NCBI RefSeq assembly: GCF_900187365.1
Contig: NZ_FYDG01000004.1
Location: forward strand, 1 to 64,000
Length of the DNA: 64,000 nucleotides
Source of the DNA: Rhodoblastus acidophilus
GTDB taxonomy: Bacteria; Pseudomonadota; Alphaproteobacteria; Rhizobiales; Beijerinckiaceae
Direction of reading: 5' to 3'
This document shows, one piece after another, positions 1 to 64,000 of this stretch; the first letter of the stretch is position 1; every line of letters begins with the position of its first letter. The notes under the pieces are model-generated. The model made no database searches. It saw only the letters and a program-made list of their open reading frames with translations, and was not told the origin of the DNA. A program made the position numbers and the translations under genes.

Positions 1-25
1 GATGGCGAAAGCTCAATTCGCCATC
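1..25. other. 9-bp hairpin at window edge
   Basis: GATGGCGAA (1-9) and TTCGCCATC (17-25) form a perfect inverted repeat around a 7-nt loop. There is no strong T-run on either side. It may be the end of a transcript from a gene to the left of the window, but this cannot be verified here. Confidence 0.35.
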
Positions 26-95
26 CTGTTCCCGGATCGGTTCAGCTTGGCATGAAAACGGAACCCGCCTTCACACGGAATTCCTGACAGTCTCC

Positions 96-119
96 AAAAA
101 TCCCTTGCGGCGGCGCAAG
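96..119 (-). terminator. Intrinsic terminator of the SDR gene
   Basis: Read on the minus strand, CTTGCG-CCGC-CGCAAG (119-104) forms a 6-bp GC-rich hairpin, followed by GGA and then five T (100-96). It lies about 50 nt beyond the stop of the SDR gene. The stem is short, so confidence is moderate. Confidence 0.55.
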
Positions 120-171
120 TCCCCGAAGAATTCGCGCCACGCGTCCGTGTTGCGGTCGCCGCGCGCCCCCG

Positions 172-951
172 TCAACCGGGAGACGCCGCCGAACCAGCCA
201 GCAATCCGCCGTCGATATTCACCTCTGTTCCCGTCACGTAGGTCGCTTCGTCGGAAGCGAGAGTGACCGCGATCGCCGCGACCTCCTCGGGCATCCCAAA
301 CCGCTTCAGCGGCGTGTCGGCGACCAGCGCCCGCATCCTGGCCTCTCGATCGGGACCCGAGCCAAGCATCGGTTCCCAAATCGACGTCAGTATGGCCGCG
401 GGGTGGATCGAGTTGCATCGAATCGTCCAGCCTTGCTGAGCGCAGTAGAGCGCCACCGTCTTGGTATGGTTGCGGATGGCCGCCTTCGATGAGGCATAGG
501 CGCCGGCGAGCGGGATGCCGACCAGGCCGGAGCGCGACGAGATGTTGATGATCGAGCCGGCGCCTTTCCCCTTCATCGCGCCGATCGCGTAGCGACAGCC
601 CAGAAACGTCCCGTCGAGATTGACCCGATGGACCTCCCGCCAGTCCGCGAGGCTGGCATGTTCAGGATCGTGGGCCGCCATGCCCTGTTCAAATCCTGTC
701 ACGCCGGCATTGTTGACCACAACGTCGGCCATGGGGACGCATCCGGCCAGCCGCAGCCAGTCGGCCTCCTCCCGCACGTCGAGCTTTTCAAAACGGCACC
801 CGATTTCCGCAGCGGTCGCGGCGCCAGCGGTCTCGTCAAGATCGGTGACGATGACGCGCGCGCCTTCCTCATGGAAGCGGGCGGCGATCGCGCGGCCGAT
901 GCCTCGCGCGGCGCCGGTGACGACGCACGTCTTATTGTTCAGTCTTTGCAT
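172..951 (-). CDS. SDR family NAD(P)-dependent oxidoreductase
   Basis: This is a 259-residue classical short-chain dehydrogenase/reductase. The Rossmann glycine motif TGAARGIG is at 12-19, NNAG at 80-83, and the active-site YASSK at about 152-156, preceded by the catalytic serine in the NISSRSG segment. The C-terminal segment [12 protein letters not shown] is typical of FabG-like SDRs. Asp37 at the end of strand beta-2 favours NAD(H) over NADP(H) by family rules (inference). The substrate cannot be told from sequence. The gene stands alone, divergent from guaB, and is closed by a terminator at 119-96. Confidence 0.9.
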
Positions 952-3309
<2,358 letters not shown>

Positions 3310-3364
3310 GCGCGTCTGTTAAGACCCGCCGACCTGACCACGCCTCATCGCGGAAAGTGCGCAT

Positions 3365-4303
3365 ATGGCCACGATGGAAATCACCACCATGGCGGGCTGC
3401 CCGCTCATGTGTACATTCTGCCCGCAGGACGAGCTGAAGGCCGCCTATGGCAAGCTCAAGGACAAATATATGTCGCTTGAGACGTTCCAGACCCTGCTCG
3501 AAAAAATCCCCGCGCATGTCCGGATCGACTTTTCCGGCATGGCCGAACCCTGGGCCAATCCCAGGGCGACCGACATGGTGCGCGCGGCGCTGGAGCGCGG
3601 ACGGCGCGTGGCGATCTACACCACGCTTTATGGAATCTCCGTCGAGGATTCGGCGTTGCTGACGCAGGATCTGCTGCCGCGTTTCGCCGCGCAGATTGAA
3701 GTCGTCTGCCTGCATCTTCCCGATGAATCCGGCAACATGCGCGGCTACAAAGGGTCCGACTCCTACCGCGCTGTTCTGAAGAATTTTCTCGACCTGCCGA
3801 ACAACGGCTTTCCGGCCAAAACCCTTAACATCATGACCATGGACGGGTCGGGCCGCGTCCATCCCGATCTGCGCGACCTCGTTCCCGGCCTCGGCAAATG
3901 GACGGGACATTCGCGCGCCGGCAGCCTGGGCGAGGCGCAGGGCGAGAGGGTCGGCGCCAGCGCGACGCCGCGCAACGGTTTTGCGCTCGCCTGCGCCAGC
4001 ACGCCGTTCTACGACCACAATGTCGTCCTGCCGAATGGCGACGTCGTGCTGTGCTGCATGGATTACGGCCTGCAGCATGTCATCGGCAATCTGCTGGACA
4101 GCGGCTATTACGATCTGTTCGCCGCGCCGGAACTGAACCGGCTGCGCGTCGAGAATCAGAAGCCCGGCTTTTCCGCCTGTTCGATCTGCAAGAGCTGCGA
4201 CAATGTCGTCAACGCCGACGCGCCTGAGGCGCGCGAGATCAAGTTCCGCGACGTGCGCCGCTATTTCGGCCGCAAAATTTCCGCGCTGTTTGGCCGCGCC
4301 TGA
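3365..4303 (+). CDS. Radical SAM/SPASM domain protein
   Basis: The 312-residue protein starts with a radical SAM core. CPLMCTFC places Cys12, Cys16 and Cys19 as the CxxxCxxC ligands of the SAM-binding 4Fe-4S cluster. A C-terminal SPASM-type region (about 218-285) carries more cysteines in LPNGDVVLCCMDYG and SACSICKSC, which probably bind auxiliary iron-sulfur clusters. Such proteins modify peptides or act on sugars and other small molecules. Glycosyltransferases follow directly, so a sugar or glycan substrate is a reasonable inference. The gap of 86 nt to the next gene suggests one transcription unit. Confidence 0.85.
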   Translation: MATMEITTMAGCPLMCTFCPQDELKAAYGKLKDKYMSLETFQTLLEKIPAHVRIDFSGMAEPWANPRATDMVRAALERGRRVAIYTTLYGISVEDSALLTQDLLPRFAAQIEVVCLHLPDESGNMRGYKGSDSYRAVLKNFLDLPNNGFPAKTLNIMTMDGSGRVHPDLRDLVPGLGKWTGHSRAGSLGEAQGERVGASATPRNGFALACASTPFYDHNVVLPNGDVVLCCMDYGLQHVIGNLLDSGYYDLFAAPELNRLRVENQKPGFSACSICKSCDNVVNADAPEAREIKFRDVRRYFGRKISALFGRA

Positions 4304-4389
4304 AACCTGAACGCTTTTGCGCCGGCCGCGACTTCTGCTAGGAAGCCGCACGGCCTTGGCCGCAAATCCCGTTCGCAGCGCGGCGCCCC

Positions 4390-5382
4390 ATGCACATCCT
4401 TCTGGTCCATAACGCCGTCATCCCCGTCTTCGCCTATGGCGGCACCGAGCGCGTCGTGTTCGACCTTGGCAAGGCGCTGACCCAACTCGGCCACAAGGTG
4501 ACGTTTCTGGTTCGCCCGGGGTCGCATTGCGATTTCGCCGATGTGCTGCCGCTCGACCGGAAGAAACCGCTCAAGCCGCAGATTCCGCGCAATGTGGACA
4601 TCGTCCATGTCCAGACCCTGCCGGAATTCGACGCCGACAATGACTTCGACCCGCCGTTCATCATGACCGAGCATGGCAACGCCACCACGGCGCCGACGCA
4701 CCGCTTCCTCAATACCGTGTTCATCTCGAAGGATCAGGCGGCGAGGCACAATTCCGATCAATACGTCTATAACGGCCTCGACTGGGACGCCTATGGCCCG
4801 GTCGATTTCGCCCATCCGCGCAACGCCTATCACTTTCTCGCCAAGGCGGCGGCGCCGGAGAAGAACGTGCGCGGCGCCATCGACATCGCCCGCGCCGCCG
4901 GCGTGCGGCTGGAGGTGCTCGGCGGGCGCCGGCTCAATTTCAAGCGCGGCTTCCGGTTCACGCCCTGGCCCAGCATCGGCTTTCACGGCATGGTCGGCGG
5001 CGCGGAAAAGGCCCGCCTGCTCAACGAGTCGCGCGGCCTGATCTATCCGGTACGCTGGACCGAGCCGTTCGGCCTGGTGGTGATCGAAAGCCTGTATTTC
5101 GGCTGCCCGGTGTTTTCGACGCCCTATGGCTCGCTGCGCGAACTGGTGACCGAAGACGTCGGAATCGTCTCGACCTCGCAGGCTGAACTGGTCGCGGCGG
5201 TCAAGGCCAACGCCTTCGACCCGCGCCGCTGTCACGATTATGCGCGCGAAACTTTCAGCGCCCTGAACATGGCGAAAGGCTATCTCGAAAAATACGAGAT
5301 CGTCGCCAACGGCGGCAAGCTGCACGCGCGCCAACCCTGGCTCACCGACAAGAGCACGGACATGCTGCCGTTCAACCCGTAA
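4390..5382 (+). CDS. Glycosyltransferase family 4 protein
   Basis: This 330-residue GT-B fold glycosyltransferase has the N-terminal glycine-rich acceptor-side segment HNAVIPVFAYGGTERVV and, near residue 224, the retaining-enzyme EX7E segment EPFGLVVIE that contacts the nucleotide sugar. It is slightly short for GT4 but both subdomains are present. It probably adds a sugar from an NDP or GDP donor to a glycan at the inner membrane. It is followed after 11 nt by a GT17 gene, in what looks like an operon. Donor and acceptor are unknown. Confidence 0.88.
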   Translation: MHILLVHNAVIPVFAYGGTERVVFDLGKALTQLGHKVTFLVRPGSHCDFADVLPLDRKKPLKPQIPRNVDIVHVQTLPEFDADNDFDPPFIMTEHGNATTAPTHRFLNTVFISKDQAARHNSDQYVYNGLDWDAYGPVDFAHPRNAYHFLAKAAAPEKNVRGAIDIARAAGVRLEVLGGRRLNFKRGFRFTPWPSIGFHGMVGGAEKARLLNESRGLIYPVRWTEPFGLVVIESLYFGCPVFSTPYGSLRELVTEDVGIVSTSQAELVAAVKANAFDPRRCHDYARETFSALNMAKGYLEKYEIVANGGKLHARQPWLTDKSTDMLPFNP

Positions 5383-5393
5383 TCGGATCCCGC

Positions 5394-6245
5394 ATGATCT
5401 TCGACGGCTTCACCTTCTTCAACGAACTCGACATTCTCGAAATCCGCCTCCACGAAATGGCGCCCGTGGTCGACCGCTTCATTGTGGTCGAGGCGCGCCA
5501 GACGTTTCAGGGGGCGCCGAAGCCGCTGGCGTTCGAGGAGAACAAGGCGCGGTTCGAAAAATTCGCAGACAAGATCATCCATGTCGTCTGCGACTTTCCC
5601 GACGACGTTCGGAGCCTCTACCCGAAAGCGGAATCGGAACATTGGGCGCGCGAATATTTCCAGCGCGACCAGATCGCGCGCGGCCTCGCCGGCGCGAAGC
5701 CGGACGATCTCGTGATCGTCTCCGACGTCGATGAGATCATCAGCGCGGACAAGTTGCGCGATGCGCTGGCGCGGCGCCGCCCTCGCGAACTCACCGTGTT
5801 CGAAATGGCGTTTTACCGCTACGCGCTCAATCGGCGCATGAAGGGCGAGATGTGGGACCGCCCGCGCATGTTGGAGGTCCGGGATTTCACCACGGCGCAG
5901 GACGTGCGCAATCTCGTCTATTACGCCTCGTCATTCCTGAAAAAGATCGGGCTGTGGCAGGCCCACGCCCGCCGCCGCAACCGCCGCCGCTGCGGGATAG
6001 ACTGCCCGATCCGCGCGGTGACCGACGCGGGCTGGCACATCTCCTCGCTTGGCGGCTGGCGGGATTATCGCGAGAAACTCGACGCCTTCGCCCATGTCGA
6101 GGAAAAGGCGAAGGCCGCCTATCTCGATGAACTGGCCTATCTCAAGCGTCTCGAAGACACGACGGAGGTCGTCCCGCTGGCGGCCATGCCGGCCTTCGTG
6201 CGGGAGAACCGCGAGAGATTCGCGCCTTACCTCGCCGCAGTTTAA
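5394..6245 (+). CDS. GT17-like N-acetylglucosaminyltransferase
   Basis: The 283-residue protein matches the GT17 family (beta-1,4-N-acetylglucosaminyltransferase-like). Recognisable segments are the N-terminal FDGFTFFNELDILEIRL, VVDRFIVVEARQTFQG, and a DxD-type motif in IVSDVDEI at about 108-115 that would bind the metal and UDP-sugar. Bacterial members are common in surface polysaccharide clusters. The flanking GT4 and GT2 genes are 11 nt away on each side, so the three probably act on the same glycan. The exact linkage cannot be read from sequence. Confidence 0.85.
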   Translation: MIFDGFTFFNELDILEIRLHEMAPVVDRFIVVEARQTFQGAPKPLAFEENKARFEKFADKIIHVVCDFPDDVRSLYPKAESEHWAREYFQRDQIARGLAGAKPDDLVIVSDVDEIISADKLRDALARRRPRELTVFEMAFYRYALNRRMKGEMWDRPRMLEVRDFTTAQDVRNLVYYASSFLKKIGLWQAHARRRNRRRCGIDCPIRAVTDAGWHISSLGGWRDYREKLDAFAHVEEKAKAAYLDELAYLKRLEDTTEVVPLAAMPAFVRENRERFAPYLAAV

Positions 6246-6256
6246 GGAAACGCCCC

Positions 6257-7198
6257 ATGCAGATTGTCGCCGGCCCGGACGAAACGCTCACCGTCGCCAT
6301 CGTGCATTACAACACGCCGGATCTGACCGCGCGCTGCCTCGACTCGGCGCTCCGCGTGTTGCGCGCGGGCCTGCCCGGCGCCTTCAAGATCGTGGTGGTG
6401 GACAACCGCTCCGAGAATCATAATTTCGAAGCCCTCCGCGCCGCCGTCGCCAAACTCGACGCGCCCGAAGAACTCGTGTTGATCCGCAATTGCATCAACG
6501 CCGGTTTCGGCCTCGGCTGCATGATGGCGCTGAATCATTCCGCCGGCCGCTATATCGCCTTCGTCAACAGCGATACGCAATTTGACGGCGACTGTTTCTC
6601 GCCCCTGATCAAACATCTGGAGGCGAACCCCGACATTGGCGTGATCGGCGCGCAGCAACTGTCGGCGGCGGGCGAGCCGGTTCGGTCGTTCGGCTTCAAC
6701 GAAAGCTTCCTCACCCGGCTGAAATTGCGCCGCAAGCACGATGTCTCCGTGGTCTCGCGCGCGCCGGTCGACGTCGATTATCTCTTTGGCGCCTTCATGC
6801 TGTTCCGCCGCGAGGCTTTCGCGCAATGCGGCGGCTTCGACCCGACCTTGTTCCTGTTCTACGAGGAAATGGACGTCTGCCAGCGCCTGCGCGCCGCCAG
6901 TTGGCGCGTGGTGTTCTTCCCCGGCGCCGCCTATCGCCATCTCGGCCAGGGCAGCGTGCGCGCCATCCCCGACACCAAGCCCGAATCAGACCTGTCGTTG
7001 TTCTACGTGCTGCGCAAGAACCAGGGTTTTTGGGCGTGGCGGCTGATGGCGCTGTCGAAACTGGTCTCCTATGGCCTGCGTGCGCCTTTTAACGCGCGCG
7101 CGCGGCTGCTGCTGCGCCGTCTGGTCGCCATGGGACCGCCGCAGGCGCTGTCGCTGCGCGCCCGCGAAACCTGCAATTTCGATTATGTGAATCGCTGA
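6257..7198 (+). CDS. Glycosyltransferase family 2 protein
   Basis: This is a 313-residue GT-A fold enzyme. The N-terminal TVAIVHYNTPDLTARCL and VVVDNRSENH form the nucleotide-binding half. A DxD-like NSDTQFDGD segment follows at about 100, and a later YEEMDVCQRLR corresponds to the ED segment holding the catalytic base. The layout resembles rhamnosyltransferase-like GT2 enzymes such as WbbL. A Shine-Dalgarno-like AGGAAA precedes the ATG. It is the third consecutive glycosyltransferase of this cluster. Confidence 0.9.
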   Translation: MQIVAGPDETLTVAIVHYNTPDLTARCLDSALRVLRAGLPGAFKIVVVDNRSENHNFEALRAAVAKLDAPEELVLIRNCINAGFGLGCMMALNHSAGRYIAFVNSDTQFDGDCFSPLIKHLEANPDIGVIGAQQLSAAGEPVRSFGFNESFLTRLKLRRKHDVSVVSRAPVDVDYLFGAFMLFRREAFAQCGGFDPTLFLFYEEMDVCQRLRAASWRVVFFPGAAYRHLGQGSVRAIPDTKPESDLSLFYVLRKNQGFWAWRLMALSKLVSYGLRAPFNARARLLLRRLVAMGPPQALSLRARETCNFDYVNR

Positions 7199-7302
7199 AT
7201 CCGCCCGAAATCTGCTTTGCGGCGCGCATGTTCTCCTGTAGAGCGGACGCGCAAGGCCCATTCCAAGGCCAAAAGTAGATTGACTGAGGGTTCAGTTTCG
7301 TT

Positions 7303-9306
7303 TTGGCGATCGAATACCGTGCCGAAATTGACGGCCTGCGGATGGTCGCCGTCCTGCCCGTGGTGCTGTTCCACGCCGGCGTCTCCACGCTGCGCGGCGG
7401 ATTCCTCGGCGTGGACGTGTTTTTCGTCATCAGCGGCTATCTGATCGTCAGCATCCTCGCGCGAGAGATCGCCCGCGGCGAATTTTCGCTGCTCCGCTTC
7501 TACGAACGCCGCGCCCGCCGCATCCTGCCGGCGCTCTATGGCGTCATTCTGGCCTGCGCGCCTTTCGCCTGGCTCTGGCTCTCACCGGCGGATTTCGTTC
7601 GCTTCGGCGAAAGCGTGGTCGCCACCGCGCTGTTCGGCTCGAATATCTATTTCAACGACAAGATCGGCTATTTCACGCCGGATGTCGAAACCTATCCGCT
7701 GATTCACACCTGGTCGCTCGGCGTCGAGGAGCAATTCTACGCCGTCGCGCCTGTGCTGCTGCTGCTGGCGTTCCGCTTCGGGCGGCGCGGCGCCTTCGCC
7801 ATGCTGCTGGCGGCGACGCTGGCCAGTCTCGCCGCCGCGCAGGTCATGTCGGCGCGGGATGCGCAGGCGGATTTCTATCTGCCGCACTACCGGGCCTGGG
7901 AGTTGGGGCTGGGCGGGCTGATCGCCCTGGCGCCGCCCAAAGCGTTACTGCGCGGCCGGGCGTTCCGCGAAGGCGCGGCGCTGCTCGGCCTGCTGCTGCT
8001 GGTGGGCGCTTTTCTCGCCCTCGACCGGGACATGCGGATGCCGAACCTGTGGGCGCTCGCGCCGACCGGCGGCGCCGCCCTCATTATCGCTTTCGCGCGC
8101 GGCGACACCTGGGTCGGCCGGCTGTTGAGCCTGCGTCCGTGCGTCGCCGTCGGGGCGATCAGCTACAGCGTCTATCTCTGGCACCAGCCGCTGTTCGCCT
8201 TCGCGCGCGTCGTCAAGGATGGCGCGCCGCCCGCCCTGACAATGGCGGCGCTGACCATGCTGACCTTCCTCCTCGCCGCGCTCTCCTGGCGGTTCGTCGA
8301 ACGGCCGTTTCGCGCCCGCTCCGGCTTGACCCGCCGCGCCGTCTTCGCCGGCGCCCTGGCTTGTGGGCTCGTTTTGGTCGCGGGCGGACGCATCGCCGCC
8401 ATCGCGCATGGTTTTCCGGCGCGCTCGCCGGAATTCGCCGCCATCGCCGAATGGGAAAATCTTTACGCCCATCGCGCCATCGCGTGCCAATCGGACGCCC
8501 GCAAGCAGATCCCGCCGGAGCAAGCGTGCCTTTTCCCGGAAAACGGAGCTTCGCCGCATTATGCGCTGCTGGGCGACAGCCACGGCGGCATGTTCGCCGA
8601 CGCCCTGGGCAAGGCGCTCGGCGCGCGCAGCGAAAGCCTGCTCGACCTGCGGTCCTCGGGCTGCCCGCCCATCCGCGGCCTCGTCTTTTCCGACAGCGCC
8701 CGCCGGACTTGCGCGGCTTTCAACGAACGCGTCTTCGCGCATCTGAGCCCGCGCGCCGATGTCGGCACATTGATCCTCGCGGCGCGCTGGGCGGTGGCCT
8801 TTGAAGGACAGCTCTCCGCGCCGCCGGGGCGCGAGGCTGACGGGCGCGCGCAGCCTGCGGACGCAAACGGCGTGCTGCTGCAACCGCCAGAATTATACGA
8901 AGCCTTGGGCGCGCTCTACCGCGCCCAGATTCAGGCTTGGCTAAACATGGGACGCCGAGTCGTCCTGGTCTATTCGACGCCGGAAGCGCCGTGGAACGTG
9001 CCCCGGCGCGTGGTTCACAACAGCTACGCCGGGCGTCCCTTCGGCCCGGCGCCGCTGTCGATCGGCTATGACGCCTATCTCGCCCGCGTGCGCAACGTCC
9101 ATGCGCAGCTCGACCGAATCCCCGACCATCCCAACCTGTTGCGCGTCCGGCCGGAGGAGATTTTCTGCAACGGCGCCGCGCCCGGCGGCTGCGTTGTGGA
9201 GAGCGACGGCAAGCCGCTCTATTATGACGACAATCACCTTAACGACATCGGCGGCGCCATGCTCGCGGACGCCGTGGCCCAGGCGATGCGCGGTCGCGGA
9301 TGGTGA
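7303..9306 (+). CDS. Acyltransferase 3 with C-terminal SGNH domain (OafA-like)
   Basis: The 667-residue protein has an acyltransferase-3 membrane domain (about 1-360) beginning IEYRAEIDGLRMVAVLPVV, with VFFVISGYLI and the RRARRILPAL segment. After it comes a periplasmic SGNH esterase-like domain: GDSHGG near 424 carries the nucleophile Ser and DDNHLND near 641 the Asp/His pair. Fusions of this type O-acetylate lipopolysaccharide or exopolysaccharide, passing acetyl groups across the inner membrane. The start is TTG at 7303. It follows three glycosyltransferases, so it probably decorates their product. Confidence 0.92.
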   Translation: MAIEYRAEIDGLRMVAVLPVVLFHAGVSTLRGGFLGVDVFFVISGYLIVSILAREIARGEFSLLRFYERRARRILPALYGVILACAPFAWLWLSPADFVRFGESVVATALFGSNIYFNDKIGYFTPDVETYPLIHTWSLGVEEQFYAVAPVLLLLAFRFGRRGAFAMLLAATLASLAAAQVMSARDAQADFYLPHYRAWELGLGGLIALAPPKALLRGRAFREGAALLGLLLLVGAFLALDRDMRMPNLWALAPTGGAALIIAFARGDTWVGRLLSLRPCVAVGAISYSVYLWHQPLFAFARVVKDGAPPALTMAALTMLTFLLAALSWRFVERPFRARSGLTRRAVFAGALACGLVLVAGGRIAAIAHGFPARSPEFAAIAEWENLYAHRAIACQSDARKQIPPEQACLFPENGASPHYALLGDSHGGMFADALGKALGARSESLLDLRSSGCPPIRGLVFSDSARRTCAAFNERVFAHLSPRADVGTLILAARWAVAFEGQLSAPPGREADGRAQPADANGVLLQPPELYEALGALYRAQIQAWLNMGRRVVLVYSTPEAPWNVPRRVVHNSYAGRPFGPAPLSIGYDAYLARVRNVHAQLDRIPDHPNLLRVRPEEIFCNGAAPGGCVVESDGKPLYYDDNHLNDIGGAMLADAVAQAMRGRGW

Positions 9307-9325
9307 GGCCGCCGGCGGGCCGCCC

Positions 9326-9354
9326 ATAAAAACGCCGCCGAACATTCGGCGGCG
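9326..9354 (-). terminator. Intrinsic terminator of the His/Tyr-rich gene
   Basis: CGCCGCCGAA (9333-9342) and TTCGGCGGCG (9345-9354) pair over 10 bp with a 2-nt centre. On the minus strand the hairpin is followed by TTTTTAT (9332-9326). It lies 24 nt past the stop of the minus-strand gene and 26 nt past the stop of the convergent acyltransferase. Confidence 0.8.
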
Positions 9355-9378
9355 GCGTGGCGCGCGCGAAAGTCCGGC

Positions 9379-9669
9379 TCACCAGTAATAATAATAATGG
9401 CGATGCCAATGACGGCGATAGTGCGGCCGATAGTAGTGGTGCGGGCGGTGATAGTAATGATGCCGGCGATAGCACGGACCCCAGTGCAGGAAGCGGCCGG
9501 TATAACGATTGTAGCAATAAAGCCGGGTCTTTTCGGTCAGGTCGGGCGCGGCGGTCTGTCCGGCCAGCGACGAAGCGGCGAGCGGGGCGGCTTGAACCGT
9601 TTGCGGGGTCAGGGCCGGCGCCGCGACGCCGAGCACCACGGCGAGCAATAAGAAACGAATGAGACGCAT
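9379..9669 (-). CDS. Small secreted His/Tyr-rich protein
   Basis: This is a 96-residue protein. The ATG at 9669 is chosen because GGAG lies 7 nt upstream and a clean signal peptide starts there (MRLIRFLLLAVVLGVAA, likely cleavage near VQA/AP at about 27). The mature part has two cysteines (in YCYNRYTGRF and WGPC), followed by a 30-residue tail with 9 His, 10 Tyr, 7 Arg, 2 Trp and 2 Pro that ends in four Tyr and a Trp. I do not recognise a named family. Metal or polyanion binding is possible from composition only. The gene has its own terminator. Confidence 0.75.
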   Translation of the reverse strand: MRLIRFLLLAVVLGVAAPALTPQTVQAAPLAASSLAGQTAAPDLTEKTRLYCYNRYTGRFLHWGPCYRRHHYYHRPHHYYRPHYRRHWHRHYYYYW

Positions 9670-9832
9670 CGGGCAACTCCTTCGAAATCGGAGCGGCGTT
9701 GCTCGTCGCCCCGGCGCAATCTGCGCCCGGGCCGCGCTCAAGGCAAGCCGCGCGGGCCGACGATCGCGAGAGGAATGGTTGCGCGACGGGCGGCTTCGTG
9801 AAAAGACAAGCGTCCCTCCGCAGAGCCGCCCC

Positions 9833-11128
9833 ATGCATCCGTCCGCCCGTATTTCCGCCGCCATCGAAATTCTCGAAGATCTTGAAACCCGCCGCCGTCC
9901 GGCCTCCGACGCCTTGAAGGACTGGGGGCTGTCGCACCGCTTCGCCGGCTCCAAGGATCGCGCCGCCATCGCCTCGCTGGTTTACGACGCGCTGCGCCGC
10001 CGCGCCGGCGCGCGCTATTTGATGCAGTCAGAGGCGCCGCGCGCGGAAATGATCGGCGCGCTGGCTTTGGCGCGCGACATGACCGCCGACGAGGTCGAAA
10101 GCCATTTCTCGGGCGTCGGTCACGCCCCCGCGCCGCTGACAGACGAGGAACGCGCTCACTTGCGCGCGAAGAATTTGGCGGACGCGCCCGACTGGGTTCT
10201 CGGCGATTATCCGGAATGGCTGGCGCCGCATTTCGCCCGCGCCTTCGGCGACGAGGCTGTGGCGGAGGGCAGGGCGCTCGCCGCCCGCGCGCCGCTCGAT
10301 CTGCGCGTCAACGCGCTGAAGGCGACCCGGCCGGAAATGCTCGCCGAACTGGCGCATCTCGGCGCCCAGACCTGCCGCTTCGCCCCGTTCGGCCTGCGCA
10401 TCGCCCAAGGCGCCGCCGGACGCGGCGCCGCGCTCGACGCCGAACCGGCCTACGCGCGCGGCATGGTGGAGATTCAGGACGAGGGCTCGCAGGTCGCCGC
10501 CGCTTTGTGCCGCGCCGCGCCCGGCGAAAAGGTTCTCGACCTCTGCGCCGGCGGCGGCGGCAAGACGCTGGCGCTCGCGGCGGCCATGGACAACCAGGGC
10601 GAGCTGTTCGCCACTGATTCCGATGGCCGCCGCCTCACGCCGATCTTCTCCCGCCTGGAACGCGCCGGCGTCAAGAATGTCACGGTGCGCGCGCCGCGCG
10701 GCAAGGCCGATCCCGTCGCCGATCTCGAGGGCGCCTGCGATCTGGTGGTGATCGACGCGCCCTGCACCGGGGTCGGAACCTGGCGGCGCAATCCCGACGC
10801 CAAATGGCGCACCCGCCCGGGCGCGCTGGAGCAGCGCCAGGCGGGGCAGGACGAGGTGTTGCGGCGCGGCGCCCGCCATGTTCGGCCCGGCGGCCGTCTC
10901 GTCTATGTCACCTGCTCGCTGCTCCGCGAGGAGAACGAGGACAGGCTGGCGGCCTTCCTCGGCGAAAACGCTGATTTCTCCTGCGAAAACGCGGCGGAAA
11001 CCCTGAGCCGCGCGGGGCTGGAGGGGCTGGACGGCGCCGCTTCGCCGCACGGTCCCGGCCTCAGGCTGACCCCGGCGCGCCACGACGTCGATGGCTTCTT
11101 CGTGGCGTTGCTTCAGCGCAACGGCTGA
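9833..11128 (+). CDS. RsmB/NOP family RNA (cytosine-5) methyltransferase
   Basis: The 431-residue protein has an N-terminal NusB-like helical part and a C-terminal SAM-dependent m5C methyltransferase domain. The SAM-binding motif I is DLCAGGGGKTLALAA. The two catalytic cysteines are in VIDAPCTGVGTW (motif IV) and TCSLLREENED (motif VI). It probably methylates a cytosine in 16S rRNA or another structured RNA; which position is unclear. The ATG at 9833 gives the expected N-terminus, while the open frame extending upstream overlaps the divergent small gene and is not used. Confidence 0.88.
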   Translation: MHPSARISAAIEILEDLETRRRPASDALKDWGLSHRFAGSKDRAAIASLVYDALRRRAGARYLMQSEAPRAEMIGALALARDMTADEVESHFSGVGHAPAPLTDEERAHLRAKNLADAPDWVLGDYPEWLAPHFARAFGDEAVAEGRALAARAPLDLRVNALKATRPEMLAELAHLGAQTCRFAPFGLRIAQGAAGRGAALDAEPAYARGMVEIQDEGSQVAAALCRAAPGEKVLDLCAGGGGKTLALAAAMDNQGELFATDSDGRRLTPIFSRLERAGVKNVTVRAPRGKADPVADLEGACDLVVIDAPCTGVGTWRRNPDAKWRTRPGALEQRQAGQDEVLRRGARHVRPGGRLVYVTCSLLREENEDRLAAFLGENADFSCENAAETLSRAGLEGLDGAASPHGPGLRLTPARHDVDGFFVALLQRNG

Positions 11129-11234
11129 CGGGCGGCGCGCCGTTCTCCCTCTCAAGTGTCGCTGGACATCGGCGCGCGGCGCGGCCATAGTCCCGCGCGA
11201 AAGTTTCTCGGCCCGGCACAATTGGATTCGCGCG

Positions 11235-11642
11235 ATGAAATGGCTCCTGCAGCTCTTCACCTGGTGGAACGAGCAGACCCTGTCCACTCGTATCCACACC
11301 TTTTTCCATGGCGAGCGCGTGGGCCAGGATGAGTTCGGCAACACCTATTACCGCTGGAAGAACGGCAAGATCGATCCGGCGCTCGGTTTTAATCGCCGCT
11401 GGGTCATCTTCAAGGGCGTCGCGGAAGGCTCCAAGGTTCCCCCGGGCTGGTACGGCTGGCTGCACTATCTGACCGATGAAACCCCGATCAGCGCGCCCTA
11501 TACGCCGCGCCAATGGGAAAAACCCTATATCCCCAACCAAACCGGCACGCCGAATGCCTGGCGCCCGTCGGGATCGCCGCTCGCCGCTGGCGTGCGCCAG
11601 CCTGCGGGCGGCGATTATCAGGCCTGGTCGCCGGACGCCTGA
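11235..11642 (+). CDS. NADH:ubiquinone oxidoreductase NDUFA12-type subunit
   Basis: The 135-residue protein matches the NDUFA12 (B17.2) family, an accessory subunit of respiratory complex I found in mitochondria and alphaproteobacteria. Conserved segments are DEFGNTYY, the RRWVIFKG region, the PPGWYGWLHY motif and the aromatic PYIPNQTGT stretch. It has no catalytic role; it sits on the peripheral arm and helps stability. The ATG at 11235 gives the family-standard start. It is followed by a DUF2155 gene after 11 nt, a pairing I know from alphaproteobacteria. Confidence 0.93.
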   Translation: MKWLLQLFTWWNEQTLSTRIHTFFHGERVGQDEFGNTYYRWKNGKIDPALGFNRRWVIFKGVAEGSKVPPGWYGWLHYLTDETPISAPYTPRQWEKPYIPNQTGTPNAWRPSGSPLAAGVRQPAGGDYQAWSPDA

Positions 11643-11653
11643 GCAGGCGCCGC

Positions 11654-12490
11654 ATGATGAAATCCCCCCGTTTCCGGGCGTCGCGTCCGGCGCTGACGCT
11701 GGCTTTCGGCCTGATCGCCGGACTGGCGGCGCGGGCCGACGAGATTCGCAATCCCACCGCCAATTTCGCCGGTCTCGACAAGATCACCGGCCGCATCATT
11801 TCTTTCGACGTCGCCATCGACGAAACGGTGCAGTTCGGCACGCTGCAGATCACGCCGCGCGTCTGCCTGACTCGGCCTCAGACGGAGGCGCCGTTGACCG
11901 AGAGCTTCGTCGAGGTCGATGACGTCGACGGCAAGAGCGAGCGGCGGATTTTTTCCGGCTGGATGTTTTCGGCCAGCCCGGGCCTGCATGGCGTCGAGCA
12001 TCCCGTTTATGACGTGTGGCTGAAGGATTGCCGGGGCGGCAAGGACGTGATCGCCTCGCCGGCGCCGAACGCGGCGCCCAATCTCAACGCGCCGCCGCCG
12101 CCCAATGCGCAGCCCGCGCCGGCGCCCGGCCGCAAACCGCGCATTCTCAAGCCGCAGGAGCCGGAGGAGCCCAAGGTGGACGCGCCGCCGGCCTCCGATA
12201 CCGGCCCGACGCCGCCGGCCGATCCCGCGCAGGGGCCGGTCGAGCTGACGCCGGCTCCGACCGTCGCCGCGCCCTTGCCGCCGCCGGTCGAGGTCGGGAC
12301 GCCGCCCGGCGCCGCGCCGGGCTCGCCGGCCGCCGCTGCGCCTGGAGACCCGACGCAGCCCAAGCCGAAGAAACCGAAAAAGCCGAAGCCGAAACCGCAG
12401 GCGGAGCCCGGCGTCGAGCGGCTGCCCTTGCAGCCGCAGGAGCCACGCCGCGATCGGGATGGCTTTCCCAACATCCGCGACCTGTTCTGA
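11654..12490 (+). CDS. DUF2155 domain protein, secreted, proline-rich tail
   Basis: The 278-residue protein has a basic N-terminus and a hydrophobic signal segment ending near LAARADEI. A DUF2155 domain follows at about 45-135 (DVAIDETVQFGTLQITPRVC, then FSGWMFSASPGLHGVEHPVYDVWLKDC). The rest, about 145-265, is a low-complexity Pro/Ala-rich segment with a KPKKPKKPKPKP stretch, which probably spans the periplasm. Function is unknown. The gene is closely linked to the complex I subunit upstream. The C-terminal VERLPLQPQEPRRD segment reads like a short conserved tail. Confidence 0.82.
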   Translation: MMKSPRFRASRPALTLAFGLIAGLAARADEIRNPTANFAGLDKITGRIISFDVAIDETVQFGTLQITPRVCLTRPQTEAPLTESFVEVDDVDGKSERRIFSGWMFSASPGLHGVEHPVYDVWLKDCRGGKDVIASPAPNAAPNLNAPPPPNAQPAPAPGRKPRILKPQEPEEPKVDAPPASDTGPTPPADPAQGPVELTPAPTVAAPLPPPVEVGTPPGAAPGSPAAAAPGDPTQPKPKKPKKPKPKPQAEPGVERLPLQPQEPRRDRDGFPNIRDLF

Positions 12491-12505
12491 CAAGAACTGC
12501 GTAGC

Positions 12506-13198
12506 TTAGGGGCGGGCGCTGTCGCCGCCCTCCCGTTCCCCGCCGCCGCGCGCCAGTTCGAGAATGGCTTCGGCCGGCGCGTCAGCCGCCAGCGCGGCGA
12601 AATCGGCCGGGATTTGTAGCGCCGCGCGCAGCCGCCTGTGGTAGGCGGCGCGCGGAATCTCCACCGCGCCGAGGCTGGCGAGATGCGGCGTGATGAACTG
12701 GGTGTCGAGCAGGGTGAACCCGCCGCGCCTGAGCCGCGCCACCAGATAGGTCAGGCAGATTTTCGACGCGTCGGTCGCCCGGTGGAACATGCTTTCGCCC
12801 ATGAAGGCGCCACCCAGCGCCACTCCATAAAGCCCGCCAACGAGTTCGTCGCCACGCCAGGCCTCGACGGTGTGGACGAAGCCCGCGTCGAACAAGGCCC
12901 CGTAAAGTTCGGCGATGCGGCGGTTGATCCAGGTTTTCTCCCGGCCCGGCTTGCTCTCGGCGCAACCCGCGAGCACGGCGGCGAAATCCGAATCGACGCG
13001 GATCTCGAACGCGCCCGCACGGATGGTTTTGGCGAGACTTTTCGAGACCTTGAAGCCGTCAAGCGGAAAAACGCCGCGCCGCTGCGGATCGTACCAGGAC
13101 AGAGCCACGTCGTCGGCGTCGTCGGCCATGGGAAACAGCCCCGCCGCATAGGCGCGCAGCAGAACTTCGGGCGTGATCGCGTCGGATTTGGAAGTCAT
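12506..13198 (-). CDS. aat: Leucyl/phenylalanyl-tRNA--protein transferase
   Basis: Aat attaches Leu or Phe from charged tRNA to the N-terminus of proteins ending in Arg or Lys, marking them for ClpAP via ClpS (N-degron pathway). The 230-residue protein shows the family segments [42 protein letters not shown], the [18 protein letters not shown] core and [19 protein letters not shown]. The start at 13198 was chosen because the family begins about 10 residues before the first helix; the upstream open frame has no homology. It runs opposite to the DUF2155 gene and ends 15 nt from it. Confidence 0.95.
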
Positions 13199-13245
13199 GG
13201 GTCCGATTGTGGGCGCCCGAGGCCTTCTGCGCAAGCGGCGCCGCG

Positions 13246-13671
13246 TCAGTCGGCCCGGCTGACGTGCCCGTCGAGAAAGATCAGCTTTTCGTTGAGGTCG
13301 ACCCGCCAATAGACATAGGCGTCGGGCGCGCCCCAGGTCCGGCCGCGCCAGCGCGCGCCGAGCACGCTGTCGTCGTTGGCGCAGGGCGTCACTGTTTCAA
13401 ACCCCTCCGCCGTCAAGGTTTCACGCAAAATCTCGCCGGGCGTCCCCAGCGGAAATTTTTCGCGCAAACGCAAGGCGAAGACCGAACTTGGCTGCGGTCC
13501 GCGCTTGCGGCGCGCGTCCTGCTCATAGATCGAGCGCGCCGGACAGGGCGCGCCCGAAAGCCCCTCGGCGGAGAGGCCGGCGATCAGCTCGGGGGCCGGT
13601 CGAACCGGGCGGCTCCAGCCCCACCAGCCGAGAGCGGCGGCGACAAGGATGAGGACGAGCGCCAGCCGCAC
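13246..13671 (-). CDS. Hypothetical membrane-anchored protein
   Basis: This is a 141-residue protein of unrecognised family. It has a GTG start, an N-terminal hydrophobic helix ([18 protein letters not shown]) that could be a signal anchor, and a soluble, probably periplasmic, domain with two cysteines (GAPCPAR and VTPCAND). It starts 3 nt after the accC stop on the same strand and is followed by aat after 47 nt, so it is probably cotranscribed with accBC. No function is suggested by its sequence. Confidence 0.65.
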
Positions 13672-13674
13672 GGC

Positions 13675-15036
<1,362 letters not shown>

Positions 15037-15534
15037 TTAGGCGATCACCATCAGCGGCTGGCCATATTCGACGGGCTGGGCGTCTTCGACCAGCAGGGCG
15101 GTGACGGTGCCGCTCTTGTGGGCGACAATGTCGTTGAAGGTTTTCATCGCCTCGACCAGCAGCACCTTCTGGCCCTCGGTCACATGCGCGCCCACCTCGA
15201 TGAAGGGCTTCGAATCCGGGGAGGGGCGAAGATAGACGGTGCCGACCATCGGAGACTTCAGCACGTCGGCGTGGTCATGTTCGGGGGCGGCGGGGGCGGC
15301 GGACGCCGGCGCGGGCGCAGCGGCGGCCGGCGCGGCGGCGACATAGGTCGCGGCCGTGGCGACGGGGGCGGGCGCGTAGGCCTGCCGCGCGACGCGAATG
15401 CGCAGGTCGCCCCGCTCCACCTCGATCTCGCTCAAATCCGTCTCGCTCAGCAGCAAAGCAATTTCGCGGACCAGCCCGGCGTCGATCTCGGAGGAGGTGT
15501 CGCGGGCGGGTTTGGAGGCGGGGGTCTTGGGCAT
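15037..15534 (-). CDS. accB: Acetyl-CoA carboxylase biotin carboxyl carrier protein
   Basis: AccB (165 residues) carries the biotin that shuttles carboxyl groups from AccC to the carboxyltransferase. The biotinyl domain is C-terminal with VEAMKTFND, and Lys131 is the modified residue. An Ala/Pro-rich linker (about 55-85) joins it to an N-terminal domain starting EIDAGLVREIALLLSETDL. The ATG at 15534 is used; another ATG at 15567 would add 11 residues, but it lies inside a tandem repeat and has no Shine-Dalgarno. A 13-bp tandem repeat lies just upstream. Confidence 0.95.
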   Translation of the reverse strand: MPKTPASKPARDTSSEIDAGLVREIALLLSETDLSEIEVERGDLRIRVARQAYAPAPVATAATYVAAAPAAAAPAPASAAPAAPEHDHADVLKSPMVGTVYLRPSPDSKPFIEVGAHVTEGQKVLLVEAMKTFNDIVAHKSGTVTALLVEDAQPVEYGQPLMVIA

Positions 15535-15552
15535 TCTGGCGAGGGCCTCTTG

Positions 15553-15578
15553 ATTTTTAGGGGACATTTTTAGGGGAC
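15553..15578 (-). repeat. 13-bp perfect tandem repeat upstream of accB
   Basis: ATTTTTAGGGGAC occurs twice head to tail (15553-15565 and 15566-15578), read as GTCCCCTAAAAAT on the accB strand. It begins about 19 nt upstream of the accB start codon. It could be a pair of operator half-sites or an mRNA leader element; no protein is implied by the sequence alone. Confidence 0.6.
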
Positions 15579-15637
15579 ACGCGGCGCGACGGCGCATGAA
15601 TCGCGCTTACGCTGTAGAACAAAGGCCGTATAGTCCT

Positions 15638-15651
15638 TTTGGGCGCCCAAA
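15638..15651. promoter_or_regulatory. 14-bp palindrome between accB and tatA
   Basis: TTTGGGCGCCCAAA is a perfect palindrome in the divergent accB/tatA control region, flanked by TCC and GGA that nearly extend the symmetry. It looks like a dimeric regulator site or a cruciform. No gene for a cognate regulator is in the window. Confidence 0.4.
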
Positions 15652-15774
15652 GGAAGGGGCGCGGCTCAAAACGGGCGCGCGACAGATTTGCCCGGCTCGT
15701 TCCCGCCGCCGCCTTGTTTTTGCAAGCGACCGGCACTAGGTTCCTCGGCAAAATTCAATTCGGAGGTCTGCGTC

Positions 15775-16020
15775 ATGGGCGGCTTGTCATTGCCCCATCT
15801 CTTGCTTGCTGCTGTGGTCATTCTCATCCTGTTCGGCGGGAAGGGCAAGATTTCCGAGCTGATGGCGGATGTCGCCAAGGGCATCAAGAGCTTCAAGAAG
15901 GGGCTGAGCGACGACGATTCGGCGCCCAAGCCCGCCGATCCCGCGGCGCCGGCCAAGACGATCGATCATCAGACGCCGGCGCCGATCGACGCGGCTCGCG
16001 ACCCTAACAAGATCGGCTGA
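15775..16020 (+). CDS. tatA: Sec-independent translocase protein TatA
   Basis: TatA (81 residues) polymerises to form the twin-arginine translocation pore for folded proteins. It has a single N-terminal membrane helix ([19 protein letters not shown]), the conserved [11 protein letters not shown] hinge, an amphipathic helix ([14 protein letters not shown]) and a polar, disordered tail. The ATG at 15775 has GGAGG 8 nt upstream. tatB follows 106 nt later. Confidence 0.96.
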
Positions 16021-16126
16021 AACGCTCGACCTGCGCTGTTCTGTCGCGGGGCGCTGGACGCCTGTTCTCTCCTGCCGGTTCTCCCTTGCGGCGAGACCCG
16101 GCGCCTCACCTTGCTAGAAGGGCGCC

Positions 16127-16537
16127 ATGTTCGATTTCGATGTGGGCAAACTGCTGCTGATCGGCGTGGTGGCCCTGATCTTCATCCCGCCCAAGGACCT
16201 TCCCAGTGCGCTGCGGCAGTTTGGGCGGATGCTGGGCCAGGCGCGGCGCATGGCTTCGGATTTCCGCGCCCAGTTCGACGAAGCCATGCGCGAAGCGGAC
16301 ATGCGCGACCTCAAGGACGAATTTTCCGATCTCAAGCAGAAGGCGTCGATCGAGGGGACCATGAACCGCATCGCCGACATGATCGACCCGGAGAAAGCCA
16401 AGAGCGTCGAGGCCTCGCCGGCGGTCGCGCCGGAGCCGGCCCCCGCGCCGGAGCCGACGCCCATTCTTGAACCTGCGGAAAAACCGATGATCGAAAGCGC
16501 CGAACTGCCGCCGCATCCGACGGAAGCCAAATCATGA
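16127..16537 (+). CDS. tatB: Sec-independent translocase protein TatB
   Basis: TatB (136 residues) forms the twin-arginine signal receptor with TatC. The N-terminal helix MFDFDVGKLLLIGVVALIFI is followed by PPKDLP, the TatB counterpart of the TatA hinge. A long amphipathic and probably coiled helix (about 25-80, LRQFGRMLGQARRMASDF and on) leads to a Pro/Glu-rich tail. It lies between tatA and tatC in the usual order. Confidence 0.96.
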   Translation: MFDFDVGKLLLIGVVALIFIPPKDLPSALRQFGRMLGQARRMASDFRAQFDEAMREADMRDLKDEFSDLKQKASIEGTMNRIADMIDPEKAKSVEASPAVAPEPAPAPEPTPILEPAEKPMIESAELPPHPTEAKS

Positions 16538-16567
16538 CGAAATCCAGCCGATGACGGACTTCAGCGC

Positions 16568-20292
<3,725 letters not shown>

Positions 20293-20296
<4 letters not shown>

Positions 20297-21684
20297 GGCG
20301 GCGCGCCCGCTCGTAAGGGAGACGCCGCGCCGCCGAACAGGGCGCGCGCGAAAAACCCGCCGGCCAGAGCCGCGCAGACGATGGCGCAAGCGGTTGTCGA
20401 GGAACCAAGAGGCAGGCAGGCCGCCAGCGTCAGGCCACAGGCGAGCGCGAGGGCGCGCAAGGAGTCGTGCGCCGCCGTTCCGAGCAGGGGCCGCGCCAGC
20501 TTGAAAGTGACCGCGAGCGCCAGCGCCTCGCCGCAGAGGCGGCCGATCAGCGCCGATTCGACTTGCGGTCGCGCCAGCATCAGCGCGGCGGACAGCAGCA
20601 GCGCGAGCAGGGTCGCGAGGTTGCCCAGCGCCACCAACCGGGTGCGCTGTTCGAGCAGTTGCAGCGAGGTGAAGGGCTCGGCGCGCGCGATGCGCAGCAT
20701 GGCGGCGCCGCTGAGCAGCGCCAGGACTTCGGGCGTCGGGACGAAGCGCGCGCCGAACGCCAGGGCGATGCCGGCATTGGCGCAACCCAGCGCGCCGCAG
20801 GCGTAGAGCGCGCCCAGCGCCGGGGCGGCGCGCGCGATCAGCCGGATCGGCCCGGCGCGGCGCTCCCCGGCGTTGTAAAGCGCGGCCGCCGTCACCGCGC
20901 CCATCAGCCGTTGCGCCAGCGAAACCGGCACCAGCACCGCCAGCATGGCCACAGCATAAAGCCCCAGCGTCTCCGGCCCGAGCAGCGCGCCGACCAGCAC
21001 GCGGTCGCCCTGGGCGGCCACGGCGAGGCCGAGTCCATTGGCCATCAGGGGCGCGCCGAAACGCAGCGCCTTGCGGAAGGCGGGGCCGGCGAGCGTCAGC
21101 CGATACGGCGCGCGGGCGACCAGATGGCTGGCGACGGTCTGCCCCAAAGCCAGGCCGCAAAGCGAGGCCGTCAGCGCGTCATGCCCGCCGCCGAGCGCCA
21201 GGGTCGCGATGAGCGCCAGCAGCGACAGGACCGCGCCGGCCAGTCCCGCGCGCAATTGCGGACCGAAGCGATAGTCGCGCTCGGCCACCCGCGGCGCCAG
21301 ATGCTCGAAACCGCGAATCGCCAGTGGACCCGCCAATGCGGCGAAATCGCCGGCGCCGCCGGGCAGGCCGAACAGAGTGGCGGCGAGCGGGGCCAGCGCG
21401 AGGGCGCCCGCCGCCAGCAGCAGTCCGCGCAATACGAGCAGGCCATGCGCGCCGGCCAGCGCCGCGTCCAAATCCTCGCGCCGCTCCGCATAGACGTAGC
21501 GGTGAACCGCCATGTCGGTGACCTGATCGTAAAGCGCGTAGGCGGTCGCCAGCGCCGAAGCGAAGCCGAGTTCGCCCAGAGGCAGCGCGCGGCTGAGCAG
21601 CAGCATCCGCACAAACGGCACGGCGATCTCCAGCGCGGCGCTGGCGCCGAGCGTCGATCCCTTGCGCAGGGTCTGCCCCTCCAT
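20293..21684 (-). CDS. Wzx-like oligosaccharide flippase
   Basis: The 463-residue protein has about 12 to 14 hydrophobic segments and the N-terminal pattern of the MOP-superfamily flippases (LRKGSTLGASAALEIAVPFV, then ARG-rich loops). It probably flips the undecaprenyl-linked repeat unit across the inner membrane. Key sequence signatures are weak in this family, so the call rests on topology, length and position beside the polymerase. It is translationally coupled to the polymerase gene. Confidence 0.82.
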
Positions 21685-21695
21685 ATCCGCCGCTC

Positions 21696-23141
21696 CTATG
21701 GCGCGCGGCGGACATAGGCGCCGGGGTCGACCGGCGCCACGCGCAGGCGGCCGTCGGCGTCGCGCTCCGGCGCGCCCTCTGCCGCGCCCGGCGGCGGGGC
21801 GGCGGCGAGATGCAGATCGACCAAGCCCGAGGCGGGGGCGAAGCGCCGGAACAGCGGCGCCAGCGGCGCGACGTTGTTGCCGCCGTCCGCCACCCGCGCC
21901 TGTTTCTGAACGCGGATCGGCTTGGCCGTCACATTGTGGTCGAGCGCGACATCAGCGTTTTCGATCACTATGGCGGTCGCGATATTGTTGCGCGCGATGG
22001 CCTCGCCGCGCACGGAATGATCGGCGGAATCGTGGATCATGATCCAGCTGTCCCGGCCGGGCCGGGTCGCCGCCAGCGTATTGTTGATCACCTTGGCGCC
22101 GCGCACGCCATAGAGCGCGATTCCGTGCCAGGCGTTGGTGGCGATGGCGTTATTCTGGACGGTGACGCCCTCCCACCGGTCGGTGAAGATGGACACGCCC
22201 TGCATCTCGTTATCCTCGGCCGGATTGAGATTGACGATCACATTGCCGTCGATGAGAATGTCGCGGTTGGTCGCGCCGTGCAGCGCCCAGCCCTGGATCG
22301 CATCGGGGTGCAGCGGTTCGGCCGGAGTATGGCGGCTGGCGGAAATATGATTGCGCCGGATGGTCACGCCGCTGGCGTGGAAATCGACGGCGTCATTGCC
22401 GAAGTCGTGGATGACATTGTCTTCGACCAGCGATTCGTCGCCGCCGACGTCCAGGGCGTTGCGCAGGTTGAAAAATTCGTTGCCTCGAAACAGCGCGCAG
22501 CGCGCCTGCGACACCAGCCCGTAATTTTTCGGCCGGGCCACCCAGTCCTCGGGGCGCCAGTCGGTGACGGTCTCGGCGGCGAAAAAGCGATTGGCGATGA
22601 AGGCGATATGGTCGCTGGGGCCGAGCGAGGCGTGCGAATCGGCCTCGACAATGGCGTTGGCCGGCCCGCTCTCGCCCGATCCCGCGGAAAAGGTCAGCCC
22701 GCGCAGCAGCCAATGCGAGGCGCCGGCGATCCACAGGCTGTGCAGCACGGGCGCCTGTCCCGGCGCGGCGGCGATGGAAATGAAGCGGTCGTTGACATAG
22801 CCGATCAGCTTGACGTCGCCATAAGCGCCGTTCGCCAGTTCGATGACGTCGCCGCCATGGATAGGGCCGTTCGCGGCCGGCTCCATGGCGAAGCCGCCGT
22901 CGGGCCGCCGCTTCAGGCGCGGCGCGGCGATCAGGCCGCGCGCGGGGTCGAGAACCTGGGCAAGGCTGCGCCACGGGCGTTGCGCCGACCCGTCGCCGTC
23001 GTCGGCGCCGCGCGCGGGATCGACATGGAACACCCGCCCGGTTTGCGCCGCCGGCGCATCGCAGACGGCCCATGCGGGAGCCCCGAGGAGCGTGGTCGCC
23101 GCCAACCAAAGAAGGACGAAGGCGGGAACCGTCCGTCTCAT
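21696..23141 (-). CDS. Secreted right-handed parallel beta-helix protein
   Basis: The 481-residue protein has a signal peptide ([20 protein letters not shown], cleaved near AWA). Repeated short turns such as [31 protein letters not shown] and [20 protein letters not shown] are typical of pectate-lyase-like parallel beta-helices. Members of this fold in polysaccharide loci are lyases, epimerases or hydrolases acting in the periplasm. The active site is not obvious. The gene overlaps the acetyltransferase upstream by 4 nt and lies 11 nt before the flippase gene, so it is in the operon. Confidence 0.8.
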
Positions 23142-23680
23142 GGTCGCGCGTCCGCGTCGGGCTGACGCTCCCGCGCCAGCGCGGTCGCATAGGCGTCGGC
23201 GAGAATGCCCCATTTTCGGGTGACCACGCCCGAACGCAGAATTTGCGCGGGATTGCCAGCGACGATGCAGCCTGCCGGCACATCTTTCGTCACCACCGCG
23301 CCGGCGCCGACGACGCAGCCGTCGCCGATCCGCACGCCCGCCATCACAATGGCCCGGGCGCCGATGAAACAATGGCGGCCGATATAGGTGTCGGCGTGGA
23401 AATGACGCGAGAGGTCATGCGAGAAGACCACCGCGTCGAACGCGATCAGCGTTCCCTCGCCAATATGGACGCCACGCGGGTTGGTGTGATCGAGCTGAGC
23501 GCGCAGCGAAATCAGGCAGTCGCGGCCAATATCCATGCCGGCGCGGCGCAGCAGGCCCAACCGGGCCGCAATCACCGCGCGGCGCAACGCCAGCGCCAGT
23601 CTTTTCAAAGGCGAGGGCGGGACGCCATTGCGGCGCGCCGCCGGCGCGCGCTCCAGCGCATGGCTTTCGAGGCTCACCAA
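23138..23680 (-). CDS. Left-handed beta-helix (hexapeptide) acetyltransferase
   Basis: The 180-residue protein shows hexapeptide repeats of the LbH acyltransferase fold, for example [48 protein letters not shown] and [17 protein letters not shown]. The C-terminal [16 protein letters not shown] is the usual closing segment. It most resembles WcaF-type colanic acid O-acetyltransferases, so it probably acetylates a sugar in the polymer. It is coupled by a 4-nt overlap to the beta-helix gene. Confidence 0.85.
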
Positions 23681-23698
23681 GACGTCATTCCTCTCCCC

Positions 23699-24430
23699 TC
23701 AGACCGCATTGCGCCCGCCCACCACCGCCGCCAAGGTGCGCAGCAGGATCGACAGGTCGAGCGCCAGGCTCCAGTGCCGCACGTACCAGAGGTCCAAATC
23801 GACCCTGCGGCGGATTTGCTCGACCGTGTGCGTCGGCCCGCGCGCGCCGTGAATTTGCGCCCAGCCGGTCAGGCCGGCCTTCACCTGCTGGCGCAGGGCG
23901 TAGTTTTCGACGCAGGCGGCGAAATCCCGGTCATGTTTCACCGCATGCGGCCTTGGCCCAACCAGCGACATGTCGCCGCGCAGCACGTTGACCAGTTGCG
24001 GCAGTTCGTCGAGGCTGGTTCGGCGCAACAGCGCGCCGATCCGGGTGACCCGCGGATCGCGGGCGCGCGCCTGCTCGACCGCCGCGCCGTCCTCGGCCAC
24101 AGACATGGTGCGGAATTTCACGATGCGGAACGGCCGGCCGTTCAGACCGCCGCGCGTTTGCCGGAACAGCGCCGGCCCCGGGCTGTCCAGCCGGATCGCC
24201 AGGGCGATCGCCGCCATCAGCGGGGCCAGAAGGGTCAACGCCATCGCGGCGACGCACAGGTCGAGGCCGCGCTTGGCCGCGCGCTTCCATGCGCTGAACG
24301 CCTCGCGCCGGATCGCCGGCGGTTCGCGGCCGGCGACGGGCAGGCGCCGCGCCGCGCGCCCATTGACGCGGAGGGCCAGGCGGCCCGGCGTCGCGCGCGA
24401 TCTCAGAACAGTCCCGGACATGTCGCTCAC
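23699..24430 (-). CDS. Polyprenyl-phosphate sugar-1-phosphate transferase (priming)
   Basis: The 243-residue protein matches the bacterial sugar transferase (PglC/WcaJ C-terminal) family. Segments are KRGLDLCVAAMALTLLAPLM (the membrane hairpin), PFRIVKFRTMSV, TSLDELPQLVNVLRGDMSLV and VGPRP. It adds the first sugar-phosphate to undecaprenyl phosphate to start repeat-unit assembly. The start is GTG at 24430, favoured over ATG at 24421 because GGAG lies 6 nt before the GTG and 15 nt before the ATG. It is the first gene of the minus-strand EPS half, divergent from the CpsD-like gene. Confidence 0.92.
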   Translation of the reverse strand: MSDMSGTVLRSRATPGRLALRVNGRAARRLPVAGREPPAIRREAFSAWKRAAKRGLDLCVAAMALTLLAPLMAAIALAIRLDSPGPALFRQTRGGLNGRPFRIVKFRTMSVAEDGAAVEQARARDPRVTRIGALLRRTSLDELPQLVNVLRGDMSLVGPRPHAVKHDRDFAACVENYALRQQVKAGLTGWAQIHGARGPTHTVEQIRRRVDLDLWYVRHWSLALDLSILLRTLAAVVGGRNAV

Positions 24431-24625
24431 GGCTTGCTCCAGGTTAGGCTCGACTCGGTTCGGCTACTCGACGCTATTCGCAATTCATCCGTGCGCCCGC
24501 AGTGGCGCACACAAGGTTGTTATTTGAAGCTAGTTCAACCTTCCGTTGCGAATTGTTGCATTTGTTCCACTCCGGCACAGACCAAGCGGATAAATTGCTG
24601 ATACTCATCAACGGAAAGGCGCGTC
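24431..24625. promoter_or_regulatory. Divergent EPS control region with nested dyads
   Basis: These 195 nt drive the priming transferase leftward and the CpsD-like gene rightward. They are less GC-rich than the genes. Three inverted repeats are visible: ATTCGCAA (24476-24483) with TTGCGAAT (24546-24553), GTGCGCC (24491-24497) with GGCGCAC (24504-24510), and AAGGTTG (24513-24519) with CAACCTT (24536-24542). They may bind a regulator or form RNA structure. Confidence 0.45.
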
Positions 24626-25348
24626 ATGACGGAGGTGCTGGAGTTCGAACCGCGCGGCCGAGGCTGGGGCGAGGTCCAGGATTTCGCGCGGGACGAGGAC
24701 GCGCAAAGGTCCGAGTTCGCCGGGCGGTTCTCGCCCCTGCTGGGCATGGTCGAGAGGCCCGTCGGCGGCGCCGCCGAAACCATCCGGTCGATTCGCGCAG
24801 CCTTGATGTCGGCGGGATTCGGGCGCGGCGGGCTGGCGCTTGTGGCGCCGCGCGGCGGGCAGGGGACGACGGTTTTGGCGGCCAATCTGGCGCTGGCCTT
24901 CGCGCAACTGGAGGTCAAGACTTTGCTGGTCGACGCCAATCTGCGCCGGCCGGGTCTCGGCGCCCTGTTCGGCGTTGCGGGGCCGCGCGCGGGGCTGGCC
25001 GAATGTTTGGCGCGGCGCGAGGCCGAACCGCCGCTGGTGCGCGGCCTCGCGCCGCATCTGGCGCTGCTGCCCGCCGGCGCGCCGCCGTCCAACCCTCAGG
25101 ATCTGATCGCCTCCGTCACATTCGCCGGACTGACGGCGCGTTGGGCCGAGGCCTTCGACCTCGTGATTTATGATTCGCCGCCGGCGCTCGAATCCGCCGA
25201 CGCCGCGCTGATCGCGGCGCGCGCGGGCGCGGCGATGATCACAGCGCGGCTCGATTCCGCCCGCTATGACGAGGTGCGCCGGGTCGGCGACGATCTGCGC
25301 GGGAATGGCTGCGTCATCGCGGGGGTGGTCGGCGCCGGCTTCGCCTGA
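24626..25348 (+). CDS. CpsD/CapB-like polysaccharide co-polymerase ATPase, atypical Walker A
   Basis: The 240-residue protein has the P-loop ATPase fold of bacterial tyrosine kinases of the CpsD/EpsG type. Segments are the SPLLGMVERPVGGAAETIRSIR N-terminal region, the Walker A' LLVDANLRRPG and the Walker B VIYDSPPALESAD. The Walker A loop reads PRGGQGTTVLAANLA, with Thr where the catalytic lysine normally sits. There is no tyrosine cluster at the C-terminus. It may therefore regulate Wzz through nucleotide binding without kinase activity (inference). The membrane partner gene is close by on the other strand. Confidence 0.8.
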   Translation: MTEVLEFEPRGRGWGEVQDFARDEDAQRSEFAGRFSPLLGMVERPVGGAAETIRSIRAALMSAGFGRGGLALVAPRGGQGTTVLAANLALAFAQLEVKTLLVDANLRRPGLGALFGVAGPRAGLAECLARREAEPPLVRGLAPHLALLPAGAPPSNPQDLIASVTFAGLTARWAEAFDLVIYDSPPALESADAALIAARAGAAMITARLDSARYDEVRRVGDDLRGNGCVIAGVVGAGFA

Positions 25349-25369
25349 GTTGGTCGAAGCGGACGGCGA

Positions 25370-26656
25370 TCAGTGCCGGTGCAGCGCCGCCAGCCGCGCG
25401 CCGAGCCAGCGGCGCCACAAGGGAATTCGCGGCGGCGGGAAGACCGGCGCCGCCAGGGTTTCGGGGCGCGGCTCCAGCGGCGCGAAGGTGGTGGTCATCG
25501 CCGCGCCGACGCCCGCCAGCCCCGCCGCCTGGATGGCGAGCGTCAGTTCGGTGATGTGCAGCGTGAAGTCCGTCGGCGGAAAGGCGGGGCGGCCCTGTTC
25601 GATCGCCTCCGCCAGTTCTGCGACGCCCAACGTCTTGTCTTGATCGTTGATTTCCCGGCGCTTCAGCGCCGCCAGCAGACCAGCGGGAGTCCATTTCACA
25701 CGCGGCCGCCGCCCGCCGTGCGGCAGGGGCGGGCTCAACAGCGGCAGGCCGCCAACGCCGAACAGCCCGCGCAATGCGCCCAGACGGCGCAGGCTGACGA
25801 ATTTCCGCGCGTTGAGGCCGACATCGTCGAAAATTTCGAGAAAGACCGGGCTGCGGTAATGCCGGTAGCTGTCGAGGCTCAACATGCCGCGCGCGCCGAT
25901 CACGCGCATCGAATGATCCGTCGGCGCGGAAATGCTAAAGGTCAGGCGCGCGACCATTCCCCCGGCGAAATTCAGGCAGGCCACGGAGAAGTCCGGCGTG
26001 TCCAGCGGCTCTGTGGTCTTGTCGGGCGCGATGACGCGCGAAAAGGCGGTGACGCTCGCCACCGGGCCGAACAGGGCGCACAGCCAGGCGAGATGATAGC
26101 CGGCGTGCTCCCATGTGCAGCCGGACTCATATTCCTCGCGCCAGGGCCAGGGCGCGCCGCTGCGGCTGCGCCAGCTTTCCGGCCGCATCAGCGGGATGAC
26201 ATTGTCGTCGAATTCGGCATAGGCGAGGCGCGGCGCGCCGATCAGGCCGTCGCGCAAAGCTCTCCAAAGCGTCTGCACGCTGTCGCTCAGCACGTTGCAC
26301 GGCGCGCAGGACAGGCGCAGGCCGCGCGCCCGCGCCAGTTCGACCAGCGCGCGGGCGGAATCGAGATCGCCGGTCAGCGGCTTTTCCGAATAGACATGTT
26401 TGCCCGCCAGCAGCGCGGCGCGGGTCACCTCGAAATGGCTGTCGATGATGGTGAGATTGACCACCAGCGCGATGGCGGGATCGGCCAGCAGCGCCGCGTT
26501 GGAGTCATAGGCGTTGAGGCCGTAATAGCGCGCGGCCTGGCGCAGGCGGACGGGGTCGCGGTCGGCCAGTCCGGCGATCTCGAGGCCGGGATAGCGCGGC
26601 CATGTCGCCATATAATGGTCGAACACATAGCCGCAGCCGATGATCCCGACCTTCAT
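25370..26656 (-). CDS. Gfo/Idh/MocA family oxidoreductase
   Basis: The 428-residue protein begins KVGIIGCGYVFDHYMATW, the Rossmann motif of this NAD(P)-dependent family, and has the signature EKPLTGD at about 94-100. The C-terminal domain continues to about 330. The last 100 residues (from SPPLPHGGRRPRVKW) extend beyond the usual core. In EPS loci such enzymes oxidise or isomerise nucleotide sugars. Its ATG overlaps the GT2 stop upstream. The short gap to the converging CpsD-like gene suggests both transcripts end here. Confidence 0.88.
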   Translation of the reverse strand: MKVGIIGCGYVFDHYMATWPRYPGLEIAGLADRDPVRLRQAARYYGLNAYDSNAALLADPAIALVVNLTIIDSHFEVTRAALLAGKHVYSEKPLTGDLDSARALVELARARGLRLSCAPCNVLSDSVQTLWRALRDGLIGAPRLAYAEFDDNVIPLMRPESWRSRSGAPWPWREEYESGCTWEHAGYHLAWLCALFGPVASVTAFSRVIAPDKTTEPLDTPDFSVACLNFAGGMVARLTFSISAPTDHSMRVIGARGMLSLDSYRHYRSPVFLEIFDDVGLNARKFVSLRRLGALRGLFGVGGLPLLSPPLPHGGRRPRVKWTPAGLLAALKRREINDQDKTLGVAELAEAIEQGRPAFPPTDFTLHITELTLAIQAAGLAGVGAAMTTTFAPLEPRPETLAAPVFPPPRIPLWRRWLGARLAALHRH

Positions 26657-27540
26657 CGCCCGGCCCCGCGCCACGTTTGGTCCGACCGCAACAGCTCCAG
26701 AAACCAGATCAGCCGGCGCCAGCGCAGCCGGAACAGCAGGGCGATGGCGGCGGCCTTCAGCCGCAGGCCGGAGATTTTGCGCGAGAACGCCAGCTTGAAG
26801 GCGTGAACGAAGGGCGAGGCGGCCACAGCCGCGAGATAACCGGCCCAGGCCAGCGCGCCCGGACGCTCGATCTGGCGCAGGCCGTGGATTTCCGCGACGA
26901 CGCGCCGCGTCTTGCGCGCGAGGTCCGGCCAGTCGCGCCGCGCCGGATGGCCGACCACAACGGTTTCGTCGTAAACCAGTCGCAGCCCGAGCCGCACGGC
27001 GCGCTGGCTCCAGTCCTTGTCCTCCGGCACGCCGGAGCGGAACGGCCCGATCCGGTCGACATCGGCGCGGCGCGCGAACATGTTGCCCGCGCCGCAAAAC
27101 CCTTGCCGGGTGTAGCGGCGGAAATCGAAGGCGAACACCGCCTCATAGGCTTCGGCCGGGGTGGGGCGCGCCGCGTCGGCGAACACCACGTCCACCTTGC
27201 CGGCGATGACGACGCCGTCGCGCAGCGCCCGAAGGCCGCGCTCGAGCCAGTCGGGCGCCGGGCGGCAGTCGGAATCGAGAAAGGCCAGACTGCGCCCGCG
27301 CGCCGCCGCGAGCGCGGCGTTGCGCGCATGGGCCGCCCCTTGCAGCGGCGCGGACGCCAGAACCACGTCCGGTCCGCAGGCCTCCGCCACGGCCGCCAGG
27401 CCGCAGGACGAGGCGTTGTCGGCGACGACGATCTCGAAATCGTCGCGCGGAAACGTCTGTCGGCGTAGCAGCGACAGGCACAGCCGCAGGTTTTCCAGAT
27501 CGTTGTAGTGCGGGATGATCACCGAGGCGGCGGGGCTCAC
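26653..27540 (-). CDS. Glycosyltransferase family 2 protein
   Basis: The 295-residue GT-A enzyme starts with SVIIPHYNDLENLRLCL and IVVADNASS. It has a DxD-type AFLDSDCRP near 89 and an SGVPEDKDWSQRA segment corresponding to the ED motif. Basic and hydrophobic segments at the C-terminus suggest membrane association. The start is GTG at 27540, overlapping the stop of the Wzz-type gene (GTGA). It probably builds the EPS repeat unit. Confidence 0.9.
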   Translation of the reverse strand: MSPAASVIIPHYNDLENLRLCLSLLRRQTFPRDDFEIVVADNASSCGLAAVAEACGPDVVLASAPLQGAAHARNAALAAARGRSLAFLDSDCRPAPDWLERGLRALRDGVVIAGKVDVVFADAARPTPAEAYEAVFAFDFRRYTRQGFCGAGNMFARRADVDRIGPFRSGVPEDKDWSQRAVRLGLRLVYDETVVVGHPARRDWPDLARKTRRVVAEIHGLRQIERPGALAWAGYLAAVAASPFVHAFKLAFSRKISGLRLKAAAIALLFRLRWRRLIWFLELLRSDQTWRGAGR

Positions 27541-28919
27541 GCGCGCGCGCTCCCGAACGGCGGCGCGCCGGCGGGCGGCGAGAAATCGCCGGCCACGCCG
27601 AGCAGCGGCGCGCCGGCGGCCTCGGCGAGGTCCTCGGGGCGGCGGATGCGGCGGTCGAGCGCCTCGACGATCAGCGCCCCGAGCACGGCGAGGCCGAGGC
27701 CCGCGCCGCCCGCCAGCGCCAGGGCGGCGAGCGGCTTCGGGGCGGCCGGGTTGGCGGGCGGCGCGGCGCGGTCGATCACCGCGATATTGGAAAAGGACAG
27801 CTGGCTTTGCAGCCTGGCTTGGCTGGCGGCGCGCTGCAGCCGGTCGACCTCGTCTTGCTGAAACTGGATCTCGGCCCGCAATTGGGCGAGGCGGTCGCGC
27901 TGCGCCTGCACCCCAACCATGTCGCGCAAATTGTCCGCGTAGGTTTTCTCCATCCGCGCCACCCTGAGCATCTGCGCGGCGACGCGCTCGGCCAGCTTGG
28001 CGCGATAAGCGTCGGTCTGTTCGGCGATCTGTGCGCGCAGCGACTCGCGCAGCGCCTGTTTCTCGATCATTTTGGGATGCGAGGCGCCCGCCTCGGCCTT
28101 CAGCCGGGCGATGTCGGCTTCGGCGCTTGCAAGCGAGGCGCGCAATCCGACCAGCGTTTGCACATCGGGGTTCTGGGCGTCGTTGGCGCCCGCGCCCGGC
28201 GTCGCCAGCTGGCTTTGCAGCGCCACCAGTTCGGTCTTGGCGGCGGACAGCGCGTTGCCGATCGAGAGCAGGCGGTCGGCCTCCGAATCGTTGGCGCCGG
28301 GCGCCAGCAGCCGCGCCTCGGTCTGAAAACTCTCCAGCCGGCCGCGCGAGTCCGCAAGACGCGCGGCGGCCTTTTCGATCTGCGGCGCGAACCAGTCGGC
28401 GGCTTTCTGCGCCGACTGACCCTTGAGGGCGACGGCGGCGTCGATGAAGGCGGTCATGAACGCATTGGCGACCGTGGCGGCATGTTCGGGCATCGCGGCG
28501 CGAAAGCCGATGGTGAGCACGTTGGAGCCGGGCAGGAAGCGAACCTCCAGCCGTTCGAGCAGACGCTGCGCCGCGAACTGGCGGATGTCGGCGGCCGGCT
28601 GGCGCCAGACGCCGGAATAGGCGCGCTGGATCTCGGGGTCCCGGTCGAAATCCAGGCGGCGGACGACGTCGAGCGCGACCTGGTTGCTGCGCGCCAGCGC
28701 GGCGAGATTGCCCTGCACGATCAGCACGCTGCCGGGCGCAGGCCCGAGGCCGCTGACCGGATCGGCCGAGCTGGGGTCGATGCTGGCGACGGCGACCGCG
28801 TCATAGCGCGCCGGGGTTATCAGCAGCGCCGCGGCGGCGCCGCAAAGAGCGCAGCCCAATATCGCGGCGGCGAGGCGGAGGCGTTTGCGCAAGACGAGGA
28901 GAAACAGCGGCAGGCCCAT
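27537..28919 (-). CDS. Wzz/GumC-type polysaccharide chain-length regulator
   Basis: The 460-residue inner-membrane protein has a first helix near the N-terminus (LRLAAAILGCALCGAAAALL), a large periplasmic domain with long coiled coils (about 190-370, heptad-rich ADRLLSIGNALSAAKTEL and similar), and a second helix (LALAGGAGLGLAVLGALIV) preceded by a Pro-rich segment. This is the co-polymerase layout that sets EPS chain length. The ATG at 28919 has GAGG 8 nt upstream; a TTG at 28952 would overlap the OPX gene by 23 nt and is less likely. Confidence 0.88.
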   Translation of the reverse strand: MGLPLFLLVLRKRLRLAAAILGCALCGAAAALLITPARYDAVAVASIDPSSADPVSGLGPAPGSVLIVQGNLAALARSNQVALDVVRRLDFDRDPEIQRAYSGVWRQPAADIRQFAAQRLLERLEVRFLPGSNVLTIGFRAAMPEHAATVANAFMTAFIDAAVALKGQSAQKAADWFAPQIEKAAARLADSRGRLESFQTEARLLAPGANDSEADRLLSIGNALSAAKTELVALQSQLATPGAGANDAQNPDVQTLVGLRASLASAEADIARLKAEAGASHPKMIEKQALRESLRAQIAEQTDAYRAKLAERVAAQMLRVARMEKTYADNLRDMVGVQAQRDRLAQLRAEIQFQQDEVDRLQRAASQARLQSQLSFSNIAVIDRAAPPANPAAPKPLAALALAGGAGLGLAVLGALIVEALDRRIRRPEDLAEAAGAPLLGVAGDFSPPAGAPPFGSARA

Positions 28920-28929
28920 GGGTTGCGCC

Positions 28930-29706
28930 TCAGAATAAGCGTTCGTTGACAATGATCGTGTCGTCGGCCTGCACCGTCTGGTCGAGGTCCGCCGGTTGCT
29001 CGGCGCCGTCCCGGCGAATCCTCAGGCCCCACGCATCGGAGCCGAGCGGCGCAAGGCCGCCCGCCAGCGCGATGGCCTGCCGAACAGTCAGCCCGGGACG
29101 GGCGAGCGCATATTGGCCGGGCTTGTTGACATAGCCGTAGAGATAAATGACGCGCGGCGGCTCGACGAAAACCGTGTCATTGTTGCCAAGCAGCGCTTGC
29201 GCGCCCTCGCGCCCTTCGAGCACGGCGCGCGCGTTGTAGCGCGCGATCCCTCGCGCGCGATGCACGACAATGTCCGAATCCGCCGCGTCCTCGCGCAGGC
29301 CGCCGGCGCGGGCCAGCGCCTGCGCCAGCGTGATCGGACGGTCGAGCGTGAAGGCGCCGGGCTGGCCGACCGCGCCGAGCACCGACACTTGCAGGCCGAA
29401 ACTTTGCACCTCCACCGACACTTGCGGCGCGTTGACGAGGCCCTTGACCTTGAGCAGATCGGCGATCTGCGCGGCCAGCGCGCCCGTGGTGCGTCCGGCG
29501 GCGCGCAGCCGTCCGGCATAGGTCAGCGCCAAAGTGCCATCGGGCTCGATCCGCGCGGCGGCGGAAAACTCCGGCTGGCTCTGCACATTGATCTGCACGA
29601 CGTCGTTGGTGTTGAGCAGGCGCCCGCCCGTCTTGGTCCATGCGGGCGCCGCCGCCAGGCTCGCCAGCAGCGCGCAGAAGTGAACGAGGCGGACGATGTG
29701 GCTCAT
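28930..29706 (-). CDS. Polysaccharide export protein, short OPX type
   Basis: The 258-residue protein has a type I signal peptide (MSHIVRLVHFCALLASLAAA) with no lipobox. A Poly_export domain (DVVQINVQSQPEFSAAARIE) is followed by SLBB-like repeats (VSVLGAVGQPGAFTLDRP and IYLYGYVNKPGQYALARPG). It lacks an evident C-terminal amphipathic helix of the Wza kind. It would form a periplasmic export channel but probably needs a separate outer-membrane barrel, which the next gene could supply (3-nt gap). Confidence 0.88.
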   Translation of the reverse strand: MSHIVRLVHFCALLASLAAAPAWTKTGGRLLNTNDVVQINVQSQPEFSAAARIEPDGTLALTYAGRLRAAGRTTGALAAQIADLLKVKGLVNAPQVSVEVQSFGLQVSVLGAVGQPGAFTLDRPITLAQALARAGGLREDAADSDIVVHRARGIARYNARAVLEGREGAQALLGNNDTVFVEPPRVIYLYGYVNKPGQYALARPGLTVRQAIALAGGLAPLGSDAWGLRIRRDGAEQPADLDQTVQADDTIIVNERLF

Positions 29707-29709
29707 GGC

Positions 29710-30990
29710 TCAATACGGCTTGAAGTCGACGCCGATCATGGCGACCGTGGTGGGGACGCGCCCGCCGGCCAGACGGCGCTCAACGCGTTGCACGCTGGCG
29801 CTGAGACTGGTGAAGGGCGTGAGTTGATAGACGGCCTTGCCGGCCACGGCGGTCAGCGTCGAGCCGCCATAAAGCCCGGCGGCGGGCGGCCCGCCTTCGA
29901 GCCGCAACCGCGCGACGCTCGCGGTGAAGGCGAGTTTCGCCGAGGCGCGCCAGCTGAGCGTGAGGCTCTGAGTTTCGGCGATCTGGGCGGCGGCGCGGAT
30001 CGACACGGGCGGGCCGAGCGCGCGGCTCGCCGCGAGCACAGCGCGCCAGAGGTCGGACGGGGCGAAGACGAGTTCGGCGCCATAGGTTCCCACCTGACGC
30101 GGACGGCCGTCGCCGGGGCCGGGGGCCTGGCTCGCGCCGAGCGCGGCCCGCGCCTGCAAAGCAGACGAAAAGACGCGGCGATAAGCGGCTTCGAGGTCCG
30201 TCTTGTCGGCGTCGCGGGGCAGGGCGGACGCCTCCCGCCCTTCCAGAAAACGCGTCCGGGCGGCGCGGGCGAAGATTTCGGCGTGGTCGCGCGTCGAAAC
30301 GTCGTAATCCAGCCCGAGCTTGCCATAAACGGCGTCGGCGTCGAGCGCGCGGGCGGCGAGAGCGGTATGCCGCCGGCTGGCGCCGCCGGCGGCGAACAGG
30401 GCGCCGAGCGCGCCGTAAAGCGCGCAACGGCCCTCCTGATCCACGCCGCGCAGCCGCAACGTGTCGAGGCCGGGGCCTGAGGCCTGCTCGGCCTCGGCCT
30501 GCTTGTCGCTGGCGGCGGCGGCCAGCCGCCCGGCGCAGTTGCGCCCGGCGCGCCAGTCCCAGCCGAGGTCGAATTGACGGTCGTGGCGAGAGGCGGATTT
30601 GTCGTCGAGAAAATCGGTCGCCGCGATCCGCGCCTGCGCGAAAAACCGTTGTGGACCGAGCGACAGGCGCCCAAGCGCGCCGACCTCCGTCCGCGAGACG
30701 GCGCTGGCCTTGGGCGTCCGTCCCGGCGCGCTGTTCAGGATGTTGTCGTTGAAGCCGCCAGACTGATGCAGGTCGAGCAGCACGGGCGAATCCGACCAGT
30801 TGAAGACGGGCAGCCAGGCCAGCGGATAGGCGGGCGAAGGCGCGGCGGCGAAAGGCCCGCGCGCGGCCGACGGATCGGGGGGCGGCTGGAGTGTGGACGC
30901 GACGGCCAGCGCCGGGGAAAATACGACGAAAGCGAAGGTCGCAATTCTCCCCCCGCCCTGCGCAGGCCTGCCGCGGTCCGCCCGGTTCAA
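29710..30990 (-). CDS. Outer-membrane beta-barrel, EpsL-like
   Basis: The 426-residue protein has a signal peptide (IATFAFVVFSPALAVAS) and many alternating beta-strand stretches, for example LDLHQSGGFNDNIL, DAVYGKLGLDYDVSTRDHAE, SLTLSWRASAKLAFTASV and TTVAMIGVDFKPY. It ends in an aromatic residue, as barrels assembled by BAM do. This fits the EpsL-type barrels of exopolysaccharide operons. The start is TTG at 30990 with GGAG 9 nt upstream. It is the first gene of the minus-strand run that continues with the OPX and Wzz genes. Confidence 0.78.
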   Translation of the reverse strand: MNRADRGRPAQGGGRIATFAFVVFSPALAVASTLQPPPDPSAARGPFAAAPSPAYPLAWLPVFNWSDSPVLLDLHQSGGFNDNILNSAPGRTPKASAVSRTEVGALGRLSLGPQRFFAQARIAATDFLDDKSASRHDRQFDLGWDWRAGRNCAGRLAAAASDKQAEAEQASGPGLDTLRLRGVDQEGRCALYGALGALFAAGGASRRHTALAARALDADAVYGKLGLDYDVSTRDHAEIFARAARTRFLEGREASALPRDADKTDLEAAYRRVFSSALQARAALGASQAPGPGDGRPRQVGTYGAELVFAPSDLWRAVLAASRALGPPVSIRAAAQIAETQSLTLSWRASAKLAFTASVARLRLEGGPPAAGLYGGSTLTAVAGKAVYQLTPFTSLSASVQRVERRLAGGRVPTTVAMIGVDFKPY

Positions 30991-31050
30991 TATTTATTTC
31001 TCCAGCCGCCCGCGGAAAGCGGGGTCGTGGCGACAATGGCGAGCAAAAAC

Positions 31051-31914
31051 TTAAACCGCGCAGCGACGCGCAATTGGCGCGAGGGCAACATTGTCGAGTC
31101 CTTTTTCTTCGTCATCGGCGGCTTGCGTGAAGGCGCGCAGCCGCTCGGGCCGGCGCGTGCTCGCCACCACCGCGCCGCCGGGGTTGCGCCGCAGCGCGCC
31201 CCTCAGCACGATGGCGATCTCCGATTCAGGCGCTCCGGCCCGCCGCGCCGCCGCGACATAGCCGTAGGTGAGTTGCGGCGGACATCCGCGCGCGATCAGC
31301 GGATCGGCCTGGCGCAGATCGAGACTGTCGGGGCATTGAATCACCGCAGCGAGGCCGGGCGCGCGGTCGAGAAAATCCAGAACGTCCCCCGCCCGCGTCG
31401 CGGCGAGACCGAAGGCGCCGATGCGGCCCTGCGCCGCCAGATCCTCCATCCAACGCAGCCATTCGTCGGCGGCGAGCAGGTCGATCCGGGGCGCGTGCAG
31501 CAGAAACAGATCGAGCCGCTCGCGGCCGAGGCGGCGCAGGCTCCCCTCCAGCGACAGCTTCGCCCGCGCCAGCGAAAAATCCGCCTGCGTCTTCGACAAC
31601 GCCGGCGCCAGCTTGCCTGCGGCCTTGCGCAGGAAAATCGCCGCGCCGCAGCCATCCTCTCCACCCGGCGCGTAAAGGCCGACCTTGCTGGCGACGGTCA
31701 GATCGGGCCGCGCCCGCAACAGCGGGGCGAGATCGCGTTCGGCCATCCCGAAACCATAGGACGGCGCGACGTCGAAATGGCTGAAGCCGCAATCCGCCGC
31801 GGCGCGCAGCAGGCTTTGGCGCCGCCGCGCCCCGCCGGCGTTGAACAGGCGGGCGCAACCGAACGCAAAGCGGGACAGGCGCAGGCCGCAGCCGGGCAGG
31901 AGAATTTGGCGCAT
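31051..31914 (-). CDS. Aldo/keto reductase
   Basis: The 287-residue protein is an AKR-family TIM barrel. The catalytic tetrad is readable: Asp and Tyr in FDVAPSYGFG, Lys in VASKVGLYA and His in LFLLHAPRID. The C-terminal cofactor site has GGAVVASTRRPERLR. It probably reduces a carbonyl with NADPH; a sugar-related role is suggested only by its position at the edge of the EPS locus. It is transcribed toward the barrel gene (60-nt gap). Confidence 0.88.
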   Translation of the reverse strand: MRQILLPGCGLRLSRFAFGCARLFNAGGARRRQSLLRAAADCGFSHFDVAPSYGFGMAERDLAPLLRARPDLTVASKVGLYAPGGEDGCGAAIFLRKAAGKLAPALSKTQADFSLARAKLSLEGSLRRLGRERLDLFLLHAPRIDLLAADEWLRWMEDLAAQGRIGAFGLAATRAGDVLDFLDRAPGLAAVIQCPDSLDLRQADPLIARGCPPQLTYGYVAAARRAGAPESEIAIVLRGALRRNPGGAVVASTRRPERLRAFTQAADDEEKGLDNVALAPIARRCAV

Positions 31915-32311
31915 CGACCGCGACTATGACGCCGCCGCGCCCCCGCGCAACCAACCTTGCGCTTGCATCGCCGGCGACCGGCGCGGGGACGGACGGGTTC
32001 GTTCCGCCATGCGGGGTCTGCCGGGGAGTGCGCCGAAGCGCCAAGGCGCCTGCGCCCGGGTGATTCGGCCGGCGCATCCGTGCGAGACGCAAAAAAGCTC
32101 CGCTTGTGCATGGATGCAAGCGGCATGCGACGAATTGTGCATCGCCTGCCGCGCCTTAGGAAATACTCGCAAAAGATGTACACAACCAAATGATTGTATA
32201 TCTTAAGTTGTAATTTTTAATTGACGCAACTGGATGGTCACCTTTTGCTGGCTTCACGCTGGCGTGGCTATGGCCCGCTCCCGATGGACTTAAAAATCCG
32301 GAGAAAACAAC
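31915..32311. promoter_or_regulatory. Divergent intergenic region with AT-rich core
   Basis: About 400 nt separate the leftward aldo/keto reductase from the rightward GT4 gene. Most is GC-rich without visible coding function. A sharply AT-rich core (about 32155-32245) contains TTGTATATC and TTAAGTTGTAATTTTTAATTG, and AGTTG/CAACT (32206-32210 and 32227-32231 region) form an inverted pair. This is the likely promoter and regulator site for the GT4 gene. I see no RNA gene. Confidence 0.4.
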
Positions 32312-33568
32312 GTGTCTTCGACGCGAACGGGAAAGTCTTGCGTGATCGTGGTGGAAAACCTTCCGGTTCCCGCCGACCGCCGCGTGTGGCAGCAGGCGCT
32401 GGCCTTGCGCCGCGCCGGCCTCGACGTTTCAGTGATCTGCCCCGCCACCCCGGATCATCCGGCGCTGCACGAAATCCGCGACGGCGTCGAAATCCATCGC
32501 CACCCGCTGCCGTTGCGGGCGCGCGGGCGCTGGGGGTTCCTGCTGGAATATTCCAGCGCGCTGTTCCACCAGTTTCGCCTGCTTTTCCGCATTCACCGCC
32601 GGCGCGGCGTCGACGTGATCCAGGCTTGCAATCCGCCCGATCTGATCTTCCTCGCCGCCTTGCCGTTCCTGGCGCTCGGCGCCCGTTTCATCTTCGACCA
32701 GCACGATCTCTGCCCGGAGCTTTACGAGGCCAAGTTCGGCCGTCGCGGGCTGATTTACTGGCTGCTGCGGATCGCGGAGCGGCTCACCTACGCCTGCGCC
32801 CATGAAGTGATCACCGCCAATGACACGTTCCGCGACATCGCGCTGTCGCGCGGAGGCGTGGCGCCCGAGCGCGTCACGGCCGTCTATTCCTACCCGGATC
32901 GGAATTTCCCGAGCGGCGGCCCGGCGCCGCGCAAGCGCAAGAAATTCGTGCTGGGCTATCTCGGCGTGATCGGCGACCAGGACGGGGTCGACGGTCTGGT
33001 CCGGGCCGTGTTTCATCTCGTCCATGTCCGCCATTGCCGCGATTTCCGCGCGCTGGTGATCGGCGACGGGCCCGCGCTGGCGAGCGTGCGCGCCTTGGCG
33101 CAGGCGATGAACGTCGAGGACATGATCACCTTCACCGGCTTTCTCTGCGGCGAGACGCTGGCGGCGCATCTCGAAACCTTCGACATCGGCCTGATTCCCG
33201 ATCCGCCCAATCCCTGCAACGACAAGATGAGCATGAACAAGGTGTTCGAATATTGCGCGCTGGGGATTCCCGTGGTCGCCTTTCCGCTGACGGAGACGCG
33301 CCGCCTGCTCGGCGCCGCCGGGGTTTACGCGCTGGGCGCCAATCCCGGCAATTTGGCGGATGCGGCGCTGGCGCTGATGCGCGACGAAGCCCTGAGGGCC
33401 GAACGCGCCGAGGCCGCGCGGCGCCGGTCGCTTGCTTTCGACTGGTCGCGCGAGGCGCGCAAATATGTCGGCGTCTATGGAAAATGCCTCGGCCTGCCGG
33501 AGGCGCAGGCGTTCGAGGATCGCCGCGCGGCGCCGGACGTCGCGATGCCGGACGCGCCCGCGCCATGA
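32312..33568 (+). CDS. Glycosyltransferase family 4 protein
   Basis: The 418-residue GT-B enzyme has the N-terminal VVENLPVPADRRVWQQALAL, a central DQHDLCPELYEAKF, and the donor-site region LGYLGVIGDQDGVDGLV followed by KVFEYCALGIPVVAFP. This resembles FeGT/WbuB-like transferases of polysaccharide clusters. The GTG start at 32312 has GGAG 8 nt upstream. Its stop overlaps the start of an acyltransferase (ATGA), so the two are coupled and probably complete the EPS repeat unit. Confidence 0.9.
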   Translation: MSSTRTGKSCVIVVENLPVPADRRVWQQALALRRAGLDVSVICPATPDHPALHEIRDGVEIHRHPLPLRARGRWGFLLEYSSALFHQFRLLFRIHRRRGVDVIQACNPPDLIFLAALPFLALGARFIFDQHDLCPELYEAKFGRRGLIYWLLRIAERLTYACAHEVITANDTFRDIALSRGGVAPERVTAVYSYPDRNFPSGGPAPRKRKKFVLGYLGVIGDQDGVDGLVRAVFHLVHVRHCRDFRALVIGDGPALASVRALAQAMNVEDMITFTGFLCGETLAAHLETFDIGLIPDPPNPCNDKMSMNKVFEYCALGIPVVAFPLTETRRLLGAAGVYALGANPGNLADAALALMRDEALRAERAEAARRRSLAFDWSREARKYVGVYGKCLGLPEAQAFEDRRAAPDVAMPDAPAP

Positions 33569-34722
33569 GCCGCGGCGTGGGCGCCGCCGCGGAGTCGGGA
33601 GCGGCGGAGCGGTTTCTCGGCGTTCAGATCCTGCGCGGGCTCGCCGCCGCGATGGTGGTGGTGTTCCACTTGGGCCGCATGGCGCAATTGCGCGCCGGCG
33701 CCGATGGCGCCGCAACGCTCGTCGGCGCCGCCGGCGTGGACTTGTTCTTCGTGATCAGCGGCTTCATCATGGCGCATACGACGCGGAACGGGCTGGCCCC
33801 CGGCGACTTCCTGCGCCGGCGATTGGCCCGCATCTTTCCGCTCTACGCGCTGGCGACGGCGCTGGCCTTCGCGCTGTCGTTCAAGACGACGGCGGGCGGC
33901 GGCGGCGAAACGCTGGCGCGGCTGGCGGCGAGCCTGGCGTTTTTCCCGACGTTCAGCCCAAAGGGCGAGATCGCCCCGGTGTTCGAGCCGGGCTGGACCC
34001 TGCAATATGAGGCCATGTTCTATGCCGCGCTCGCGCTGGCTTCGGCGCTTACGCCCCGGAATCGGCTGGTCCTGCTTGCGGCGATGCTGCTCGGGGCGGT
34101 CGGCGCCGGCGCGCTGCTTTCCCCGCGCGGCGCCGCATTGGCCTGCTGGACCAGCCCGTTGCTGCTGGAGTTTCTCGCCGGCTGCCTGATCGCGCGGCTG
34201 CACGACGCCGGCTTTGCGCCGCCGCCGCGCGTCGCCGCCGCGATGATCGCGCTCGGCGCCGGCCTGCTCTGCGCCGGGGCCGCGCTGGCGGCGGGCGCGC
34301 AGTTCACCCAGCATTGGCGCTGGCTGGTCTGGGGCGCCCCCGCCGCCGTCATCGTCGCCGGCGTGGTCGCGCTGGAGCGAACCGGCGTCTTCGCCCGGTT
34401 CGCTTCTTTCGCGCGGTGGGGCGACCGGTCCTATGCGCTTTATCTAACTCATCCCTTCGTGGCGTCCCTGGCGGGGCTGGCCTTGCGCGACGCCCATGGC
34501 GCCTATGCGCCGCCGGTCGCGCTCGCCGCCTTCGCGCTCAGCCTCGCGGTCGCGGCCGTGGTCCATGCGCGGATCGAACAGCCTTTGGCGCGGGCGTTCA
34601 GCCCGGGCGCGGCGGCCCGCGCCGTCCGCGTCGGGCCCGCGCGCGCTGCGGATCGCGTGAGCGTGCCGGATGAGCTTGGCGGGCAGGGAACTTTTTCGCG
34701 CCTGAAGTCTTTTCGATTGTGA
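33565..34722 (+). CDS. Acyltransferase 3 family membrane protein
   Basis: The 385-residue polytopic protein starts LGVQILRGLAAAMVVVFHL (the His of this segment is the conserved catalytic one) and continues with GVDLFFVISGFIMAH and RRLARIFPLY. About 10 helices follow. It lacks the SGNH domain seen in the acyltransferase at 7303. It probably O-acylates the EPS, as ExoZ does for succinoglycan. It overlaps the GT4 gene by 4 nt. Confidence 0.9.
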   Translation: MSRGVGAAAESGAAERFLGVQILRGLAAAMVVVFHLGRMAQLRAGADGAATLVGAAGVDLFFVISGFIMAHTTRNGLAPGDFLRRRLARIFPLYALATALAFALSFKTTAGGGGETLARLAASLAFFPTFSPKGEIAPVFEPGWTLQYEAMFYAALALASALTPRNRLVLLAAMLLGAVGAGALLSPRGAALACWTSPLLLEFLAGCLIARLHDAGFAPPPRVAAAMIALGAGLLCAGAALAAGAQFTQHWRWLVWGAPAAVIVAGVVALERTGVFARFASFARWGDRSYALYLTHPFVASLAGLALRDAHGAYAPPVALAAFALSLAVAAVVHARIEQPLARAFSPGAAARAVRVGPARAADRVSVPDELGGQGTFSRLKSFRL

Positions 34723-34784
34723 AAGCTTCATCGTCGCCGCGCGGGTTCGACCCGGACGGCTCGAAATAACGCGGACAGGTGACC

Positions 34785-35558
34785 ATGGAAGATGCGCGGC
34801 GCGTGTGGAACGCGGCCCTGCGAGAGCCGGAGGCCATTGCGCTTTTTCTCGATTTCGACGGCACGCTGGTCGAAATCGCCGAAACGCCCGAAGCCGCCAA
34901 GAGCCCGCCAGCGCTGCCCAGCCTGTTGGCGCGTCTGTCGCGCGGTTTGTCCGGCGCGCTGGCGCTGGTCAGCGGCCGCCCCATCGCCGATCTCGACCGC
35001 CGCCTCGCCCCGTTTCGCTGCGCCGCCGCCGGCGTTCACGGCGCCGAGTTCCGGCTCGACGCCGGCTCGGCCATCGCGATGCGGGCCGCGCCGCTCGATG
35101 CGCGCGTGCGCGGCGACGTGGCGAAACTGGCCGGGGACGACCCGCGCCTTCTGGTCGAGGACAAGGGCGGCGCCATCGCCGTGCATTACCGCCTCGCGGA
35201 GCATCTCGGGCCGGAACTTGAACGCCGGCTTGAAGATTATATCCGCGCCAGCGACGGGGACTTGATGGTGCAGCCGGGACGGAAGGTGTTCGAAGTCCTC
35301 GGCGGCGCGGTCTCCAAGGGCGACGCCGTCAGGCGTTTCATGAGCCAGCCGCCGTTCGCCGGGCGCCGCCCGCTGATGATCGGCGACGACCGCACCGACG
35401 TGTCCGCCTTTGAAGTTTGCGCCGCCCTTGGGGGCGCCGGCCTGCGCGTGGCCGGAGAATTTTTCGCGTCCGACGCGGCGGATTTCGCCTCGCCGGCCGA
35501 GGTTCGCCAATGGCTCGGCGCGCAGGCCGAGCTTTTTTTCGCGCCGGAGATCCGATGA
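34785..35558 (+). CDS. otsB: Trehalose-6-phosphate phosphatase
   Basis: OtsB hydrolyses trehalose-6-phosphate to trehalose. The 257-residue HAD-family protein has the nucleophile motif FLDFDGTLVEIA near 21, LVSGRPIADL, GVHGAEFR and the closing motif LMIGDDRTDVSAF. The ATG at 34785 is favoured because AGGTG lies just upstream; a GTG at 34779 would add two residues. Its stop overlaps the GH15 gene (ATGA), so it starts a coupled three-gene trehalose operon. Confidence 0.95.
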   Translation: MEDARRVWNAALREPEAIALFLDFDGTLVEIAETPEAAKSPPALPSLLARLSRGLSGALALVSGRPIADLDRRLAPFRCAAAGVHGAEFRLDAGSAIAMRAAPLDARVRGDVAKLAGDDPRLLVEDKGGAIAVHYRLAEHLGPELERRLEDYIRASDGDLMVQPGRKVFEVLGGAVSKGDAVRRFMSQPPFAGRRPLMIGDDRTDVSAFEVCAALGGAGLRVAGEFFASDAADFASPAEVRQWLGAQAELFFAPEIR

Positions 35559-37354
35559 TGACCATCCGCCCCTCGCTCGATCTCGCCGTCATCGGCAATG
35601 GCAATATCGCTGCGCTGATCGACAAATCCGGTTCGTTGGTGTGGATGTGCTGGCCGCGCCTCGACGGGGATCCCGTGTTCTGCGCGCTGGTGGACGGCGA
35701 GACGCCCAACGACGGCTATTTCTCCATCGTTTTCGACGACGAGCAGACCAGCACGTTCGAACAGAGCTATTTGCGCAACACCGCCATCGTGCGCACCGTG
35801 GTCGCCTCCGACTCCGGCGCGGCTTTCTCCATCACCGATTTCGTACCGCGCTTCCTGCGCTATGACCGGATGTTCCATCCGCCGAGCGTCATCCGTATTG
35901 TCGAACCCCTGTCAGGCCTCTGCCGCATCCGCATCCGGTTGCGGCCGCGCATGTCGGCGGGCGCCTTGCGGCCGCGCCCGATCGTCGGCAGCAACCACAT
36001 GCGCTTCGCCGCCGAGGGCGGCTCCATCCGGCTCTCCACCGATGCGCCGGTCTCCCATATCGTCACCGAGGGCGCGTTCATCCTGTCGCGCCCGATCACG
36101 CTGATCCTGCACGCCGACGAACCGCTGGCGGATTCCATTCCCCGCGTCGGGCGCGAATTTTTCGACAAGACCCAGGATTATTGGCAGGGCTGGGCGCGCC
36201 AGCTCAACGTGCCCTATGAATGGCAGGAGGAGGTGATCCGCGCCGCCATCACCCTGCAAATGTGCGCCTTCGAGGAATCGGGCGCGATTGTTGCGGCGCT
36301 CACCACCTCCATGCCCGAAGCGCCGGACGAGCAGCGCAACTGGGATTACCGCTTCTGCTGGATTCGCGACGCCTATTTCACCGTGCTGGCGCTGAACCGC
36401 GTCGGCGCCACCGCCACGATGGAGCGCTTCATTCATTACGTCACCAATGTCATCGCCATGGAGCGCGGCCCCAATCTCAAGCCCGTTTACGCCATTCTGC
36501 CGGAAATGCCGCTGGAGGAGCGCACCACCCCGCATTTGGCCGGCTATCGCGGCTATGGGCCGGTGCGCATCGGCAACGCCGCCGTCGATCAGATCCAGCA
36601 CGACGTTTACGGCAGCGTGATCCTGGCGGCCTCGCAGATGTTTTTCGACGAGCGGTTGCCCACCAAGGGCGATGAGGCGCTGTTCGCCATGCTGGAGCCG
36701 CTGGGCATGCGGGCGCTGGCGCTGGCGCTGGTTCCCGACGCCGGCATCTGGGAATATCGCGACACGCTGTCCGTCCACACCTATTCCGCCGCGATGTGCT
36801 GGGTCGCCTGCGACCGCCTCGCCCGCATCGCACACAAGCTCGGCTTGCAGGACCGCGCCCAGCAATGGCGCAAGTCGGCGGACGGCTTGCGCGTGGAAAT
36901 CCTGAACCGCGCCTGGAGCGAGGACGCCGGATGCTTTACCGGCCGGCTCGATTCCGACCATATCGACGCCAGTTCGCTGCTGCTGGCCGAACTGGGGCTG
37001 GTCAAGCCGGAGGATCCGCGCTTCATCGCCACGGTGGAGCGCATCGGCAATCTGCTCGGCGCCAAGGGCTATCTGTTCCGCTACGCCGCGCCCGACGATT
37101 TTGGCGAGCCGTCCACCGCCTTCACCATCTGCTCGTTCTGGTATGTCGAGGCGCTCGCGGCGATCGGCCGCCGCGACGAGGCCCGCGCCCTGTTCGAGAA
37201 GGTTCTGGCCCGCCGCAATCACGTCGGATTGTTGTCTGAGGATATTGACCCCGCCACCGGCGAACTCTGGGGCAACTTTCCCCAAACCTACTCGCTGGTC
37301 GGCATTATTTTGTGCGCCATGCGCCTGTCTAAAAATTGGGAGGAAGCGCGATGA
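35555..37354 (+). CDS. GH15 family glucoamylase-like glycoside hydrolase
   Basis: The 599-residue protein has an N-terminal beta-sandwich (SLDLAVIGNGNIAALIDKSG and the following segments) and a C-terminal (alpha/alpha)6 barrel with NWDYRFCWIRDAYF, the diagnostic GH15 signature containing the substrate-binding residues. A Glu in NHVGLLSEDIDPATGE near the C-terminus is the likely general base. Family members release glucose from alpha-glucans or hydrolyse trehalose. Sitting between otsB and otsA with 4-nt overlaps on both sides, it may control trehalose or glucan turnover. Confidence 0.9.
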   Translation: MMTIRPSLDLAVIGNGNIAALIDKSGSLVWMCWPRLDGDPVFCALVDGETPNDGYFSIVFDDEQTSTFEQSYLRNTAIVRTVVASDSGAAFSITDFVPRFLRYDRMFHPPSVIRIVEPLSGLCRIRIRLRPRMSAGALRPRPIVGSNHMRFAAEGGSIRLSTDAPVSHIVTEGAFILSRPITLILHADEPLADSIPRVGREFFDKTQDYWQGWARQLNVPYEWQEEVIRAAITLQMCAFEESGAIVAALTTSMPEAPDEQRNWDYRFCWIRDAYFTVLALNRVGATATMERFIHYVTNVIAMERGPNLKPVYAILPEMPLEERTTPHLAGYRGYGPVRIGNAAVDQIQHDVYGSVILAASQMFFDERLPTKGDEALFAMLEPLGMRALALALVPDAGIWEYRDTLSVHTYSAAMCWVACDRLARIAHKLGLQDRAQQWRKSADGLRVEILNRAWSEDAGCFTGRLDSDHIDASSLLLAELGLVKPEDPRFIATVERIGNLLGAKGYLFRYAAPDDFGEPSTAFTICSFWYVEALAAIGRRDEARALFEKVLARRNHVGLLSEDIDPATGELWGNFPQTYSLVGIILCAMRLSKNWEEAR

Positions 37355-39600
37355 CCGACGCCGCGCCGCTGGCGGGATTGCGCCGGCAGATCGGTGGGGT
37401 GCTGAAAAGCCCGAAAGCCGTTTACGCTTCGCTCGCGGGCTTCGCCGGCGTGATCGTCGTTCTGGCCCTGAGCTCGCTGGCCTCGCTGATCGTCGACGGC
37501 TGGATTCAGCGCGACCTCGACCTGCGCTCCACCCTGATCTTCCGCTCGCTCGCCGACAAGGCGGCGCAGCCGGGCGCGGGCGAGCTTCAGGCGTTCAAGC
37601 AGCAAATGCAGAAAGCCGCCGACGAGGAGCGCATTTTCGGCCTCGCCTTCTGCACGCGCGACGGCGCGCTGGCGCTCGCCACGGCCGCCATGCCGCCTGC
37701 GCTCGATTGCGCGGAGTTCTCCGGTTCGAACGCCAATGAGGGGGTGACGCTCAAGATCGACAACGCGAAACTGCGCTTCAACCGCTTCGCGCTCACCCTG
37801 GGCGGAACGCCCGGCCAGTTGCTGGTCGCGCAAAACATCGACGAGGCCCGCAGCGGCCAGCGCGACGCCCTCACCTATGCGACGGCGGCGCTGGCGGCGG
37901 CGGCTTTTGGCTTCGGCTTCCTGGCGGTGGTGGTGACGGCGGCGTTGCGGCGCAGCTGGATGTCGTCGCTGCGCGGCGCCATCGCCGAAAGCATCCGCAC
38001 GACCGAGCCGCCGGTCACCACCGGCCCGGCCGACCGGCGCATCAACGCCCTGCTGGGCGACCTGCGCGTGCGCCGCAAATTCGTCCACGGCATCTACGTG
38101 CGTTGGTCCCCCGAAAGCCTGCGCCAGCTTTTGCTCGACCAATTGCCCGACGCGCAGGTGATGATCGTCTCCAACCGCGAACCCTACATCCACAACCGCG
38201 AGAACGGCGAAATCAAGCTGCAGATCCCCGCGAGCGGCCTGGTCTCGGCGCTGGAGCCGGTGATGCGCGCCTGTCGCGGCGTGTGGATCGCCCATGGCGG
38301 CGGCTCGGCCGACCGAGAAACCGTGGACAAGAATTCGCGCCTGATGGTTCCGCCCGCCGATCCCACCTATGCGCTGCGCCGCGTCTGGCTGTCGGAGGAG
38401 GAGCAGGACGGCTATTATTACGGCCTCGCCAACGAGGGGCTGTGGCCGCTCTGCCACATCGCCTTCATCCGCCCGACCTTCCGCGAACAGGACTGGGCGA
38501 TGTATCGCGCCGTCAACCAGCGCTTCGCCGATGTGGTGGTGGAGGAGGCGACCTGCGAAAACCCGATCGTGCTGGTGCAGGACTACCATTTCGCCCTGCT
38601 GCCGCGCATGATCCGCAAGGCCCTGCCCAAGGCGACGGTGGTGACGTTCTGGCACATTCCCTGGCCGAACGCTGAAACCTTCTCGATCTGCCCGTGGCGC
38701 GAGGAAATTCTCGACGGTCTGCTCGGCTCGTCGATTCTCGGTTTCCACACCCAGTTCCATTGCAACAATTTCTTCGATTCGGTCGACCGCTTCATCGAAA
38801 GCCGGATCGACCACGAGAATTCGCTGGTCTCGTTCGGCGGCCGCGAGACGCTGGTGCGGCCCTATCCGATCTCGATCGAATGGCCGCCGCGCGGGCTGTT
38901 GAACCAGCCCTCGGTCGAGCAATGCCGCATCAACGTGCGCGAACGCTTCGGCCTCGCGCCGGACACGCGGATTGCCGTGGGCGTCGAGCGTTTCGACTAC
39001 ACCAAGGGGATTCTCGACCGCATGCGCGCGGTCGACGACCTCCTGACCATGGCGCCGCAATGGCGCGGCAAGTTCGTGCTGATCCAGGTGGCGGCGCCGA
39101 CCCGCTCCAAGCTCGACGCCTATGCGGCGCTCGAAGCCGAGGCGCGCAATCTGGCCGACGAGATCAACGCCAAATATGCGCGGGACAATTGGAGCCCGAT
39201 CCTGCTGGTGGTGCGCCATCACGAGCCGACCGAAGTGTTCGAACTGTTCCGCGCCGCCGACGCCTGCGTGGTGTCGAGCCTGCATGACGGCATGAATCTG
39301 GTGGCGAAGGAATTCATCGCCGCCCGCGACGACGAGCGCGGCGTGCTGATCCTGTCGAGCTTCGCCGGGGCCGCCTACGAATTGCCGGAGGCGCTGATCG
39401 TCAATCCCTACGACACGCACCAGATGGCTAAGGCTTATGACAGGGCACTGACAATGAGCGAAGAAGAGCAGGCCGGGCGGATGCAGATCATGGTGGCGCA
39501 GATCAGCGAGCGCAACGTCTATCGCTGGGCGGCGCAAATGCTGTTCGACGCCTCATGGCTGCGGCGGCGCGAGAAGATCGTCCCCAGCGACAATCTGTGA
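37351..39600 (+). CDS. otsA: Membrane-anchored trehalose-6-phosphate synthase
   Basis: The 749-residue protein is a fusion. The C-terminal part (about 265-749) is a GT20 synthase with IVSNREPYIHN, VQDYHFALLPRMIRK, the FDYTKGILDR loop and SLHDGMNLVAKEF, making trehalose-6-phosphate from UDP-glucose and glucose-6-phosphate. The N-terminal part has a membrane helix at about 24-48, an extracytoplasmic stretch with two cysteines (LAFCTRD and ALDCAEF), and a second helix at about 172-200 followed by a HAMP-like linker. The ATG at 37351 follows GGAGG and overlaps the GH15 stop. The 3' end overlaps the opposite gene by 48 nt. Confidence 0.93.
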   Translation: MTDAAPLAGLRRQIGGVLKSPKAVYASLAGFAGVIVVLALSSLASLIVDGWIQRDLDLRSTLIFRSLADKAAQPGAGELQAFKQQMQKAADEERIFGLAFCTRDGALALATAAMPPALDCAEFSGSNANEGVTLKIDNAKLRFNRFALTLGGTPGQLLVAQNIDEARSGQRDALTYATAALAAAAFGFGFLAVVVTAALRRSWMSSLRGAIAESIRTTEPPVTTGPADRRINALLGDLRVRRKFVHGIYVRWSPESLRQLLLDQLPDAQVMIVSNREPYIHNRENGEIKLQIPASGLVSALEPVMRACRGVWIAHGGGSADRETVDKNSRLMVPPADPTYALRRVWLSEEEQDGYYYGLANEGLWPLCHIAFIRPTFREQDWAMYRAVNQRFADVVVEEATCENPIVLVQDYHFALLPRMIRKALPKATVVTFWHIPWPNAETFSICPWREEILDGLLGSSILGFHTQFHCNNFFDSVDRFIESRIDHENSLVSFGGRETLVRPYPISIEWPPRGLLNQPSVEQCRINVRERFGLAPDTRIAVGVERFDYTKGILDRMRAVDDLLTMAPQWRGKFVLIQVAAPTRSKLDAYAALEAEARNLADEINAKYARDNWSPILLVVRHHEPTEVFELFRAADACVVSSLHDGMNLVAKEFIAARDDERGVLILSSFAGAAYELPEALIVNPYDTHQMAKAYDRALTMSEEEQAGRMQIMVAQISERNVYRWAAQMLFDASWLRRREKIVPSDNL

Positions 39601-40248
39601 CGGCGCCGCCCAGGCGAGCAGCGCGGCCCGGCCACAGTTCGTCAGGCCGTACACCCCGCGCTCGACGCGCGCGAACCAGCCATAGACGTTGCGTTGCAGG
39701 ATTTTCGCGGCGTCCGGCGCCAGGGATTTCAGGTCGCGCGGACGCTGCGGCGCGTCGGCCAAGGCGCGCGCCACGGCCAGCGCCTGCTGGCGATAGGCGG
39801 TCATCTGCGGTACGCGCGTCGAACCGCCAACGACAGGATCGCCGCGGCGGCGGCGATGCTCCTGAACGATGCGCGACCGCCGTTTGGCGTCGCGACGCGG
39901 TTTCCACGGCGCCGGCTCGACGAGCACCTCGACCCTGTCCCCGGCGAATACCGCAAGCAGGCCGAAGCCGAGCAGCCGGCACAGTTTTCGCACGCGAGAA
40001 TCAGACTCGCGGCCACGCCCGCGCCGCGAGGCGGCCACCGCCAGCCAGACCTCGTCGCAGGCCGACGTCCGATCGACGCCCTGCAACACCAGTTCGAGCG
40101 TAAAACTTTGCTTCAGCTCGCCGATCACCACGCGCTCGGCGGCGTCGCCGCAAACCGCCACCATGTCGCAGCCGCACACCTCGCCCTTGACCTCAAATCC
40201 GAGACTTTCGAGATGGCGCTTGATCGGGAGATAGAGGTCGGTTTCCAA
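39553..40248 (-). CDS. DUF2161 family putative PD-(D/E)XK nuclease-like protein
   Basis: The 231-residue protein matches the DUF2161 family, annotated as a putative phosphodiesterase of the PD-(D/E)XK fold. Asp28 in GCDMVAVC and Glu44-x-Lys46 in VIGELKQSF form the motif. A basic stretch with several Arg/Lys (APWKPRRDAKRRSR) may bind nucleic acid. Its biological role is unknown. Its 3' end overlaps otsA by 48 nt in convergent orientation, an unusual but clean overlap. Confidence 0.8.
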   Translation of the reverse strand: METDLYLPIKRHLESLGFEVKGEVCGCDMVAVCGDAAERVVIGELKQSFTLELVLQGVDRTSACDEVWLAVAASRRGRGRESDSRVRKLCRLLGFGLLAVFAGDRVEVLVEPAPWKPRRDAKRRSRIVQEHRRRRGDPVVGGSTRVPQMTAYRQQALAVARALADAPQRPRDLKSLAPDAAKILQRNVYGWFARVERGVYGLTNCGRAALLAWAAPSQIVAGDDLLAPPQP

Positions 40249-40352
40249 GGTCGGCTCCTGCGGGCGGGAGCAGACTGGCGAGACGCGGTTAACAAGACGT
40301 CAATCCGGTCCCCGCGCGACGAGCGCAGGGCGCGTTCCCGTCGCGGAGATGC

Positions 40353-40377
40353 TGCGCGGGCCGTGCAGGCCCGCGCA
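40353..40377 (-). terminator. Hairpin just past the mosA stop
   Basis: TGCGCGGGCC (40353-40362), GTGCA and GGCCCGCGCA (40368-40377) form a perfect 10-bp stem with a 5-nt loop, 8 nt beyond the mosA stop on the minus strand. It has no T-run, so it may be a processing or stabilising hairpin, or a Rho-associated end, and not a classical intrinsic terminator. Confidence 0.5.
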
Positions 40378-40384
40378 ATGGACG

Positions 40385-41203
40385 TCAGCGCGGCGTGGCG
40401 CCGGCGTGGACGACGGTGCCGACATGCTCGCCGCGCAGGGCGGCGGTGATGCGGCCGGGAACCAGGCCGTTGACCACCTGCACGCGCTGCAGATGCCGCG
40501 CGTTCGGCATGACGTCGAGCAGGGCGCGGTCGATGGGCAGGGGGCCCTTGAGCGCGGCCAGCTCCGCCGCCGAGGTTTCCTTGATGAGCTTGGCCTCGGG
40601 GTTGACGGCGGGGTCGGCGTCGAACACCCCGTCGACATCCTCGACAATGGTGAGGCCGGCGGCGCCGAGGGCGTCGGCCACCAGGAAAGCGCCGACGTCG
40701 GCGCGATGCGTGGGCAGGCGCGAGGTCGGGAATTCGTGGTGGTGATAGGGCGGGAAGGCGCTGCCGACCAGGGCGCGCGCGGCGCCGAAATGGATCGACA
40801 ACTGGTTGGCCACCGTCGGGTGCTCGACATAGGACACGCCGTCGGGCGCCAGCATGGACGCGAGAATATGGCCGTTCTGGCCGGCTTCGCTGGCGGCGAG
40901 CGGCGCCAGCGCGCCCACGGGCAGGCCGAGGTCGAGGCCCACGCCATAGAGATGCCGGGCGCGAACGCCGGCGCCGGTGAGGATCAGCAGCCGGTGCTCG
41001 GGCAGCAGTTTGCGCAGCTCCTCGACAACGGGCAGGATGGCCTGCGCGCCCCGGTCCATGATGGCGCGGCCGCCGATCTTGATGACCTGCAGCCAGGGCA
41101 GCAGACGGATCGGATTGCGGCCGGCGACGGGACGGGTCAGCTCGCTGTCGAGCAGGGTCTGGCGCGCAAGCGGCGAAGCCACATGCTTGATCGTGTTGGT
41201 CAT
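40385..41203 (-). CDS. mosA: Molybdenum storage protein, alpha-type subunit
   Basis: The 272-residue protein belongs to the amino-acid-kinase (UMP-kinase-like) fold and matches the alpha subunit of the Azotobacter vinelandii molybdenum storage protein. Key segments are [12 protein letters not shown] (Lys42 for ATP), [15 protein letters not shown], the PPYHHHEFP histidine cluster at about 151-159 that in the A. vinelandii protein helps anchor polyoxomolybdate, and the C-terminal [11 protein letters not shown]. With MosB it would form a (alpha-beta)3 cage filling with Mo at the cost of ATP. It begins 10 nt after mosB. Confidence 0.93.
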
Positions 41204-41213
41204 GGCGTCCCCC

Positions 41214-42026
41214 TCAATTCGCGGTGATGATGGTGCCGACATGCTCGCCCGCGAGCGCGCGGGTGAGATTGCCGGGCGTGAGGCCGTTGATGACCTGCAC
41301 CTCGCGCACATGGCGGGCGGCCTTGATCAGATCGAGCACGGGGAATTCCAGGATCGAATCGTGCAGGCCCTTGGCCTTCATCTCGTCGACGCTGATTTTC
41401 GGAATGAACACGGCGTTCTTGTCGGTCTTGGGATTGGCGGTGTAGAGGCCGTTTTCGTCCTTAACATAGATCATCTGCTTGCAGCCGAAGGTTTCGGAGA
41501 GCAGGAAGCAGCCGGCGTCGGTGCGATAGGGCGGGATCACCCCCTCGGCCGCCGGGCGCATCCACAGCTGGTAGGGCGGCATGCCGCTGAAGATCACCGC
41601 GTTGACCTGTTCGAGATAGAGCGGCACGGCGGACAGACCGGCGCCGTCCACCAGCGAAATCCCGTGTTTGGCGAGCAGATGGCCGAGCATGGCGGCGTTC
41701 TGGTCGGCCACCGAGGCGCCGAGTTGCGACAGCACGCCGGCCGGCAGGCCAAGGCCAGCGGCGATGGAATAGAGATGGCGGGCGCGGGTGCCGGCGCCGG
41801 TGCCGATCAGCAGCTTGTGATTCTTGCGAACGGCGACGATCTCGTCGACCAGCGGATAGAGTCCGGCGCGGCCGCGGTCGATCACGCTCTGGCCGCCGAT
41901 CTTGATCACCGTGGCGTCGGGAAGAATACGATAATCCGCCGCTTTCTCGGCAGCTTCGAGAAGCTCGGGATCGGTGAGGGAGCGCTGCATCAGCAGGGCC
42001 TCCAGCTCCGTGGTCGTCTGGGTCAT
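41214..42026 (-). CDS. mosB: Molybdenum storage protein, beta-type subunit
   Basis: The 270-residue partner subunit matches the beta subunit of the molybdenum storage protein: [34 protein letters not shown] (Lys42), [39 protein letters not shown] and the C-terminal [13 protein letters not shown]. Residues after [12 protein letters not shown] are nearly identical to the beta type. The ATG at 42026 follows a strong GGAGG. It is the first gene of the operon mosB-mosA. The assignment of the alpha and beta names rests on recalled reference sequences. Confidence 0.93.
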
Positions 42027-42558
42027 TTCAACCCTCCTTCTGGTCGCCGTGATGGGATGGGTGAGGGGGGCATAGCCGACAAGGGTGAACGCAGCAATAT
42101 GAAGCGAGATTTCCGCGAATCAATACTGAGTGATTCCCGAGCGTTGCGCCTAAAAACTATGCAAAACGCTTCAAGATCAGCGGACTTGCTCATTTCAATG
42201 GATATGTAATCGCCGGTCCTGTTGCAAAATTGCATCGTATTTTGCTGAACTACCGCAATGTCCACTATGTTGTCACAATTCCTATTGAATCGCACTCGGG
42301 CCAAGCTCTAGACATTTCTCCTGAAATAACAGCGGCCCAGAGGTGTACGTTTTCGTACAATCTGGACGAAGGCGCCCCTTTGCTTTCGTCCCGGATTGTA
42401 AAGCAACGTCTCGTTCTTGACGCCGCAATACTTGGTCAAGGTCGGGATGGCGCAACACGCCCCTGTTTGTCTCGCATCTGCTGACGACGTCGGCCGCCCC
42501 GGCTCTTCGCCGCGCCTCGCGAAAAATTTTTAACCCTCTCGATAACCGGAGCCTCCCG
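42027..42558. promoter_or_regulatory. Control region between mosBA and TonB receptor gene
   Basis: This 532-nt gap separates the divergent mosB and the TonB-dependent receptor gene. It is distinctly less GC-rich than the flanking genes. Three inverted repeats stand out: GAATCA (42117-42122) with TGATTC (42131-42136), TGCAA (42223-42227) with TTGCA (42230-42234), and TGTACG (42344-42349) with CGTACA (42354-42359). I find no credible ModE-type Mo-box by eye. Short open frames here are not credible genes. Confidence 0.5.
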
Positions 42559-44739
42559 ATGGACACAAAAATCGCAACATTCGCGCTCGCGGGCGCACTG
42601 GCGGCGCCGCAGGCGGCCTTGGCGCAGGATGCGGGCGCCGTTTACAATCTCGGCGAAATCCACGTCACCGCGCCGGGCGAGACGCCGGACGACCGCGGCG
42701 TTCCCGTCGCCACGCCGACGACCCGGGCCGCCGCCAAGGTTCCGTTCCAGTCGGCGACGCCCGCGCCGATCGGCGGCGACACCATTTCCGCCGAAAAATT
42801 CGAGACGTTCGAGAAGGCCACGCTCGACAAGGCGGTGGAGCTGACCCCCGGCGTGATCGCCTATGACATGGCCGGTTCTCGCAACGAGCAGAACATCTAT
42901 GTCCACGGCTTCGACCGCTGGCAGGTGCCGATCCTGCTCGACGGCGTGCGCATCTACCTGCCGGTGGACAATCGGCTCGATTTCGGCCGCTTCCTCACCA
43001 GCAATCTCGCGGAAGTCCAGATTTCCAAGGGCTACGCCTCGGTGCTCGACGGTCCCGGCGCGATGGGCGGCGAAATCAATCTGGTGACGCGCAAGCCCAC
43101 CAAGGCGGTGGAAGGGGAGATCGGGACCGATTTCGATTTTTCACGCAGCGGCTGGTACACGGGTTCGCGCAGCTATGCCCGCGTCGGCACGAAACAGGAC
43201 CTTTATTATCTGCAGGCGGCCGGCGCCTTCAACAATTCGCGCGGCTGGGAATTGCCCGACGCCTATGTCGGAAACGTCCATCAGGGCGAAGGCCTGCGCG
43301 GCAATTCCGCGGCGAAGGACAGGGACATCAACCTGAAAGCCGGTTACACGCCGAACGCCACAGACGAATATTCGATCAACTATCTGCGCCAGGAAGGCCA
43401 GAAGGGCGCGCCGTATAACGTGAGTCCCTACGGCTACTCGCCCTATACGTCGATGGCGCCGAAATACTGGACCTGGCCCTATTGGGACGTGCAGAGCCTC
43501 GCAGCGCTCACCCACACCCAGATCGATCCGACCGCCTATGTGAACACGAAAATCTTCTGGAACCGGTTCGACAACGCGCTGCGCCAGTATTCCGACGCGG
43601 CGCAAACCACGCAGAGCGATGGCAACGCCGGCAATTCCTCCTATCACGACTGGAGCCTCGGCGGCTCGGTCGAGGCCGGCAAGGACATTCTGCCCTGGGA
43701 CACGCTGAAAGCCGCGCTGCACTATCGCCGCGACACCCATAACGAGCAATCTTTCGGCTTCACCAACCCGAAAACCGGCAAACCGGCCGGATGCGTCGCC
43801 AACACGCCCTGCTACGCCTCGCCGGTGATTAACGAATACGAGGACACGTATTCGGTCGCGCTGGAAAACACCGCCCATGTCTGGGACCATGTCGATCTGG
43901 TGCAGGGTTTCTCCTACGAATGGCGCAACACCCTGAAGGCGCAGGGTTTTAATGGCTCCAACGCGCCCTATGGCATGATCTACTACCCCAACAGCTATGC
44001 GGCGGCGCCCAACGGGCAAGTGGCGGCGATCTGGCGTTACAACGACACCGACAAGGTCTATCTGAGCTTCTCGGACCGCACCCGCTTCCCGACGCTGTTC
44101 GAGCGCTACAGCACCAAATTCGGCTACGCCATCGCCAACGCCAGTCTGCAGCCGGAGCGCGCCGCCAATGTCCAGCTCGGTTGGGAGGGCTATGTCGCGC
44201 AGCGCCTGAAGGTCGAGGCCGACGTTTACGGCAGCGACGTGCAGGACATGATCGGCACGGTGCAGAACATCCCGCTGCCCAATGGCAAGACCACCACGCA
44301 GAGTCAGAACATCGGCCATGGCCATATTCTCGGCGCCGACCTGAAGGCGGATTGGGCGGCGACCGACGATCTGGCGCTCGGCGGCCACGCCTCGCTGATC
44401 CATCGCTGGGTCAATTATTCCAAGGGCGTGACGGGGCAGTTGACCGGCGTGCCCGGCGTCGCCGCCTTCTTCTATGCGCAATGGCGGCCCCTGGCCAACG
44501 TGACGCTGACCCCCGACGTGCAGATCGCCGGACAGCGCTGGAGCAGCAATGCGGCGGGCAACGGCTATGTCCAGACCGGCGCCTATGCGCTGGTGAATTT
44601 CAAGGCGGAATGGCAGGCCTATGAGGGGCTGACCTTCACGGCCGGCGCCCGCAACCTCACCGACCGCCTCTATGTCCTGAGCGACGGCTATCCCGAGCCG
44701 GGCCGCACCTTCTATCTCGGCGCCCGCTACACGTTCTGA
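42559..44739 (+). CDS. TonB-dependent outer-membrane receptor
   Basis: The 726-residue protein has a signal peptide (cleavage near AALA/QD), a TonB-box-like N-terminal stretch (NLGEIHVTAP), a plug domain (about 70-180, with QNIYVHGFDRWQVPILLDGV) and a long barrel with strand pairs to the C-terminal YPEPGRTFYLGARYTF, ending in Phe. Such receptors import siderophores, vitamins or metal complexes. Divergent placement beside mosBA suggests a molybdenum-linked ligand, possibly a molybdophore or metal catecholate (inference). It begins after CCGGAG, 9 nt before the ATG. Confidence 0.92.
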   Translation: MDTKIATFALAGALAAPQAALAQDAGAVYNLGEIHVTAPGETPDDRGVPVATPTTRAAAKVPFQSATPAPIGGDTISAEKFETFEKATLDKAVELTPGVIAYDMAGSRNEQNIYVHGFDRWQVPILLDGVRIYLPVDNRLDFGRFLTSNLAEVQISKGYASVLDGPGAMGGEINLVTRKPTKAVEGEIGTDFDFSRSGWYTGSRSYARVGTKQDLYYLQAAGAFNNSRGWELPDAYVGNVHQGEGLRGNSAAKDRDINLKAGYTPNATDEYSINYLRQEGQKGAPYNVSPYGYSPYTSMAPKYWTWPYWDVQSLAALTHTQIDPTAYVNTKIFWNRFDNALRQYSDAAQTTQSDGNAGNSSYHDWSLGGSVEAGKDILPWDTLKAALHYRRDTHNEQSFGFTNPKTGKPAGCVANTPCYASPVINEYEDTYSVALENTAHVWDHVDLVQGFSYEWRNTLKAQGFNGSNAPYGMIYYPNSYAAAPNGQVAAIWRYNDTDKVYLSFSDRTRFPTLFERYSTKFGYAIANASLQPERAANVQLGWEGYVAQRLKVEADVYGSDVQDMIGTVQNIPLPNGKTTTQSQNIGHGHILGADLKADWAATDDLALGGHASLIHRWVNYSKGVTGQLTGVPGVAAFFYAQWRPLANVTLTPDVQIAGQRWSSNAAGNGYVQTGAYALVNFKAEWQAYEGLTFTAGARNLTDRLYVLSDGYPEPGRTFYLGARYTF

Positions 44740-44749
44740 TCGCTTCTTG

Positions 44750-44783
44750 TTGGCGCGCGGCGTTGTCGCGCGCCAATTTCTTT
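44750..44783 (+). terminator. Hairpin with T-rich tail abutting the next ribosome site
   Basis: TTGGCGCGCG (44750-44759), a 7-nt loop and CGCGCGCCAA (44767-44776) form a perfect 10-bp stem, followed by TTTCTTT (44777-44783). It is 10 nt past the receptor stop, and its T-tail runs into the GGAG Shine-Dalgarno of the next gene (44784-44787). It may act as a partial terminator lowering expression of the downstream gene. Confidence 0.65.
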
Positions 44784-44796
44784 GGAGACCAAGAAA

Positions 44797-45294
44797 ATGT
44801 TTGCAAGACTCTGCCTCGCTTCGGCCCTTTTGCTGCTGCCCGCCGCCGCGCAGGCGCAGGAGCCGAACGCCTGCGACAAGTTCAAATGGAGCGTGGCGCG
44901 CGAAAAAAGCTGGTTCGAGGCCGCGCCGCAAAAAGTCGCCTCGGGCGACGCCGCGCAGGTCGGCAAGGGCTATGCCGTCGCGCTCAAGCCGCTCGCTGAG
45001 ACCGCTTTCGCCAAGACGCCGGCGCGGGCGCCCAAGCCTGAAACTTTCGCCGCGCTGCTGACGGTTCCGGCGATCGACAAGCCCGGCCTCTATGACATCA
45101 CGCTGTCCGGCGAAGGCTGGATCGACGCGGTGCAGAACGGCGCGATCGCGCGGACGGTGGATTTCTCCGGCCTGGTCGGCTGCGCCGCCGTGCGCAAGAG
45201 CGTGCGCTACCAGCTGGAGAGCGGCCCGCTCACCGTGCAGATCAGCAATGTCGCGGGCGAGTCAGTCCTTCTCGCCATCGCGCCCGTCGAATGA
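44797..45294 (+). CDS. Small periplasmic protein of unknown function
   Basis: This 165-residue protein has a clear signal peptide (MFARLCLASALLLLPAAAQA, cleaved before QEP). The mature part has two cysteines (NACDKFKW near 29 and VGCAAVRK near 135) and beta-rich segments such as GLYDITLSGEGWID and GPLTVQISNVAGESVLLAI. I do not recognise a family. The ATG at 44797 is chosen because GGAG lies 9 nt upstream. It directly follows the TonB receptor, so it may bind the same ligand in the periplasm (inference). Confidence 0.75.
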   Translation: MFARLCLASALLLLPAAAQAQEPNACDKFKWSVAREKSWFEAAPQKVASGDAAQVGKGYAVALKPLAETAFAKTPARAPKPETFAALLTVPAIDKPGLYDITLSGEGWIDAVQNGAIARTVDFSGLVGCAAVRKSVRYQLESGPLTVQISNVAGESVLLAIAPVE

Positions 45295-45525
45295 CCGGCG
45301 CGGGCGGATGAGCGGCAAGATCTTCAAACAAGATGAATTGTCGTGTTTCCGCCGATACCAACAAATTGTTAGGAGGCCGACGCGCACGACAGGCGTCGGC
45401 CTCCCGTTCACCACAACATGAAGTGTGAGTAAATAGCGGGTTCGCCTGTTGGCATGGAGTTTGCCGGGACTGATTGCGATTGTCGACCGCGTTTCCACGC
45501 GGCGCGGCGCGGGAGGAGCTTTCTC
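45295..45525 (+). promoter_or_regulatory. Leader region with a 12-bp hairpin upstream of DUF2478 gene
   Basis: The 231 nt before the DUF2478 gene include ATCTT-CAAAC-AAGAT (45320-45334), AACAA-A-TTGTT (45360-45370) and a strong stem GGAGGCCGACGC (45372-45383) / GCGTCGGCCTCC (45393-45404) with a 9-nt loop. There is no T-run after the stem. It could be a terminator for the preceding gene by another mechanism, or a structured leader controlling the two downstream genes. Confidence 0.45.
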
Positions 45526-46071
45526 ATGAACTCCAGAGCTTTCGAGTCGGCAAGGGCTTCCATTGTGGCGATCGGCGGCGCGGACAGCGCCGGCAAACGC
45601 GGCCTGATCGACGATTTTCTTCGACGGCGCCGCGCCGAGGGTCTGCGGGTGGTCGGCGTGGTCGAGGCGCGCGATCCCGGCGCAGAGGCCTGCGCCAGCC
45701 GCGCCGTCACCGATCTCGCCACCGGCGCCCGCATCGGCATTTCGCAAAATCTCGGGCCGGGCTCCACCGCCTGCGCGCTGGATCCGGGCGGTCTGGCGCT
45801 GGCCTGCGCCGCCGTGCAACGTTCGTTGCAGCAGGGCGCCGACCTCGTCGTGCTCAGCAAGTTCGGCAAGCTGGAGGCCGGCGGCGGCGGGTTGTGCGAC
45901 GCCTTTTCCGCCGCGCTGGAGATCGGCGCGCCGGTGGTGACCACGCTGCATCCCGTCCTGCGCGAGGATTGGGCGCGTTTCGCCGGCGATCTCGCCGAGG
46001 AGATCGCGCCGGAGCCGCAGGCGCTCGAAAGCTGGTGGCGGGACGTGTCCCGCGCCGCGCGCGCCGCTTGA
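45526..46071 (+). CDS. DUF2478 family protein, possible Mo-related NTP-binding protein
   Basis: The 181-residue protein fits the DUF2478 family, which I know from molybdate transport and nitrogen-fixation neighbourhoods. It has a P-loop-like GGADSAGKRG (17-26) with Arg where Ser/Thr is expected, a conserved-looking ISQNLGPGS, CALDPGGLALACAAV, and DLVVLSKFGKLEAGGGGLCD. The function is unproven; nucleotide binding is inferred. The ATG at 45526 has GGAGGAGC upstream. It is followed after 12 nt by the YqeB-type gene, probably in one operon. Confidence 0.82.
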   Translation: MNSRAFESARASIVAIGGADSAGKRGLIDDFLRRRRAEGLRVVGVVEARDPGAEACASRAVTDLATGARIGISQNLGPGSTACALDPGGLALACAAVQRSLQQGADLVVLSKFGKLEAGGGGLCDAFSAALEIGAPVVTTLHPVLREDWARFAGDLAEEIAPEPQALESWWRDVSRAARAA

Positions 46072-46083
46072 ACGGAGGGAGCC

Positions 46084-46932
46084 ATGCGACCGACCTCCGA
46101 CCTCTACGCCTTCCAGAACCTCCGCCTCGCCGTGGTGATGGGAACCAACGAAATCGCCTCGGCAGTGGCGGTGAAGCTGACCGGCGCCGGCTATCGCGTC
46201 GTGATGGCGCATGACACGTTTCCGCCGGTGATCCGGCGCGGCATGGCGTTTCATGACGCGCTCTACGACGATCCGGTCGAGGTGGCCGGCGTGGTCGGCG
46301 AGCGCGCCGACGGGCTGCTGGCCATCGCCGCCGTGCTGGCGCAGCCGGCGCGGGTGGCGGTGACGCCGCTGTCGCTGATGGAGCTGCTGGCCTATCGCGC
46401 GGCGGACGTGCTGGTGGACGCCCGGATGCAGAAGACGCGGCTCACCCCGGATTTTCGCGGGCTGGCGCGCCTCACCATCGGCATGGGGCCGCGCTTCGCC
46501 GTCGGCGTGAATTGCGACATCGCCGTCGAAACCCGCCCGTCGCGCGCCGGCCTGCTGCTGACCGAGGGCGAGACCGATGCGCCCGATGGCGTGGCGCGGC
46601 GATTGGGCGGCGTCGGGCGCGAGCGTTTCGCCTATTCCGACCGCAGCGGCCTGTGGCGGACCCCGGTCGATATCGGCATGTGGGTTCCCAAGGCGTTCGT
46701 GGTCGGGCGCCATGACGGCATGCCGGTGGCGGCGCCCATCGAGGGCGTGGTGCGCGGCATGGCGCGCGACGGCGTCTACGCCCCGGCCGGGGTGAAGCTG
46801 GTCGAAATCGACCCGCGCGGACGCGACGCCTGCTGGACCGGACTCGACGAGCGCGGGCTGAGACTGGCCAACGCCTGTCTCCAGGCCATATCCGAGCGCC
46901 CGACGGTCGAGCGTCTCGTCGCTTTCGGGTGA
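46084..46932 (+). CDS. YqeB-type molybdenum hydroxylase maturation protein
   Basis: The 282-residue protein resembles the YqeB/EF2563 family of selenium-dependent molybdenum hydroxylase accessory proteins. Matching segments are LAVVMGTNEIASAVAVKLTG (a Rossmann-like start), VIRRGMAFHDALYDD, DVLVDARMQKTRL, LTIGMGPRFAVGVN and, near the end, PIEGVVRGMARDGVYAPAG and VEIDPRGRDACW. Such proteins help insert or modify the metal cofactor of molybdenum hydroxylases. The ATG follows GGAGGGAG. It ends 7 nt from the convergent EamA gene. Confidence 0.8.
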   Translation: MRPTSDLYAFQNLRLAVVMGTNEIASAVAVKLTGAGYRVVMAHDTFPPVIRRGMAFHDALYDDPVEVAGVVGERADGLLAIAAVLAQPARVAVTPLSLMELLAYRAADVLVDARMQKTRLTPDFRGLARLTIGMGPRFAVGVNCDIAVETRPSRAGLLLTEGETDAPDGVARRLGGVGRERFAYSDRSGLWRTPVDIGMWVPKAFVVGRHDGMPVAAPIEGVVRGMARDGVYAPAGVKLVEIDPRGRDACWTGLDERGLRLANACLQAISERPTVERLVAFG

Positions 46933-46939
46933 AGCCCGT

Positions 46940-47806
46940 TCAGCCCTGCGGGCGGCGCCGCGCGGCGATCACCAGCGCGACCCCGCCGAGCACCAGCGCC
47001 GAGGCGCCGACCAGCCGCAGGCCCGGCGTCTCGCCGAGCAGGGCGGCGCCGCCGAGCGCGGCCAGAACGGGCGCGCTCAATTGCACGGTCGCGCCCTGCG
47101 CCGCCGTCAGCCCGCGCAGCGCGGCGTACCACAGGGCATAGCCCAACCCCGAGGCCGCCGCCCCCGACAGCAGCGCCAGCAGCAGCCCTTGCGGGGAGGC
47201 CGTCAGCGAGAATGGCGCGGCCAGGGCGAGCAAGGCGAGTCCCATCGGAACGGCGCGGAAAAAATTGCCGGCGGTGGCGGCGAGCGGATCGGCGCCGCCG
47301 CGCCCCAGCAGCGAATAGACGCCCCAGGCGACGCCCGCCGCCAGCATCAGCCCGGCGCCGAGCGGGGGCGGGGCGGCGGCGCCCGGCGCGAGCAGCCAGA
47401 TCAGCCCGGCCAGGGCCAGCAGGAAACCGAGCGTCTGCCAGCGGGTGAAACGCTCGCCGCGCCACAGCCCCGCGCCGATCATGGTCGCCTGCACCGCGCC
47501 GAACAGCAGCAGCGCCCCGGTTCCGGCAGGCAGGCCGCGATAGGCCAGCGAAAAGCCCGCCGCATAGGCGAACAGCGCGAAAGCCGCGCGCCAGCTTCCC
47601 TGCGCCGCTCGAAGCTTGCCCGACAGCGCCAGCAGCAGCCAGAGCATGGCCGCGCCGGAGGCGAGGCGAACGAAGGTGAACGAGGCCGCATCCATGGCGC
47701 CGGCGGCCAGCGCGGCGCGGCAGAGCAGGGAGTTCGCCGCGAAGGCGACCATGGCGAGGGCGGTGAGGCCGAGGGTTTTGGCGTCGGGTCGGTGCGTTGC
47801 GCTCAT
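46940..47806 (-). CDS. EamA/DMT family transporter
   Basis: The 288-residue membrane protein has ten predicted helices in two EamA repeats: LGLTALAMVAFAANSLLCR starts the first and PPLGAGLMLAAGVAWGVYSLL the second. This drug/metabolite transporter family exports amino acids, nucleosides or metabolites; the substrate is unknown. The ATG at 47806 gives the usual short cytoplasmic N-terminus. The gene follows the acyltransferase by 44 nt, so both may share a transcript. Confidence 0.9.
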   Translation of the reverse strand: MSATHRPDAKTLGLTALAMVAFAANSLLCRAALAAGAMDAASFTFVRLASGAAMLWLLLALSGKLRAAQGSWRAAFALFAYAAGFSLAYRGLPAGTGALLLFGAVQATMIGAGLWRGERFTRWQTLGFLLALAGLIWLLAPGAAAPPPLGAGLMLAAGVAWGVYSLLGRGGADPLAATAGNFFRAVPMGLALLALAAPFSLTASPQGLLLALLSGAAASGLGYALWYAALRGLTAAQGATVQLSAPVLAALGGAALLGETPGLRLVGASALVLGGVALVIAARRRPQG

Positions 47807-47850
47807 GCGGCACCTTGCCGCAGCGCGCAAGCGCCCGCAAGCGCGGCGAC

Positions 47851-49107
47851 TTATGCGGCCGAAGCCAGTTGGGGCTCTTCGCCGGTTTTGGGGGCGGGCG
47901 CCGCCCGACAGCGCCGCGACAGAGCGACGGCCCAGGCGTCGATCCGGCTGAATGGCCGCGCCAGCGCGAAAGTGGCGGCGACGGTCAGCAAGCCCGCCGC
48001 CAGCCCGGCGCCGGCGACGCCAAGCTTCGGGGCCAGCGCGATCAGAACGAACGAGCCCAGGCCCATCAGGATCGGCCAATGGACCAGATAGATCGGGAAG
48101 GACAGCCGCCCCAGCGCGACAAAGGCCGGCTTTGTCAGCAGGCGGCTCAACGGCGCCGAACAGGCGAGGCCGACGAAGATGAAGATCGCGCCATAGATTT
48201 TTTGCGGAAACGCCTGACAGGGCAGGCTGAACAGCGACAGGTCGCACAGCGCGCTTGTGACGGCGAAACGGCCGAACTCCGGGTATCGCCCGAACTCCTC
48301 TTGCACGCAGAGCAGGCCACCCAGCGTCAGCAGAGCGATGACCGCCGTGCTCGGCAGATAGGGCGCGCGCCCCGCCTTGCGCCGCGCCTGAAGCGCAAGG
48401 GCGAGCGCGTGTCCCGCCAGAAAGCAGATGAAATGCGACCGGAACATCAAGACGGCGAGAGCGCTGAGCCATAGCGGCCAGAATTTCACCTTGCGCGAGG
48501 CCAGGACCAGCCCCAGCACCAAAACCGAGCCCTGCAATTCCACGCTGAGCGACCACAACGGCGCGACATAGGCGTGACGGACCGATTCGGCGAAGCCGGG
48601 CGCCGCGAACGGATAGCTGCTGTCATAGCCCAGAAACAGCGGGTCGAGCGCCGCATCCTTGAGCCAATAGGCGAGACCGGCCGGCGGGCTCCAGACGTGG
48701 GTCAGCCAGTTCGAGCCGGTCAGGCGGCCTGCCTCCTGTTGCAGGCCGCCGAAGGCTAGCGCGAAGGGCGCCGCCAGCAGGCAGGCGCAAAAGGCCGGAA
48801 TGAACAGCCGCACGACCCGCGCGCGCAGCGCGGCCAGCGGGCGGTCGGCCTGTCTCTGGAAGGCGAAGGTCAACACGAGGCCGCTGAGCACGAAGAATAT
48901 ATAGACGGCGCTATAACCGTCCCAGAGCAGGAACAGCGGCGAACCGTGCAGGATGCGCGCCCAGGCCGGTTCTGTCCCGAGAAACACCACAGCCGGGAAG
49001 AACGCGCTGAAAACATGCAGCAGCAGAACTTGCAGCGCCGCAAGGCCGCGAATCGATTCCAGATGCGTGAGACGGCCCGAGTCCGAACCGGCAAAATCCT
49101 GCGTCAT
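47851..49107 (-). CDS. Acyltransferase 3 family membrane protein
   Basis: The 418-residue polytopic protein has the N-terminal signature LTHLESIRGLAALQVLLLHVF (conserved Arg and His), YIFFVLSGLVL and RARVVRLFIPAF. About ten helices follow, with LGRLSFPIYLVHWPI near the C-terminus, also conserved in this family. Like the other two acyltransferases in the window it probably O-acylates a surface polysaccharide or lipid. It is divergent from rpsB. Confidence 0.9.
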   Translation of the reverse strand: MTQDFAGSDSGRLTHLESIRGLAALQVLLLHVFSAFFPAVVFLGTEPAWARILHGSPLFLLWDGYSAVYIFFVLSGLVLTFAFQRQADRPLAALRARVVRLFIPAFCACLLAAPFALAFGGLQQEAGRLTGSNWLTHVWSPPAGLAYWLKDAALDPLFLGYDSSYPFAAPGFAESVRHAYVAPLWSLSVELQGSVLVLGLVLASRKVKFWPLWLSALAVLMFRSHFICFLAGHALALALQARRKAGRAPYLPSTAVIALLTLGGLLCVQEEFGRYPEFGRFAVTSALCDLSLFSLPCQAFPQKIYGAIFIFVGLACSAPLSRLLTKPAFVALGRLSFPIYLVHWPILMGLGSFVLIALAPKLGVAGAGLAAGLLTVAATFALARPFSRIDAWAVALSRRCRAAPAPKTGEEPQLASAA

Positions 49108-49196
49108 GGCCGTCGCCGCTCCATGTTGACGGACGCAAGGGTAGCCCGGCAAATGTTAAGACTTGCGCCAGGGGGCGCGGAATCTTGCGGCGACGC

Positions 49197-49225
49197 CTTG
49201 CCAAACGCCCGTTTCTGAGCTAGAC
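49197..49225 (+). promoter_or_regulatory. Sigma-70-like promoter for rpsB
   Basis: CTTGCC (49197-49202) and CTAGAC (49220-49225) are separated by 17 nt, close to the alphaproteobacterial housekeeping pattern CTTGAC-N17-CTATAT. It lies about 110 nt upstream of rpsB, leaving a leader in which S2 autoregulation could act. Confidence 0.35.
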
Positions 49226-49334
49226 GCCCCCTCCATCCCACACGCGGACTTGTGCGTCCCTGCTTCAAGGCGGCGCTCCGGTGGCTGGAGGTCCAGCCCA
49301 TCGTTCGCGGAGGTTCAACCGGAGAGAAATAATT

Positions 49335-50333
49335 ATGGCGCTTCCCGACTTTTCCATGCGCGGCCTGCTCGAGTCCGGCGCTCATTTCGGTCACCAGGCT
49401 CATCGCTGGAACCCGAAAATGGCCCCCTTCATTTTCGGCGTGCGCAACAACATCCACGTCATCGACCTCGCCCAGACCGTGCCGTTGCTGCACCAGGCGC
49501 TGAAGGCGGTGTCCGACACCGTCGCCAAGGGCGGCCGCGTGCTGTTCGTCGGCACCAAGCGCCAGGCGCAGGAGCAGATCGCCGACGCCGCCAAGCGTTC
49601 CGCGCAGTACTACATCAACGCCCGCTGGCTCGGCGGCATGCTGACCAACTGGAAGACCATTTCGGCTTCCATTGCGCGTCTGCGGAAGATCGACGACCAG
49701 CTCAACTCCGGCGCCTCCGGCCTCACCAAGAAAGAGCGCCTGATGATGTCGCGCGAACGCGACAAGCTTGAGAAGGCTTTGGGCGGCATCAAGGACATGG
49801 GCGGCGTGCCGGACCTGATCTTCGTGATCGACACCAACAAGGAGCAGTTGGCGATCAAGGAAGCCGCGCGCCTCAACATTCCGGTCGCGGCCATCCTCGA
49901 CACCAATTGCGACCCGGACGGCATCACCTATCCGATCCCGGGCAATGACGACGCCGGCCGCGCCATCGCGCTCTATTGCGACCTGTTCGCCCGCGCCGCG
50001 CTCGACGGCATTTCGCGCAGCCAGGGTTCGCTCGGCCTCGACATCGGCGCCTCCGAGGCTCCGCTGGCGGTCGAATTGCCGAGCGACGCCGTGCTGGCCT
50101 CGACCGACGTGTTCGAACTGCTGACCGCCCCGCGCGGCGCGCCGGACGATCTGTCCAAGCTCGCTGGCGTCGGCCCGCAGGTCGAGAAGAAGCTGAACGA
50201 CGCCGGCCTGTTCCACTACTGGCAGTTCGCCGCCATGACGGAAGCGGACGCCGCCAAGGTCGACGCCGACCTCAAGCTCAACGGCCGCGTCGGCGGCTGG
50301 GTGAGCCAGGCCCGCGAACTCGTCGCCGCCTGA
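49335..50333 (+). CDS. rpsB: 30S ribosomal protein S2, extended
   Basis: S2 is a small-subunit assembly protein. The N-terminal segments [20 protein letters not shown] and [11 protein letters not shown], and [16 protein letters not shown], are standard. At 332 residues it is about 80 longer than the E. coli protein. The extra C-terminal domain (about 268-332, [20 protein letters not shown] with further helices) resembles a helix-hairpin-helix domain and is a known alphaproteobacterial feature. The ATG at 49335 follows GGAGAG. tsf follows 198 nt later. Confidence 0.98.
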
Positions 50334-50365
50334 CGCGCGACTTTTCGTCCCTGACGAAGTTTTGT

Positions 50366-50390
50366 ACGGCGCGCCGAAATGGCGCGCCGT
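50366..50390 (+). terminator. Hairpin between rpsB and tsf
   Basis: ACGGCGCGCC (50366-50375), GAAAT and GGCGCGCCGT (50381-50390) form a perfect 10-bp stem, followed by CTGTTTG. The T-run is weak. It lies 33 nt past the rpsB stop and may attenuate read-through into tsf or be an mRNA processing site. Confidence 0.55.
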
Positions 50391-50531
50391 CTGTTTGATC
50401 GGCGCCCGGACGGCTTTCCGTCGAGAGCCGGCTGCAAGCGAAGCGACGGCCTGTCGCGGACGCTTCACGGATTTCCGTTTTCATGGCCGGGGCTCCAAGC
50501 CGATTCGGCCAAGCACAAGAGGATGACGTTC

Positions 50532-51458
50532 ATGGCCAATATCACCGCCGCACTGGTGAAGGATCTGCGCGAGAAGACCGGGGCCGGTATGATGGACTGC
50601 AAGCAGGCGCTGAACGCGACCGAGGGCGACATCGAGGCCGCCGTCGATTGGCTGCGCAAGAAGGGCCTGTCCAAGGCGGCCAAGAAGTCCGACCGCGTCG
50701 CCGCCGAAGGTCTGGTCGGCATCGCCATCTCCGGGACCACCGGCGTCGTCGTCGAGGTGAATTCCGAGACCGACTTCGTCGCCCGCAACGAGGAATTCCA
50801 GGCGCTCGTCAAGACCATCGCGCTGGTCGCCGCCGAAAAGGGCGAGACCGAGGTCGAGACGCTGAAGGGCCAGCATTATCCGGGCGACGCCGGCACGGTG
50901 GCCGACGCCATCTCCAACGCCATCGCCACCATCGGCGAGAACATGACGCTGCGCCGCGCCGCTTCGCTCACCGTGTCGGACGGCGTGATCGGCCATTACC
51001 TGCACAACGCCATTGGCGAGGGCCTGGGCAAGATCGGCGTGCTCGTCGCGCTAGAATCGACCGGCGACAAGTCGGTGCTCGCCGACCTCGGCCGCAAGAT
51101 CGCCATGCACGTCGCCGCGACCAATCCGGTGGCGCTGGATTCGACCGGCGTCGATCCGGCCACGCTGGAGCGCGAGAAGAACGTGCTGCGCGAGAAGAAC
51201 GCCGGCAAGCCGGCCCATGTGCTGGAAAAGATCGTCGAGTCCGGCATGAAGACCTATTTCAAGGAAGTCACGCTGGTCGAGCAGGCGTACATTCATGACA
51301 GCGCCAAGACGGTTGGCCAGGCCGTCGCCGAAGCCGCCAAGACGGCCGGCGCCCCGGTCGCGCTCAAGGGCTTCGTGCGCTACGGCCTCGGCGAAGGCAT
51401 CGAGAAGGCCGAAGCCGATTTCGCGGCGGAAGTCGCCGCGGCCGCTTCGGGCGCCTGA
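50532..51458 (+). CDS. tsf: Elongation factor Ts
   Basis: EF-Ts is the nucleotide exchange factor of EF-Tu. The 308-residue protein has the N-terminal UBA-like domain with [21 protein letters not shown] and [12 protein letters not shown], the core [16 protein letters not shown], and the dimerisation region. The ATG at 50532 has AGAGG 9 nt upstream; the ATG at 50523 touches that Shine-Dalgarno and is unlikely. It is followed by a strong terminator. Confidence 0.98.
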
Positions 51459-51480
51459 GCGTTTCCCGCGATCACATGAC

Positions 51481-51514
51481 AAAGGGCGGCTCGCGCGAGC
51501 CGCCCTTTTTGTTT
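51481..51514 (+). terminator. Strong intrinsic terminator after tsf
   Basis: AAAGGGCGGCTCG (51481-51493), CG and CGAGCCGCCCTTT (51496-51508) pair over 13 bp, followed by TTGTTT. The mirrored A-run before the stem lets it work for the convergent gene as well. It lies 22 nt past the tsf stop. Confidence 0.85.
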
Positions 51515-51542
51515 GGACGATGCGAGAGCGGGACGCCGCCCG

Positions 51543-52976
51543 TCATTGTTTACGTGCGTAAACAACCGCGAAATCGTCGCCGTACAGTCTGGTCCATTCG
51601 GGGCGCGTGGCTAAAACCTTGTTGAGCGGCACCGCCGGCGGCAGCAAAGTCCATTGGAAGCCGTAGCTGGCCACGCCCTCGTCGAAGGCGGCGGCGTCGC
51701 CCTCCACCATCCGGTCGTAGCGGAAGAAGAAGGCGTCGCCGAAAATGTCGAAACGGCCGTCGATGAAAGATTTGATCCCGGCGTAGATCAGCGGCCCGCC
51801 GAAGCTCAGTTCGTTGAGCACCGGCTTGGCGCGCAGCTCCTGGGGCAGGGCCGCGAGCGCCGACAGCGGCGCGGTCGGCGAATCCACCCGCGCGATCGGA
51901 ACGAACAGGCGCAGCGCGACCATCAGCGCCATCAGCGCGAGGCCGCCGCGCCAGAGCAGGGCGTCGCGTCGCGGCTCCCCAATCTCGACGCGCGGAAAAA
52001 CCTGCGCCAGCGGCCCCGCCAGCAGCAGCGGCGCGACGACGCCGAAAATCATCTGGTGCCGGCCGTGGTGCAGGGCCATGTGGATCAGGCCGAGCAGAAC
52101 CAGCAGGCGCAGCGCCGGCAGCCGCACCGGGCGCAGCAGGGCGAGGCCGAGCAGCGCCAGCAGGGCCGGTTCGATCGGCTCGAAACGGTCGAAGGAGATC
52201 GCGCGCCATTCGATGATGTTCGGCAGCATCGTCATATGGGTGACCGCGAGCGGAAACAGGAAGATGTTGTAGCCCTGCGGATTGGCGAGACACGCCAGCG
52301 CCGCGCCCAGGCCGAACGCGGCCCAGCCGCCGAAAACCTTCAGCCGGTCGCGCGGTTGGGCCTCGATCAGCGCCTCCAGCGCGAACGGGCCGATCAGCGC
52401 CAGCCCGAGCAGGAAGCTCGCGTGCATGTTGGCCCAGAGCAGCATGGTCCCGGCCGCCCACAGCGGCGGCGCCCGGCCCGTCTCGCGCGCCGTCATCAAT
52501 CGGTCCACCCAGAACGCCAGCAAAGCGAGGCCGAACAGATGCGGCCGAACCAGCAGGCTGGGGGCGATCAGGCAGAACGCCGTCAGCAGCAGCGCCAGCA
52601 GCGGCAGGCCGGCCAGGCCCGCGCGCAGCGCGCGGCGGGTGACGATCAGCAGCGCGCCGGCGACCAGCGCGCCGGTCAGCGCCGCCGCGCCGGACCAGCC
52701 CGCAAGCCGGAATGCGCCGGCCAACGCCAGTTCGGCCAGCCATTCATGGGCGTTCCAGAACGCGCCGGGCGCCGAGAAAGAGAAGACGTCGGTGGTCGGA
52801 ACCGCGCGGTGGGTCAGCATCCACTGGCCTGCGGCGAGATGCCACCAGGTGTCGCCGTCATTGAGCACGGCCGGCGAAGCCAGCGTCGCCGCCAGCGCCA
52901 GTAGCGGCGCCAGTAGCGCGTAAACGGATGCGGGGAGGCTGCTTTGGGCGGCGGGGGCGGAGGCGGAGATCGACAT
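51543..52976 (-). CDS. Polytopic membrane protein, GT-C-like
   Basis: This 477-residue protein has about ten hydrophobic segments and a long hydrophilic C-terminal part. Near the N-terminus, after the first helix, it has NDGDTWWHLAAGQWMLTHRA, with an acidic loop motif like those of GT-C glycosyltransferases. The family is not one I can name. It may transfer a sugar from a lipid carrier, but that is inference from topology. It is divergent from pyrH and converges on the tsf terminator. Confidence 0.7.
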   Translation of the reverse strand: MSISASAPAAQSSLPASVYALLAPLLALAATLASPAVLNDGDTWWHLAAGQWMLTHRAVPTTDVFSFSAPGAFWNAHEWLAELALAGAFRLAGWSGAAALTGALVAGALLIVTRRALRAGLAGLPLLALLLTAFCLIAPSLLVRPHLFGLALLAFWVDRLMTARETGRAPPLWAAGTMLLWANMHASFLLGLALIGPFALEALIEAQPRDRLKVFGGWAAFGLGAALACLANPQGYNIFLFPLAVTHMTMLPNIIEWRAISFDRFEPIEPALLALLGLALLRPVRLPALRLLVLLGLIHMALHHGRHQMIFGVVAPLLLAGPLAQVFPRVEIGEPRRDALLWRGGLALMALMVALRLFVPIARVDSPTAPLSALAALPQELRAKPVLNELSFGGPLIYAGIKSFIDGRFDIFGDAFFFRYDRMVEGDAAAFDEGVASYGFQWTLLPPAVPLNKVLATRPEWTRLYGDDFAVVYARKQ

Positions 52977-53166
52977 GGCGTCAGGATGTCGTAAAGGAAT
53001 TAACATTTGCCGTTCCGGGCCTGACGTTGCGTCGCCTTGCGCCGGAAAGGCGGGAAGCTTATGAAAGCGCCGCCTGGGCGGAGCGGCGTCCGGGCGATTC
53101 GCCGTGACCGCGCCGCGCGCCGGTCCGACGAACAGCGCGCCGCCAATTTGAAGCTTCGAGGACGTC

Positions 53167-53892
53167 ATGGCTCCGCAGTCGCCGCAGTGGAAACGAGTGG
53201 TCGTCAAACTGTCCGGCGAAGCCTTGCAGGGCGGCCAGACCCACGGGCTCGACGGCCAGACCGTCGACCGGATCGCGGCAGATCTGGTGTCCGCGGCCGA
53301 ACTCGGCGCCGAGATCGCCGTGGTCGTCGGCGGCGGCAATTTCTTTCGCGGCATCCAGGGCGCCGACAAGGGCATCGAGCGGGCGCGCGCCGATTCGATC
53401 GGCATGCTCGCCACCGTGATGAACGCCCTGGCGATGGAGCACGCCATCGAGAAGCTGGGCCAGCCCGCCCGCGCTCTGTCCGCCGTCGCCATGCCGACGC
53501 TGTGCCAGGCCTATTCGCGGCAGGCGGCGCTGCATCACCTCGGCAAGGGGCGAATCGTGATGCTGGCCGGCGGCACCGGCAATCCTTTCTTCACCACCGA
53601 CACCGGCGCTGCGCTACGCGGCGCCGAACTGTCCTGCGACGCCATCATGAAGGCGACCCAAGTGGACGGAATCTACACCGCCGACCCCAAAAAGGACCCG
53701 ACGGCGACGCGGTACGACAAACTGACGCATGACGAAGCCATCGCCAAGAACCTCGCGGTGATGGATACGGCGGCATTTGCCCTTGCGAGGGAGAACAGGA
53801 TTCCGATAATCGTGTTCTCCATCTCGGAAGCCGGGGCCATACGCGCCGCGCTGGAGGGAAAGGGCAGGGCGACCGTCGTTCTGCCGGCCTGA
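53167..53892 (+). CDS. pyrH: UMP kinase
   Basis: PyrH phosphorylates UMP to UDP and is regulated by GTP and UTP. The 241-residue amino-acid-kinase fold protein has RVVVKLSGEALQGG, VVVGGGNFFRG, MNALAMEHAIEKLGQPAR, and GNPFFTTDTGAALRGAE. It is a paralogue in fold of MosA and MosB in this window, but its UMP-binding residues are of the PyrH type. It starts the conserved pyrH-frr-uppS-cdsA cluster. Confidence 0.97.
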   Translation: MAPQSPQWKRVVVKLSGEALQGGQTHGLDGQTVDRIAADLVSAAELGAEIAVVVGGGNFFRGIQGADKGIERARADSIGMLATVMNALAMEHAIEKLGQPARALSAVAMPTLCQAYSRQAALHHLGKGRIVMLAGGTGNPFFTTDTGAALRGAELSCDAIMKATQVDGIYTADPKKDPTATRYDKLTHDEAIAKNLAVMDTAAFALARENRIPIIVFSISEAGAIRAALEGKGRATVVLPA

Positions 53893-53987
53893 ACTTTTTT
53901 CGCGGAACCGGGGCGTTCCGCTCGGGGCCGGGTTGACGCGAGGCGCGCCGCAGCGGCCGCCTCGCCATCCGGCAAAAGGGGAAAACA

Positions 53988-54548
53988 ATGTCTGCCGTAT
54001 TCGACCTCGCCGACCTGAAACGCCGCATGCAAGGCGCCCTCGCCTCGCTGAAGCATGAACTTGGGGGGCTGCGCACCGGGCGCGCCTCGGCGGCCCTGCT
54101 CGAACCCGTCATGGTCGAAGCCTATGGCCAGGCCATGCCGCTTAACCAGGTCGCCACAGTTTCGGTTTCGGAAGCCCGCGCGCTGGCCGTGCAGGTTTGG
54201 GATAAAAGCATGGTCGGCGCCGTCGATCGCGCCATCCGCGACTCCAATCTCGGTCTCTCGCCGACCATCGAAGGCCAGATCCTGCGCATCCGCATTCCCG
54301 AGCTCAACGAGCAGCGCCGCAAGGAACTGGCCAAGATCGCCCATAAATATTCCGAGGAAGCCCGCGTCGCCGTGCGCCACGTTCGCCGCGACGGCATGGA
54401 CATGCTGAAAAAGCTGGTCAAGGACAAGCTGATCAGCGAAGACGACCAAAAGGGGCATGAAACCGAGGTGCAGAAGGCCACCGACGCCGCGATCGGCGAG
54501 ATCGACGCCGCGCTGGCGACCAAGGAAAAGGAAATCATGCAGGTTTAA
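53988..54548 (+). CDS. frr: Ribosome recycling factor
   Basis: RRF splits post-termination ribosomes together with EF-G. The 186-residue protein has the standard length and segments: [46 protein letters not shown]-like [28 protein letters not shown] and [17 protein letters not shown] lies upstream of the ATG. It follows pyrH after 95 nt. Confidence 0.98.
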
Positions 54549-54631
54549 TAACCTTGCGACAGCGTGGCCCCGGCCGTTATGCTGACGGCATGGCGGCGGC
54601 GGGCGGACAGCTGGGCTTCGGACGGAACGGG

Positions 54632-55408
54632 ATGAAGGACAAGCAGGCATCGATCGCCGAGGGCGCGTGCGGCCTTCCCGCGCCGTTGCACGTCGGCGTC
54701 ATCATGGATGGCAACGGCCGCTGGGCCGCGCAGCGCGGCCTGCCGCGCTTCGAGGGGCATCGACGCGGGGTCGAGGCCTTGCGCCGCGCCGTGCGCGCGG
54801 CCGCCGATCTCGGCGTGCGCTATCTGACGGTCTACAGCTTCTCCAGCGAGAACTGGTCGCGCCCGCCAGCCGAAGTCTCGGAGCTGATGGGCCTGCTGAA
54901 ATTCTTCATCCGCTCTGACCTGCGCGCGCTGGAGCAAGAGGGCGTGCGCGTGCGGGTGATCGGCGAGCGCGACAATCTCAAGCCCGACATCGTCGCCCTG
55001 CTCGACGAGGCGGAGGCGCGCACCCGCGCCAACACCAAGCTCGACCTGCTCGTCGCCTTCAACTATGGCTCGCGGCAGGAAATCGTCGCGGCGGCGCGCA
55101 GCCTCGCTCGCGACGTCGCGGAAGGCCGGATCGCGCCCGACGACATTGACGAAGCCCTGTTCGCCAGCCGGCTCGGCACGCGTTTCGCGCCCGACCCCGA
55201 TCTCATCATTCGCACGTCTGGAGAAATGCGCCTGTCCAATTTCCTGATGTGGCAATCCGCCTATAGCGAACTGGTGTTCCTGCCGATCTACTGGCCCGAC
55301 TTCGACCGCCAGGCGTTCCAGTCGGCGCTCGAAACCTTTCGCGCCCGCGAGCGGCGGTTTGGCGGCGTCGGCGATGCCGCCGAGCCTCAAGTGGCGTCCG
55401 CGTCATGA
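54632..55408 (+). CDS. uppS: Isoprenyl transferase (undecaprenyl diphosphate synthase)
   Basis: UppS adds eight isopentenyl units to farnesyl diphosphate to make the undecaprenyl carrier for peptidoglycan, LPS and the EPS of this window. The 258-residue protein has the catalytic [13 protein letters not shown] (Asp of DGNGRWA), [12 protein letters not shown], and the C-terminal [15 protein letters not shown]. The ATG at 54632 gives a typical N-terminus; earlier in-frame starts add non-conserved residues. Its stop overlaps the cdsA start. Confidence 0.96.
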
Positions 55409-56286
55409 CCGCGCCGCTGTCTTCGCGTCTCGCCGCGCTCAAGGCCGGCGGCGGCGGTTTCGCCGATCTCGGCTTGCGTGCGGCGTCGGCCCTGGTGCTG
55501 GTCGTCGCCGCCGTGGCCGCGCTCTATCGCGGCGGTCTGCCGTTCGGCCTGTTCTGGCTGGTCGCCGCCCTGGCCGCGCATTGGGAATGGGGCAATCTGA
55601 TCGGCGGTCCGCTGCCTTGGAGCCGACGCATCGTCGGGGGCGCGGCGCTGGCGCTGGCCCTCGCCTTGCAAAGCCTCGGCCTGTCCGAGCTCGCCCTGTT
55701 GGCGCTGGCGCTGGCCGCCGCGTTCAACGCCTGGGCCGCGGGCGTCGGCTACCGCTTCCTGGCGGCGACCGGCGTGTTCTACTGCGGCGGTCTGCTGCTG
55801 GCGGTCACGGCCTTGCGCCAGCCGGACTTTTTCGGCGTCTGCGCCATCGGCTGGCTGTTCGCCGTTGTGTGGGGCACCGATGTGTGCGCCTATTTCGGCG
55901 GACGCTTCATCGGCGGCAAGAAACTGGCGCCGTCGATCTCGCCGGGCAAAACGTGGTCCGGCTTTCTGGTCGGCGTCGGCTGCGGCGCCGTTCTCGGCGC
56001 CTTTGTCGCCGCGTTCTGGCCGGATGTGCGCGCCCCCTTCTTCCCGGTCCTGCTGCTCGGGCTGGCGGCCGGCGCGCTGGCGCAGGTCGGCGACCTGTTC
56101 GAGTCCTGGCTCAAGCGCCGCGCCAATGTAAAAGACTCCAGCCGGCTGATTCCGGGCCATGGCGGGGTGATGGACCGGCTCGACGGGTTCATTTTCGCGG
56201 CGATCTTCGCCGCCTTGTTCGGCCTGTCGCGCGTGGCGCTGCAGGGTTGGCCCAGCGCCGCCGCCGGGCTGTTCTTCTGGTCTTGA
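55405..56286 (+). CDS. cdsA: Phosphatidate cytidylyltransferase
   Basis: CdsA makes CDP-diacylglycerol from phosphatidic acid and CTP in the inner membrane. The 293-residue protein has several helices and the diagnostic C-terminal signature [19 protein letters not shown] near 246-264. A middle segment [20 protein letters not shown] is also family-typical. It overlaps uppS by 4 nt and is followed by dxr after 16 nt. Confidence 0.95.
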
Positions 56287-56302
56287 TTCAAGAGTTTATC
56301 CC

Positions 56303-57502
56303 ATGTCCCTCGCGCTTGCTCCCACGCCCAAACCCAAAAAGCTCAACATTCTCGGCGCCACCGGCTCCATCGGCCGCTCCGCCGAGGCGGTGATCCTCGG
56401 CGCGCCCGGGCGGTTCGAAGTCGGCGCCGTGGCGAGCGGCCGCGACGCCAAGAATTTGGCGCGAGTCGCAAAAAGCCTGGGGGCGCGTTTCGCGGCGGTG
56501 GCCGACGAGGCGTCCTACGCCGAACTCAAGGCGGAACTGTCGGGTTCGGGCATCGAATGCGGCGCTGGCCCGCAGGCGCTGGAGCAGGCGGCGGTCGCGC
56601 CGGCTGATCTGGTGGTCGGCGCCATCGCCGGGGCCGCCGGGGTCAAGCCGACTCACGCCGCCCTGGTCGCCGGCCTCGACGTGGCGCTGGCCAACAAGGA
56701 ATGCCTGGTCTGCGCCGGCGACGCTTTTATGCGCACAGCCCGGAAGAAGGGCGTCAAGGTGCTTCCGATGGATTCGGAGCACAACGCCATTTTCCAGGCG
56801 CTCGGCGGCGAACCCATGGAAAATGTCGAAACCATGTGGCTGACCGCCTCGGGCGGCCCGTTTCGCACCTGGAGCGCGGAGAAGATCGCCGCAGCCACGC
56901 CGGAACAGGCGCTGGCCCATCCGAACTGGGCGATGGGTCCCAAGGTCACGGTGGATTCCGCCAGCTTGATGAACAAGGGCCTCGAACTGATCGAGGCGCT
57001 GCACATTTTCTCGATTCCGGCGGAAAAGCTCGCTGTGGTCGTGCATCCGCAGAGCATCGTCCACGGCATGGTGTCGTTCGCCGACGGCGCCGTGACCGCC
57101 GGCATGGCCAATCCGGATATGAAGGCGCCGATCGCGCATTGCCTCGCCTGGCCGGAGCGAGTCGCCACCAGCGTGCGCCGGCTCGATCTCGCCAGCCTGG
57201 GAACCCTCACGTTCGAAAAGCCCGATCTCGAACGCTTTCCGGCGCTGCGCGTGGCCATGGCCGCGCTGCGCGCCGGCGGCGTCATGCCCACCGTCATGAA
57301 CGCCGCCAACGAAATCATGGTTGCGGCTTTTCTTAATAAACAGATTGGTTTCAATGACATAGCGCGTGAAGTTGAAGCGGTGTGCGAGGAATTTGCTCGT
57401 CACAACGCGACGGCGGCGCCTGCGGATATTGAGGAAGCGCTCGCCGTTGACCATATTGTGCGAGAAAGTTCTCGCAGCCGGATCGCAGGGGTTGGCCGTT
57501 AA
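56303..57502 (+). CDS. dxr: 1-deoxy-D-xylulose-5-phosphate reductoisomerase
   Basis: Dxr (IspC) makes MEP from DXP with NADPH, the second step of the MEP isoprenoid pathway. The 399-residue protein has NILGATGSIGRS, ALANKECLVCAG, the metal-binding MDSEHNAIFQAL, and HPNWAMGPKVTVDSASLMNKG. The last 60 codons (about 57320 onward) use AT-richer codons than the rest (for example CTT, AAT, AAA, ATA). The operon supplies the precursor used by UppS. Confidence 0.97.
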   Translation: MSLALAPTPKPKKLNILGATGSIGRSAEAVILGAPGRFEVGAVASGRDAKNLARVAKSLGARFAAVADEASYAELKAELSGSGIECGAGPQALEQAAVAPADLVVGAIAGAAGVKPTHAALVAGLDVALANKECLVCAGDAFMRTARKKGVKVLPMDSEHNAIFQALGGEPMENVETMWLTASGGPFRTWSAEKIAAATPEQALAHPNWAMGPKVTVDSASLMNKGLELIEALHIFSIPAEKLAVVVHPQSIVHGMVSFADGAVTAGMANPDMKAPIAHCLAWPERVATSVRRLDLASLGTLTFEKPDLERFPALRVAMAALRAGGVMPTVMNAANEIMVAAFLNKQIGFNDIAREVEAVCEEFARHNATAAPADIEEALAVDHIVRESSRSRIAGVGR

Positions 57503-57574
57503 CGTCCGATCCGGCATTGTTAAGCAGTTGGTAACCATGCCCCGCGCGCCCTGCGCCGAGGGGGGAGTGTTGAT

Positions 57575-58723
57575 ATGCCGCTGCTCGATTCGATCTGGAT
57601 GCTGATCGTGACTTATCTCGCGCCTTTCATCTTCGTGCTCAGCCTGGTGGTGTTCTTCCACGAACTCGGACACTTCCTCGTCGGGCGCGCGTGCGGCATC
57701 AAGGTGGACGCCTTCTCGCTCGGCTTCGGGCCGGAACTCGCCCATTACACCGACCGGCGCGGCACGCGATGGCGGTTGGCGCTGCTGCCGCTCGGCGGCT
57801 ATGTGAAATTCCACGGCGACGCCAATGGGGCCAGCGCGGCGGATTTCAGCGCCGTCGAGGCTATGTCGGCCGAGGAGCGCGCGGTGACCTTCGCCGCGCA
57901 GTCGGTGGGCAAGCGCGCCGCCACGGTGGCCGCAGGCCCGATCGCCAATTTCATCCTGGCGCTGGCGATCTTCACCGCCATGTTCTACGTCCAGGGCCGC
58001 GACGTGCTGCTGCCGCGCGTCGACAATCTGATCGACGGCGGCCGGGCGGTGGCCGCCGGCTTCCAGAAGGGCGACGTGGTCACCGCCATCGACGGCCGCA
58101 AGATCGAATCCTTCGGCGAGATGCAGCGCATTGTCACCGCTGGCGGCGACGTCACGATGAAATTCGCCATTCTGCGCGACGGGCGGCCGATCGAGCTGAC
58201 AGCCACGCCGGAACGCCGCGAAATCAAGACGGCCTTCGGGCCGGAGCGCATTGGCGTGCTCGGCATTTCCTCCTCTGGCGCGCCGGAAAACTGGAGCAAG
58301 AAACATTTCAGCCTGCCGGGCGCGGCGGTCGAGGCGGGGCGCGAGAGTTGGTATGTGGTTTCGCGCACGGGCTCATATCTCGGCGGCCTGGTGGTCGGCC
58401 GCGAGTCGCCGCAGCAATTGTCCGGCCCGATCCGAATCGCCGAAGTGTCTGGCGAGGTGGCGAAATCCGGCTTCTGGCCGCTGATGAATCTTGCGGCCAT
58501 GCTGTCGATCTCGATCGGCCTGCTCAATCTTCTGCCGGTGCCGCTGCTCGACGGCGGCCATCTGCTCTATTACGTCGCCGAGGGCCTGCGCGGCCGGGCG
58601 CTGACCGAGCGGGTGCAGGAGTTGGGCTTCCGCTTCGGCATGGCTTTCGTCGCCGGCTTGATGATCATCGCCACCTATAACGACGTGGCGCGCCTGACCA
58701 TGCAATGGTTGAATTTAGGCTGA
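57575..58723 (+). CDS. rseP: RIP metalloprotease RseP
   Basis: RseP is a membrane-embedded site-2 protease that cleaves anti-sigma factors and leftover signal peptides. The 382-residue protein has the zinc motif VVFFHELGHFLVG near 20-32, the central PDZ domain (about 120-210, one PDZ region visible, whereas E. coli has two), and the C-terminal NLLPVPLLDGGHLLYY with the Asp ligand. The ATG at 57575 follows GGGGGAG. Confidence 0.95.
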   Translation: MPLLDSIWMLIVTYLAPFIFVLSLVVFFHELGHFLVGRACGIKVDAFSLGFGPELAHYTDRRGTRWRLALLPLGGYVKFHGDANGASAADFSAVEAMSAEERAVTFAAQSVGKRAATVAAGPIANFILALAIFTAMFYVQGRDVLLPRVDNLIDGGRAVAAGFQKGDVVTAIDGRKIESFGEMQRIVTAGGDVTMKFAILRDGRPIELTATPERREIKTAFGPERIGVLGISSSGAPENWSKKHFSLPGAAVEAGRESWYVVSRTGSYLGGLVVGRESPQQLSGPIRIAEVSGEVAKSGFWPLMNLAAMLSISIGLLNLLPVPLLDGGHLLYYVAEGLRGRALTERVQELGFRFGMAFVAGLMIIATYNDVARLTMQWLNLG

Positions 58724-59058
58724 TTCCGCCCCCCCGAACGCAAAGGCGCCTGCCGCGCGGACTTAACACATTCTTCACCATGTTTAACGCCCGTCGCGCC
58801 TTTTGCGGCGGGCTTTTTCGTCGGTTTGCCCCGGAAAAGCCGGAAAAACGTGGCTCTTAGGCCACGGCGCGGCAAAAAAGTTGGAAGCGCCGCCTTTCGG
58901 ATTTGCAGGAAACCTTAAACCTTGTAGAAGCAGAGTCACGTGGCTTCGCTGGGACTGTGGTGTTCCATCGAGTTCTATTTATCGCCGGGTTTCGCCGGCG
59001 GCCGGAGCGGACGGGGTCCTCCCGAAAGCGACGGTGAAGTTTCAAGGGCCGGGTTTTC
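58724..59058 (+). other. Intergenic region between rseP and bamA
   Basis: 335 nt without a gene. It contains the rseP terminator (58789-58818, separate entry), a tandem heptamer AAACCTT twice (58910-58916 and 58917-58923) and the bamA leader. No clear promoter boxes or RNA gene are evident. Confidence 0.4.
58789..58818 (+). terminator. Intrinsic terminator after rseP
   Basis: GCCCGTCGC (58789-58797), a 7-nt loop and GCGGCGGGC (58805-58813) pair over nine positions with one G-U wobble, followed by TTTTT (58814-58818). It lies 65 nt past the rseP stop. Confidence 0.75.
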
Positions 59059-61542
59059 ATGAAGTTTCGCCAAGCTCTCCTCGGTCGGTCCGCCGCAGCG
59101 GCCATTCTGGCAGCCGGTCTTTCGGCATCTTCGGCCGCGTTGGCTGAATCGATCGTCGTCCAGGGCAATCATCGCGTCGATTCGGAGACCATCCGCTCCT
59201 ATTTCATCGGCGGCGACGCCAATGAAGGCGTGAAGAAGCTCTACGAAACCGGCTATTTCTCCGATGTGAAGATCAGCCGCTCCGGCGGCTCGCTGGTCGT
59301 GCACGTCGTCGAGAACAGCCAGCAGATCAATCACGTTGTGTTCGTCGGCAACAGCAAGGTCAAAGCGGAGGACCTGGAAAAGGAAGTCCGCCTGCGCTCC
59401 GGCGGGGCGTACAGCGATTCCTCCGCTCAGGCCGACGTGCGGCGTATCGCCGACATCTACCGGCGCGCCGGGCGTAGCGCCGCCAAGGTCAGCTACCGCA
59501 CCGTGACCGTGCCGAACGGCACCGTCGATGTGGTCTATGACATCGAGGAAGGCGACAAGACCGGCGTCAAGGAGATTCGGTTCTCCGGCAATCAGGCGTT
59601 CTCGACCTCGAAGTTGGTCGGGATGATGGAAACCACGGAGATGAACTATCTCTCCTGGCTGAAATCCTCGGACGTCTACGATCCCGACCGCATCGCCAAG
59701 GACGCGGAAGTCATTCGCCGCTATTACCTGAAGAACGGCTATGCCGATTTCCACGTCACCGGCGTGGACGCCACCTATGATCCGGCGGCGGGCGGCTATG
59801 TCATCACCATTTCGGTGGAGGAGGGGCTTCCCTACACGGTGAGCTCCGCCACGGTGGAATCGCATCTGCGCGGCGTTGACGCCTCGGCGCTCGAAGGCGA
59901 TCTGCGCATTCACGCCGGCGATCTCTACAATGGCGATCAGGTGGACAAGACCATCGAGGCGATGACGCGTGAGGTCGGCCGACTCGGCTACGCCTTCACC
60001 AACATCCGCCCGCGCGGCGACAAGAACCCGGCCGATCACACGGTGGCGCTGGCGTTCGTCGCCGAAGACGGTCCGCGCGTCTATATCGAGCGGATCAACA
60101 TTCACGGCAACAGCACCACGCGCGACTATGTCATCCGGCGCGAATTCGACATCGGCGAGGGCGACGCCTACAACAAGACGCTGATCGACAAGGCGGAAAA
60201 GCGCCTGAACGCGCTCGGCTTCTTCAAGAAGGTCAAGATCGCCAACGAGCAGGGCTCCTCCTCCGACCGCGTCGTTCTCGACGTCGATGTCGAAGAGCAG
60301 AGCACGGGTTCGTTCTCGATCTCGGGCGGTTACTCGACCACCGAAGGTTTTCTGGCGGAAGTGTCGGTGTCGCAGTCCAACTTCCTGGGCCGTGGCGAAT
60401 ATATCCGCACCGCCGTGTCGGTTGGCCAGTACGCCAAGGGCATCGAGCTGAACTATACCGAGCCCTTCTTCCTCGATCAGCGCCTGGCCGCGGGCTTCGA
60501 CGCCTATAGCAAGGTCAGCGAGGCTTCGACCTGGCAGTATTACAACAATTGGGTGACCGGCGGCACGCTGCGCCTGGGCATTCCGATCACGGACGAGATC
60601 ACGTTCGCGCCGCGCTATACCGGCTATTTCTCGCGGTTGACGATCCCGAACAAGTCCAACATGCAGTATAACGACTGCGGCAATACGTCCCTCTATAATG
60701 CGGACAATAAATATATTGCTGGATCAGATGGGAACCAGTACACCTGTCTGACCAACGGCGAAGCTTCGCTCGCGTTGAAGCAGGCGCAGGGCAACTGGAT
60801 CACCTCGATGGTCGGCTATACGCTGTCCTATAACGATCTGGATAACCTCCGCGATCCGCATGAGGGCTTCAGCGCCAATATCAAGCAGGATTTCGCGGGC
60901 GTTGGCGGCGATTCCAAGTTCATCCGCACCACCGGCGATCTGCGCTACTACCACGAACTCTATTTCGACAACGTGGTTGGCATCGCGCGCGTCCAGGGCG
61001 GCAACATCACCGCTTGGGGCAACGACAAGCTGCGCGTGGTCGATAACTTCAACCTCGGCAATTCGCTGGTGCGCGGCTTCGCGCCGGGCGGCATTGGCCC
61101 GCGCGACGTGACCGACACGACCAGCAGCAACGCCGGCAACGCGTTGGGCGGCACCAATTATTATGGCGCGTCGCTGGAAGTGCAGACCCCGATCTGGGGC
61201 ATTCCCAAGGACCTCGGCCTGAAGCTCGCCGTCTTCGCCGACGCCGGCACGCTGCTGGGCTACAAGGGCGCGACGAATTTCAGCGCCCTCACCGGCAACA
61301 ACTATGGTTGCGGCGGAACCAAGATTCCGAGCGGCTCGGTCAATGGCGTGAACCAGCCGACGACTCAGGCCTCCTGCATCACCGTCGGCGGCGACAATGG
61401 CATGATCCGGTCTTCGGTCGGCGTCGGCTTGATCTGGGCCTCGCCGATGGGTCCGATCCGCTTCAACTACGCCTTCGCCACCTCCAAGGCCAAGGAAGAC
61501 GTGCTGCAGCAGTTCAGCTTCTCCGGCGGAACCAGCTTCTGA
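59059..61542 (+). CDS. bamA: Outer membrane protein assembly factor BamA
   Basis: BamA inserts beta-barrel proteins into the outer membrane. The 827-residue protein has a signal peptide (cleaved near SSAALA/ES), five POTRA-like repeats (about 30-410), and a 16-stranded barrel with the conserved loop-6 [14 protein letters not shown], ending in FSFSGGTSF with terminal Phe. Two extracellular loops carry cysteine pairs, one at about 60675-60755 written in unusually AT-rich codons. The receptor at 42559 and the EPS barrel would depend on it. Confidence 0.96.
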
Positions 61543-61565
61543 TCCGCCAGGAACCAGCTTAAAAG

Positions 61566-61591
61566 GGCGCGGCCTGAGCCGCGCCTTTTTT
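61566..61591 (+). terminator. Intrinsic terminator after bamA
   Basis: GGCGCGGC (61566-61573), CTGA and GCCGCGCC (61578-61585) form an 8-bp stem, followed by six T (61586-61591). It begins 23 nt past the bamA stop and 41 nt before lpxD, so lpxD may need read-through or its own promoter. Confidence 0.8.
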
Positions 61592-61606
61592 GTTCAGGAT
61601 CGTCAA

Positions 61607-62659
61607 ATGGATGCGCTAAAATTCTTCCGCCGCGCGGTGGAGCCCAGCCTCGCCGATATCGTCGCCTGGACCGGCGCCAAGGCGCCCGAGGGCGCCGACC
61701 TCGCGATGAAAATCGTCGATGTGGCGCCGCTCGACAAGGCCCGGTCTGGCGACCTCGCCTTTCTCGACAATCCCAAATATGTGGGGCAGTTGGAGAAAAC
61801 CCGCGCCAGCGCCGTGCTGATCGGCGCCAAACATGCGGACAAGACCCCGGCGGGCGTCATTCCCCTGGTCGTCGGCGAGCCCTATCGCGCCTGCGCGCTG
61901 GTCAGCGCCAAGATCTATCCCGAAGCGACGCGGCCCGGTTCGCTGTTCGACGGCGCCGGCGTCGAGCCGGGCGCCAATGTTCACCAGACCGCGCGGTTGG
62001 AATCAGGCGTGACGGTTGATCCCGGCGCGGTGATCGGCCCTCGCGCGGAAATCGGCGCGGGCACGGTGATCCACCCCAATGCGGTGATCGGGCCGGACGT
62101 GCGCATCGGCCGCAATTGCGTGATCGGCGCCAATTCCAGCGTGCTCAATGCGCTGATCGGCGACGACGTCATCATTCATCCCGGCGTGCGCATCGGCCAG
62201 GACGGGTTCGGGTTCGCCATGAGCCCGCGCGGCCATTTGAAAGTGCCGCAGATCGGCCGCGTCATCATTCAGGATCACGTCGAGATCGGCGCCAACACGA
62301 CCATCGACCGCGGCGCCAACCGCGACACGTTGATCGGGGAGGGCGCGAAAATCGACAATCTCGTCCAGATCGCCCATAACGTGTCGATCGGACGCCATTG
62401 CGTGATCGTGAGTCAGGTCGGCATTTCCGGTTCGACCGAAATCAGCGATTTTGTGGTGGTGGCGGGGCAGGCGGGCATCACCGGCCATCTCAAGATCGGC
62501 ATGGGCGCGCAGATCGGCGCGCAGGCGGGCGTGATGGCCGATGTGCCGCCCGGCGCGAAAATGGGCGGCTCGCCGGCGCGCAACGCGCGCGAGTGGCTGA
62601 AGTCCGTCGCCTGGGTCGACAATATGATGAAGAAGGGCCACGGAGAGCCGAAAGCCTGA
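61607..62659 (+). CDS. lpxD: UDP-3-O-(3-hydroxyacyl)glucosamine N-acyltransferase
   Basis: LpxD adds the second acyl chain in lipid A synthesis. The 350-residue protein has an N-terminal uridine-binding domain ([15 protein letters not shown], about 45-60) and a long left-handed beta-helix of hexapeptide repeats ([34 protein letters not shown] and so on). The catalytic region includes [20 protein letters not shown]. The C-terminal helix [14 protein letters not shown] is standard. Confidence 0.97.
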
Positions 62660-62757
62660 CGGCCATTGGTCGCAGCCCCCAGATTAACGCTGGCCTCGAC
62701 ATAAATCTGTCGCTAAAGCTGGCGACATCTTCGCACAAACATCCGGACAGCAACGGA

Positions 62758-63222
62758 ATGACGACGGTCTCGCTCGAAACAATCGATATTCAACGGCTGA
62801 TGCAATTGTTGCCGCATCGCTATCCGTTCCTGCTGGTCGACCGCATTCTCGAAGCGCGCGGCGACGAATTCGGCATCGGCATCAAGAACGTCACTATCAA
62901 CGAGCCGCAGTTCACCGGGCATTTCCCGGAAAAGCCGGTTTTCCCCGGCGTGCTGCTGATCGAGGCGATGGCGCAGACCGCCGGCGCGCTCTGCGTCCAC
63001 AACAAGCTCGGCGGGGAAAAGCCGCCGCTGGTCTATTTCATGACCATCGACAAGGCCAAGTTCCGCAAGCCGGTGACGCCCGGCGATCGCGTCGAATTCC
63101 ACATGACGAAAATCAACCAGCGGCGTAACATTTGGTGGTACAAGGGCGAGGCCAAGGTCGACGGCGCGCTGGTGGCCGAGGCGGAGATCTCCGCCATGAT
63201 CATGACCGACGGCAAGGCGTAA
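62758..63222 (+). CDS. fabZ: 3-hydroxyacyl-ACP dehydratase FabZ
   Basis: FabZ dehydrates 3-hydroxyacyl-ACP in fatty acid synthesis and balances the lipid A supply. The 154-residue hot-dog fold protein has [13 protein letters not shown], the catalytic His in [15 protein letters not shown] and the catalytic Glu in [12 protein letters not shown]. The ATG at 62758 gives the usual length; the longer frame upstream overlaps lpxD and is rejected. Its stop is one base before the lpxA start. Confidence 0.97.
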
Positions 63223-63223
63223 C

Positions 63224-64000
63224 ATGGCGATTCATCCCTCCGCTATTGTCGAGGACGGCGCCAGGCTTGGCGCCGATGTCGAAATCGGCCCGTTCTGTCA
63301 TATCGGCCCGCAGGTCGAACTCGGCGACGGCGTGAAATTGAAATCGCACGTCGTGATCGCCGGCCGCACCCGGATCGGCGCCCGCACGCGCATCTTCCCG
63401 TTCGCCTCGATCGGCCACGAGCCGCAGGATCTGAAATATCGCGGCGAGGACTCGACTCTCTCGGTGGGCGCGGATTGCCTGATCCGCGAAGGCGTGACCA
63501 TGAACCCCGGCACCGCCGGCGGGCGCATGGCGACCATTGTCGGCGACCGCTGCGCCTTCCTGGCCAATTCGCATGTCGGCCATGACTGCATCATCGGCAG
63601 CGACTGCATTTTTTCGAACAACGCCATGATCGCCGGCCATGTCAGCATCGCCGATTTCGTGATCTGCGGCGGCGGCTCGGCGGTGGTGCAATTCGCCCGC
63701 ATCGGCGCTCACGCCTTCGTCAGCGGCATGACCGGCATTCCCGCCGATCTCATTCCCTACGGGCACGCCTTCGGCAATCGCGGCTATCTCACCGGTCTGA
63801 ACTTGATCGGCCTGAAGCGGCGCAATTTCACCCGCGAGCAGATCCACGAGTTGCGCCGCGCCTATCGCGCCCTGTTCGCGCCGGAAGGCACGTTGAAGGA
63901 GCGCGTCGAGGACGTCGCGGAGGAATTCGCCGGCAATCGCGAGGTCGAGGAGATCCTGGCCTTCATCCGCGAGGGCGGCGACAAGCAGATTTGCGTCCCG
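63224..64000 (+). CDS. lpxA: Acyl-ACP--UDP-N-acetylglucosamine O-acyltransferase, partial
   Basis: LpxA performs the first step of lipid A synthesis. The frame is open to the window end (259 residues seen, normal full length about 260-275). Hexapeptide repeats are visible from MAIHPSAIVEDGARLGADVE onward; HIGPQVELGDG, MNPGTAGGRMATIVGDRC, and the catalytic His in LANSHVGHDCIIG are standard. The C-terminal helices begin LKRRNFTREQIHELRRAYR. The stop is beyond the window. The ATG at 63224 follows fabZ directly. Confidence 0.96.
   Translation, partial: MAIHPSAIVEDGARLGADVEIGPFCHIGPQVELGDGVKLKSHVVIAGRTRIGARTRIFPFASIGHEPQDLKYRGEDSTLSVGADCLIREGVTMNPGTAGGRMATIVGDRCAFLANSHVGHDCIIGSDCIFSNNAMIAGHVSIADFVICGGGSAVVQFARIGAHAFVSGMTGIPADLIPYGHAFGNRGYLTGLNLIGLKRRNFTREQIHELRRAYRALFAPEGTLKERVEDVAEEFAGNREVEEILAFIREGGDKQICVP

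Follow-up and report, generated by a model that had tools for sequence, protein, structure and literature searches.

Why a TonB-dependent receptor should be encoded head to head with the two genes of a molybdenum storage protein is the question raised by this locus, found in the 64,000-nucleotide stretch of Rhodoblastus acidophilus DNA analysed here (the window). TonB-dependent transporters are known to import iron, haem, vitamin B12, nickel, copper, zinc and manganese, and molybdate is usually thought to enter through porins and ModABC. A preliminary description, made from the letters alone, proposed that the receptor imports a molybdenum complex and that uptake, storage and delivery are encoded together. 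The six genes on which this proposal rested (mosB-mosA, the divergent receptor, a small protein, a DUF2478 protein and a YqeB-type protein) were all found where it had placed them (Table 1). The R. acidophilus genome also encodes NifD, VnfD and AnfD, the alpha subunits of the Mo, V and Fe-only nitrogenases, all scoring over their model cut-offs.

Table 1. Features of the mosAB-receptor locus (positions in the window).
Feature	Position	Strand	Evidence or remark
mosA, molybdenum storage protein alpha subunit	40385..41203	-	2ogx_A E 3.3e-135, residues 2-271; AA_kinase PF00696
mosB, molybdenum storage protein beta subunit	41214..42026	-	2ogx_B E 2.1e-152; identity to R. sphagnicola 94%
Divergent promoter region, mosB / receptor	42027..42558	.	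palindrome TGTACGTTTTCGTACA at 42344-42359
TonB-dependent receptor; its Mo-linked clade also contains the E. coli prrA-modD cluster receptor	42559..44739	+	PF07715, PF00593; clade support 1.0
Hairpin of 13 pairs in the gap between the receptor and small genes; may act as an attenuator or stabilise the mRNA	44749..44777	+	
Small exported protein, signal peptide; 2 invariant Cys and 1 invariant Trp in the family	44797..45294	+	
DUF2478 protein; start 45454 or 45529	45454..46071	+	PF10649, 159 bits
YqeB-like protein	46084..46932	+	TIGR03309, 148.9 bits, under the cut-off of 220

MosB and MosA are each closest to their own chain of the Azotobacter vinelandii storage protein MoSto (beta and alpha, respectively) and share its AA-kinase fold, so that, judged by sequence, they are clear MoSto subunits; the longest MosA reading frame begins at 41311, but agreement with MoSto places the start at 41203. 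In the receptor, the plug and beta-barrel domains both score above their Pfam cut-offs, and the DUF2478 match is far over its gathering cut-off of 22.3 bits. The assignment of the last gene to the YqeB type holds as a similarity only: the curated cut-off is not reached, hence YqeB-like is the safe name. In the search that gave the hairpin downstream of the receptor, the region had six terminator-like sites against 4.9 expected, and no riboswitch or known RNA was detected at E 0.5 within 39000-48000.

The juxtaposition of receptor and mosAB is itself rare. Among 80 named mosB loci the two are neighbours in only two: Rhodoblastus sphagnicola alone repeats the arrangement, and at one Azospirillum locus a receptor relative lies 6 kb off. 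In the other 78 a homologue of the window receptor is absent from the examined flank, some contigs ending early. The receptor is literally found mostly away from mosAB, which the preliminary description had named as an outcome that would refute it, yet the idea is not refuted, because away from mosAB the receptor often adjoins other molybdenum genes. Co-occurrence at the genome level points the same way: a receptor relative is present in 17 of 48 mosAB genomes (the distinct genomes behind the first 50 of the 80 mosB loci) versus 16 of 297 genomes of the order and 6 of 385 of the class, while the other 31 mosAB genomes gave no receptor match at E 1e-60.

The link is most apparent around the receptor relatives. 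Genes for ModE, DUF2478, YqeB, ModD, MoaA or MosAB lie within 7 kb of 24 of the 49 relative loci outside the window but of none of 60 other TonB-dependent receptors, taken from six of the same genomes with some stretches overlapping. By source, Mo-specific genes were found within this distance at 7/21 loci among the order and class hits, at 6/10 among hits from a plasmid collection (10 of 23 were opened, H1, H4, H5, H6, H7, H9, H11, H12, H21 and H22, the rest being same-genus hits) and at 11/18 in mosAB genomes, and the counts are the same when MosAB is dropped as a marker; loci L130-L132, which stem from two genomes of a single genus, do not count as independent. At 14 of the 21 order and class loci, some of them at contig ends, no molybdenum gene lies within 7 kb. 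The window receptor itself has MosAB, DUF2478 and YqeB-like genes within that distance. The association of such receptors with molybdenum genes is therefore more than chance. Moreover, the window receptor and its relatives form a monophyletic clade, apart from other receptors of the same genomes (support 1.0), in a tree of 34 members and the 58 control receptors with a usable reading frame, which also served in the promoter tests; 16 further loci from mosAB genomes were left out of this tree. Neighbours vary from locus to locus (FecBCD; a small protein with CCP; DHOR), and FecBCD-type ABC transporters are also common near the controls, with FecC at 26 of the 60.

Promoters of the relatives carry a second signature. 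With a matrix built from seven of the 50 relative loci, predicted ModE-type operators scoring at least 16 precede 25 of the 50 relatives and none of the 58 controls; at a score of at least 12 the counts are 31/50 and 3/58, the best control reaching 15.5. Loci that did not train the matrix behave alike: 24 of these 43 have a predicted box, against 1.8 in shuffles (a figure that goes with the threshold of 12), and 18 in a first scan or 19 in a looser one score at least 16. Three regular expressions, written from the ModE-box consensus, matched 11, 17 and 9 of the 50 relatives versus 0, 1 and 0 of the 58 controls and, as a positive control, the matrix's best site in the E. coli K-12 mod region precedes modA. 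Together with the neighbourhoods and the co-occurrence with mosAB, these predicted operators bear out the claim that the receptor is linked to molybdenum.

The two Rhodoblastus loci lack this signature: neither the window promoter nor that of R. sphagnicola has a ModE box (best scores 6.2 and 4.9, where controls reach 15.5). For ModE, sigma-54 and Fur alike, no site in the mosB/receptor intergenic region of the window stands out from the controls. R. acidophilus does have a ModE gene, and no canonical Mo-box with an 8-base spacer occurs in its genome within one mismatch, two mismatches giving five places versus ten for a reversed control. NifA/RpoN control was considered and rejected: the palindrome fits TGT-N10-ACA, but the best -24/-12 match is 6/12, and the palindrome is missing from the R. 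sphagnicola intergenic stretch. Across 79 regions upstream of mosB, one from the window and 78 from other loci, sites of the TGT-N10-ACA type occur in nine against 3.2 expected, and RpoN sites at threshold in none against 1.65 expected. Control by VnfA or AnfA was likewise dropped: the motif of these regulators, GTAC-N6-GTAC, is absent from the fetched stretches around the organism's own nif, vnf and anf genes, and TGTAC-N6-GTACA occurs only once in the genome.

The small exported protein probably starts at the ATG at 44797, the listed reading frame beginning at a TTG at 44782. Neither Pfam nor NCBIfam gave it a match at E 0.01, and a structure model from the window protein and one relative was poor (mean pLDDT 48.5, mostly strands). 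Its relatives stand beside the receptor at 11 of the 21 order and class hits; the gene is missing between receptor and DUF2478 in R. sphagnicola, and in Rhodopseudomonas sp. B29 it follows mosA on a contig without the receptor. The suggestion that this protein binds molybdenum was not supported. A di-haem peroxidase gene is also near in 8 of 14 relative loci having the small gene, and because many relatives have both, the small protein may perhaps be a partner of the receptor or a substrate of the peroxidase. No CCP or DHOR match lies near the receptor in the window. Metallo-mystery pairs couple a small protein of a known model with an adjacent MauG-like di-haem protein; such an MbnP/MbnH-like pair was considered and set aside, as the small protein fits none of the models.

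We propose that a Rhodoblastus-like diazotroph uses this locus to acquire and store molybdenum, the receptor most likely importing a molybdenum complex; this reading of the sequence data is the one that we hold with reasonable confidence. The complex that the receptor would pull across the outer membrane is pictured as scarce and bulky, possibly an oligomeric oxomolybdate, or molybdate bound by a catecholate or another chelator; an ABC transporter encoded elsewhere would carry it across the inner membrane. MosAB, from its predicted activity, would then store molybdate as polyoxomolybdate, and the DUF2478 and YqeB-like proteins may serve its cytoplasmic release, sorting or insertion. We infer the ligand, the direction of flow and the roles of these two proteins and of the small protein.

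Could the receptor instead be an ordinary iron-siderophore or haem receptor, placed beside mosAB by accident? Its top curated family scores are for haem and siderophore subfamilies, all below cut-off, adjacency to mosAB is rare and papers describe the E. coli cluster prrA-modD-yc73-fepC as possible iron uptake. We consider this unlikely, however: molybdenum genes do not occur near other receptors as they do near the relatives, and the ModE-type operators predicted before the relatives are hardly seen before controls. Iron regulation, raised earlier as an alternative, was put to a weak test, in which no Fur-box score rose above the 95% shuffle level, either in the window or in the relatives from E. 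coli, P. aeruginosa and Proteus, although the E. coli site, at 13/19, equalled it.

A related possibility is that vanadate, tungstate or several oxyanions are carried and that molybdate is not the chief cargo. VnfD of R. acidophilus is consistent with it, as are the genes next to the R. sphagnicola locus, which encode a phosphonate-type ABC transporter and a DUF364/DUF2478 protein and have relatives 7-12 kb from vnfD in R. acidophilus, and the response of ModE and MolA-type proteins to tungstate as well. But MosAB, ModD, ModE, MoaA and nar are molybdenum genes, and we know of no V-nitrogenase in E. coli, Proteus or P. aeruginosa, all species with relatives, so that we find this version improbable too. 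Still less probable is an organic cargo, a molybdopterin-type cofactor or the substrate of a molybdoenzyme, whose receptor is switched on together with molybdenum enzymes. A P. aeruginosa plasmid locus, where the receptor is followed by a small molybdopterin-fold protein and then by moaA and nar genes, could be read so, and the name of YqeB-like proteins refers to the maturation of molybdenum hydroxylases; against this, the neighbours differ between loci, no shared catabolic pathway was seen among the genes tested, and MosAB and ModE indicate the metal.

Relatives that lie beside molybdenum genes or under molybdenum-type switches in many bacteria suggest a little-recognised form of molybdenum acquisition. 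We lean, with less assurance than for the Rhodoblastus locus, towards a broader proposal: that the outer-membrane entry for molybdenum, as a chelate or oxomolybdate, is a widespread, previously unrecognised clade of TonB-dependent transporters, of which E. coli PrrA is a member and which ModE controls in many Proteobacteria. In Rhodoblastus it would have been joined to MoSto, one locus thus covering capture, storage and allocation. If true, the ModE-controlled clade would be a dedicated, energised outer-membrane route for molybdenum, it would explain how diazotrophs supply MoSto and nitrogenase where soil or peat is poor in Mo, and the E. coli prrA-modD cluster would have to be reassigned from iron to molybdenum.

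Known systems share parts of this design. OprC (copper), MnoT (manganese) and CntO (metal-pseudopaline) belong to the same receptor superfamily; to our knowledge no molybdenum cargo is established for them, and the window receptor matches OprC and CntO only weakly and over part of the sequence. The part of the R. capsulatus MorABC/NifA work consulted for a Mo-regulated receptor makes no mention of TonB (PMC6925177), and the T6SS-ModA-IcmP system of P. aeruginosa, as far as the portion consulted describes it, is a separate molybdate route and not the present receptor (PMC8602904). A. vinelandii MoSto resembles the Rhodoblastus proteins in that both subunits are full length and lie in adjacent mosB-mosA order. 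Unlike in the window, a homologue of the receptor is not near mosAB (L033); the best A. vinelandii match (32% identity) lies elsewhere, beside DHOR and ATP synthase genes. An imelysin like IcmP was considered for the gene that separates this receptor from DHOR and was dropped, there being no Pfam match. The ModE regulon (modABC) has the same operator type as is predicted before many relatives, but none occurs in the window promoter. MolABC of Haemophilus influenzae (HI1470-1472) is a vitamin B12-type molybdate importer. The window locus is without such a transporter, but binding proteins beside several relatives resemble MolA (in a profile search 3psa, with E 2.5e-27, ranked third of 59 hits, and the best PDB matches were 4pag and 4ovk, which bear only the name periplasmic binding protein), and relatives of the binding protein of the E. 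coli cluster include MolA (HI_1472). The receptor of that E. coli cluster is, by gene order, PrrA of prrA-modD-yc73-fepC; of 5426 complete E. coli genomes, 2102 have a match to its gene. PrrA differs from the window receptor in sequence (about 33% identity), in having its own FecBCD transporter and in lying in a stretch without mosAB. Yet it belongs to the same clade and has ModD, above its model cut-off, as a neighbour, in an operon of FecB-FecCD-ATPase-methyltransferase-ModD-TBDT preceded by a near-perfect predicted ModE box.

All six genes named in the preliminary description are present in their places (Table), and its observation of the locus was right: MosB and MosA match the chains of the Azotobacter vinelandii molybdenum storage protein (E 2.1e-152 and 3.3e-135), and the gene divergent from mosBA encodes a TonB-dependent receptor whose plug and barrel both exceed their Pfam cut-offs. 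The DUF2478 protein downstream of the receptor scores 159 bits; the YqeB-like protein scores 148.9 bits, below its model cut-off of 220. The nearest named MosB relative is that of Rhodoblastus sphagnicola (94%). In the window genome, 4.7 Mb on 74 contigs, the receptor barrel family is matched at 15 places and mosB once. A ModE gene shares the contig of the locus at a distance of about 250 kb, and the genome encodes the nitrogenase alpha subunits NifD (861, curated cut-off 654), AnfD (1067, cut-off 874) and VnfD (977, cut-off 823).

Table. Positions of the features discussed (G000, window genome; C, its contigs; L, fetched loci)
Feature	Location	Remark
mosA (-)	window 40385-41203	
mosB (-)	window 41214-42026	
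TonB-dependent receptor (+)	window 42559-44739	
Small exported protein (+)	window 44797-45294	
DUF2478 protein (+)	window 45454-46071	
YqeB-like protein (+)	window 46084-46932	
Palindrome TGTACGTTTTCGTACA	window 42344-42359	sole TGTAC-N6-GTACA in the 4.7 Mb genome
Hairpin, 13 pairs	window 44749-44777	between receptor and small gene
Near-perfect ModE operator CGATATATATGTAAATATATAGCG	L122 1353-1376 (E. coli)	directly before the operon's first gene
Mo-, V- and Fe-only nitrogenase alpha subunits	G000 C53, C38, C39 (L204, L202, L203)	one genome
Phosphonate-type ABC transporter cluster	L116 7412-12702 (G000 C38)	7-12 kb from vnfD
Phosphonate-type ABC transporter cluster	L001 9821-15956	beside mosAB in R. 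sphagnicola
Distant small-protein relative with di-haem peroxidase and DUF2478	L115 6480-10626 (G000 C29)	about 8 kb from second nifE gene
mosB-mosA, then small gene directly	L042 2064-4403	Rhodopseudomonas sp. B29
DUF2478 fused to DUF4213/DUF364 heavy-metal chelation domains	L236 9884-11374	adjoins related receptor and FecB-FecC genes

The preliminary description had read uptake and storage as encoded together. Across MosAB loci this arrangement is seldom seen: in 80 named mosB neighbourhoods (flanks of at most 8 kb, shorter where a contig ends; phmmer, E 1e-3), a homologue of the window receptor lies near mosB in two, those of R. sphagnicola and Azospirillum endophyticum, and any receptor, by a general receptor profile, in nine. 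The R. sphagnicola locus has the receptor, DUF2478 and YqeB-like genes in the same order and lacks the small gene; in A. endophyticum the receptor homologue is about 6 kb from mosB, and a ModE gene lies immediately upstream of mosB. The tie between receptor and mosAB is stronger by genome presence than by position. A relative of the receptor (E 1e-60) occurs in 17 of 48 mosAB genomes searched, in 16 of 297 genomes of the order and in 6 of 385 of the class, the window genome being in both samples; the Fisher values are 4e-8 against the order and 2e-13 against the class, for genomes that are non-independent and a mosAB set with a different taxon mix. Only two of the 297 order genomes contain mosB, both with the receptor; one is the window genome, and the other carries the two genes on separate contigs. 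The storage protein is often found without this receptor, because all 14 Bradyrhizobium genomes searched have mosAB and no receptor relative, and two R. acidophilus genomes and one other Rhodoblastus genome hold mosAB with no relative found.

The receptor's relatives are tied to molybdenum. Loci were gathered on receptor similarity alone, in three sets: order and class (21), a plasmid collection (10 opened of 23 matches) and mosAB genomes (18, which takes in the R. sphagnicola and Azospirillum loci). A molybdenum marker (ModE, DUF2478, ModD, YqeB, MoaA or MosAB) lies within 7 kb in 7/21, 6/10 and 11/18 of them, respectively, and these counts are unchanged when MosAB is dropped as a marker. The controls were 60 other receptors with flanks of about 7 kb, drawn from six genomes that also hold a relative: the window genome and five in which ModE adjoins the related receptor. 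Such a marker was found near 0/60. A tree of 58 control receptors and 34 relatives (all of the first two sets, the window receptor and, as 2 of the 18 mosAB-genome loci, those of R. sphagnicola and Azospirillum) places every relative in one clade with support 1.0. Among the residues specific to this clade are R108-N109-E110 (plug) and H388, R390, H394, R507 and F510 (barrel). Di-haem oxidoreductases of the DHOR type, a putative redox step, also occur near related receptors (loci L226-L232, L235, L241, L242, L117 and L129); the receptor/DHOR locus L117 has a preceding solute-binding protein, and similar sequences take the same place in L228, L230 and L231.

Many promoters of these relatives carry ModE-type operators. 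Three regular expressions, written from the operator consensus, matched 11, 17 and 9 of 50 related promoters versus 0, 1 and 0 of 58 controls. A matrix built from seven of the sites so matched scored at least 12 in 31/50 versus 3/58 controls and at least 16 in 25/50 (the seven training loci counted), the top control reaching 15.5. With the training loci removed, 24/43 and 19/43 remained at the two thresholds, versus means of 1.8 and 0.5 in shuffled sequences, and as a positive control the matrix scored highest, within the mod region of E. coli K-12, directly before modA. By recount, 36 of 50 loci, the window counted, have a molybdenum gene, a box scoring at least 16, or both. The window and R. 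sphagnicola promoters score only at control level (6.2 and 4.9), and no canonical box (8-base spacer, at most one mismatch) exists in the whole window genome, where two-mismatch boxes number five while the reversed control has ten; either the operator used in this lineage is therefore a different one, or ModE does not control the locus. The palindrome TGTACGTTTTCGTACA in the window fits the site forms of NifA and VnfA; no good sigma-54 promoter was found near it, and it is not present in R. sphagnicola. Upstream of mosB, 28 of 78 regions score at least 10, the only comparison being the receptor controls (7/58), and boxes precede mosB in loci L069, L059, L021 and L062 among others; mosAB itself may thus be ModE-controlled in many species.

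The E. coli relative (33% identity), whose gene matches in 2102 of the 5426 complete genomes of that species, is the last gene of a FecB-FecCD-ATPase-methyltransferase-ModD-receptor operon whose ModD scores 504 against a model cut-off of 179. A profile of six such binding proteins matched MolA of Haemophilus influenzae (HI_1472, 3psa) at 2.5e-27, third of 59 matches, the two above it being named merely as periplasmic binding proteins. By gene order, this operon is the prrA-modD-yc73-fepC cluster, for which PMC1890555 and PMC12928451 give possible iron uptake; the near-perfect ModE operator before its first gene suggests molybdenum or tungsten uptake rather than iron. Proteus has FecB, FecC, ModD and receptor in the E. 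coli order, with boxes, and on a Pseudomonas aeruginosa plasmid the receptor, again with a box, adjoins a small molybdopterin-fold protein, moaA and nar genes.

The proposal that the small exported protein binds molybdenum in the periplasm is not borne out: it has no family match at E 0.01. Its structure model is poor (mean pLDDT 48.5). Across the 16 sequences of its own family, two cysteines and one tryptophan are invariant. Of the 14 related loci with the small gene, 8 also have a MauG-type di-haem peroxidase gene nearby, a pairing reminiscent of MbnP/MbnH. Rhodopseudomonas sp. B29 has the small gene directly after mosB-mosA, and no receptor homologue was found on the 6.7 kb mosAB contig. 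DUF2478 and YqeB-like proteins are recurrent neighbours of related receptors and occur near mosAB in 5/80 and 2/80 loci, respectively, a recurrence consistent with a putative role in molybdenum handling.

In the simplest account, the receptor clade would carry a molybdenum complex over the outer membrane under molybdate scarcity. In several genomes, among them those of E. coli, Paracoccus, Shinella and Telmatospirillum, the receptor has FecB and FecC genes as neighbours; these belong to a MolABC-like transporter, which would move the cargo inward. No such transporter was found in the window, and another locus must therefore provide one. The storage protein is known to store molybdate, and imported molybdate would then be stored by MosAB. 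In two loci (Table), a phosphonate-type ABC transporter is accompanied by a DUF364/DUF4213/DUF2478 protein and an ATP-grasp-like one; this is a candidate vanadate or molybdate importer.

Literature searches found nothing joining the molybdenum storage protein with TonB-dependent transport, or the ModE regulon with TonB, and no molybdenum-specific TonB receptor was among the matches listed; since regulon databases and most subscription journals lay outside these searches, receptors may already have been noted in ModE regulons. The main text of the storage protein paper PMC6448029 does not mention TonB by term count, and a single paper with DUF2478 was found, on archaeal plasmids. TonB-dependent molybdenum import, which the preliminary description had proposed from the locus, is supported for the receptor clade, with a molybdenum complex as the putative ligand, beyond what adjacency to mosAB alone allows.
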